Assembly: GCA_018829775.1 (NCBI GenBank)
Contig: JAHJTL010000077.1
Span: 1 to 33,734 of the forward strand
Length of the DNA stretch: 33,734 nucleotides
Reading direction: 5' to 3'
DNA from: Chloroflexota bacterium
GTDB lineage: Bacteria > Chloroflexota > Dehalococcoidia > Dehalococcoidales > RBG-16-60-22
The notes below the pieces were generated by a model. The model saw nothing but the letters and a program-made list of their open reading frames with translations. It did not search any database and had not been told where the DNA came from. A program made the translations under genes and the position numbers. Positions within the stretch are counted from its first letter, which is position 1; each line of letters begins with the position of its first letter. This document shows, piece by piece, positions 1 through 33,734 of the stretch.

Positions 1-1021
1 CCCCGCCGTCATTTCCACCAGCATATCGATATGGTCGGGAAGGCGCTGGAAGGTAACCGGGTTTCCTGTTACCTTGATTACGGGGATGAAGGGAAATCCC
101 TGCGGCACGCCAAGACCCGTTGAGAAGAGGGCGACCTGAGCGCCCGCCGCCGCCAGCGCGGTGAGAAACTCCGGTTCTCGTCCCGGGGAATCGACCACGA
201 ACAGGCCCTTGCCCTGTACACGCTCGCCGTAATTATAGACATCCTGAATTGGCCTGGTACCGCCTTTAACTATCGCCCCGAGCGATTTCTCTTCAATGGT
301 GGTCAGTCCACCGGCGATATTGCCGGCACTGGGATTGCCCCCGCGCATATCACCCCCGGCCGCAATGACCCGCTTTTCCATGTCATCGACAATCTTCAGT
401 ATCTTATCCGCTACTTTCTGGTTAACCGCGCGTCGTGCCAGAATGTGCTCGGCGCCCAGAAATTCCGTTGTCTCGCCGAAAATACAGGTGCCCCCATTAT
501 CAACCACAATATCACAGGTGGCACCAACCGCCGGATTGGAGGCAAGTCCTGAAGTGGTGTCCGAGCCGCCGCACTTAACCCCGATAACGAGGTGGGAATC
601 GTCAAATTCCTGCGGCTTTATTTGCGAAGCCTCGCTGACCAGCGCCTGAGCGATGAGCAAGCCTTCATTCAAAGCCACTGTTGCCCCGGCTTTCTGAATG
701 ACCACCTTCTTCACCGACTTGCCGGTGGCGGCAATCCCCTGTTCTATCCGGTCAACCCCAACCCCCTTCGCAGCCCAGGCTCACCAGCAGAACACCGGCC
801 AGATTCGGGTTCTGTCCTATAGAAGCGAGGGTGCGCGTGGCGATTTCAAGGTCGGGCTGCAACTGCCCGCAGCCTGCCTGGTGGAGGAAGGGAGCTGTGC
901 CCTTGGTCTGCTGGGTTATCCAGAAAGCAACGTCATTGGCGCATCCCACGGTCGAGATAACGCCAACGTAATTGCGCACGCCCACCGAGCCATCCGGCCG
1001 GGGATAACCGAGGAAACTCAT
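1..1021 (-). pseudogene. UxaA/SuyB-family lyase or dehydratase large subunit, frameshifted and cut by the window edge
   Basis: The first 89 codons (1021 down to 752) read as the start of a UxaA-type (altronate dehydratase / sulfolactate sulfo-lyase) large subunit, with the family-like run SLGCEG. The frame then stops at 754-752. One frame over, an open frame continues to base 1 and carries typical family text (GVKCGGSDTTSG, GGDMRGGNPSAGNIAGG, LPDHIDMLVEM). Deleting one C from the run of five at 762-766 joins the frames as GCEG-VGVDRIEQG. So the gene is either a recent pseudogene or holds a one-base sequence error. The start overlaps the stop of the SAF-domain gene by ATGA, which indicates translational coupling. 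The C-terminus lies beyond the window. Family assignment is firm; the substrate is not determined. Confidence 0.8.
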
Positions 1022-1326
1022 CTGGCGCCTCCTTTGTCTCCGGTACTGCCCCGGGTGCTCACCACGTTGTGAACGTGTACGTAGTCGCCCGTGTTGATTG
1101 TCGCAGAGGCCATGCCGATTACTTCACCGTACTTGATGACCGGGGCACCGGCCTCAATGTGTGTCAGGCTGAACTTGTGGCCAAAGGGTATCCGTGAGGC
1201 CAGTTTCACGGTCAGCGTCTTGTCCCCGACATCAAGCTCAACGCTGCTTCCCGCCTCAAGGTCGGCCAGGGCAGTAGCCACGTTGTCCTTTCCGTTGAGC
1301 ACAATCGCTTTCTCTTTTAGCTCCAT
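1018..1326 (-). CDS. SAF-domain small subunit of a UxaA/SuyA-type lyase
   Basis: A 102-residue protein with a single SAF domain (about residues 8-90). It has the family hallmark HKFSL followed by GAPVIKYGEVIG and a VHVHN segment, which in altronate dehydratase and sulfolactate sulfo-lyase form the N-terminal domain or separate small subunit. ATG 1326 is preceded by an AAAGGTG ribosome site. The frame is open further upstream, but that part looks unlike the family. It sits 40 bases after the Ldh2-family gene and overlaps the large-subunit gene by 4 bases, so the three form one operon. The split arrangement resembles SuyA/SuyB more than single-chain UxaA, but sequence reading alone cannot fix the substrate. 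Confidence 0.82.
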   Translation of the reverse strand: MELKEKAIVLNGKDNVATALADLEAGSSVELDVGDKTLTVKLASRIPFGHKFSLTHIEAGAPVIKYGEVIGMASATINTGDYVHVHNVVSTRGSTGDKGGAR

Positions 1327-1366
1327 GCCAACACCTTTATTCCCGCCACTGACTGCGATAGATTGC

Positions 1367-2479
1367 CTAGCCAGCTTCCAGAGCGGGCGGCAGCTTGACA
1401 CCCAGTCGCTCAGCGACCTGACGCAGGTTCTGCACGGTGCGCTCCGGCAGTGGAATACCATTCTGGGAACGGTCCAGGTATGTCCGGTACTCAGGCTCGC
1501 CGGGCACGAATATCTCATCAACTCCGTCCGCTTTGGGCAACGCCTTGATGCCGTCAACCAGTTCGTCGATATTCTCCTTGTATTCCTCCAGGTCGGTGAA
1601 CTGGCTGATGTCAACCGCGATGAAAACGCCGTTCTGGATATGGCGCTGGTAGTGCGCAGGGCGGTCACCGATTACCTTTACTTTTTTCTCTTTCAGAGGA
1701 GGACCCGGTTCACGGCCAAACAGCGTTGGCCCCAGCATCGGGTTGCCCATTATCACGCTGGAGAGACATTCAAACATCATCGACAGGCCCGAGCCTTTGG
1801 CCCCGCCGAAGGGGAGCAGAATAGCCGCCTGTTTGGGGTCGGTGGCGGGATTGCCTTCTCTGTCAATGGCCCAGCCCTGAGGTATCGGAATACCCTTGTC
1901 AAGGGCAAGGGTGATTTTTCCCGCCGCGACCATGCTGGTGGCCATATCCAGCATCAGGGGCTGGTGCCGTTTCGCCGGTACCGTTATGGCTATGGGGCTG
2001 TTATGTATTCCAGCAGCCCTGGCACCGAACGGCGCCATATTTGGTGGGCTACATACCCAGGTTATCCCCGCCATCCCCTGCTCCGCCGCCATCAATGTAT
2101 AGTAGCCCATGGCCCCCTGATGGGTCGTATTGCGTATGGCCGCCCAGCAAACTCCCACCTGCCTTGCCTTATCCATTGCCCGTTTTACGGTGAAGACGGT
2201 GACCACCGGACCGAGGGCCCGGTCAGCCTCAACAAAGATGGTTGCCGGTGTCTCTTTCAGCACCTGAATATCCGGCCTGGGGTTCATCACTTCCCTGTCT
2301 ATCCATTCCATATAGGTCGGAATCAGCATTACGCCATGGGAGTCGACGCCTCTGAGGTTGGCCCAGGTCATCACCGATACCTCGGTTTCGGCATCTTCGG
2401 GCGGCATACCCAGCTTGATAAAGATTTCCCTGGCGAACGCCTTTAAAGGCTCCCAGGCAACTCGCACTTCGTTAGCCAT
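1367..2479 (-). CDS. Ldh2-family NAD(P)-dependent 2-hydroxyacid dehydrogenase
   Basis: A 370-residue member of the malate/L-lactate dehydrogenase family 2 (AllD, YiaK, ComC, DpkA relatives), which are cytoplasmic NAD(P)H oxidoreductases acting on 2-keto/2-hydroxy acids. The family signature RGVDSHGV is at residues 43-50. A THQGAMGYY motif near residue 120 carries a conserved His. A glycine-rich segment GGAKGSGLSMM follows. The start at 2479 is chosen over an upstream in-frame start at 2548, because GGAGG lies just before 2479 and the upstream start falls inside the -35 box of a good promoter. First gene of the operon with the SAF protein and UxaA/SuyB protein. ComC-like sulfolactate oxidation is one possible role; ureidoglycolate or sugar-acid dehydrogenase is also possible. 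Confidence 0.88.
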   Translation of the reverse strand: MANEVRVAWEPLKAFAREIFIKLGMPPEDAETEVSVMTWANLRGVDSHGVMLIPTYMEWIDREVMNPRPDIQVLKETPATIFVEADRALGPVVTVFTVKRAMDKARQVGVCWAAIRNTTHQGAMGYYTLMAAEQGMAGITWVCSPPNMAPFGARAAGIHNSPIAITVPAKRHQPLMLDMATSMVAAGKITLALDKGIPIPQGWAIDREGNPATDPKQAAILLPFGGAKGSGLSMMFECLSSVIMGNPMLGPTLFGREPGPPLKEKKVKVIGDRPAHYQRHIQNGVFIAVDISQFTDLEEYKENIDELVDGIKALPKADGVDEIFVPGEPEYRTYLDRSQNGIPLPERTVQNLRQVAERLGVKLPPALEAG

Positions 2480-2518
2480 AGTCCCTCCTTTACGGCCATT
2501 TCTGAAATAAACCACTTG

Positions 2519-2548
2519 ATTGTAATGCGCCTGAACTCCTGCCGTCAA
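2519..2548 (-). promoter_or_regulatory. Sigma70-type promoter of the Ldh2/UxaA operon
   Basis: TTGACG at 2548-2543 and TACAAT at 2524-2519 are separated by 18 bases on the minus strand. Each hexamer matches five of six consensus positions. Predicted transcription starts near 2512, leaving a leader of about 33 bases with GGAGG before ATG 2479. Confidence 0.55.
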
Positions 2549-2603
2549 GCGTCAGCTGGACGACGGCTATCAATTGAAGTTAAACTAACCAGGGTATCAT
2601 AGC

Positions 2604-3068
2604 GTGAGTTCGAACCAAGAATCATTCCTGCTATATGAGGACACCGCCGGATATGACCTCTGGCTTAAACTGCTACTCGGCGGAATTTTAGCTTTTACTC
2701 TCGTTATGGGCTTTTTTCTCCTTTCTGTGGATAAAATTGGCGCCTATATTTTCCTGGGAGTAACCGTTTTTGATGCCCTGCTGTTCTATGCAATACTGCC
2801 ACAGCGTTACCAGATATGGACAGACAGGGTGAGAATCGTGCTGGGGCGACCTCTTGCCGTGAACATCCCGCTGGCAACCATACAAGAAGCGCGCTCAGCT
2901 TCCGGAAGCAAGGCCTTTGCCTACTGGGGCGTTCGCTTCGCCACGTCGTTAAGAAACGTGGTGGAGATCGTGCGACATCGTGGCTGGAACTTCGTTATCT
3001 CACCATCCAACCGCGAACTCTTTCTGGAGCGGCTGGCGGAAGCCCTCAAGACTCTGAGCAATAACTAA
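2604..3068 (+). CDS. Two-TM membrane protein with a PH-like C-terminal domain
   Basis: A 154-residue hypothetical protein starting at GTG 2604. Residues about 20-45 and 47-68 are hydrophobic membrane segments. They are followed by a soluble part rich in beta-strand-like sequence (YQIWTDRVRIVLG ... IPLATIQEARSA ... NFVISPSNRELFLERL). This matches the layout of bacterial PH-like domain proteins (bPH_2 / YdbS-like), where a two-helix anchor precedes a PH fold ending in a short helix. The ribosome site (AGGGT) is weak. It stands alone between the Ldh2 operon and a convergent cupin gene. Function unknown. Confidence 0.65.
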   Translation: MSSNQESFLLYEDTAGYDLWLKLLLGGILAFTLVMGFFLLSVDKIGAYIFLGVTVFDALLFYAILPQRYQIWTDRVRIVLGRPLAVNIPLATIQEARSASGSKAFAYWGVRFATSLRNVVEIVRHRGWNFVISPSNRELFLERLAEALKTLSNN

Positions 3069-3071
3069 TTA

Positions 3072-3479
3072 TTATTTGCCGCGCAGATATCCCTTCGTTT
3101 TCTGGGCCAGTCCGGTCAACAGCTCGTTCAGTTTCAACGGCGGGATATATACGCAGAAAATTTTCAGCGTCTCGGTCTCGCTGGTATTGCAGCATTCGTG
3201 CTCCACACCTTTGGGCGCGATGATGACCGAGTCCGTTTCCAGCTTGACTACCTCGCCATTCACCAGGCATTCGCCGCGCCCGACAAAGTACATTATCTCG
3301 TCACTGTCCGGGTGGGTGTGTTTCCCGGTGCCACTTCCCGCCGGTATATGTGAGAAAAGCACGGTCGCCGTCTCATAGCCAGTCGTCTCGGGGCAGGCGA
3401 TAAGCTTCAGGTATCGTTCCCTCGGAGGGTCTACCTTTACCACGGGAAATTCCCATCCACGATAGACCTGTACTGACAT
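3072..3479 (-). CDS. Cupin-domain protein (135 aa)
   Basis: A single-domain small cupin. Motif 1 is seen as GKHTHPDSDEIMYFVGRGE, with two metal-ligand His and a downstream acidic residue. Motif 2 is PKGVEHECCNT. Such proteins bind a metal and act as small-molecule isomerases, oxygenases or sensors; nothing here identifies the substrate. The start at 3479 has a very strong GGAGG site seven bases upstream. It is divergent from the alpha/beta hydrolase gene with about 67 bases between them, and its stop lies 3 bases past the convergent PH-like gene. Confidence 0.85.
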   Translation of the reverse strand: MSVQVYRGWEFPVVKVDPPRERYLKLIACPETTGYETATVLFSHIPAGSGTGKHTHPDSDEIMYFVGRGECLVNGEVVKLETDSVIIAPKGVEHECCNTSETETLKIFCVYIPPLKLNELLTGLAQKTKGYLRGK

Positions 3480-3495
3480 GTTTCCTCCTTTTTCC

Positions 3496-3525
3496 TTGTA
3501 TTATAACGCGCAGGGTGACTATAAT
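3496..3525 (+). promoter_or_regulatory. Possible promoter of the alpha/beta hydrolase gene
   Basis: A perfect TATAAT is at 3520-3525, with a poor -35 (TTGTAT, 3496-3501) 18 bases upstream. It lies in the divergent gap before ATG 3547. Confidence 0.35.
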
Positions 3526-3546
3526 AAAAACAATCGTACGGATGCC

Positions 3547-4323
3547 ATGAACAATACCATCGTTATGATTCACGGGATGTGGAGCGGCGGCTGGTACTGG
3601 GAGAATTACGGCCGATTTTTCACAGACAGGGGATATGACTGCCTTACCCCCACGTTGCGCTTTCACGACGTGGACCCCAAAGAGCCACCCCACCCCGAAC
3701 TTGGCACCACCAGCCTGCTTGATTATGCTGCCGACCTGGAGGATGAAATCAGGAAACTCGACCACCAGCCCATTATCATGGGGCATTCGATGGGAGGGCT
3801 GCTGGCCCTGATTCTGGGCAGCCGGGGACTGGCCAGAGCCCTGGTTCTGCTGACACCGGCACCACCGAGAGGCATTCCGGCGCTGAAACTGTCATCAATA
3901 AGGGGATTCTGGAGTTGTCTGACCACCTGGGGCTTCTGGCGCAAACCCTGCCGGCAGACTTACGGTGAAGCCGTCTACTCAACAATGAATTTACTGCCTC
4001 CAGAGGAGCAAAAAGAAACGTACGACAAGCTGGTATTCGAGTCGGGGCGGGCGGCGTTTGAAATCGGCCTCTGGTTTCTCGACCGCAACAGAGCTTCAGA
4101 GGTTGACGCCTCCAGAATTACCTGTCCCGTCCTCGTGATTGGCAGCGCCCACGACCGCATGATGCCGGCCTCAATAGTCAGAAAAATCGCAGACAAGTAT
4201 CAACGGATAGCCACCTACCGTGAGTATGCCGACCACGCACACAAGGTTATCCTGGAACCGGGCTGGCAGAATATAGCAGAAGATATCGATGACTGGCTCA
4301 ACCAGGTATTACCAAAAAGCTGA
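3547..4323 (+). CDS. Alpha/beta-fold hydrolase
   Basis: A 258-residue cytoplasmic hydrolase. It shows an oxyanion-hole-type HGMWSGGW near residues 9-16, the nucleophile elbow GHSMGG with Ser81, the acid in GSAHDRMMP (Asp203), and a catalytic His in the ADHAHKV segment (230 or 232). A cap region rich in Trp lies between residues 115 and 185. Start ATG 3547 immediately precedes the first beta strand; the upstream extension to 3478 overlaps the divergent cupin start and is unlikely to be translated. No clear Shine-Dalgarno is visible. A cupin gene follows 31 bases downstream and may be co-transcribed. Substrate unknown. Confidence 0.85.
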   Translation: MNNTIVMIHGMWSGGWYWENYGRFFTDRGYDCLTPTLRFHDVDPKEPPHPELGTTSLLDYAADLEDEIRKLDHQPIIMGHSMGGLLALILGSRGLARALVLLTPAPPRGIPALKLSSIRGFWSCLTTWGFWRKPCRQTYGEAVYSTMNLLPPEEQKETYDKLVFESGRAAFEIGLWFLDRNRASEVDASRITCPVLVIGSAHDRMMPASIVRKIADKYQRIATYREYADHAHKVILEPGWQNIAEDIDDWLNQVLPKS

Positions 4324-4354
4324 ACTAAAGCAGCATTAGCTCAGGAGGAAGTAC

Positions 4355-4648
4355 ATGGCGGAAAAGAACCCGGATACCGAAGGGCTCGCCGAGCGCACCC
4401 TGAAACTGGCCGAACTTATCGAGTACCAGGAAAGCTCGGTGGTCAGCCGCACCATCATTGACCGGAAAACGGGCACTTTAACCCTGTTTGCCTTTGCGGA
4501 AGGACAGGGATTGAGCGAACATACGGCGCCTTTCGATGCGCTGGTCCACCTGCTCGATGGGGAAACGATTATCATGCCGGCCAACAAGCCACACGCCCTG
4601 AAAGCGATAAAGGATTTTAAAATGCTGCTGGTAATGATTCGTTCCTGA
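4355..4648 (+). CDS. Small cupin protein with an apparent internal deletion
   Basis: A 97-residue cupin starting at ATG 4355 behind AGGAGG. It resembles the common small cupins of about 110 residues (LSEHTAPFDALVHLLDGE ... IIMPANKPHALKA). Here the text passes directly from LDGE to TIIMPANKPHAL. The usual stretch of about 14-16 residues between them (two beta strands and the G-x-P turn) is absent, with the frame kept. One metal His is seen in SEHTAP and another in NKPHAL, so the metal site could survive but the barrel would be short. Probably co-transcribed with the hydrolase. Confidence 0.75.
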   Translation: MAEKNPDTEGLAERTLKLAELIEYQESSVVSRTIIDRKTGTLTLFAFAEGQGLSEHTAPFDALVHLLDGETIIMPANKPHALKAIKDFKMLLVMIRS

Positions 4649-4693
4649 CGGGGAAACAATGGCACCGGATTCAGGGCTGCCCCTGCTCACGAT

Positions 4694-6247
4694 TCAGAGA
4701 AGAGAGGGCACATCGGACAAATAGTCTTCCGGTTTTTTCTTGCTTTCTTTGTTTGCGTCCTTTTTCCGCAGCGATTTGGTGACAAAGACCTTCTTCGGCA
4801 GTTTGTAGTCCGCCATGCGACTCTGACAGAAATTCCTTATCTCCTGCTCGGTGGCACTAAACCCGCTCTTGAGCTCAACAATCGCACCCACAATCTCACC
4901 ACGCAGCCTGTCCGGAATGCCGACCACGGCCGCTTTAGCCACCTTATAATAGCGGCACAGCACCTCTTCAATGTCACCTGGCCACACATTCTGACCCTTC
5001 AGGATAATCATGTCCTTCTTCATACCGGTGAGATAAAGATAGCCATCTTCATCAACATAACCCAGGTCGCCGGTCTGGAGCCAGCCGTTTTTTATCACCT
5101 TGGCGGTATCCAGAGGGTTATTATAGTATCCCTTCATGATGGGGCCCCGGACGACTATCTCACCGGTCTGATTGGGAGGCAGTATGTTGTGGCCATCATC
5201 TGCCGCCCTTATTTCCCATCCGGGCAAAGCCTTTCCTGATGAACCCGGTTTCCTCGGGTCGCCCGGAGGATAACGGGTAATATGAGACACCGACTCGGTA
5301 AGTCCCCAGACATCAAGGATATCGGCATTATAATAGTGTTTGAATTTCTCTATTATGTCAACTGTCAGCGTGGCGCCGCCGCTGCCCCATAGTCTAATCG
5401 AGCTGGTGTCATATCGCAGACCCTCTCGCTCGGCAACGTTTATGGCCAGTGCGTAGATATAGGGCACCCCGAGATACATGGTTCCTTTCTCACGCTCGAT
5501 GGTTTCCAGAAAGCTGGTTATGGACCGGCCCGTACCCGGTACTATAACCACCGTGCTCCCTTTCTGAATGGAGCCCAGCATTGCCGAAGCCATTCCGAAC
5601 ATGTGGTACATAGGCAGCGCAAACATCATCATCTTGTCTCGTTCCGTCTGCTGAAATTCATCACCGGAAACAATCGCCTCGAAAACCAGACTCCGATGGT
5701 CAAGCATCACCCCCCGGGGCTGGTTCGTCGGCCCACTGGTGTAGGAAATAACCCCGATGTCGTCCGGATTTATTTCAACATCCACTTTTTCCGCCGAACT
5801 GTTCGCCAGTATTTCTGCGTAGCTGGGAAATTTAGCTTCAAATTTAGCGCCCAGGTCGATTACCTGCTTAATCGTTTCAAACCGGGAAAGGACCGGTATT
5901 ACAGGCTCCAGCAGGTCGCTCTCCGCCACCAGTATTTTCGGCTGACAGTTATCCAAAACAAGCGCCAGCTCATCGACCTTATAGCGGATATCCAGCGGCA
6001 CCGGGATAGCGCCAGCCTTTATGATGCCGAAGTAGACGTTCACGAATTCTGGATTATTGGCCATTAACATCGCAATGCGGTCGCCTTTCCTGATACCCAT
6101 CGCCATGAACGCATTGGCTAACCCGTTGGCGGCTTCGTCCAGCTCAGCATAGGAAAAGTGGCGTTCGCCACAGATAATAGCGGTATTGCTGGCATACCTC
6201 TCAGCCGCCGCTTCCAGCATCTGTTTTAAATCTGTTACTTGTTTCAT
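4694..6247 (-). CDS. AMP-binding acyl-CoA synthetase-like protein
   Basis: A 517-residue member of the acyl/aryl-CoA ligase (ANL) superfamily, with N-terminal AMP-binding and C-terminal hinge-linked domains. Seen: FSYAELDEAANGLA near residue 31, the LWGSGGATL and WGLTESV blocks, GYYNNP, TGDLGYVDEDGYLYL, and KKDMIILKGQNVWPGDIEE. Two core motifs deviate. The P-loop reads YTSGPTNQPRG (169-179) instead of the usual TSGTTGxPKG, and the C-terminal catalytic-Lys region reads RKKDANKESKKK instead of a PKTxxGK-type motif. Start 6247 is used because the longer frame translates through tRNA-Leu. Activity is uncertain; substrate unknown. Confidence 0.82.
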   Translation of the reverse strand: MKQVTDLKQMLEAAAERYASNTAIICGERHFSYAELDEAANGLANAFMAMGIRKGDRIAMLMANNPEFVNVYFGIIKAGAIPVPLDIRYKVDELALVLDNCQPKILVAESDLLEPVIPVLSRFETIKQVIDLGAKFEAKFPSYAEILANSSAEKVDVEINPDDIGVISYTSGPTNQPRGVMLDHRSLVFEAIVSGDEFQQTERDKMMMFALPMYHMFGMASAMLGSIQKGSTVVIVPGTGRSITSFLETIEREKGTMYLGVPYIYALAINVAEREGLRYDTSSIRLWGSGGATLTVDIIEKFKHYYNADILDVWGLTESVSHITRYPPGDPRKPGSSGKALPGWEIRAADDGHNILPPNQTGEIVVRGPIMKGYYNNPLDTAKVIKNGWLQTGDLGYVDEDGYLYLTGMKKDMIILKGQNVWPGDIEEVLCRYYKVAKAAVVGIPDRLRGEIVGAIVELKSGFSATEQEIRNFCQSRMADYKLPKKVFVTKSLRKKDANKESKKKPEDYLSDVPSLL

Positions 6248-6261
6248 TATAATGGGCCTTA

Positions 6262-6343
6262 TGGGGAAGGGGGGACTCGAACCCCCACGTCTTGCGACAC
6301 CAGATCCTAAGTCTGGCCCGTCTGCCAATTCCGGCACTTCCCC
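6262..6343 (-). tRNA. tRNA-Leu(TAG)
   Basis: Acceptor arms GGGGAAG (6343-6337) and CTTCCCC (6269-6263) pair perfectly, with discriminator A at 6262. The anticodon loop CTTAGGA gives anticodon TAG. There is a long variable arm, as expected for tRNA-Leu, and a GGTTCGAGTCC T-loop. CCA is not encoded. The 3' end is 14 bases before the ligase gene start. Confidence 0.95.
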
Positions 6344-6503
6344 GGATTGTGGTATAAATACAGTGTCCCTTCGGGGTAAGGACAACTGTTACGCAATACT
6401 ATAGCATTTTGAACTTGCTCACTCAAGAAAAGGGTTGTATTGTTCTGCCTGTTTTTCGCCGTTAAGATGGAGTAATTTCCAGATGAAATTCGGCTTGAGA
6501 CCG

Positions 6504-6533
6504 CCGACACTGTGGTGTAAAATAACCTATAAT
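6504..6533 (+). promoter_or_regulatory. Probable promoter of the lipoprotein gene
   Basis: TATAAT at 6528-6533 (perfect) with CCGACA at 6504-6509 (four of six), spacer 18. It lies 31 bases before ATG 6565. The remaining 6344-6503 gap shows no other feature I can support. Confidence 0.45.
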
Positions 6534-6564
6534 ATAAGTGATTGGGCATTACAAGGAGGTGAAA

Positions 6565-6867
6565 ATGAAACTGTGGCAGGGGATTTTGTTAATCATATTC
6601 CTGTTGACAATTATGCCGCTTTCTGCCTGTGAGTACCTGGGCTGGGGAAGCCAGCAGCAAGTCTCTGAAGAGCAGATAAAAGCCTACCAGGAATACAACG
6701 AGAAATTAAGAGAATACCGGGAGCAGCAGCAGGAGTACCAACGGCAGGTTATTGAAGCCTACAACGAACAACTGACCGACGCCTACCAGGAATACAGTGA
6801 GGGATTAAATCAATACTATGAAGAGCGCCAGAAGGCTATAGAAAAGGCGATTACCGAAAGCGAATAA
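6565..6867 (+). CDS. Small coiled-coil lipoprotein
   Basis: A 100-residue protein with a lipoprotein signal: MKLWQG, a hydrophobic stretch, then the lipobox LSAC with Cys22. It is therefore predicted to be lipid-anchored at the outer face of the membrane. The mature part is highly charged and built from repeats of the form YQEYNEKL / YNEQLTDAYQEYSEGL, likely one long alpha-helix or coiled coil. A perfect AAGGAGGT at 6553-6560 sets the start, and a consensus -10 lies upstream. No known family recognised. A promoter of its own suggests that it is a separate unit from yggS. Confidence 0.75.
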   Translation: MKLWQGILLIIFLLTIMPLSACEYLGWGSQQQVSEEQIKAYQEYNEKLREYREQQQEYQRQVIEAYNEQLTDAYQEYSEGLNQYYEERQKAIEKAITESE

Positions 6868-6923
6868 TAAATTCGGCGTCCATACAGGCGGGATAGTAGT
6901 AGACTTCCAAGAATATTGTCGTT

Positions 6924-7586
6924 ATGTCAATTAAGCAGAACGTGCAGCAGATATTAAGTGAATTGCCAGAGGATGTGCAGCTGGTAGCCGCGGCCAAAGC
7001 CAGAACCTCAGAAGAAATCCTGGAAGCAGTTGATGCCGGCGTGCAGATCATCGGCGAGAATTACGTCCAAGACGCAGAAAGGGCTTATGCCGTCGTCGGC
7101 AACAGAGCGAAATGGCACTTCATCGGTCATCTGCAGCGAAACAAGGTGAAAAAAGCAGTTGGGATATTTGACCTGATTGAAACCGTGGATTCTTATGATA
7201 TCGCCAGGGAAATTGATAAAAGATGTGCCGAAATCGGCAAGGTTATGCCCGTACTGATTGAGGTGAATATCGGAAAGGAACCGCAGAAATCAGGCGTGCT
7301 CCCGGAACGAACCGAGCAACTGCTAAAGGATATCTCAGCGCTGACCAACATCAAGGTAGTGGGGCTGATGACCATGGGACCGCTCTCCGAAAACCCGGAA
7401 GATTCCCGACCCTACTTTGTAGCCATGAAAAAACTGTTTGAGCGCATAAAAGAATTAAACATGCCCAACGTTGAGATGAAATACCTGTCAATGGGAATGA
7501 CCAGCTCATACCACATCGCCCCCGGGGAAGGCGCCAACATCGTCAGGATAGGCACCAAGATATTCGGTGAAAGGAAATACCCGTGA
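6924..7586 (+). CDS. yggS: YggS/PLPBP-family pyridoxal-phosphate homeostasis protein
   Basis: A 220-residue PLP-binding alanine-racemase-like barrel protein. The PLP lysine is in VAAAKARTSEE (Lys25). Other family text includes IGENYVQ, WHFIGHLQRNK, VLIEVNIGKEPQKSG, GLMTMGP, and YLSMGMTSSYHIAPGEGANIVRIGTKIFGER near the C-terminus. It buffers PLP in the cytoplasm and influences amino-acid metabolism. The start has no clear Shine-Dalgarno. It lies just upstream of the nusA promoter, where other lineages often have rimP. No rimP is visible here. Confidence 0.93.
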   Translation: MSIKQNVQQILSELPEDVQLVAAAKARTSEEILEAVDAGVQIIGENYVQDAERAYAVVGNRAKWHFIGHLQRNKVKKAVGIFDLIETVDSYDIAREIDKRCAEIGKVMPVLIEVNIGKEPQKSGVLPERTEQLLKDISALTNIKVVGLMTMGPLSENPEDSRPYFVAMKKLFERIKELNMPNVEMKYLSMGMTSSYHIAPGEGANIVRIGTKIFGERKYP

Positions 7587-7600
7587 AATAACACGGCATC

Positions 7601-7629
7601 TTGTATTTTATAAAAAACAGTGTTATACT
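7601..7629 (+). promoter_or_regulatory. Promoter of the nusA-infB operon
   Basis: TTGTAT (7601-7606), a 17-base spacer and TATACT (7624-7629). Predicted start near 7636, giving an 80-base leader before nusA that contains a hairpin followed by a T-run. Confidence 0.5.
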
Positions 7630-7659
7630 CTAGTTGGAACAGCTAGTTTTGACTTTATC

Positions 7660-7684
7660 AAGTGGGTTTCATCCCCACTTTTTT
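7660..7684 (+). terminator. Leader hairpin with T-tract before nusA (candidate attenuator)
   Basis: AAGTGGG (7660-7666) pairs with CCCACTT (7674-7680) over a 7-base loop and is followed by more T residues to 7684. It sits inside the transcribed leader, about 25 bases after the predicted start site, so it would act as an intrinsic attenuator rather than an end-of-operon terminator. Confidence 0.5.
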
Positions 7685-7717
7685 AATTATTGGCGATAGT
7701 GAGAAGTTAAGTCAGAG

Positions 7718-9142
7718 ATGAAAAGTGATTTTCTACTGGCCATAACTCAGCTTTCGGCGGAAAAGAATCTGCCCAAAGAGATAGTCCTGTCCGCCGTGGA
7801 AGCAGCACTGGTTTCCGCCTACCGGAGGGACAACTTTGCCTCGAACCAGAACATCACAGTCAGAATAAATCCAAACAGCGGTAGAGTTGAAGTGTGGGCG
7901 GAAAAAACGGTGGTGGAACGGCCGGCCGATACGCAGCTTGAAATATCACTGGAAGAGGCCCGCCGGTTCAAATCAGATGCCCAGTTGGACGATTTACTCA
8001 TGGTGGAGTCGACCCCGCACGATGCGGGGCGCATCGCCGCCCAGACGGCAAAGCAGGTCATCCTCCAGCGACTGCATGAGGCTGAACACAGCGCCATTCT
8101 GGAGGAGTACGCCGAAAAAGAAGATGAGGTCGTTACCGGACTGATACAGCGCATTGAGCCCGGTCAGATCTACGTTGACCTGGGGAGAACCGAAGCCATA
8201 CTGCCCGCCCCGGAACAGGTGCGCACCGAAAGGTACCGAGTTGGCCAGCGCCTGAAAGTCTGCATTATTCAGGTACTCAAGACAACCAGGGGACCACGGG
8301 TGGTGGTCTCACGTTCCCACCCCAACTTACTACGCCGTCTCCTGGAACTGGAAGTGCCGGAAGTCTACAACGGTTCCGTGGAGATAAAATCCATCGCACG
8401 TGAAGCCGGATATCGGAGCAAGGTAGCCGTGGCCGCACGCCAGGAAGGAATCGACCCGGTAGGCTGCTGTGTTGGCCTGCGTGGCATCAGAATACAGAAC
8501 ATCGTCAATGAATTGAACGGTGAAAAGATAGATGTTATCCAGTGGAGCCCGGATTTCGCTGCTTTCGTCACCAACGCACTGAGTCCGGCCCAGATTGTCG
8601 GCGTTGGCCTGAGTGAAGAGGAAAGGATCGCCACGGTAGTGGTTCCGGACAAGCAGCTCTCCCTTGCCATCGGTAAGGAAGGTCAGAATGCCAGGCTGGC
8701 GGCCAAGCTGACCGGCTGGCGAATCGACATCAAGAGCGCCTCCAGTGCAGAGGCGCAGAAAGCGGCCGCCAAACCTGCACCAGCGGTTGAGAAAAAAGAA
8801 GAAGTTGTCACCGAGGAAGAACCGATAGCGGAAATACTCGAACCGGCTCCAGTTTCTGCGGAACCAGTCGAAGAGGTGGGTGCAGAACAGGCCGAACCAG
8901 CGTTAACGGTGAAAGAGGTATTCGCCGAACCTCCGGCATTTTTTCAATCTCAGGTAACGGAGGAGAAAACGGAGATCAGGTTCGCAGAGGATATCCTGGG
9001 TCCAAAGCCAGATAAACCGGCAGACAAAGCCAAAAAGAAGAGAAAGAAAGTGGCTTCCGCCAGGGAAGGTGCCGAGGACGGCATCAGGATAAAGAGAAAA
9101 CGGCGGGATACAGATATCTCAGGTGAAGATGAAGAGTACTAG
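7718..9142 (+). CDS. nusA: Transcription termination/antitermination factor NusA
   Basis: A 474-residue NusA. The N-terminal RNA-polymerase-binding domain (about 1-125, [13 protein letters not shown]) is followed by an S1 domain (about 130-200, [18 protein letters not shown]) and two KH domains (about 225-345, [21 protein letters not shown] and [19 protein letters not shown]). The last 120 residues are an unstructured, lineage-specific tail: first acidic (Glu/Pro/Ala-rich), then strongly basic (KKKRKK, IKRKRRD). It modulates pausing and termination. The downstream ylxR start overlaps its end, so it is the head of the nusA-ylxR-infB-rbfA-truB operon. Confidence 0.96.
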
Positions 9143-9452
9143 TTCCCATCGCACCAGACATGCACCACAGCGGACATGCCTTGGTTGTCGGCAGGTAAAG
9201 GCAAAGCGTGAACTGATTCGAGTCGTAAACACGCCGGATGGCAATGTAGAAGTCGATTTAACCGGGAAAAAAGCGGGGCGCGGTGCCTATCTCTGCCCGA
9301 CCTCAGAATGCTGGGAGGCGGGGCTTAAAGGCAATCGACTTGACCACGCGCTGCGCACCAACCTCAGCCAGAACGGCCGGGTGCAGCTTATGAAATACGC
9401 CGAAGGACACCTGAAAGGAGTCAACAGTGCCTCGGGTGAAAAAACCGGATAA
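9129..9452 (+). CDS. ylxR: YlxR-family (DUF448) nucleic-acid-binding protein
   Basis: A 107-residue protein with the YlxR core: [19 protein letters not shown] near residues 13-35, then [12 protein letters not shown] and a Cys/Trp segment. The family binds RNA or the RnpA/RNase P complex and is almost always found between nusA and infB, as here. ATG 9129 is preferred because AGGTGA lies just upstream; GTG 9123 is an alternative two codons earlier. It overlaps both nusA and infB, consistent with coupled translation. Confidence 0.9.
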
Positions 9453-11274
9453 AATAGCCGAAGCGGAAGCTAAAGAAGCAACCCAACCGCCGGAGACCAC
9501 CAAGCAGAGTCAGATAGAGATTCCACACTCGCTGAGCGTGCGGCAACTGGCGGACCTGCTTCAGGTCAGCGCCATTGATATTATCAAACAGCTCATGCGA
9601 AATGGCATCATGGCCAACATCAATCAAATCGTTGACTATGACACTGCGTCAGAGATAGCCACCAGTTTGGGCCATGAAACGCGTCTGAAGCCGCGGGCTG
9701 CGGAAGGCGCTGCCAGCGCCATCAGTGAGATAAGAAAACGGCGTAAACTCCAGGTCGAAGAGTCAGGAAACCTGCAGTTACGTCCCCCCGTGGTGACGGT
9801 TATGGGCCATGTTGACCACGGAAAGACAAGGCTGCTCGATGCCATCCGCCAGACCAATGTCATGGATACCGAAGCCGGGGCCATTACCCAGCACATCGGC
9901 GCCTATCAGGTGACGGTAGACGAGCAGAAAATCACCTTCCTGGATACTCCCGGGCATGAAGCGTTCACCGCTATGCGAGCCCATGGTGCCCAGATAACCG
10001 ATGTTATCATCCTGGTGGTAGCAGCGGATGACGGCGTAATGCCGCAAACGCAGGAAGCGATAAACCACGCCCGTGCCGCGGAGGTGCCTATTATCGTCGC
10101 CATCAACAAAATTGACAAGCCGGAAGCAAATCAAGACCGGGTGAAGCAGCAACTGGCGGAAGCAGGACTGCTGATTGAGGAATGGGGAGGAGACATCGTT
10201 TGCGTGCCCATCTCGGCGAAAGAGAAAATAGGTATTCAGGAGCTTCTGGAAAACCTGCTGGTTGTGACCGAGATGGAAGAGCTTAAAGCCAATCCATCGG
10301 GCCCGGCCTCCGGAGTGGTCGTTGAAGCTAAGATGGACCGAACCCGTGGCCCACTGGCCACCATACTGGTGAACAACGGGACTTTAAAGCCGGGCGATAC
10401 CGTTGTCGTCGGTGGCACGTCGGGCAGGGTCAGGGCTATGTTGAACAACCTGGGCAAACAGGTGAAGAAAGCCGGACCGGCTACGCCGGTGGAAATCCTT
10501 GGTCTGGATAGTGTGCCGCAGGCCGGGGACATCCTGACCGCAGTGACCGGAGAAAAGCAGGCACAGGCACTGCTGGAAAAACACCACAGAGAAATAGAAG
10601 AAAGAACCTCGGTTACCGCCAGGTCAGTAAGTCTGCACAACCTGTACGATAAGATCAGCAGCGGCCAGGTCAAAGGGCTCAACGTCATCCTGAAGGCGGA
10701 TGTCCAGGGCAGTATCGAGCCAATCCGAAGCTCTCTGGAACAGTTGAGCACCGATGAAGTTCAGGTGAGAATACTCCACAGCGGCACCGGCAATGTGTCG
10801 GAGAGTGACGTGATGCTGGCCACCGCCTCAAACGGGCTCATCGTTGGCTTCGGCGTCAGCACCGATGAAGGCGCCCGCCGGCTGGCAAGCACGGAAGGAG
10901 TTGATATCCGCCAGTACGACGTTATCTACAACGTCGTTGACGATGTGGAAAAGGCGCTCAAGGGCCTGCTGGAGCCCGAACTGGTTGAGGTCATTGAAGG
11001 ACACGCCGAAATTCGGGCCGTTTTCTCGGCGCCAAAAGGAGCACAGGTGGCCGGTATCTACGTCTTAGACGGCAAGATCACCCGCAATTCCTCAGTGCGG
11101 GTCCGCCGCGGTGAGGAGGTTATCAGTGATACCGCCGTTAGCAGTCTGCGGCGGTTCAAGGACGATGTCCGTGAAGTAGCCACCGGCTATGAATGCGGTA
11201 TCGGCCTCAAGGACTTCGGCGATTCTCAGGTTGGCGACCTGCTTGAATTTTACCGGATAGATAAAGCTGCCTAA
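9427..11274 (+). CDS. infB: Translation initiation factor IF-2
   Basis: A 615-residue IF-2 with a short N-terminal extension. Residues about 33-85 form the IF2_N helical domain. The GTPase motifs are G1 GHVDHGKT (127-134), G3 DTPGHE (173-178), G4 NKID (227-230) and G5 SAK (263-265). Domains II-IV follow, ending in [19 protein letters not shown]. It delivers fMet-tRNA to the 30S subunit. GTG start 9427 has AAAGGAG upstream and overlaps ylxR by 26 bases. The size resembles the compact IF-2 of bacteria without the long N-domain. Confidence 0.97.
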
Positions 11275-11306
11275 CCCAGAAAGTACAAACTCCAGGAGCC
11301 TATGTC

Positions 11307-11666
11307 ATGTCTCATAGGGTTGAACGTGTAAACCAGCTCATCCGTCAGGAAATCAGCGAACTGCTGCAGCGCGAAATCAAAGACCCAAGACTCAGCAAGT
11401 TTATCGCCGTCACTGAGGTTACTACCTCCCCGGACCTCAGGCAGGCCAAAGTTTATATCAGCTTCATCAGCAATCAACAGCAAAAACAGGATGCGCTCGA
11501 TGCTCTCGCTGGTGCTTCAAACTTTTTCCGCAAAGAAATGGCTCGAAAACTCAGGCTGCGGCGCATTCCAGAACTCAGCTTCCACTGGGATGATTCCATC
11601 GAGCGCGGTGCACATATCATGGACCTCATCGACCAGGTGAGTTCTTCAGACCACGAAAAATCCTGA
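11307..11666 (+). CDS. rbfA: Ribosome-binding factor A
   Basis: A 119-residue KH-like RbfA that assists late 16S rRNA / 30S maturation. Family text: HRVERVNQLIRQEISELLQREIKDPR at the N-terminus, VTEVTTSPDLRQAKVYIS in the middle, and LRLRRIPELSFHWDDSIERG near the end. AGGAG lies before ATG 11307. It is placed 32 bases after infB and 14 bases before truB, the usual order. Confidence 0.95.
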   Translation: MSHRVERVNQLIRQEISELLQREIKDPRLSKFIAVTEVTTSPDLRQAKVYISFISNQQQKQDALDALAGASNFFRKEMARKLRLRRIPELSFHWDDSIERGAHIMDLIDQVSSSDHEKS

Positions 11667-11680
11667 TTCTTTGGCTAACA

Positions 11681-12574
11681 GTGGATGGCATTCTGAACAT
11701 AGACAAGCCCGGGGGTATCACGTCGTACCGCGTGGTAGCGCTGGTGAAACGGCTCAGCGGCGAGCGTCGCGTGGGGCATGCCGGAACCCTCGACCCGATG
11801 GCCACCGGTGTACTTCCGGTCTGCCTCGGTCAGGCGACACGCATTGTCGAGTTCCTCGCCGATGCCACCAAGTCGTACCGGGCCGAGATTGAACTCGGGG
11901 TAACCACCGATACTTATGATGCCAGCGGCAATGTTATCCAGCGGGAGAACCCCTCCGGCATCCATCTGGAGCAGGTGGAAGCGGCACTGGCTTCCTTCCG
12001 CGGCGTTATCCGCCAGACACCGCCAATGTACAGCGCCGTCAAACATCAGGGGAAGAAACTGTACGAACTGGCCCGTGCCGGAATAACCGTAGAGCGGAAA
12101 AGCCGACCCGCGACAATATACAGTCTGGACATTGTTGACTTTCAGCCACCGCTCGTCACCATCGAAGTAGAATGCGGTAAGGGCACGTATATCCGCTCAC
12201 TGGCCCATGACCTCGGCCAGGTTCTGGGCTGCGGCGCCAGCCTCAAAAGCCTGGTCCGCCGGCGCTACGGCCCGTTTGACATCGAGGATGCGGTGAGCGT
12301 ACCACGGCTTGAAGACGCCTTCCGCGGCGGCTACTGGGAGCATTTCGTTCATCCCATGGATTCCGTGCTCTCGACATGGCCGGCGGTGGTGGTCGATGAA
12401 GCCACGGAACAGGCGGTCAGAAACGGGGTATCAATCGCTCTGCCATTGGAACCCTCCAGCGGCAGCCGTTGCCGAGCCTATACTGCTGACGGGCATTTTC
12501 TGGGCGTGCTGCGCTTTGATTCGGAAAAAGGACAGTGGCACCCGGAGAAGGTCTTTCAAAATAGCGGCCAGTAA
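11681..12574 (+). CDS. truB: tRNA pseudouridine(55) synthase TruB
   Basis: A 297-residue enzyme forming pseudouridine 55 in the T-loop of tRNAs. The catalytic motif GHAGTLDPMATGVLPV contains Asp38. Also seen are IDKPGGITSY at the N-terminus, KSYRAEIELGVTTDTYDASG, TPPMYSAVKHQGKKLYELAR, and GTYIRSLAHDLG. GTG 11681 is the start because the protein must begin close to GILNIDKPGG; no strong ribosome site is seen, so coupling to rbfA is likely. Last gene of the nusA operon; a fresh promoter follows. Confidence 0.95.
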   Translation: MDGILNIDKPGGITSYRVVALVKRLSGERRVGHAGTLDPMATGVLPVCLGQATRIVEFLADATKSYRAEIELGVTTDTYDASGNVIQRENPSGIHLEQVEAALASFRGVIRQTPPMYSAVKHQGKKLYELARAGITVERKSRPATIYSLDIVDFQPPLVTIEVECGKGTYIRSLAHDLGQVLGCGASLKSLVRRRYGPFDIEDAVSVPRLEDAFRGGYWEHFVHPMDSVLSTWPAVVVDEATEQAVRNGVSIALPLEPSSGSRCRAYTADGHFLGVLRFDSEKGQWHPEKVFQNSGQ

Positions 12575-12617
12575 CTGCCAGGCTTATGTTATGATGCGTC
12601 TCACCGAGTGAAATCGC

Positions 12618-12647
12618 TTGACAGCGCACGCCTAATAAAGGTATAGT
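12618..12647 (+). promoter_or_regulatory. Strong sigma70-type promoter of ino1
   Basis: A perfect TTGACA at 12618-12623, an 18-base spacer, and TATAGT at 12642-12647 (five of six). It rules out the in-frame GTG at 12646 as a start, since that codon lies in the -10 box. Confidence 0.75.
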
Positions 12648-12681
12648 GTCAACCGATGCTATGAAGGGGGATAAACCTAAT

Positions 12682-13782
12682 ATGGGAAAAATAAACGTGG
12701 CCATCATCGGCGTTGGTAACTGTTCTTCATCTCTTGTCCAGGGGGTGGAATACTATAAGAACGCCAAAGCAGATGAGTTTGTGCCCGGATTAATGCACGT
12801 GAACCTCGGCGGCTACCACATCAGCGATATCAATTTTGTGGCCGCTATTGATATTGATAAGAACAAGGTGGGCAAAGACCTTGCCGAAGCTATTTATGCC
12901 CCACCGAACAACACCTTTAAATTTTGCGAAGTACCACCTACGGGTGTTACCGTGCAACGCGGTATGACCCATGACGGTCTGGGCAAATACCTGTCCCAGA
13001 TAATACAGAAAGCACCCGGCCCTACCGCCGATATTGTCAGTATTCTCAAGGAGACCAAGACCGATGTCGTCATCAATTACCTGCCGGTCGGCAGTGAAGA
13101 GGCGACCAAGTGGTATATCGAGCAAATCCTGACCGCGGGCTGCGGCTTGATTAACTGCATTCCCGTTTTCATCGCCCGCGAGAAGTACTGGCAGAAACGC
13201 TTCGCCGAACGAGGGCTCCCCGTAATTGGCGACGATATCAAATCGCAGGTTGGCGCCACCATTACCCATCGCGTGCTGACACGCCTGTTCCGGGACCGCG
13301 GCGTCAAGCTGGAGCGCACCTACCAGATGAACTTCGGCGGCAATACCGACTTCTATAACATGCTGGAGCGGGAAAGGCTTGAATCCAAGAAGATTTCCAA
13401 GACTAACTCGGTTACCTCGCAGCTTGATTACAAGATGAACCCTGACGATATCTACGTCGGCCCCAGCGACTACGTTCCCTGGCTGCTCGACCGCAAGTTC
13501 TGCTATATCAAAATGGAAGGGCGCACTTTCGGCGACGTGCCGCTGAACCTGGAACTGAAGCTGGAGGTCTGGGACAGCCCCAATTCCGCCGGCGTGGTCA
13601 TCGACGCTATCAGGTGCTGCAAGCTGGCCATAGACCGCGGGATTACCGGAGAGCTGGTGGCACCATCCGCTTATTTCATGAAGTCGCCTCCGGTCCAGTA
13701 CACAGATGCGGAAGCGCACCAGATGGTGGAAAAGTTCATCGTCGACATGGCTAAAGCCAAAGCAGAGAAGCCATCCAAGTAA
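12682..13782 (+). CDS. ino1: Inositol-3-phosphate synthase
   Basis: A 366-residue NAD-dependent synthase of the compact archaeal/actinobacterial type, turning glucose-6-phosphate into 1L-myo-inositol-3-phosphate. The N-terminal Rossmann motif is [14 protein letters not shown] (8-21). Also present are [40 protein letters not shown] and [14 protein letters not shown] 12682 is chosen because GAAGGGGG lies upstream and the protein then begins at the first beta strand. ATG 12661 would leave a leader under 10 bases. It has its own promoter and is followed 60 bases later by a phosphatidyltransferase, suggesting inositol phospholipid synthesis. Confidence 0.93.
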
Positions 13783-13842
13783 CACTTCACGAGGTTTTCG
13801 GACAGCAACTGGCGAAGCAAGGGGATTATTTGGGTCTGAAGA

Positions 13843-14487
13843 ATGGAAGGGAGCTCGGTTAGCATCACCTCAAAAAAGGGGCCATTCAAGTCCAGGTTAG
13901 CCGAAGTTCGAAAAGTCATTGCCCGTCGTCTTTCCCACCCCATAGTGCGGCTTCTGGCCAGGACAGGAGTAACTCCAAATGCTCTGACCTGGTTTGGCCT
14001 GTTGCTTTCCCTTGGGGCAGCGGTACTTATCGCTCTCAAACAGCCATTCGCCGCCGGCTTTGTGGTCCTTTTTGCGGGGCTGTTTGACATGCTTGATGGA
14101 GCACTGGCCCGCTTCACCGATAAGACTACAAGGTTCGGGGCCATACTTGACTCAACGCTGGACCGCCTGGGTGAGGTGGCCGTTTTGCTGGGTCTCCTGA
14201 TATTCTTTGTCCGGGAGCTTTCCACACCGGGTATTCTTGTTGTCGGCTTCACATTGCCCGGCGCGCTGCTGGTCAGCTATCTTCGAGCCCGGGCGGAAGC
14301 GGCTGGCCTGACTGGTGAGGTAGGTTTCTTCACCCGTACGGAGAGAGTAATCATATTATCACTTGGACTCTTGCTAAGTGGCATTGACTACGCATTGATT
14401 ATATCGCTGGGTATCATCGCTTTTTTCAGCTACGTGACCGTTATCCAGAGACTTCTTCACATATGGTACCAAACAAAGGGAGACTAG
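13843..14487 (+). CDS. CDP-alcohol phosphatidyltransferase (likely phosphatidylinositol-phosphate synthase type)
   Basis: A 214-residue integral membrane enzyme. The family motif D-x2-DG-x2-AR-x8-G-x3-D-x3-D is complete: Asp82, Asp85-Gly86, Ala89-Arg90, Gly99, Asp103 and Asp107. About five to six hydrophobic helices follow the N-terminal amphipathic region. It transfers a phosphatidyl group from CDP-diacylglycerol to an alcohol. Since ino1 is directly upstream, inositol-phosphate is the best guess for the acceptor, but phosphatidylglycerophosphate synthase (pgsA) cannot be excluded. The ribosome site is poor. Likely co-transcribed with ino1. Confidence 0.87.
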   Translation: MEGSSVSITSKKGPFKSRLAEVRKVIARRLSHPIVRLLARTGVTPNALTWFGLLLSLGAAVLIALKQPFAAGFVVLFAGLFDMLDGALARFTDKTTRFGAILDSTLDRLGEVAVLLGLLIFFVRELSTPGILVVGFTLPGALLVSYLRARAEAAGLTGEVGFFTRTERVIILSLGLLLSGIDYALIISLGIIAFFSYVTVIQRLLHIWYQTKGD

Positions 14488-14515
14488 TTATCATATTATT
14501 TTCAGGGAGGCTCTA

Positions 14516-15799
14516 ATGCCAGTAATTGCCATTATTGGAGCTCAGTGGGGAGATGAAGGAAAAGGAAAGATAGTTGACCTGCTTGCCGAGCAGGCAGACA
14601 TGGTGATGCGTTTTTCCGGCGGGGATAATGCCGGACACACCGTGGTCAATCAGCTAGGTAAATTCGCATTACACCTCGTCCCCTCCGGTATTTTCTCTCC
14701 CAAAGCCGTCTCTGTTATCGGAAACGGTGTGGCAGTCAACCCCCGCGTTCTGTTCGATGAGCTTGACGGGCTCAGGCAGCGCAACGTGGATACCTCACGC
14801 CTGTTCATCAGCGACCGGGCTCATCTGGTGATGCCCTACCATATCCTTCTCGACGGACTGGAGGAGGAAGCGCGGGGAGGCAAGGCCATCGGAACCACAC
14901 GCAAGGGCATCGGCCCCGCCTTTGCCGACAAAGCTGCCCGGCTGGGCATCAGGACCTGCGACCTGCTGGACAGGGATGTTTTCCGCGAGCGACTTCACGC
15001 CGTACTTGCCCACAAGAACACCCTGTTGACCAAGGTTTACAATGTCGCGCCGCTGTCAGAGGACGAGGTCTACAGTGAATACTGCCGTTACGGTGAGATA
15101 CTGGCTCCCCATATCTGCGATACTACTGAACTGCTAGAAAAGGCGATAAACGACGGGAAACAGGTGATGCTGGAAGGGGCCCAGGGGACATTGCTTGACC
15201 CCGATTTCGGCACCTACCCCTATGCCACCTCCTCTTCGCCGCTGGCCGGGGGAGGCTGTCTGGGTGCCGGCCTGGGGCCGACCAGGATAGACGAGATTCT
15301 GGGCGTTTTCAAGGCATACTGTACCCGCGTTGGCGGCGGCCCCATGCCCACCGAGCTGGAAGATGAAATCGGCGCTTCAATCAGGGAACAGGGCCACGAA
15401 TACGGCACCACCACCGGCCGACCGCGACGCTGCGGCTGGTTTGATGCCGTTGCTGCCAAATTCAGTACCCGCGTGAATAGTTATACCCAGGCAGTTATCA
15501 CCCGCCTAGATGTGCTCGATGCGCTGCCTGCCATAAAAATATGCACCGGCTACGAGCTAAACGGCGAAAAAATCGATTACTTTCCGGCAGGTGCGGCCAC
15601 GCTGGAAAAGTGCCGGCCCGTATATGAGGAACTGCCTGGCTGGCAGACTCCAATCAGTGATATCCGCGATTTTGAACAGCTTCCGGTCCAGGCCCGCCAG
15701 TACCTGTCGAGGCTTGAGGAACTCATTGCCTGCCCGACAAGCATCATATCGGTTGGTATGAGGCGGGAACAGACCATCTTCAAGAGGCCTGTTTGGTAG
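14516..15799 (+). CDS. purA: Adenylosuccinate synthetase
   Basis: A 427-residue cytoplasmic enzyme joining IMP and aspartate with GTP, the first committed AMP step. The N-terminal motif AQWGDEGKGK (residues 9-18) carries the P-loop and catalytic Asp13. FSGGDNAGHT, GTTRKGIGPAFADKA, EGAQGTLLDPDFGTYPYATSS and the C-terminal GMRREQTI are all intact. AGGGAGG precedes ATG 14516, which is 28 bases after the phosphatidyltransferase. Length is normal. Confidence 0.97.
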   Translation: MPVIAIIGAQWGDEGKGKIVDLLAEQADMVMRFSGGDNAGHTVVNQLGKFALHLVPSGIFSPKAVSVIGNGVAVNPRVLFDELDGLRQRNVDTSRLFISDRAHLVMPYHILLDGLEEEARGGKAIGTTRKGIGPAFADKAARLGIRTCDLLDRDVFRERLHAVLAHKNTLLTKVYNVAPLSEDEVYSEYCRYGEILAPHICDTTELLEKAINDGKQVMLEGAQGTLLDPDFGTYPYATSSSPLAGGGCLGAGLGPTRIDEILGVFKAYCTRVGGGPMPTELEDEIGASIREQGHEYGTTTGRPRRCGWFDAVAAKFSTRVNSYTQAVITRLDVLDALPAIKICTGYELNGEKIDYFPAGAATLEKCRPVYEELPGWQTPISDIRDFEQLPVQARQYLSRLEELIACPTSIISVGMRREQTIFKRPVW

Positions 15800-15899
15800 C
15801 TGATTTATGATAATCCTCTTTGCAGGAGATACTCGGCCAGACTGGAAGCCGCCAAGAAAAAAGCGCAATCCTAGTACTATAAAGGAGGTCTATCAGAAA

Positions 15900-16304
15900 A
15901 TGGAAAAGAAAGAACCTTTGGCAACACAGGAAGAATATGCTCAGCAGATACAGCGCTACGCAGATATTCCCCCGGTGGAGCTGGTCCCTGGACAGGTCAG
16001 GGCACACATTCTTTCCGGCGAACGGGCGACGGCCATGTTCGCTACCTTTGAGCCCAATGCCGTTGGCCCCATGCACAAGCACGAACACGAGCAGGTAATG
16101 ATTATCGCTGATGGAGAGGGTGAGCTGGTAACCGGCGGGAAACGCTATCCGGTCAAAAAGGGCGACGTGGCCGTCTTCGCCTCAAATCAGGAGCACGGCA
16201 CCTACGTCTCCGATAAGGGCCTGAAGACCATCGAGATATTTATCCCGGTGCGGCAGGAGTACATGGATAAGCTGGAAGCGGTGAAAAAGAGCCAGGGGAA
16301 ATAG
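15900..16304 (+). CDS. Cupin-domain protein (134 aa)
   Basis: A third cupin in the window. Motif 1 is MHKHEHEQVMIIADGEGE (three His plus Glu) and motif 2 is FASNQEHGTYV. ATG 15900 follows AAAGGAGGT and gives a normal-size protein; an earlier in-frame ATG at 15807 would add 31 residues of unlikely sequence. The gene starts 100 bases after purA and ends before a convergent hairpin. Substrate unknown. Confidence 0.85.
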   Translation: MEKKEPLATQEEYAQQIQRYADIPPVELVPGQVRAHILSGERATAMFATFEPNAVGPMHKHEHEQVMIIADGEGELVTGGKRYPVKKGDVAVFASNQEHGTYVSDKGLKTIEIFIPVRQEYMDKLEAVKKSQGK

Positions 16305-16349
16305 TCGAACCGTTAGAAATCGCTCTTCAATTGAATATCATTGCTGTTA

Positions 16350-16388
16350 ATGGGTCGGTAATTGGCTGTAACGACCATACCGACCCAT
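16350..16388. terminator. Convergent-gene hairpin
   Basis: An 11-bp perfect inverted repeat (16350-16360 with 16378-16388) with a 17-base loop. It lies between the cupin stop and the stop of the minus-strand permease gene. T-tracts on both sides are weak, so the strength as a bidirectional terminator is uncertain. Confidence 0.6.
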
Positions 16389-16390
16389 AA

Positions 16391-16915
16391 TTATTTCCCG
16401 GCCGGTGCTTTATAGCCCTTTCGGGTCAGGTAATTGCCCAGCAGGATAGAAGTCGCTATCACCAGCGGCAGGGAAACCAGCCACCGTATGGCGGTGAACT
16501 TTATTCCCAGAAACGAAGCCTCGAAGATGGCCATCGGAATGCGGCAGATGGCCGCGGCGCCAAGGTAGGTGAAGATTACGCTGAGCTTGGCGCCTTTGCT
16601 GTACAGGGCGTAGGCCACCGGCAGGGCCAGATACAGCCCGCCAACCGTGGTGCTGGAAAGCAATATCGCCCAGAGGTAGCCGCGGAAGCCCGACTCCTCA
16701 CCGAGGTGTCGCTCAATGGTCTCCCGCTTCACCCATACTTCAAAGAGCCCGATTAAGATGAAAGCGCCCGGCAGTATCTTGAGCATACTAATGGCAAAAG
16801 AGAGGAAATTCCGGCCGATTTCCTGCCCGGGATTGAACCCGGTCAACCAGGCAACGAACAGGAAAACGAAGTAACTGGCAATGAGCAATATTGTTATGAC
16901 AGTATTTCGTTTCAT
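16391..16915 (-). CDS. Permease half-protein, ArsP/DUF318-like (second gene)
   Basis: A 174-residue protein with about five membrane helices (residues 7-27, 37-58, 82-100, 113-132, 140-160). Text such as SSTTVGGLYLALPVAYALYSKGA resembles one half of the permease family PF03773 (ArsP_1), whose full-length members have two homologous halves. It overlaps the preceding gene by ATGA (16915-16912), so the two halves are translationally coupled and probably form a heterodimeric transporter. Substrate unknown. Confidence 0.65.
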   Translation of the reverse strand: MKRNTVITILLIASYFVFLFVAWLTGFNPGQEIGRNFLSFAISMLKILPGAFILIGLFEVWVKRETIERHLGEESGFRGYLWAILLSSTTVGGLYLALPVAYALYSKGAKLSVIFTYLGAAAICRIPMAIFEASFLGIKFTAIRWLVSLPLVIATSILLGNYLTRKGYKAPAGK

Positions 16916-17394
16916 TGGAAAATTTCCCCGAAGAACAGGCCTATCATGATGGCCACCGTCAGGGCGATAAAGAAGCCGACTACGTTTCGGATAATAGTGA
17001 CCTTCAACCCGAAGTACGCTTTCTCTATGGGCGCGGTGAGCACGCCCACCATCATCAGTGTGGTGGTAAAAGCGGCAATGACCATATAGGCGACACCCTT
17101 CTGAACAAGGATGCCCGCCAGCGGGAAAGCAATAAAGCCGGGCATAACGGTGACGGAACCCAGAAGAGAGGCCAGTGCCATGGCCGTAAATTTGTTATCG
17201 CTGCCCAGATACCGCGAAATTAGTTCATCGGGCACCAGGTAGAGGACAATGGAGACCAGAATAAGCATTATCAAAAAGGCGGGAAGAATCCTGATAAACC
17301 GTCTGGCGGCGATTTTCAATCCCTGGAATGTCTTGCCGCGACTGAATATTAGCGAAATGAGCAGGGCTAATCCGGCGACGATATACAAATACAT
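16912..17394 (-). CDS. Permease half-protein, ArsP/DUF318-like (first gene)
   Basis: A 160-residue protein with four to five membrane helices. The block LGSVTVMPGFIAFPLAGILVQKG resembles the conserved pore-type segment of PF03773 permeases, in which small-residue-rich IPLP/PLA motifs occur in each half. Together with the 174-residue partner it has the helix count of a full permease. It lies 63 bases downstream of dapA on the same strand and may be read from the rpsO-pnp-dap transcript. No clear ribosome site. Confidence 0.65.
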   Translation of the reverse strand: MYLYIVAGLALLISLIFSRGKTFQGLKIAARRFIRILPAFLIMLILVSIVLYLVPDELISRYLGSDNKFTAMALASLLGSVTVMPGFIAFPLAGILVQKGVAYMVIAAFTTTLMMVGVLTAPIEKAYFGLKVTIIRNVVGFFIALTVAIMIGLFFGEIFQ

Positions 17395-17457
17395 TTACTT
17401 AGTGCCGCTCAAGTAAATCCCCAGGCTTATTTGCAGCCGTATAATAACTTAAAATCC

Positions 17458-18348
17458 TTATACCGGCAGGTCTATGGTGTAGTTCTTCAGCGTGTCCTTG
17501 ATTATCGCCGCCGTCTTTTCATCCGGCTCGGTGAGCGGCAGTCGCGGCTTGCCCACCCGGAAACCGACCTGATTCACGGCGTACTTCACCGGTATGGGGT
17601 TCGAGATGATGAACAGGGCATCGACCAGCGGGAGAAGTCGACGGTGTATCGATGCTGCCTCGGCAACCTTGCCGTCGACGAAGCTGTCAATCATCTGTTT
17701 TATCTGGTTACCCACCAGATGAGACGCCACGCTGATGATGCCGTAGCCACCAAGGGCCATGATGAGGAAAGTATCGGTATCATTGCCGCTCCAGACAAAG
17801 AAATCGTCGCTGGTCTCCTGAATGATTTTGGCTATCTGTTCAAAGTTACCGCTCGCTTCCTTCACCCCGATGATATTGTCTACTTTGCTCAGCCGGATGA
17901 CGGTATCGGCATTCATATTGACCACGGTGCGCGAGGGCACGTTGTACATGATACAGGGCAGGCTGGTGCTTTCCGCCACCGTCCTGAAGTGCTGGTAGAG
18001 ACCCTCCTGGGTGGGCTTGTTATAGTAAGGCACCACCAGCAGGCAGGCGTCAACGCCGATTTTCTCCGCTTCCTTGGTCGCTCCAACGGCCTCGGCGGTG
18101 CTGTTGCTTCCAGTGCCGGCGATAACCGTACCTTTGCCGCCGACAGCCGCTTTTATGTCCCGGAAAAGGCGGTATTCCTCCGCCCGCAGCATAGTGGGCG
18201 ACTCCCCGGTAGTACCGACCACCAGCACACCATCGCTCCCCGAAGCAAGCAGGGCAAGAGCCAGTTTCGTGGCCTGTTCATAGTCCACCTCCCCTTTTTC
18301 ATCTAAGGGGGTAACCATGGCGGTTATCAATCTTCCCAGCTCTTTCAT
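17458..18348 (-). CDS. dapA: 4-hydroxy-tetrahydrodipicolinate synthase
   Basis: A 296-residue aldolase of the lysine/diaminopimelate pathway, condensing pyruvate with aspartate semialdehyde. GTTGES is at 45-50, the catalytic Tyr is in MYNVPSRT (Tyr135), and the Schiff-base lysine is in GVKEASG (Lys163). The start has GGGAGGT upstream, located inside the end of asd, and overlaps the asd stop as ATGA. It uses the product of the gene directly before it in the operon. Confidence 0.96.
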   Translation of the reverse strand: MKELGRLITAMVTPLDEKGEVDYEQATKLALALLASGSDGVLVVGTTGESPTMLRAEEYRLFRDIKAAVGGKGTVIAGTGSNSTAEAVGATKEAEKIGVDACLLVVPYYNKPTQEGLYQHFRTVAESTSLPCIMYNVPSRTVVNMNADTVIRLSKVDNIIGVKEASGNFEQIAKIIQETSDDFFVWSGNDTDTFLIMALGGYGIISVASHLVGNQIKQMIDSFVDGKVAEAASIHRRLLPLVDALFIISNPIPVKYAVNQVGFRVGKPRLPLTEPDEKTAAIIKDTLKNYTIDLPV

Positions 18349-19379
18349 TTTGCTACCTCCCGTGGTTTCAGCCAGTCCCGTTTGACCATTTCTTCGGCAA
18401 TCTGGACCGCATTCAGTGCGGCTCCCTTGCGCAGGTTATCGGCGACAATCCACATAGCCAGCCCATTGGGATGGGACGTGTCACGTCGGATACGACCGAC
18501 AAATACCTCATCGGTGCCCGCTGCCATCCAGGGGTGCGGATAGAGACTGATGGCCGAATCATCCAGTATCTTCACTCCCGGCGCCCCGACGAGTATACGC
18601 TCGACCTCATCGGGCATCATCGGAGATGAAAATTCCACCCAGACCGCCTCACTGTGCCCGGTATATACCGGCACACGTGCACAGGTCGCCGACATTGCAA
18701 TCTCGCTGGCGTGCATTATCTTTTTGGTCTCCTCCACCATCTTCCACTCTTCTCTGGTGTAGCCATCATCGAGAAAAACGTCTATCTCCGGCAACACGTT
18801 GAAGGCTATCTGATGCGGGTACACATGTGGAATGGTGGTCTGGCCTTCCAGCACCTGCTTGCTTTGCACACTCAGTTCCTCCACCGCTGCGGCACCGGTG
18901 CCGGAGACCGATTGGTAAGTGCTGACCACAATGCGCTTGATTGGGTTGACCTTGTGCAGCGGGTAGAGCGCCACGACCATCTGGATGGTGGAGCAGTTGG
19001 GATTGGCGATAATGCCGCTGTGCCATTCAATGTCCTCGGGATTGACCTCAGGCACCACCAGGGGCACATTGGGCTCCATGCGCCAGGCGGCACTGTTGTC
19101 AACCACCACCGCGCCCGACTGCGCCGCGAGCGGCGAAAAATGACGGCTTATCTCGGAACCGGCGGAGAAAAGGGCGATATCTATCCCCTCAAACGAGTCG
19201 GGTGTTGTCTCCAAGACCTCGATTTCCTGCTTGTTGACCATCAGCTTCTTGCCTGCCGAGCGGTCGGAGGCCAATAGTCTTATTAATTCCATCGGGAAGC
19301 TGCGCTGTGCCAGTATCTTGATGAATTCCTGTCCAACCAGCCCGGTGGCGCCGACAATGGCAATACTGCATTCCTTCAT
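18345..19379 (-). CDS. asd: Aspartate-semialdehyde dehydrogenase
   Basis: A 344-residue NADPH enzyme reducing aspartyl phosphate. The N-terminal Rossmann motif is IVGATGLVGQEF (8-19), the active-site Cys129 is in NPNCSTIQ, and a HxGH-like segment is seen as PVYTGHSEAVWVE. ATG 19379 follows GAGGAAGCA, so the in-frame start six codons earlier is less likely. It lies 7 bases after dapB and overlaps dapA. The gene order dapB-asd-dapA puts three lysine-branch steps together. Confidence 0.96.
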   Translation of the reverse strand: MKECSIAIVGATGLVGQEFIKILAQRSFPMELIRLLASDRSAGKKLMVNKQEIEVLETTPDSFEGIDIALFSAGSEISRHFSPLAAQSGAVVVDNSAAWRMEPNVPLVVPEVNPEDIEWHSGIIANPNCSTIQMVVALYPLHKVNPIKRIVVSTYQSVSGTGAAAVEELSVQSKQVLEGQTTIPHVYPHQIAFNVLPEIDVFLDDGYTREEWKMVEETKKIMHASEIAMSATCARVPVYTGHSEAVWVEFSSPMMPDEVERILVGAPGVKILDDSAISLYPHPWMAAGTDEVFVGRIRRDTSHPNGLAMWIVADNLRKGAALNAVQIAEEMVKRDWLKPREVAK

Positions 19380-19386
19380 TGCTTCC

Positions 19387-20175
19387 TCACAGTCCAAGTA
19401 ACTTGTCCAGGCCGAAAACGAGCCCTTTACGCTTGACTACTTCTCTTATCGCCAGCATCACGCCGGGCATGTAGCACTCCCGGTTAATGGTATCATGGCG
19501 TATGCTTAATGTCTGCCCGGGCGCACCCAGTATTACTTCCTGATGAGCCATGAGTCCGGGCAAGCGTACACTGTGGATGCTCACCCCTTCTACCTGCTCC
19601 CCCCGGCTCGCCGCATCTTTGCTTTTGGGCTGAAGAAACGGCTTTCCTCTGGCTGCGGCCATTAATCTGGCTGTCGTTTGCGCTGTCCCGGATGGAGCAT
19701 CGGCTTTCAGATGGTGGTGCAGTTCGATTATCTCTGCATAATCAAGGTATTTGGCCGCTATCTTGGCCAGGTGCATCATCAGTACCGCGCCAAGGGCAAA
19801 GTTCGGTGCCATCACCGCACCTATCCCGTGCTCCGTGGCCAGACGCTCAATCTCTTTGATTTCAGCGGGTGAGAAACCGGTCGTGCCGATAACCAGACTG
19901 ACGCCCCGTTCCGCGGCCGGTCGCACCGCCGACATTGTGGCCTGGGCGATGCTGAAATCCACCATGACGTTGGGTTGACAGCGGGTTAAGATATCACCCA
20001 GGTCAGCGGAAAAGGGAACTGAACCGGAACTATCAGGCAGGGGCAGTGAATCCTTGGTGGCCTTTGCGTCCACGGCACCAACCAGCTGCATGTCCTCTTC
20101 ATCGTATACGGCCCTGACCACCTCCTGCCCGACCTTGCCAGCGGCTCCATGAACGATTACCTTGATCGGCTCCAT
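19387..20175 (-). CDS. dapB: 4-hydroxy-tetrahydrodipicolinate reductase
   Basis: A 262-residue NAD(P)H reductase. The nucleotide-binding GAAGKVG is at 10-16, the substrate motif ELHHHLKADAPSGTA at 151-165 (His154 and Lys157 type), and the FSIAQAT and GTTGF segments match the family. GGGGAG precedes ATG 20175. It starts 29 bases downstream of pnp. Confidence 0.95.
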   Translation of the reverse strand: MEPIKVIVHGAAGKVGQEVVRAVYDEEDMQLVGAVDAKATKDSLPLPDSSGSVPFSADLGDILTRCQPNVMVDFSIAQATMSAVRPAAERGVSLVIGTTGFSPAEIKEIERLATEHGIGAVMAPNFALGAVLMMHLAKIAAKYLDYAEIIELHHHLKADAPSGTAQTTARLMAAARGKPFLQPKSKDAASRGEQVEGVSIHSVRLPGLMAHQEVILGAPGQTLSIRHDTINRECYMPGVMLAIREVVKRKGLVFGLDKLLGL

Positions 20176-20204
20176 CGCGTCTCCCCTGCTGGATAAGAAG
20201 ATGC

Positions 20205-22391
20205 TTAACGACCCCGGAACTGGTCGCGTCGCCCGGAATAGGAGTCATTATCCTTCCGATACGGGCGGTTTGACCTGGAAGAGTCCCTTTCTCTTGTGCC
20301 CGGGGTCTGAGAAGCAGTTTCACTGACCGCCCTGTGGGAGAGGTTTATCCTCCCCAAATTGTCGAGGTTGATTACCTTGACCGTAATCTCGTCACCGATT
20401 TTAACCACATCCTCAACCTTGCCCACCCGATGGTCAGCCAGTTCACTGATGTGTACCAGGCCTTCCTTTCCGGGCAGTATTTCCACCATGGCACCGAAGT
20501 CGAAAATGCGCGCCACCTTCCCCGTATAGATGGTGCCAATCTCCACATCCTTGGTCAGCCCTTCAATGATATCAATCGCTTTACGTGCGGCCTCTTCATT
20601 GATGGCACCAACCACCACGTTACCTTCATCGTCGATGTCGATGGTTGTCTTCGTCTGCTCTGTTATGGAGCGAATTGTCTTGCCCCCGGAACCGATAACG
20701 CTGCCTATCTTATCGGGGGCGATGCTTATCTTGTACATCCGCGGCGCGTAATGGCTGACTTCGGGTCGACTGGTGCTTATGGTCTCGTTCATCCTGTCCA
20801 GAATGAACATCCGCGCCTCATGGCTTTGCGTGATTATCTTCTCCAGAACTTCCAGGCTGACACCCTTGAGCTTGATATCCATTTGCACGGCGGTAACGCC
20901 GTCCCGGGTCCCGGCAATCTTGCAGTCCATATCGCCGTAGGCATCTTCCAGACCCTCGATATCGGTTAATACCTGGTATTCACCGTTCTCGCCGGTGATG
21001 AGGCCCATGGCCACTCCGGATACAGCGGTTTTTATCGGTATGCCGGCATCCATCAGCGACAGGCTCCCCGCACAGACGCTTGCCATCGAGGTACTGCCAT
21101 TGGAGCTGAGGACCTCGGAGACAAGTCGAATGGTATACGGGAAATCCTCGTCATCGGGCAATACCGGCACCAGAGACCTTTCCGCCAGCGCGCCGTGTCC
21201 GATTTCGCGGCGACCCGGCGACCCCAGGCGCTTTGCCTCACCACTGGAGAAGGGTGGGAAATTGTAGTGGTGAATGAAGCGCTTCGTCTCCTCGATACCG
21301 AGGCCGTCAAGCTGCTGCTCCTTCCTTTTTGAACCCAGAGTGACAATGGTCAGCACCTGTGTCTGACCCCGGCTGAAAAGTGCCGAACCATGTGTCCTCG
21401 GCAGAAGCCCTACCTCCGCATCAATGGGCCTGACTTCATTGAGGGCGCGACCATTGAGACGTTTTCCCGCCAGGATATTGTTTCTTACTTCAGCCTTGGC
21501 CCTGGCCTCAAAGCCAGCCATAATATCCTCTTTGGCATAGGTTTCACCCAGGCTTTCCACCAGCTTCTTCTTTAATCCAGCGAGCTTTTCCTCCCGGGTG
21601 GATTTATCTGCTTCCGCCAGTATGGCAGGCAGTTCATCGCCGATGGTTGATGCCACTGCTGAAGCGACCTCCGGGTTGTCCTCCTGAACCGGCACTTCCT
21701 CTTTAGGTTTGCCGCAGGCCTGCCTTATCTGTTCCTGAAGTCGGATAATATCCTGATTAGCCTCAAATCCAAACTGGATGGCCTTGGGTAAAATCTCTTC
21801 GGAAACCTCCTTGGCCCCGGCTTCCAGCATGACAACTGCCTTTCCGGTGCTGGCCACGACCATATCAAGCTGGCTGTTTTCAAGCTCGGCCAGCGCGGGA
21901 TTCAGCACCAGCTCGCCATTGATGCAGCCCACGTGAACGGCGCTTACCGGGCCATCAAAGGGTATTTCCGATATGCACAGTGCCGCCGATGCACCGATTA
22001 CCGCCAGGACGTCGGGGGCATTTTCATGGTCAACAGAGAGCACGGTAGCGACAATCTGGATATCCCGTCGCCATTCCTTCGGTAAAAGCGGTCGCATCGG
22101 GCGGTCAACGAGGCGGCAGGCCAGAATGGCCTCTTCGCTGGGGCGTCCTTCCCGGCGGATGAAGCCGCCCGGAATTTTGCCCGCCGCGTACAGTCGTTCC
22201 TCGTAGTCTACGGTCAATGGTAGAAAGTCGATACCCTCACGTGGTTCATCCGCCACGGTGGCTGTCACCAGGACTACTGTATCTCCATATCGAACCGTTA
22301 CCGCTCCATTAGCCTGACCGGCAAATCTGCCGCTTTCGATAATAAGGTCTTTGCCACCGACCTGACATTGAAATGATTGAAGTTTTTGCAC
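20205..22391 (-). CDS. pnp: Polyribonucleotide nucleotidyltransferase (PNPase)
   Basis: A 728-residue phosphorolytic 3'-5' exoribonuclease. Two RNase PH-like domains are separated by an all-helical linker; GRPSEEAILACRLVDRPMRPLLP and FSSGEAKRLGSPGRREIGHGAL mark the two cores. A KH domain (APDKIGSVIGSGGKTIRSI) and an S1 domain (GTIYTGKVARIFDFGAMVEILPGKEGLVHIS) follow. The tail is short and Arg/Ser/Asp-rich. The GTG start at 22391 has GGAGAGG upstream and lies 21 bases after rpsO, the conserved rpsO-pnp pair. Confidence 0.97.
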   Translation of the reverse strand: MQKLQSFQCQVGGKDLIIESGRFAGQANGAVTVRYGDTVVLVTATVADEPREGIDFLPLTVDYEERLYAAGKIPGGFIRREGRPSEEAILACRLVDRPMRPLLPKEWRRDIQIVATVLSVDHENAPDVLAVIGASAALCISEIPFDGPVSAVHVGCINGELVLNPALAELENSQLDMVVASTGKAVVMLEAGAKEVSEEILPKAIQFGFEANQDIIRLQEQIRQACGKPKEEVPVQEDNPEVASAVASTIGDELPAILAEADKSTREEKLAGLKKKLVESLGETYAKEDIMAGFEARAKAEVRNNILAGKRLNGRALNEVRPIDAEVGLLPRTHGSALFSRGQTQVLTIVTLGSKRKEQQLDGLGIEETKRFIHHYNFPPFSSGEAKRLGSPGRREIGHGALAERSLVPVLPDDEDFPYTIRLVSEVLSSNGSTSMASVCAGSLSLMDAGIPIKTAVSGVAMGLITGENGEYQVLTDIEGLEDAYGDMDCKIAGTRDGVTAVQMDIKLKGVSLEVLEKIITQSHEARMFILDRMNETISTSRPEVSHYAPRMYKISIAPDKIGSVIGSGGKTIRSITEQTKTTIDIDDEGNVVVGAINEEAARKAIDIIEGLTKDVEIGTIYTGKVARIFDFGAMVEILPGKEGLVHISELADHRVGKVEDVVKIGDEITVKVINLDNLGRINLSHRAVSETASQTPGTRERDSSRSNRPYRKDNDSYSGRRDQFRGR

Positions 22392-22412
22392 TATCCTCTC
22401 CCCGCTCAGACC

Positions 22413-22688
22413 TTATTTACGCAGTCCGAGTCGTTTAATCAATTTATTGTATTTGCTAACGTCCTCCCGACTGAGGTAGTTCAACAGCCTTCTTCTCTGT
22501 CCAACCAGCTTGAGCAGACCGCGCTGAGTATGAAAGTCGTGTTTGTTCGCCGTCATATGGTTGGTCAACTGCTTTATCCTATCGGTAAGCAGGGCTACCT
22601 GCACCTCGGTCGAACCGGTATCTCCGTCCCTGTTCTGGTAATTGCTGATAATCTCAGCCTTCTTCTCCTTGTCCAAACTACACCTCAC
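22413..22688 (-). CDS. rpsO: 30S ribosomal protein S15
   Basis: A 91-residue S15 binding 16S rRNA helix 22. Family text GDTGSTEVQVALLTDRIKQLTNHM and HDFHTQRGLLKLVGQRRRLLNYLSRED is intact, ending IKRLGLRK. The start could be GTG 22688 or, with a better ribosome site (GAGGTG), TTG 22676; the latter gives 87 residues. First gene of the minus-strand unit, with a good promoter about 35 bases upstream. Confidence 0.96.
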   Translation of the reverse strand: MRCSLDKEKKAEIISNYQNRDGDTGSTEVQVALLTDRIKQLTNHMTANKHDFHTQRGLLKLVGQRRRLLNYLSREDVSKYNKLIKRLGLRK

Positions 22689-22723
22689 TGACCAGTTATA
22701 GGTTATTGATTACAAATCGAGTG

Positions 22724-22753
22724 ATTATACCACACTGCGCTGCTATGTGTAAA
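22724..22753 (-). promoter_or_regulatory. Promoter of rpsO-pnp
   Basis: TTTACA (22753-22748, five of six) and a perfect TATAAT (22729-22724) with an 18-base spacer on the minus strand. It is divergent from the fdhD promoter in the same gap. Confidence 0.65.
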
Positions 22754-22789
22754 TTAGCCTCTGGCACTTCGCCTTCCAGTTCAGCATCA

Positions 22790-22818
22790 TAGACATGGTA
22801 TCGGCCAACTAGTATAAT
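22790..22818 (+). promoter_or_regulatory. Promoter of fdhD (leaderless)
   Basis: TAGACA (22790-22795, five of six), a 17-base spacer and a perfect TATAAT (22813-22818). Transcription should start near 22825, four bases before ATG 22829. No room is left for a ribosome site. Confidence 0.65.
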
Positions 22819-22828
22819 ACACGTTAGT

Positions 22829-23638
22829 ATGGGTAGAACGGTAAAGGAACCCACGGGAAAAAGCGTTGCTCCGGAAGTAACCTGCCGCTTTTTCAGCGGT
22901 GAAAAGTGGCAGAGGGATACAGTAGCCATACCCGGTGAGCTGCCGCTGACCATCTTCGTCAATGGCCAGGAGGTCGCCACCATATTGTGCACACCCACCA
23001 GATTAATCCAGCTTGTGCTCGGGTTTCTATACCTGGAGGGAATCATCGCCGACCAGCAGGACGTAGCCAGCCTGCGAGTCTGCGAAGATGAGCCAATTGC
23101 CGATGTGCGACTTTTGAAGAGCGAATATAACGCGCCATCGAGGCGCACCATCACCTCGGGCTGCGGGAGCGGCGTCAGCTTTGACACCAGTTCACCGAAG
23201 GTGGTTTCAGACCTCGTTGTCGCCCCGGAGGAGATACTGTCACTGATGCACCAGCTTTACCAGCAGCAGGAACTGTTTCAGGAAGCGGGCGGCATCCACT
23301 CCTCGGCGCTGGCGGACCGGGAAAGGATACTGGTCTCTGCGGAAGATATCGGGCGTCATAATACGCTGGACAAGATTATGGGCGATTGCTTGATAAGGAA
23401 GCTGTCGGCACAGGATAAAATTCTGCTGACCACGGGCCGCATCTCCTCGGAAATGGTGCTGAAAGCGGCCAGAATGCAGGTGCCGATGGTCGTATCGCGC
23501 GGTACCCCAACCGAGCGAGCGGTTACGCTGGGCAAAGAGCTGGGAATCACCGTAATCGGTTATGCCCGGGGAAATAGACTGTCCGTCTTTTCATATGAGG
23601 AACGATTGCTCGACACCAATAATCTAAATTCAAGTTGA
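22829..23638 (+). CDS. fdhD: FdhD-family formate dehydrogenase accessory sulfurtransferase
   Basis: A 269-residue FdhD, which passes sulfur from a cysteine desulfurase to the Mo/W-bis-MGD cofactor of formate dehydrogenase. Family text: LPLTIFVNGQEVATILCTP, LVLGFLYLEGII, TSGCGSG, GGIHSSALAD, EDIGRHNTLDKI, TGRISSEMVLKA and SRGTPTERAV. The classical CxxC-type motif keeps only the first Cys (Cys112, GCGSGVS). The mRNA appears leaderless. Neighbouring tatABC and selC fit export and selenocysteine needs of a formate dehydrogenase, which itself is outside the window. Confidence 0.92.
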   Translation: MGRTVKEPTGKSVAPEVTCRFFSGEKWQRDTVAIPGELPLTIFVNGQEVATILCTPTRLIQLVLGFLYLEGIIADQQDVASLRVCEDEPIADVRLLKSEYNAPSRRTITSGCGSGVSFDTSSPKVVSDLVVAPEEILSLMHQLYQQQELFQEAGGIHSSALADRERILVSAEDIGRHNTLDKIMGDCLIRKLSAQDKILLTTGRISSEMVLKAARMQVPMVVSRGTPTERAVTLGKELGITVIGYARGNRLSVFSYEERLLDTNNLNSS

Positions 23639-23669
23639 TGAAAAGCATTGCTGGTAGGAGGAACAGGTT

Positions 23670-23879
23670 ATGCCGTTTCATATAGGACCATGGGAGATAG
23701 CCCTCATCCTGGTCATCATCCTTATCGTTTTCGGCGTTGGCAAGCTGCCGCAGGTAGGCGGTGCCATCGGCAAGGGAATGCGGTCATTCCAGAAAGGGCA
23801 GCGCGGTGAGGATGTTGAAGAAGAAGAGGAGAAACCCAAACCCAGGAAGTCTGCCCGCAAGAAAAATACCAAGAGCTAA
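23670..23879 (+). CDS. tatA: Twin-arginine translocase subunit TatA
   Basis: A 69-residue protein with one short N-terminal membrane helix (residues 6-22), a [21 protein letters not shown] hinge and amphipathic helix, then a charged tail with a Glu run and a Lys/Arg-rich end. This is the TatA/E layout; multimers form the pore for folded proteins. GGAGGAACAG precedes the start. First of three tat genes, 31 bases after fdhD. Confidence 0.9.
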
Positions 23880-23957
23880 ATGCCATAGCCATCAGCTTAT
23901 TCGTGGGCTACCGCTTCTACAGATAAATCAATCTTTGCATCCAGCCAAGGAACAGAC

Positions 23958-24218
23958 ATGGACTTTTTCGGCATCGGTTTAGGAGAAGTACTACTCATCC
24001 TCGTTGTCGCCCTGATTATCTGGGGACCAAAGAGGTTACCCGAGATTGCCCGTACCCTGGGAAGAACGCTGCATTCCCTGAGGAAGGCAACCAATGACTT
24101 TACCTCCCAGATAACCAGAGACATTGATATTGAAGAATCAGAGAGCAGAAAAAAGGATAAACCCGCACCACCTCGGGAGGACCGCAAGGCCGAGAGAGAT
24201 ACCACGAAAGATGAGTGA
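23958..24218 (+). CDS. TatB-like (TatA/TatB family) translocase subunit
   Basis: An 86-residue second TatA/B-type protein: a short membrane helix with GLGEVLLILVVALIIWGPKRLPEIA, an amphipathic helix (RTLGRTLHSLRKATNDF), and a charged tail. The Glu in the membrane helix and the GPKRLPE hinge resemble TatB, but TatA and TatB are hard to separate in this lineage. AAGGAA precedes ATG 23958. Its stop overlaps the tatC start by 8 bases. Confidence 0.85.
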   Translation: MDFFGIGLGEVLLILVVALIIWGPKRLPEIARTLGRTLHSLRKATNDFTSQITRDIDIEESESRKKDKPAPPREDRKAERDTTKDE

Positions 24219-24930
24219 AGACAGGAAACAGTCCGTCCTCCAACACCTTCAGGAACTGCGCCGGCGCCTGATAAAAAGCGTCATTGCCGTTGCCGTTGCC
24301 TCAGTTATCGCCTTCGTTTTCTACGACTGGATATTCTATATCCTGAAGCTCCCCGCCGAGGGGATTAACCTTGTCTATATTGAAATGACCGAGATGATAG
24401 GCACCATCATGAAGGTGTGCCTTATTGCTGGTATTATCCTGGCCATGCCCTACCTTGTTTTTCAGGGCATCATGTTCGCCTCCCCGGCGCTGACCCGTAA
24501 AGAGAAGAAATATGTTTATGTCATCCTGCCGTGGGTAGTCCTGATGTTTCTGGGGGGCGTGGCTTTCGGCTATTTCGTGCTCATTCCACCCGCCACCAGA
24601 TTCCTGACCAGCTTCGGCTCCGATATCGCCACCCCCGAGATACGCGTGGGCAATTACGTGGCGGTGGTGGCCCGTCTGATGCTCGCCATTGGCGTCGTCT
24701 TTGAGATGCCGGTGATAACCACATTCCTGGCCAGGCTGGGTGTGCTCAAACCGAAATGGCTTTCCGACCATCGCAGGGTGGCGATTATCTTTGCTTTCAT
24801 CCTCGCTGCCATCATCACGCCGACCTTCGACCCGATAAATCAGAGTCTCGTGGCCGTCCCGCTTATCGTCCTCTATGAGATGAGCATCTGGCTGGCCAAG
24901 CTCGTTTATAAAAGGCAGCCGGCGGAATAA
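24211..24930 (+). CDS. tatC: Sec-independent protein translocase TatC
   Basis: A 239-residue six-helix membrane protein that recognises twin-arginine signal peptides. The N-terminal HLQELRRRLIKSV motif, F-x-P segment (FASPALTRKEKKYV), a Glu in the periplasmic/TM region (VVFEMPVI), and the ITPTFDPINQSLVAVPLIVLYE motif are present. ATG 24211 is preferred since the longer frame overlaps tatB extensively and is not TatC-like. Last protein gene before selC. Confidence 0.95.
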   Translation: MSEDRKQSVLQHLQELRRRLIKSVIAVAVASVIAFVFYDWIFYILKLPAEGINLVYIEMTEMIGTIMKVCLIAGIILAMPYLVFQGIMFASPALTRKEKKYVYVILPWVVLMFLGGVAFGYFVLIPPATRFLTSFGSDIATPEIRVGNYVAVVARLMLAIGVVFEMPVITTFLARLGVLKPKWLSDHRRVAIIFAFILAAIITPTFDPINQSLVAVPLIVLYEMSIWLAKLVYKRQPAE

Positions 24931-24959
24931 TTGCACTATAACAGCTGGTGCGCTATACT
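24931..24959 (+). promoter_or_regulatory. Probable selC promoter
   Basis: TTGCAC (24931-24936) and TATACT (24954-24959) with a 17-base spacer. The predicted start is only a few bases before the tRNA 5' end at 24972. Confidence 0.5.
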
Positions 24960-24971
24960 GATTGGCTGGTC

Positions 24972-25068
24972 GGGAGCGGATGAGTCCCGGTGGGCTTTGC
25001 GGACTTCAAATCCGTTGGGGGGCGTTAGTAGCGTCTTCGGTGGGTTCGACTCCCATACGCTCCCGCCA
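24972..25068 (+). tRNA. selC: tRNA-Sec (anticodon TCA), selenocysteine
   Basis: A 97-base tRNA with a 7-bp acceptor (GGGAGCG/CGCTCCC), a G:A opposition at the eighth pair, anticodon loop CTTCAAA giving TCA, a very long variable arm (about 25053 back to 25010), T-arm GTGGGTTCGACTCCCAT, G discriminator and encoded CCA. The size, anticodon and long variable arm are diagnostic of bacterial selenocysteine tRNA. It implies UGA recoding by SelA/SelB elsewhere in the genome. A run of seven T starts two bases after CCA. Confidence 0.95.
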
Positions 25069-25099
25069 ATTTTTTTACTTGCCACGTGGAGTTCTACAC

Positions 25100-25140
25100 C
25101 CACTCAGTAACTTTTCAAGACAGCCTGAAGTTTTATAAGG
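25100..25140 (+). repeat. Dispersed island repeat, copy D (most degenerate)
   Basis: TCAGT at 25104 through TGAAG near 25130 aligns without gaps to copy C at about 23 of 33 positions. It lies 18 bases downstream of the stop codon of the ABM-domain gene (minus strand). Confidence 0.45.
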
Positions 25141-25157
25141 GAATCCTGAGTTAATAT

Positions 25158-25448
25158 TTATGATTTTGGTTCGTAAACTTCGAATATACGTCGAACTGGT
25201 GGCTCAATAGCAAGCGGGCCAAGCGCCTCTTGCAATTTGGGCCGTATTAAATTATATGCAGCTTCCAAGTCCTCTTTTGTTTCCCATATATAAAGGGAGC
25301 CATATTCATTGTTATCAGAATCGCCAAAATACACTACGTTCTTAAAGCCCTTCATACCCTTCATAATTGGAAATAATTTATCAGCCAGTCCTTCGCATTC
25401 TGTACGCTTGCCAGGTGCGGTTTTAAATGTCGTCAGTGATGCATACAT
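25158..25448 (-). CDS. ABM-type (antibiotic biosynthesis monooxygenase-like) domain protein
   Basis: A 96-residue alpha/beta ferredoxin-like protein: YASLTTFKTAPGKRTECEGLADKLFPIMKGMKGFKNVVYF, then SLYIWETKEDLEAAY. Small proteins of this fold include heme- or quinol-type monooxygenases but also many of unknown role. A strong GGAGGTG precedes ATG 25448, and a promoter lies further upstream. First protein gene of the AT-rich island after selC, and followed by repeat copy D. Confidence 0.75.
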   Translation of the reverse strand: MYASLTTFKTAPGKRTECEGLADKLFPIMKGMKGFKNVVYFGDSDNNEYGSLYIWETKEDLEAAYNLIRPKLQEALGPLAIEPPVRRIFEVYEPKS

Positions 25449-25478
25449 GGCTACACCTCCTTGTCATTTATACCCTGT

Positions 25479-25506
25479 ATTTTAATACCTTTCAGTCATT
25501 TGTCAA
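25479..25506 (-). promoter_or_regulatory. Promoter of the ABM-domain gene
   Basis: Perfect TTGACA (25506-25501) and TAAAAT (25484-25479) with a 16-base spacer on the minus strand. The CTTGACA form recurs before several genes of the island. Confidence 0.55.
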
Positions 25507-25560
25507 GAGGGTTGGCAAGAGATTTGGGCAGGTGGGAATCAATGACCGCAGTAGAACGTT

Positions 25561-25606
25561 ATACAAGGTCATTTAGATTTCAGAATAGCTTGAAGTTAAA
25601 GCTACC
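25561..25606 (+). repeat. Dispersed island repeat, copy A
   Basis: Starts ATACAAGGTCA and ends around TTGAAG. It matches copy C at about 31 of 37 positions. It runs from the last codons of the RsbRD-like gene into its downstream flank. Confidence 0.55.
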
Positions 25607-26057
25607 GTTTATCCAGCTCATAATGCAGTTGAGCCAGGATATAAATGATGTAATCGAATAACAGGACTACCCTGTTGACGCTTTCCAGCGCCTGGTGCAT
25701 TTCCATAGCAGTGTCGCTGTACACCGCGTGAAGCTCGGAAAAGAGCCAGATATGTCTTCTCATCAGGATAAGGGAGTAGACGGCCTCGTGAATGGGTATG
25801 TTATCCTCATATAACGATTCAGCGTATTGCTTCTTTTTCAGAAACTCCAGAATTGCCTGATATGGTTTCTCAGCGAAATATAAATTTTTTAGGTTTTTAT
25901 AGATGTCGGTGGCCTGAAGGATAGCTCTCTGTGCCGGGACAGAGTGATATGATGGAGTCCTCGGGCTGGTGCTGACATCCGCATACCAGAGCTCGGCAAC
26001 CTGTTGAGCACTGTTCTCACATAAATCCAGCATCCGGTCGGCAATTGGTCTGCGCAT
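25602..26057 (-). CDS. RsbRD N-terminal-domain-like sensor protein
   Basis: A 151-residue all-helical protein. The text RRPIADRMLDLCENSAQQVAELWYADV followed by AILEFLKKKQYAESLYEDNIPIHEAVYSLILMRRHIWLFSEL resembles the RsbRD-N (RsbT co-antagonist N-terminal) sensor fold, here without a STAS domain. Start 26057 is set by GGAGGGGG just upstream rather than the in-frame ATG seven codons earlier. A perfect TTGACA-16-TATAAT promoter drives it. Stand-alone gene in the island. Family assignment is moderate, from recognised sequence texture only. Confidence 0.55.
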   Translation of the reverse strand: MRRPIADRMLDLCENSAQQVAELWYADVSTSPRTPSYHSVPAQRAILQATDIYKNLKNLYFAEKPYQAILEFLKKKQYAESLYEDNIPIHEAVYSLILMRRHIWLFSELHAVYSDTAMEMHQALESVNRVVLLFDYIIYILAQLHYELDKR

Positions 26058-26091
26058 TATACCCCCTCCCCACATCATGTTAATGTTAGGA

Positions 26092-26119
26092 ATTATACAC
26101 CAAAATAAAAAACTGTCAA
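26092..26119 (-). promoter_or_regulatory. Perfect-consensus promoter of the RsbRD-like gene
   Basis: TTGACA at 26119-26114 and TATAAT at 26097-26092, spacer 16, minus strand. Confidence 0.75.
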
Positions 26120-26142
26120 GTGCCTGACCCTCAATGCCCAGG

Positions 26143-26193
26143 CAGGGTCAGTGAGGTTTGGGGATAGTTTGAAGCTGTATTCTGCTATTATGG
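26143..26193 (+). repeat. Dispersed island repeat, copy B
   Basis: Shares GGTCAGTGAGGTTTG, TTGAAG and TGTATTCTGCT with copy C over about 50 bases at roughly 85-90 percent identity. It lies 41 to 91 bases downstream of the stop of the cold-shock gene. Its first bases also form a hairpin (CTGACCC 26124-26130 with GGGTCAG 26145-26151). Confidence 0.65.
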
Positions 26194-26233
26194 ATTGAGA
26201 GTAATAAGCCCTTGGACGTGAGTGGTTCTATGC

Positions 26234-26506
26234 TTAGACCTCGTCCTCACCTCCACCTTGGTCATCTCCGCCTTGGTCATCTCCGCCATCATCGGATGCT
26301 TGAGTCTCGGTAAGCCTCACCTTAACTGCTGCGGGGCGACCATCACGTCCCTGACCCTTCTCAAATTCCACTTCCTGCCCTTCGCTAAGGTTATTAAATT
26401 CCACTCCTTCAAGAACGTTGCTATGGAAGAAGAGGTCTGTTCCATCCTCTGTCTTGATAAACCCATAACCGCGGTCCATGAGCGTTTTGATTGTACCTTT
26501 TGGCAT
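26234..26506 (-). CDS. Cold-shock-domain protein with acidic repeat tail
   Basis: A 90-residue protein. Residues 1-65 form a CspA-type OB fold with RNP1 GYGFIK and RNP2 DLFFHSN, which bind single-stranded nucleic acid. Residues 68-90 form an Asp/Gly/Gln tail with a duplicated GGDDQ unit, encoded by a 15-base tandem repeat near 26252-26286. GGAGGTG precedes ATG 26506. The acidic tail could compete with nucleic acid for the OB face, as proposed for other acidic-tail proteins; that is inference. Confidence 0.9.
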   Translation of the reverse strand: MPKGTIKTLMDRGYGFIKTEDGTDLFFHSNVLEGVEFNNLSEGQEVEFEKGQGRDGRPAAVKVRLTETQASDDGGDDQGGDDQGGGEDEV

Positions 26507-26607
26507 AGGACACCTCCCTTCAAATCCATTGGCTAGGTTTTAAAGATAAGTATACCACTTAGCATCCCAAAAGGGTAGATAGGAGTCTATCTAGATGGTA
26601 GAGAGAT

Positions 26608-26662
26608 ATACAAGGTCAGTGAGGTTTGAGGATATCTTGAAGATGTATTCTGCTGTAGTAGG
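26608..26662 (+). repeat. Dispersed island repeat, copy C
   Basis: Begins ATACAAGGTCAGTGAGG and ends TGTATTCTGCTG. It lies 43 to 97 bases downstream of the stop codon of the interrupted AbiGi-like gene. Confidence 0.65.
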
Positions 26663-26704
26663 CTGATTGATACTATCAAATCACTGCCAACTATGTGAGT
26701 AAAA

Positions 26705-27154
26705 TCAGCTAGGGAACACTTTAACCGTTGGTTGCTTAGACCAGTTCTTTTTTGAAAACGATTCAACCCTTTCCTTAGCTTTTAAATCTGGGGTGATTAG
26801 CATAAATAGGTCACTCTCATCAAAATAAAGGTATTTTTCACCTTCATCAAAGGCAATTCTATATTCGCGTTCCTTAGTGAAATCATACCCTTCTGGATAC
26901 CTGTTATATTTAATATACTCAACTGTTCCTCCAGTCGGGGTAACCGTAATCTTCGCCATTACAGAATTCTTAAATGTGGGAAACAATTTGGCTGGTTTCC
27001 TATACATTAGGATTTCCTTTTCACAATCTGCTCTTTTATCAGCGGGTAGACTTTTTAGCTTATAATTCCACTCCTGAATCAGTGGGTCACTCCATAATGA
27101 CTCTTCTGTATAGTAATGTACAGGCTGAATGCCTTTTGATTTAAGGAATTTGTC
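26705..27154 (-). pseudogene. AbiGi/DUF2971-like defence gene, 3' part (split by transposon)
   Basis: An open frame from the transposon edge at 27154 down to the stop at 26705. It begins DKFLKSKGIQPVHYYTEESLW and continues to EREYRIAFDEGEKYLYFDESDLFMLITPD. The first ATG in this part is only at 27007. Joined to the 5' part at 30071-30450, with one target-duplication copy removed, it gives an 822-base frame (273 residues). The motif YGKFGIALTDKFLKSKG plus a later EREYRI block resembles AbiGi-type abortive-infection antitoxins and DUF2971 proteins. An internal start could still express a fragment. Confidence 0.75.
27147..27154. repeat. Left 8-bp target-site duplication
   Basis: AATTTGTC directly before the left terminal repeat; identical to 30071-30078. 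Confidence 0.9.
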
Positions 27155-27174
27155 GGTAGTGGGTCAATTTGAAA
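27155..27174 (+). repeat. Left terminal inverted repeat
   Basis: 20 bases, a perfect inverse of 30051-30070. The outward strand contains a TTGACC box that could act as a -35 in a hybrid promoter with flanking DNA. Confidence 0.92.
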
Positions 27175-27189
27175 AGGAGAAGGATTAGA

Positions 27190-27318
27190 ATGGAAAAAAC
27201 ACAAACCATCATTGAGGCTTTAGACCAACTCGCCCTAGCCTTAACGGCACATCACCATCAATGGACAAGGGGGGAACGTAGGCTTTACGAAAAAGCCATC
27301 GCTATCCTTACTTCTTAG
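27190..27318 (+). CDS. 42-residue passenger ORF next to the left end
   Basis: A small frame that starts 15 bases inside the terminal repeat, with an excellent AAGGAGAAGG ribosome site. It encodes MEKTQTIIEALDQLALAL, then a HHHQW motif and an ERRLYEKAIAIL helix. The text resembles small conserved proteins seen near transposases in related bacteria (recalled, not searched). It overlaps the 3' end of the convergent Myb-like gene by 11 bases. Function unknown; a regulator or accessory of transposition is possible. Confidence 0.55.
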   Translation: MEKTQTIIEALDQLALALTAHHHQWTRGERRLYEKAIAILTS

Positions 27319-27517
27319 GACGTCGATTATACGGTGATTGGTTTGTTGGTTTTAGGGATATGTCTAGTTTTGATGCCTCAGAGTAGATAGAATCGGGCGT
27401 CCTGCCTAGTTCTAATCCGATTACTCGTGTCGGGGTATTTCCCCTTACGAGTTCCTTGAGTTTACTGACGTCTGCAGGCGACCAGGGCTTACCAGAATTA
27501 CGGTCTGTCCTTGCCAT
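27308..27517 (-). CDS. Small Myb/SANT-like helix-turn-helix protein
   Basis: A 69-residue protein: KPWSPADVSKLKELVRGNTPTRVIGLELGRTPDSIYSEASK. This has the Trp-spaced helix pattern of Myb/SANT or GcrA-like DNA-binding domains, followed by a basic tail (YNRRPKK). A GGGGGTG ribosome site and a perfect TTGACA-16-TATAAT promoter support expression. As the only clear DNA-binding passenger, it could regulate the element's promoters. Confidence 0.65.
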   Translation of the reverse strand: MARTDRNSGKPWSPADVSKLKELVRGNTPTRVIGLELGRTPDSIYSEASKLDISLKPTNQSPYNRRPKK

Positions 27518-27547
27518 AATTCACCCCCTTTGTATTAGGTGTATATG

Positions 27548-27575
27548 ATTATACTCCTTGCAAAGTGGGTGTCAA
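27548..27575 (-). promoter_or_regulatory. Promoter of the Myb-like gene
   Basis: TTGACA (27575-27570), 16-base spacer, TATAAT (27553-27548), all perfect. It overlaps a divergent promoter on the plus strand. Confidence 0.7.
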
Positions 27576-27585
27576 GGGTTATAAT
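27558..27585 (+). promoter_or_regulatory. Promoter of the 60-residue membrane protein
   Basis: TTGCAA (27558-27563, four of six) and a perfect TATAAT (27580-27585) with a 16-base spacer. Predicted leader under 10 bases before ATG 27601. Confidence 0.45.
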
Positions 27586-27600
27586 AAGTAGTGACAAAAA

Positions 27601-27783
27601 ATGAAGGCGAAAGTTAAAGACTTATTATTAACCTTATTCGTGCTTCTTTTATTATGTGTGGGAATTCTCATGGTTGCCGGATTTACTTCTTTGTTCGGGG
27701 AATACTGGCAGTGGGCGCTAGGTGGGCTTGTAATCCTGGCTTTTGTGTGTATAGTTCTATTTCTGATGTATAAAGACAAATGA
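27601..27783 (+). CDS. Small two-helix membrane protein (passenger)
   Basis: A 60-residue protein with two hydrophobic segments (residues 8-27 and 36-56), a short charged N-terminus (MKAKVKD) and a charged C-terminus (MYKDK). The connecting loop is rich in aromatics (FGEYWQW). No ribosome site, but a consensus -10 lies just upstream. No family recognised. The frame ends at the edge of a GC-rich inverted repeat. Confidence 0.5.
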   Translation: MKAKVKDLLLTLFVLLLLCVGILMVAGFTSLFGEYWQWALGGLVILAFVCIVLFLMYKDK

Positions 27784-27910
27784 GCGGAGCGGGGGCGGGG
27801 GCGGGGGGAAGAAAACAGGAAAGAGCACCTCTTCTTCATTCAGGCGAGGTTTTCTCCCTTCTTGAATCCAAGCGCGCCACCTACTTTACTATCCCCCCGC
27901 CCCCGCCCGA
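27784..27910 (-). ncRNA. Candidate structured RNA or GC-rich hairpin region in the transposon
   Basis: A 17-bp perfect inverted repeat of G-runs and C-runs (27793-27809 with 27892-27908) encloses about 82 bases. A perfect minus-strand promoter (27938-27911) would start transcription near 27904, at the first base-paired positions. Inside are smaller pairs: AAGAG/CTCTT with a 3-base loop, GAAGAAAAC/GTTTTC, and ATTCA/TGAAT. No convincing coding frame runs through it. Alternatively it could be only a bidirectional terminator for the two genes that face it. The G-runs could also form a quadruplex. Confidence 0.4.
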
Positions 27911-27938
27911 ATTATACTCCTGAAATAGGTGGTGTCAA
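27911..27938 (-). promoter_or_regulatory. Perfect-consensus promoter facing the GC-rich inverted repeat
   Basis: TTGACA (27938-27933), 16-base spacer, TATAAT (27916-27911). It overlaps the last codons of the transposase gene and points away from it, with no protein gene downstream for over 390 bases. Confidence 0.65.
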
Positions 27939-28771
27939 GAGGCAAGTTTTACAATATCCTCTATTGTCCAGATGCGCTCACTAATCCCTGCTGCCATAGC
28001 TGGGGTTGTTGGATAGGGGCTAGCTAGTGTTTTATGTGGGCGAGCAAAGTTGTAATACATGAAATGGAGAGCCACAGCATGTTCCAGATTCTCTATCTTC
28101 TTTGAGAATGCGTTAGTCAATCTAGTAAATCGCCTCATGCTCATTCGCATTGTAAGATTATGGCGCTCGGCAAAGCTGGTTGATATTTTAGCGGGGTCAG
28201 GGTGCCCCGTAACTGTACGGTGGTTTACCCCTATACATTGGGCAGGGCTGTATCTAGTTTCGCTTTCAGGCTCAACGCCGTATAGTTTTACTAGCATGGC
28301 ATAATCAACCTCAGAGCCGAAGGCATCCTCAACAGCGTTAAGATACACTCTATGGCCATCGGTTGTAATTTGAACACGATTAGCTAACCTACTTTTCAGG
28401 TCAAGCATAAACTCATAGGCATAGCCCGCATCCCGTAGGCCGACTAGCCAAGAGGAAACAAGTTTAGTGTCAGCATCAATCGCCGTCCATGTCCAGACAT
28501 CGCCATAGCCAAATCTACCCTGTTTATCTTCGGGCACGTTCTTTTGCTTGGCATAGCAGAATGACCAGATTTCGTCGCATTGAATATTAGCGCAGGTTAA
28601 ATCTCTTAAGTGTTTATCTTGATACTCGGCACAAGCAGCGCCGACACTAGCTAACAATCGAGTTACCGTGCCTTTAGCGGTATCAGTCATACGGCAAGTA
28701 GCACGAATAGAATTGCCTTCAACTAAAGCTGAAATGACTTTTACCCTGCGGTCTTTGCTCAACTTGTTCAT
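27935..28771 (-). CDS. IS1-family-type DDE transposase
   Basis: A 278-residue transposase. An N-terminal helix-turn-helix / Zn-less region (RVKVISALVEGNSIRATCR) is followed by the catalytic core. DDE residues are Asp66 in QCDEIWSF, Asp138 in TTDGH, and Glu202 in FAERHNLTMRMSMRR. The C-terminal HFMYYNFARPHKTL is typical of the group. Unlike E. coli IS1, it is encoded in one frame without programmed frameshifting. A perfect promoter has its -10 only 9 bases before ATG, so the mRNA is probably leaderless. All motifs are intact. Confidence 0.93.
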   Translation of the reverse strand: MNKLSKDRRVKVISALVEGNSIRATCRMTDTAKGTVTRLLASVGAACAEYQDKHLRDLTCANIQCDEIWSFCYAKQKNVPEDKQGRFGYGDVWTWTAIDADTKLVSSWLVGLRDAGYAYEFMLDLKSRLANRVQITTDGHRVYLNAVEDAFGSEVDYAMLVKLYGVEPESETRYSPAQCIGVNHRTVTGHPDPAKISTSFAERHNLTMRMSMRRFTRLTNAFSKKIENLEHAVALHFMYYNFARPHKTLASPYPTTPAMAAGISERIWTIEDIVKLAS

Positions 28772-28780
28772 TACACTAGT

Positions 28781-28809
28781 ATTATACTTGACCGCTTAAG
28801 CATTGTCAA
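28781..28809 (-). promoter_or_regulatory. Transposase promoter with internal operator-like site
   Basis: TTGACA (28809-28804), 17-base spacer, TATAAT (28786-28781), all perfect. The spacer holds the 11-mer CTTGACCGCTT (28787-28797, plus strand), also present in inverted orientation in the promoter at 30010-30040. Confidence 0.7.
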
Positions 28810-28856
28810 GTACCTTCGGGGTTATTTTAAAATATTTTTTACCAAAAGGTGATATA

Positions 28857-29816
28857 ATGGCTCATAAAATTGGAGATTATAAAAATGGAATATTTCACGC
28901 AGGGGTACTCCCGAATATGTTAGTTGATAATCAATTTCTTAAATGTGTATCCTTTTTGCTTATTGATAGGCAAAATCCTGATACATTAAAGCAGGAAAGA
29001 ATCCCCATTGCTACAGCATTCTTTGTTTCAATGCCTATAATTAACGACTATGCGCAGATATATGCTGTGACTGCAAGGCACGTCATATATGAGACAGCAA
29101 GGGGCAACTTATATCTTCGTCTCAAATCATCAAATGATGATTATGAAGATGTAGTTGTTCTACCTGATAATTGGATTTGCCACCCCAAAACGGATGTTGC
29201 AGTAATCCCGATTGAAATTCCAGATAAGCATGATTGCAAGATTATCCCCCTTGAGGCTTTGGCTACCGAGAAATTTATTACTGATAATGAAGTCAGTACT
29301 GGTGATGATGTTTTCTTTGTTGGCTTATTTACAGCATATTCAGGGCAAAAACACGACCGACCGATTGTAAGATTTGGGAATATTTCTCTGATGAAAGAAG
29401 AAATACCACTAAAGTTAGTCCCTGGTAGCGAGACTAAAACTTTAGTGGATGCCTATCTTGTTGAATCTCGCTCCTGGGGAGGGCAAAGCGGGTCTCCGGC
29501 ATTTGTATACTTTCCCGTTGATAGAGAACCCGGCATTATTAAATTTGGTGGGCAGCAATTTGCTTTACTGGGTCTTACTCACGGGCATTATAATATTACT
29601 CAAGATGTAAAATTCGCTGGAGATATATTAGGAAGTGGTAAAGTCCCAATCAATGCTGGTATAGCATTGGTGATACCAGCAGATAAGATAATTGAGACGC
29701 TTATGGAGAAACAGCTATTGGAGGAGCGGGAGAGGGATTTAATAAAATATCAGAATAGTTTGTCGAGCCCAACGCCTGATATTACTTATCCCATCGTTTT
29801 TGTGCGGCTTTCTTAG
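28857..29816 (+). CDS. Trypsin-like serine protease domain protein (passenger)
   Basis: A 319-residue protein with a complete chymotrypsin-fold triad pattern: His75 in VTARHV, Asp113 in HPKTDVAVI, and Ser211 in GGQSGSPAF. No signal peptide is seen, so it is probably cytoplasmic. The C-terminus (about 280-319) is a charged helix and tail. AAAAGGTGAT precedes ATG 28857. It is AT-rich like the rest of the element. Trypsin-like proteins of this type occur as effectors or partners in some bacterial defence systems; its role here as transposon cargo is unknown. Confidence 0.75.
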   Translation: MAHKIGDYKNGIFHAGVLPNMLVDNQFLKCVSFLLIDRQNPDTLKQERIPIATAFFVSMPIINDYAQIYAVTARHVIYETARGNLYLRLKSSNDDYEDVVVLPDNWICHPKTDVAVIPIEIPDKHDCKIIPLEALATEKFITDNEVSTGDDVFFVGLFTAYSGQKHDRPIVRFGNISLMKEEIPLKLVPGSETKTLVDAYLVESRSWGGQSGSPAFVYFPVDREPGIIKFGGQQFALLGLTHGHYNITQDVKFAGDILGSGKVPINAGIALVIPADKIIETLMEKQLLEERERDLIKYQNSLSSPTPDITYPIVFVRLS

Positions 29817-30003
29817 CGATTTCTTTGCGTTGCTCAGGTGTTAGTTTATTAGCCCTAGCCTTACCGCCTTTTAATCCACCTTTACGCCCTAGAGCAACGG
29901 CGTGGGGGTCTTTGGCAGGTTCTTCAGCAAAATCGGCAGTGGTCTCTGACGCAATATTAGAAGCTATTACATTTATATCTGGAGTTCTTTTTCGCTTTTG
30001 CAT
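29782..30003 (-). CDS. KGG-motif small basic protein (passenger)
   Basis: A 73-residue protein with HAVALGRKGGLKGGKARANKLTPEQRKEIAKKAAQKRW in its second half. This Gly-Lys-rich pattern is common in small bacterial proteins sometimes labelled histone H1-like or KGG proteins, and a nucleic-acid-binding role is likely but unproven. It converges on the protease gene with a 35-base overlap. The -10 box TATACT lies 6 bases before ATG 30003, so the mRNA is probably leaderless. Confidence 0.7.
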   Translation of the reverse strand: MQKRKRTPDINVIASNIASETTADFAEEPAKDPHAVALGRKGGLKGGKARANKLTPEQRKEIAKKAAQKRWDK

Positions 30004-30009
30004 ATTTTA

Positions 30010-30040
30010 AGTATAGCATAAGCGGTCAAGCATTTGTCAA
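30010..30040 (-). promoter_or_regulatory. Promoter of the KGG-motif gene
   Basis: TTGACA (30040-30035) and TATACT (30015-30010), spacer 19. The spacer contains the same 11-mer as the transposase promoter, in the opposite orientation (plus-strand AAGCGGTCAAG at 30020-30030). Confidence 0.5.
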
Positions 30041-30050
30041 GACCCAATAA

Positions 30051-30070
30051 TTTCAAATTGACCCACTACC
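30051..30070 (-). repeat. Right terminal inverted repeat
   Basis: 20 bases, a perfect inverse of 27155-27174. Confidence 0.92.
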
Positions 30071-30078
30071 AATTTGTC
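30071..30078. repeat. Right 8-bp target-site duplication
   Basis: AATTTGTC directly after the right terminal repeat, identical to 27147-27154. Confidence 0.9.
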
Positions 30079-30450
30079 AGTAAGTGCTATTCCAAACTTA
30101 CCGTATTCTCTGGAGTGGTTAGAGGCTCTCAGTTGATTAAAGGAAATTCTTATAAATGAAAGCATTAGTACATCTCTCTGCAGAAAATATATTGAATTGT
30201 TATCAGGTAATCCTTTGTTTTCCCGTTGGTCTAAGTCGTGAGTTAACGTTGCTTTAGAACCATCGGCACCAAACTTCATCCTATCTAACGGAATACGTAT
30301 ACTACCAGGTTTAGGGTATTCTGGGATAAATTCTGTGCATGGAGATGCCATAAGTCTCTTGTTTTTTAAAATAAGCTCAATAACTTGTTCGGTCTGCTCT
30401 TCAGTTTTCCCTTGCTTACCTAGCGACCCAAAAGTGAAGTGAATAAACAT
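30071..30450 (-). pseudogene. AbiGi/DUF2971-like defence gene, 5' part (split by transposon)
   Basis: Starts at ATG 30450 behind an AGGAAA site and reads MFIHFTFGSLGKQGKTEEQ through REYGKFGIALTDK up to the insertion point. The frame then runs into the transposon and stops at 30037, so the native protein is truncated to about half. The missing 3' part is at 26705-27154. The EYGKFGIALT block is the recognisable part of the AbiGi/DUF2971-type family. Such proteins act in phage abortive infection, so the insertion may have inactivated a defence gene. The upstream gap to 30626 holds only a short GC hairpin near 30555-30572. Confidence 0.75.
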
Positions 30451-30626
30451 AAATGCTATTTCCTGCTACCATTCTGATTCTTCGCATATATTATTCCTAT
30501 TGTGATTAACAAACAAGAACTTGGAATTTGCTGTGCAGGAATATATTATCAGGCAGGGGGTATCTCCCCCCTCTCTGCTACTGCATACCAAATCTGCACT
30601 GATTTTACAAAGGCTAAACCTCGCCA

Positions 30627-30944
30627 CTACCTGAACAGCTCATCAAGGGAAAGCTCTTCTTTCTTGGCTTCTTCCCCTATTGGCCAGGTGAAACGCACTG
30701 ACACCCTTGGCGGCACGCCTATCCCCGCCTCAATGGACATCTCCGTGGGGCCAAAGTCAAGGGCGATTTCATAGGCCTTGTGCAGAGCATCCCGAATCAG
30801 GTCGCGCACCGCCGTCAGTGGCTTCCCGCGAAGAGTATCGGAGCGCCTCATGATATTGCTGATTTCATTTTCTATCCTCAGGAGCTCGGCCAGCTTGTCG
30901 GAAAGTCTGCCTTCGGCCGGTTTGCCATCTCGCTGAAAGACCAT
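30627..30944 (-). CDS. Conserved hypothetical protein (105 aa)
   Basis: A soluble protein of unknown family. The first half is helical (KLAELLRIENEISNIMRRSDTLRGKPLTAVRDLIRDALHKAYEIALD), the second beta-rich (PPRVSVRFTWPIG), ending with an acidic/Leu tail (KKEELSLDELFR). GAGGAGGTGT before ATG 30944 sets the start over an ATG eight codons earlier. It has normal GC content, so it lies outside the island. A GC hairpin (30555-30572) is downstream and could help end transcription. Confidence 0.65.
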   Translation of the reverse strand: MVFQRDGKPAEGRLSDKLAELLRIENEISNIMRRSDTLRGKPLTAVRDLIRDALHKAYEIALDFGPTEMSIEAGIGVPPRVSVRFTWPIGEEAKKEELSLDELFR

Positions 30945-31157
30945 CTGTACACCTCCTCTCTGCTTCATCTGCTAGAGTAATTTTACCCCACAATTTGGAT
31001 TAAGCAAACCCGGGCCATGTAAAAAATATGGAGTTATTGATTAGTGGGGATGGTTGGGGGCATATATGTATTGCCGGGAAAGATGAAAGCCATCGAATTG
31101 AGCTTAACTGGTTACGATATGAATTTGGCGAGGCAAACTGCCTCACATCCTTACGCC

Positions 31158-31340
31158 TCAGGTGGAACCGCTCGGCGCACAGCTCTTATCAGAAGACGCG
31201 GTACTGAAGAGAGACAGAACTCGCTTGAGTATACCCTTCCCGCACTCCGGGCACTTGACGTCGCGCTCGCCCTCGGCAATGCCGCGGCGTAGCTCCAGTT
31301 TCCGGCCGCACTCCGGGCATTCGTATTCATAGAGCGGCAT
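31158..31340 (-). CDS. FmdB-type zinc-ribbon protein
   Basis: A 60-residue protein: MPLYEYECPECGRKLELRRG at the start and a second CPECGKG motif at about 35-41. The two CxxC pairs form the zinc ribbon of the FmdB/CxxC_CxxC_SSSS family of putative regulatory proteins. GAGGGAAGGA lies directly before ATG 31340; longer frames starting upstream are not family-like. Function unknown. Confidence 0.82.
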   Translation of the reverse strand: MPLYEYECPECGRKLELRRGIAEGERDVKCPECGKGILKRVLSLFSTASSDKSCAPSGST

Positions 31341-31404
31341 TCCTTCCCTCGTCACCGGCCTTTTTGTCCTCGGGTTCCTCCACGGGACCCCAGTTGAACG
31401 GCGC

Positions 31405-31629
31405 TCAGCCAAACTGAGGTCTTTCGGTGCCACAGCCATCAGCGTTTGTGCCGCCTTTGCCTGACAGGCTGGCCGCGGAAACGATATACAGTCCAACCAG
31501 TACGCCAATCAGCGCCCCTATCCCCAGGTTCGAGGCAATGGCGGCACCGTCACCCTGACTGTACAGGTAGCTCAATACAATGCCAATAGCCCCGCCGATT
31601 AACGCCCCCACGATGTATCTTGACTTCAT
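31405..31629 (-). CDS. Small glycine-rich membrane protein
   Basis: A 74-residue protein with two membrane helices (residues 6-24 and 32-53) rich in Gly/Ala/Ile (GALIGGAIGIVLSYL, GIGALIGVLVGLYIVSAA) and a short soluble tail ending with a Cys and Arg. GGAGAG precedes ATG 31629. It lies 64 bases upstream of the FmdB-type gene on the same strand and may share its transcript. No specific family named. Confidence 0.6.
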   Translation of the reverse strand: MKSRYIVGALIGGAIGIVLSYLYSQGDGAAIASNLGIGALIGVLVGLYIVSAASLSGKGGTNADGCGTERPQFG

Positions 31630-31726
31630 TAGCTCTCCTCAATAGGCCATTCTATTATCAATATCAAATACATTTTATGGAATGATGTCTGGTTTGTCTG
31701 TGACTATTATCACGGTATCCGGGCTG

Positions 31727-32503
31727 TCAATACCCCTCCGGCCCCAGGCACAGCCCGCCGTCAACAACGATATTCTGGCCGGTGATATAACTGGACTCGT
31801 CAGAGACCAGGAAAAGCACCGCGCTGGCGATTTCCTCCGGCTTGGCCAACCGACCCAGCTTGATACCCTTCTCCCACTGGGGGATGCGGTCCGGCGCCAT
31901 CTTCAAGACACGCTCCGTTCCCACAATCCCTGGCGCAACACAGTTGACGCGTATCCCGTACTGTGCCGCCTCCTTGGCCAGCGTCATGGTCATACCAATG
32001 ATACCTGCCTTGGCCGCGGAGTACTCGACTCCCTTCATCATACCGATTACCCCGGCGGTAGAAGATATGCTGACGATGGCACCGCTTCTCCTCTCAATCA
32101 TGTGGTTGATGACCGCCCGTGCGCAGTTCAGCGGCCCGAGCAGGTTGAGGCGTACGATTTCCTCGCCGCGGGTTTTCTCCGACCGGGCGAAGAAGTCCAT
32201 CTTGGTTTTAATCGATGGGCCGGTGGAGCCGCCGGCCACGTTAACCAGTATATCTACCTGCCCGAAACGCGCCAGGGCTGCTTCGACCATCTTCTCTGCC
32301 TGGTCAATCTCAATAACGTCCGAATTTACGGCCAGAGCCTCCGACCCCAGAGCCTTGACCTCAGCAACTAACTTGCTGGCTTCTTCAGTATTCACGTCGG
32401 CGATGATGATTTTAGCACCTTCCCGGGCCAGTAGTTTGGTTATTTCCCCTCCGATGGCCCCGGCACCACCGGTCACGATAGCCACCTTATCTTTCACACG
32501 CAT
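31727..32503 (-). CDS. SDR-family oxidoreductase
   Basis: A 258-residue classical short-chain dehydrogenase. The cofactor motif TGGAGAIG is at 11-18, VNVAGG near 88-92, the catalytic Ser in SISSTAG (147/148), and Tyr161/Lys165 in EYSAAKAG. The PG-motif APGIVGTE and VDGGLCLGPEGY follow. It is most like 3-oxoacyl or acetoin-type cytoplasmic dehydrogenases; substrate unknown. GAGGGAGA precedes ATG 32503; an upstream in-frame start at 32602 is rejected for lack of a site. Third gene of a three-gene minus-strand run with a tautomerase and a hypothetical gene. Confidence 0.92.
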   Translation of the reverse strand: MRVKDKVAIVTGGAGAIGGEITKLLAREGAKIIIADVNTEEASKLVAEVKALGSEALAVNSDVIEIDQAEKMVEAALARFGQVDILVNVAGGSTGPSIKTKMDFFARSEKTRGEEIVRLNLLGPLNCARAVINHMIERRSGAIVSISSTAGVIGMMKGVEYSAAKAGIIGMTMTLAKEAAQYGIRVNCVAPGIVGTERVLKMAPDRIPQWEKGIKLGRLAKPEEIASAVLFLVSDESSYITGQNIVVDGGLCLGPEGY

Positions 32504-32707
32504 TTTGTTCTCCCTCATTTCATGATGATAATTATTCGTTCTCCCCATTATACTTAATCGACCATTTGTCAGGGAAATCGTCGCTTCCACAAAAAAGGAC
32601 ACTGAATACTACTCGAAATCGCCTTCTTCAGTGCCCAAAGGAATGCCTGTTCTATTTCCGCCTGATTTTATATCCGGCCTATTGTATCTCCAAAAAGTCA
32701 AGGCCAG

Positions 32708-32893
32708 CTACTGGTCGATGCGCAGCTTGCCGGCTTTGGCGATGTTATGCTTTGGCATATCAAAGAAATTAACGATAACCTGGTCCGGCTCAACCTGGAT
32801 ATGCTTCACCACCGCATCGGTTATATCCTTCACCAGCTTCCGCTTCTGTTCCACAGTCCTGCCTTCCATGAGTCTTACGGTTACTATCGGCAT
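32708..32893 (-). CDS. 4-oxalocrotonate tautomerase-family protein
   Basis: A 61-residue tautomerase. After Met removal the N-terminal Pro (PIVTVRLMEGRTVEQKRKLV) is the catalytic base of this superfamily, and the chain is of typical length with the beta-alpha-beta pattern. GGAGGT precedes ATG 32893. The enzyme interconverts keto/enol forms of 2-oxo acids. Its position before an SDR gene suggests a small catabolic unit for an aromatic or 2-oxo compound. Confidence 0.88.
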   Translation of the reverse strand: MPIVTVRLMEGRTVEQKRKLVKDITDAVVKHIQVEPDQVIVNFFDMPKHNIAKAGKLRIDQ

Positions 32894-32929
32894 AATTATC
32901 GTACCTCCTCTGATTATATTTACGTTTTC

Positions 32930-33247
32930 CTATTTCTCACCTTTCGTTTTCTTGTACATTGCTTCAATTTGCTTTTTCCACGCCGGTGCCCTATCCCTGA
33001 CAAAGCGCCTTGTCGGCTCCGCTTGCGTGCAGACCAGCATGGAATTAACATTGACCCAGGGAACGAAAATGTCTTCGCTGAACTGTTTCACCCCGTCCAG
33101 CTGGTCATCCCACTCCACCTGCGTCATGCGTACGCCGTATTCATCCAGAACCTGCACGAGACCGATATAGCAGCATTCTGGCGCCGTTTGCGGAATCAAA
33201 CTGACGGCCACAAAATAGCCGGGCTTGAGAACCGCTGGTTTTACCAT
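32930..33247 (-). CDS. Hypothetical protein (105 aa), upstream of the tautomerase
   Basis: A 105-residue soluble protein with GYFVAVSLIPQTAPECCYIGLVQVLDEYGVRMTQVEWDD in the first half, and IFVPWVNVNSMLVCT then a basic tail (KKQIEAMYKKTKGEK) in the second. GGAGGTGAG precedes ATG 33247. No family recognised. It is the first gene of the SDR/tautomerase unit, 36 bases before the tautomerase, suggesting a linked role. Confidence 0.65.
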   Translation of the reverse strand: MVKPAVLKPGYFVAVSLIPQTAPECCYIGLVQVLDEYGVRMTQVEWDDQLDGVKQFSEDIFVPWVNVNSMLVCTQAEPTRRFVRDRAPAWKKQIEAMYKKTKGEK

Positions 33248-33420
33248 ATCTCACCTCCTGAATAATAATATAATCCTGAATAATGTGGTAGAACAATAAT
33301 ATACGGTTATGCGCTAAACGTCAAACTGGTAGAGACTGCAGCCTTCTGGCCCATCTTATTGACTTTTATTAATGCTCCTCCTATACTTGGCTAAAATCCT
33401 TGGATAGTGGAGGCGGAAAA

Positions 33421-33621
33421 ATGGGCACGCTATTTATGATTTTGCCGTTCATTGGAATTTTATTGCTCATTTCCGGGGCCATCGGACTCTTTGTCATCAA
33501 CCTCAATTATCCAGCCGGCGACCTCATCTGGATTCAGGGCAACCTTACTTACGGCGTTTTCGCGCTCGTCGGACTGGCCATCACCATCAGTTTCATGATC
33601 AGCGGCTTTGAACAGGAATAA
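33421..33621 (+). CDS. Small two-helix membrane protein
   Basis: A 66-residue protein: two hydrophobic segments (residues 4-25 and 43-62) joined by a short loop INLNYPAGDLIWIQGNLTYG. GGAGGCGG is just upstream of ATG 33421; the in-frame start seven codons earlier lacks such a site. Unknown function; convergent with the partial MscS-type gene. Confidence 0.6.
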   Translation: MGTLFMILPFIGILLLISGAIGLFVINLNYPAGDLIWIQGNLTYGVFALVGLAITISFMISGFEQE

Positions 33622-33659
33622 CGGGAAAGAAGTAATTACACGTTGCTTTTGACATCCCT

Positions 33660-33734
33660 TTACCGCTTTCCCTCCTCCCATGGTGAATTGCCGAAAAATA
33701 CCTTGGTATGCGGCCACGGTATCTCAATTCCCTC
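33660..33734 (-). CDS. MscS-family mechanosensitive channel, C-terminal end (partial)
   Basis: The last 24 codons of a minus-strand gene entering from the right edge: EGIEIPWPHTKVFFGN, then SPWEEGKR and stop at 33660. The GIxIPxPxxxV block is the hallmark of the C-terminal strand in MscS-type channels. The stop is 39 bases from the convergent small membrane gene. Only this fragment is visible. Confidence 0.7.
   Translation of the reverse strand, partial: EGIEIPWPHTKVFFGNSPWEEGKR

Follow-up and report, generated by a model that had tools for sequence, protein, structure and literature searches.

The window, by which we mean the whole stretch of 33,734 nucleotides that was analyzed, contains a transposon of 2,916 bp at positions 27155-30070. 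Its terminal inverted repeats, GGTAGTGGGTCAATTTGAAA at 27155..27174 (plus strand, the right end in transposase orientation) and its counterpart at 30051..30070 (minus strand, the left end), follow the family end consensus given below and are complementary at 20/20 positions, and outside them lies an exactly matching 8-bp target duplication, AATTTGTC, at 27147..27154 and 30071..30078. These ends are not a product of chance because they agree with those of other elements that were found through the transposase alone. The element is present as a single copy in its own genome (2.16 Mb in 118 contigs), where it splits a single host ORF whose two parts share a frame: the 5' part (30071..30450, minus strand, 380 nt) runs from 30450 to 30071, and the 3' part (26705..27146, minus strand) resumes in the same frame at 27146 and stays open to a stop at 26705. 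Because a search of 200 related genomes matched the 5' part of the host ORF in its own genome only, the insertion was judged from the duplication and the reading frame. A weak match of the host ORF to AbiGi (E 0.22) was rejected.

Two genes on the minus strand form the core of the element, a single-ORF IS1-like DDE transposase with catalytic residues D66, D138 and E202 (27935..28771; 278 codons without internal stop) and the 73-aa KGG protein (29782..30003). The remaining features are cargo. Between the core genes lies a trypsin-like serine protease of 319 aa (28857..29816, plus strand), for which the start at 28857 was chosen and the longest ORF starts at 28803. It falls slightly below the cut-off of Trypsin_2 (E 8.8e-6, 27.0 bits against 27.6), shows by eye the H, D and S motifs TARH, KTDVAV and GGQSGS, and matches the PADLOC model PDC-S45 (E 4.2e-14, residues 46-254 to 33-247 of 293), a phage-defense candidate family; the protease of another element (L033), 34% identical to it, likewise matches PDC-S45. 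On the right-hand side we find a 42-aa ORF with no relative found (27190..27318, plus strand), a 69-aa 'Myb-like' ORF with no Pfam or NCBIfam match (27308..27517, minus strand; promoter-like TTGACA/TATAAT at 27548-27575, minus strand) and a hydrophobic small membrane protein of 60 aa (27601..27783, plus strand), and this right-hand cargo has no relative among the family loci compared. A stable GC-rich hairpin follows (27785..27910, minus strand, -72.7 kcal/mol, z -5.4), with inverted repeat arms at 27793-27809 and 27892-27908, into which a promoter-like TTGACA-16-TATAAT reads (27911..27938, minus strand). The hairpin is not a trait of the family: among perfect stems of at least 13, a comparable long-looped one occurs in one other element only (L050), and Rfam gives nothing at gathering thresholds within 27000-30200. 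A preliminary description made from these letters had read the segment as a passenger-carrying IS1-type transposon with exact ends, and its perfect 20-bp repeats, 8-bp duplication, intact transposase, listed ORFs and GC-rich inverted-repeat region are all present; the elements described next share the ends.

The transposon family and its two core genes

Matches to the transposase occur in 44/200 related genomes, many of them mere fragments. A search of one genome per species across 84,980 species gave 544 confirmed stretches, of which the best 80 were taken; by their record titles, these best 80 of 544 come from Dehalococcoidia and other Chloroflexi, Actinomycetota, Acidobacteria, several groups of Proteobacteria, Nitrospirae, Omnitrophota, Zixiibacteriota, Phycisphaerales and Armatimonadetes, and one is from an Asgard-labeled MAG, on a contig of 4.2 kb. 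Ends were located by a script that searches around the transposase for 14-bp repeats (up to 2 mismatches) and a duplication (up to 1 mismatch), and that would accept a plain IS. The first set obtained in this way comprises 68 distinct elements with ends, the window element included; at 37/107 of its transposase-hit loci no ends were found, because flanks were short, the contig stopped or the element had decayed. The second set was drawn from distant Chloroflexota, from related genomes for which longer flanks were taken, and from three plasmids; its 41 loci comprised 15 without ends, 5 without transposase and 21 with ends. Of these 21, L154 and L175 were set aside because their length and duplication showed them to be L104 and L069 again, which left 19 new elements and a total of 87. 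Elements whose ends have been lost or altered are absent from this sample.

IS1-like unit transposons of the kind seen in the window form a widespread family, in which a core of two genes is combined with cargo that can be exchanged; the window holds one copy. On both sides the ends of the first set read GGTAGTGggTCAgTTTGAa, and the end type recognized in the family is GGTAGTGxxTCArTTTGAA. The target duplication is identical at 8/8 bases in 68/68 first-set elements, at differing sites and under a script that allowed one mismatch, and the base next to it matches in 16/68, which is the chance level. A fixed, non-mobile locus lacking the duplication, which would have spoken against the preliminary description, is not what these first-set elements show. 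Element sizes range from 1,968 to 5,278 bp in the first set and from 2,213 to 7,068 bp among the 19 new elements of the second, so that none of the 87 elements with found ends, which span many phyla and 1,968-7,068 bp, is IS-sized. The preliminary description had called the cargo unusual for an IS1-type element and had counted the KGG protein as part of it; in this family cargo is the rule, all 87 elements with found ends being 1.97-7.07 kb long, and the KGG protein, whole in 64/68 first-set elements, is the second core gene of the family and not a passenger.

The constancy of the KGG gene was seen by several routes. Clustering of ORFs by BLAST placed a KGG family in 64/68 first-set elements and the transposase family in 68/68, and an HMM found KGG in 68/68, four of them weakly and through the N-terminal part. 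In nearly all of these 68 elements both core genes lie on the transposase strand, and the KGG start is mostly ~65 bp inside the left end and at times deeper, behind cargo. When only KGG was used as query against the 200 related genomes, 20/23 fetched loci (E<=4.3e-18, two more matches in this range being left out), the window's own included, contained a family end, and 8 of these 20 had no transposase in the fetched stretch. Divergence of KGG tracks divergence of the transposase (r 0.32, n 64, p 0.001). It could be argued that the element is an ordinary transporter IS with KGG and cargo as chance passengers, since such passenger-bearing ISs are known (excerpts of PMC3129680 and PMC9330008) and the window element is single-copy, but all or part of KGG occurs in 68/68 first-set elements, on the transposase strand, and KGG alone recovers the family ends; this is the reading to which we give the least credence.

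The KGG consensus ends at the C-terminus in KNPAAVALGRLGGLKGGKARAxKLTPExRxEIAxKAAxARW. The protein has no convincing Pfam family. Its structure model consists of four helices (pTM 0.36) and gave no match in a structural search; matches to designed alpha-repeat proteins (best E 0.0011) were judged spurious. A tblastn search of a plasmid collection with the window KGG returned nothing, and more distant KGG genes do sit on plasmids there. In a literature search no paper was found that pairs 'IS1 family transposase' with 'histone H1', and the term 'KGG domain' was absent from the papers returned by a wider query.

Promoters of the core genes and the shared palindrome

The aligned regions upstream of the transposase read TTGACA-A-TGCTTGAGCGCTCAAG-(CA/TA)TAAT, a near-consensus promoter with a palindrome in its spacer. 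This palindrome of 18 bp, with consensus TGCTTGASCGSTCAAGCA, is common to the promoters of both core genes and is a predicted operator. It surfaced only once the promoters were aligned, and a search for any motif shared by KGG and transposase upstream regions gave 12/47 pairs against 43/233 shuffled pairs. In the window element the transposase promoter with its ATG (28769..28809, minus strand) is TTGACA-17-TATAAT with the -10 box 9 nt before the ATG, and the predicted operator occupies its spacer (28785..28802, minus strand, 16/18 to consensus); the KGG promoter with its ATG (30001..30040, minus strand) is TTGACA-19-TATACT with the -10 box 6 nt before the ATG, and again the predicted operator lies in the spacer (30015..30032, minus strand, 15/18 to consensus). 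Allowing up to 3 mismatches, these are the only two sites in the 33.7-kb window, where 0.04 would be expected. With a consensus derived from the first set itself and with kinship ignored, the operator is found at a score of at least 13/18 upstream of the transposase in 51/68 first-set elements against 2/340 dinucleotide shuffles, and around the KGG start in 45/64 against 3/320 shuffles; 17/68 elements lack the operator on the transposase side.

On the KGG side the palindrome often lies within the coding sequence. After correction by hand it runs across the start codon in 37 of 64 elements, lies upstream in the promoter in 21 and is in neither place in 6; the automatic count had been 42 at the start codon, 16 solely upstream and 6 with neither, five elements (L005, L053, L080, L081 and L091) having been counted at the start codon merely because the palindrome contains ATG. 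Operators at the start codon typically read ATGCCTAAGCGxTCAAGC and are translated as MPKRSS or near variants. In the genes automatically counted as having a start-codon operator, 50/58 serine codons within the first seven codons are TCA or AGC, against 89/235 elsewhere in KGG genes (p 1.4e-11, one of the 58 codons stemming from the five elements just named), a skew that conservation of the protein alone does not explain.

The promoters themselves often lie close to the genes. A promoter matching at least 10/12 positions with its -10 box ending 5-10 nt before the ATG is found for 37/68 transposases and 0/252 flanking ORFs, and one matching at least 10/12 anywhere in 140 nt for 54/68 and 17/252, where the control starts are the first ATG and may not be true starts. 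For KGG, in a scan that tried several in-frame starts, a promoter score of at least 9 in the same close position was obtained in 28/64 elements, 23 of them at 6 nt. So close a -10 box suggests that the core-gene mRNAs may be leaderless, with longer leaders in other elements.

Which protein would bind the palindrome can be approached through elements that have lost part of KGG. Four first-set elements (L041, L049, L052 and L110) keep the N-terminal part of KGG and have lost the KGG domain, and in all four the operator is absent near the core genes; the transposase promoter of L041 contains another palindrome, which is perfect. Across both sets the operator is near a core gene in 67/78 elements with the KGG domain vs 0/9 without it (Fisher p 3e-7, kinship ignored as in all the tests given here). 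The first set gives 61/64 vs 0/4 (p 4e-5), and the more distant second set 6/14 vs 0/5 (p 0.13, not significant alone), with a recognizable N-terminal part among these last five only in L171, the other four being possibly too distant. This association favors the KGG protein as the putative binder, and the transposase stays as a rival: its N-terminal helix-turn-helix might bind the palindrome and autoregulate, with KGG acting as an architectural partner in end pairing, target choice or transposase stability. That an end-like GGTCAGT directly follows many transposase -10 boxes, that in L054, L059 and L065 the operator and the inner right end overlap, and that the N-terminal part of KGG is retained even where the KGG domain is lost would all fit such a role of the transposase. 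However, L041 has neither operator nor KGG domain and its transposase is 70-71% identical to the window's, and the same holds for L171 at 68% identity, so we regard binding by the transposase as rather unlikely. A second possibility is that KGG is a general DNA-coating protein, similar to histone H1, that is of help to the element or to the cargo in a new host and regulates nothing. The KGG protein encoded in CP050295.1, a Mesorhizobium plasmid, is labeled 'histone H1', and KGG proteins are basic, with a median net charge of +11 over 64 proteins; yet KGG remains constant while the cargo changes, and its gene and the transposase gene bear the same operator, which makes simple DNA coating very improbable.

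We therefore set the following model, which on present evidence is somewhat better than an even bet, above these alternatives: a transposon with a two-gene core and exchangeable cargo in which KGG would repress both itself and the transposase through the shared operator. The single-ORF DDE transposase would recognize the family ends and insert with 8-bp duplications. Near-consensus promoters of the sigma-70 type would drive both core genes, in many cases leaving no space for a leader, and the KGG protein would bind the palindromic operator through its C-terminal KGG domain, repressing its own gene and that of the transposase. From the sequence patterns described above we infer this role of KGG as the repressor of both core genes. 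A newly arrived copy could then show strong expression at first, followed by shutdown.

Cargo of the family

Cargo is placed between KGG and the transposase, between the transposase and the right end, or in both positions. Copies with the family ends and different cargo, which the first reading of the locus had led one to look for, do occur: L054 and L059 have transposases that are 93% identical and no common cargo at E 1e-8, and L096 and L107, from two Mycobacterium interjectum records, have transposases that are 87% identical and again no common cargo at E 1e-8. Related cargo was also found with transposases just 58-68% identical.

We compared a cargo sample of 108 ORFs, hand-picked of 166 (117 ORFs of at least 120 aa minus some that are likely antisense, plus a few others), with a random 108 of the 297 flanking ORFs, which are longer on average than the cargo ORFs. 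The commonest Pfam families in the cargo are HTH_3 (10), IrrE-like peptidase (7), P63C (6), ClpP-like (6) and NYN (3), followed by GmrSD, DNA methylase and AbiEii-like ATPase at 2 each. The leading 25 Pfam families of the flanking ORFs are mostly enzymes and housekeeping proteins, and none of them is among the leading 25 of the cargo. PADLOC models matched 350 times in the cargo vs 64 in the flanks, these totals being models and not genes, and the leading names in the cargo include RmrA, capP, PD-Lambda-2 and HEC-06. Judged by these family matches, the cargo leans towards defense and toxin-antitoxin families, and we infer that it may serve in defense.

Relation to IS1 and to known passenger-carrying transposons

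The catalytic residues of the transposase are conserved across the first set (D66 68/68, D138 68/68, E202 67/68). Its AlphaFold2 model has a pLDDT of 82, with residues 199-221 around E202 weak, and the best structural matches include the ISCth4 transposase and retroviral integrases. NCBIfam IS1 is the best model for the window transposase, at 48 bits against a curated cut-off of 100, and matches 36/36 family transposases at E<=1e-3; Pfam DDE_Tnp_IS1 gives 24.2 bits, barely above its cut-off of 24.1. Membership in IS1595 was rejected (E 0.0036, 17 bits against a cut-off of 75), as that model matches 11/36 members at E<=1e-3 and is always behind IS1 in number and in best E-value. IS1 elements make target duplications of 8-9 bp and have termini beginning GGT..TG. 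The window family resembles them in its DDE transposase, its 8-bp duplication (8/8 in 68/68 first-set elements; 20/21 in the second set, with one 7/8) and its GGT..TG-type ends, with GGT in 68/68 and G at position 7 in 68/68 first-set elements at both ends. Classical IS1 has the InsA/InsB' frameshift organization, and single-ORF members exist too; in the window family the frameshift is absent and the transposase is one continuous ORF. The family differs further from IS1 in its size of 1.97-7.07 kb, its second core gene and its shared palindromic operator. ISfinder holds an ISMhu11 subgroup of IS1 with members several kb long, which may include the family of the window element; a literature search found no paper that names ISMhu11. 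The nearest cargo-free relative seen is a plain IS1-like candidate element of 1,186 bp on a Meiothermus taiwanensis plasmid (NZ_CP021131.1), with a transposase 27% identical, an exact 8-bp duplication and best candidate ends that begin GGTAGT with 3/14 mismatches. It differs in being IS-sized, with the transposase as the sole annotated gene inside.

Classical IS1 is regulated by a product of its own transposase frame. If the proposed model is true, the window family would be, unlike classical IS1, an IS1-type transposon under the control of a separate gene, and KGG proteins labeled 'histone H1' would gain a function. The model would also help to explain how small defense and toxin-antitoxin modules arrive in unrelated phyla, and the sharply defined ends, together with the two core genes and the predicted operator, would offer a simple route to new defense candidates. 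A wider picture, which we put forward tentatively and at somewhat less than even odds, is that compact transposons shuttle such modules across phyla, that the KGG domain may be a new kind of DNA-binding domain reading an 18-bp palindrome, that the operator may double as code at start codons, and that leaderless core promoters may make the core largely independent of host translation signals.

Passenger-carrying ISs are already known. Excerpts of PMC3129680, PMC7986276 and PMC9330008 describe transporter ISs (tIS) as IS derivatives with passenger genes, and as far as these excerpts go they have, like the window family, one IS-type transposase and unrelated passengers between the ends; the window family differs in having cargo in all 87 elements and one constant second gene. 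The nearest functional analogue is the Tn3-family transposons with toxin-antitoxin passengers, whose resolvase regulates the transposition genes according to an excerpt of PMC7157771. The likeness, within what that excerpt covers, lies in cargo of toxin-antitoxin type and in a regulator encoded by the transposon, the latter proposed for the window family. The differences are that the transposase of the window family is unrelated, that no resolvase or res site was identified in the family, and that its cargo lies outside the proposed regulatory circuit.

Leader types of the transposase genes

In about one third of the transposase genes of the family the -10 box lies 19-51 nt upstream, rather than the 4-10 nt found in the other type, and we therefore distinguish two leader types in the family. 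The type with the more distant -10 box is seen in the related elements L049, L052 and L110 and in further elements whose leaders are Shine-Dalgarno (SD)-like.

The KGG domain in core and cargo proteins

An N-terminal KGG-type motif is carried by cargo proteins of seven related elements (L062, L067, L080, L081, L093, L096 and L100), and those members of this group that were scanned match the P63C domain. One cargo family reuses the domain of the core KGG protein. In the related element L041, which encodes a KGG protein without the KGG domain, the transposase promoter contains another palindrome, with perfectly matching arms of 14 bp around a loop of 3 bp. The KGG gene is not recognisable in L168, which at 7,068 bp is the largest element and, with a transposase 43% identical, the most distant element with ends in the second set.

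Insertion site and small cargo genes of the window

Judged by eye from the translation, the interrupted host ORF is adjoined by a gene for a cold-shock-like protein (26234-26506, minus strand), the tail of which is acidic and glycine-rich. Within the cargo, two overlapping promoter-like sequences face opposite ways (27548-27575, minus; 27558-27585, plus) between the 'Myb-like' and small membrane ORFs. Within 27785-27938, a very stable GC-rich hairpin (-72.7 kcal/mol, z -5.4) is immediately preceded by a minus-strand TTGACA/TATAAT promoter-like sequence, and overlaps the stretch 3' of the plus-strand 60-aa hydrophobic ORF. This could be a type I toxin-antitoxin locus, or the hairpin could be a small RNA.
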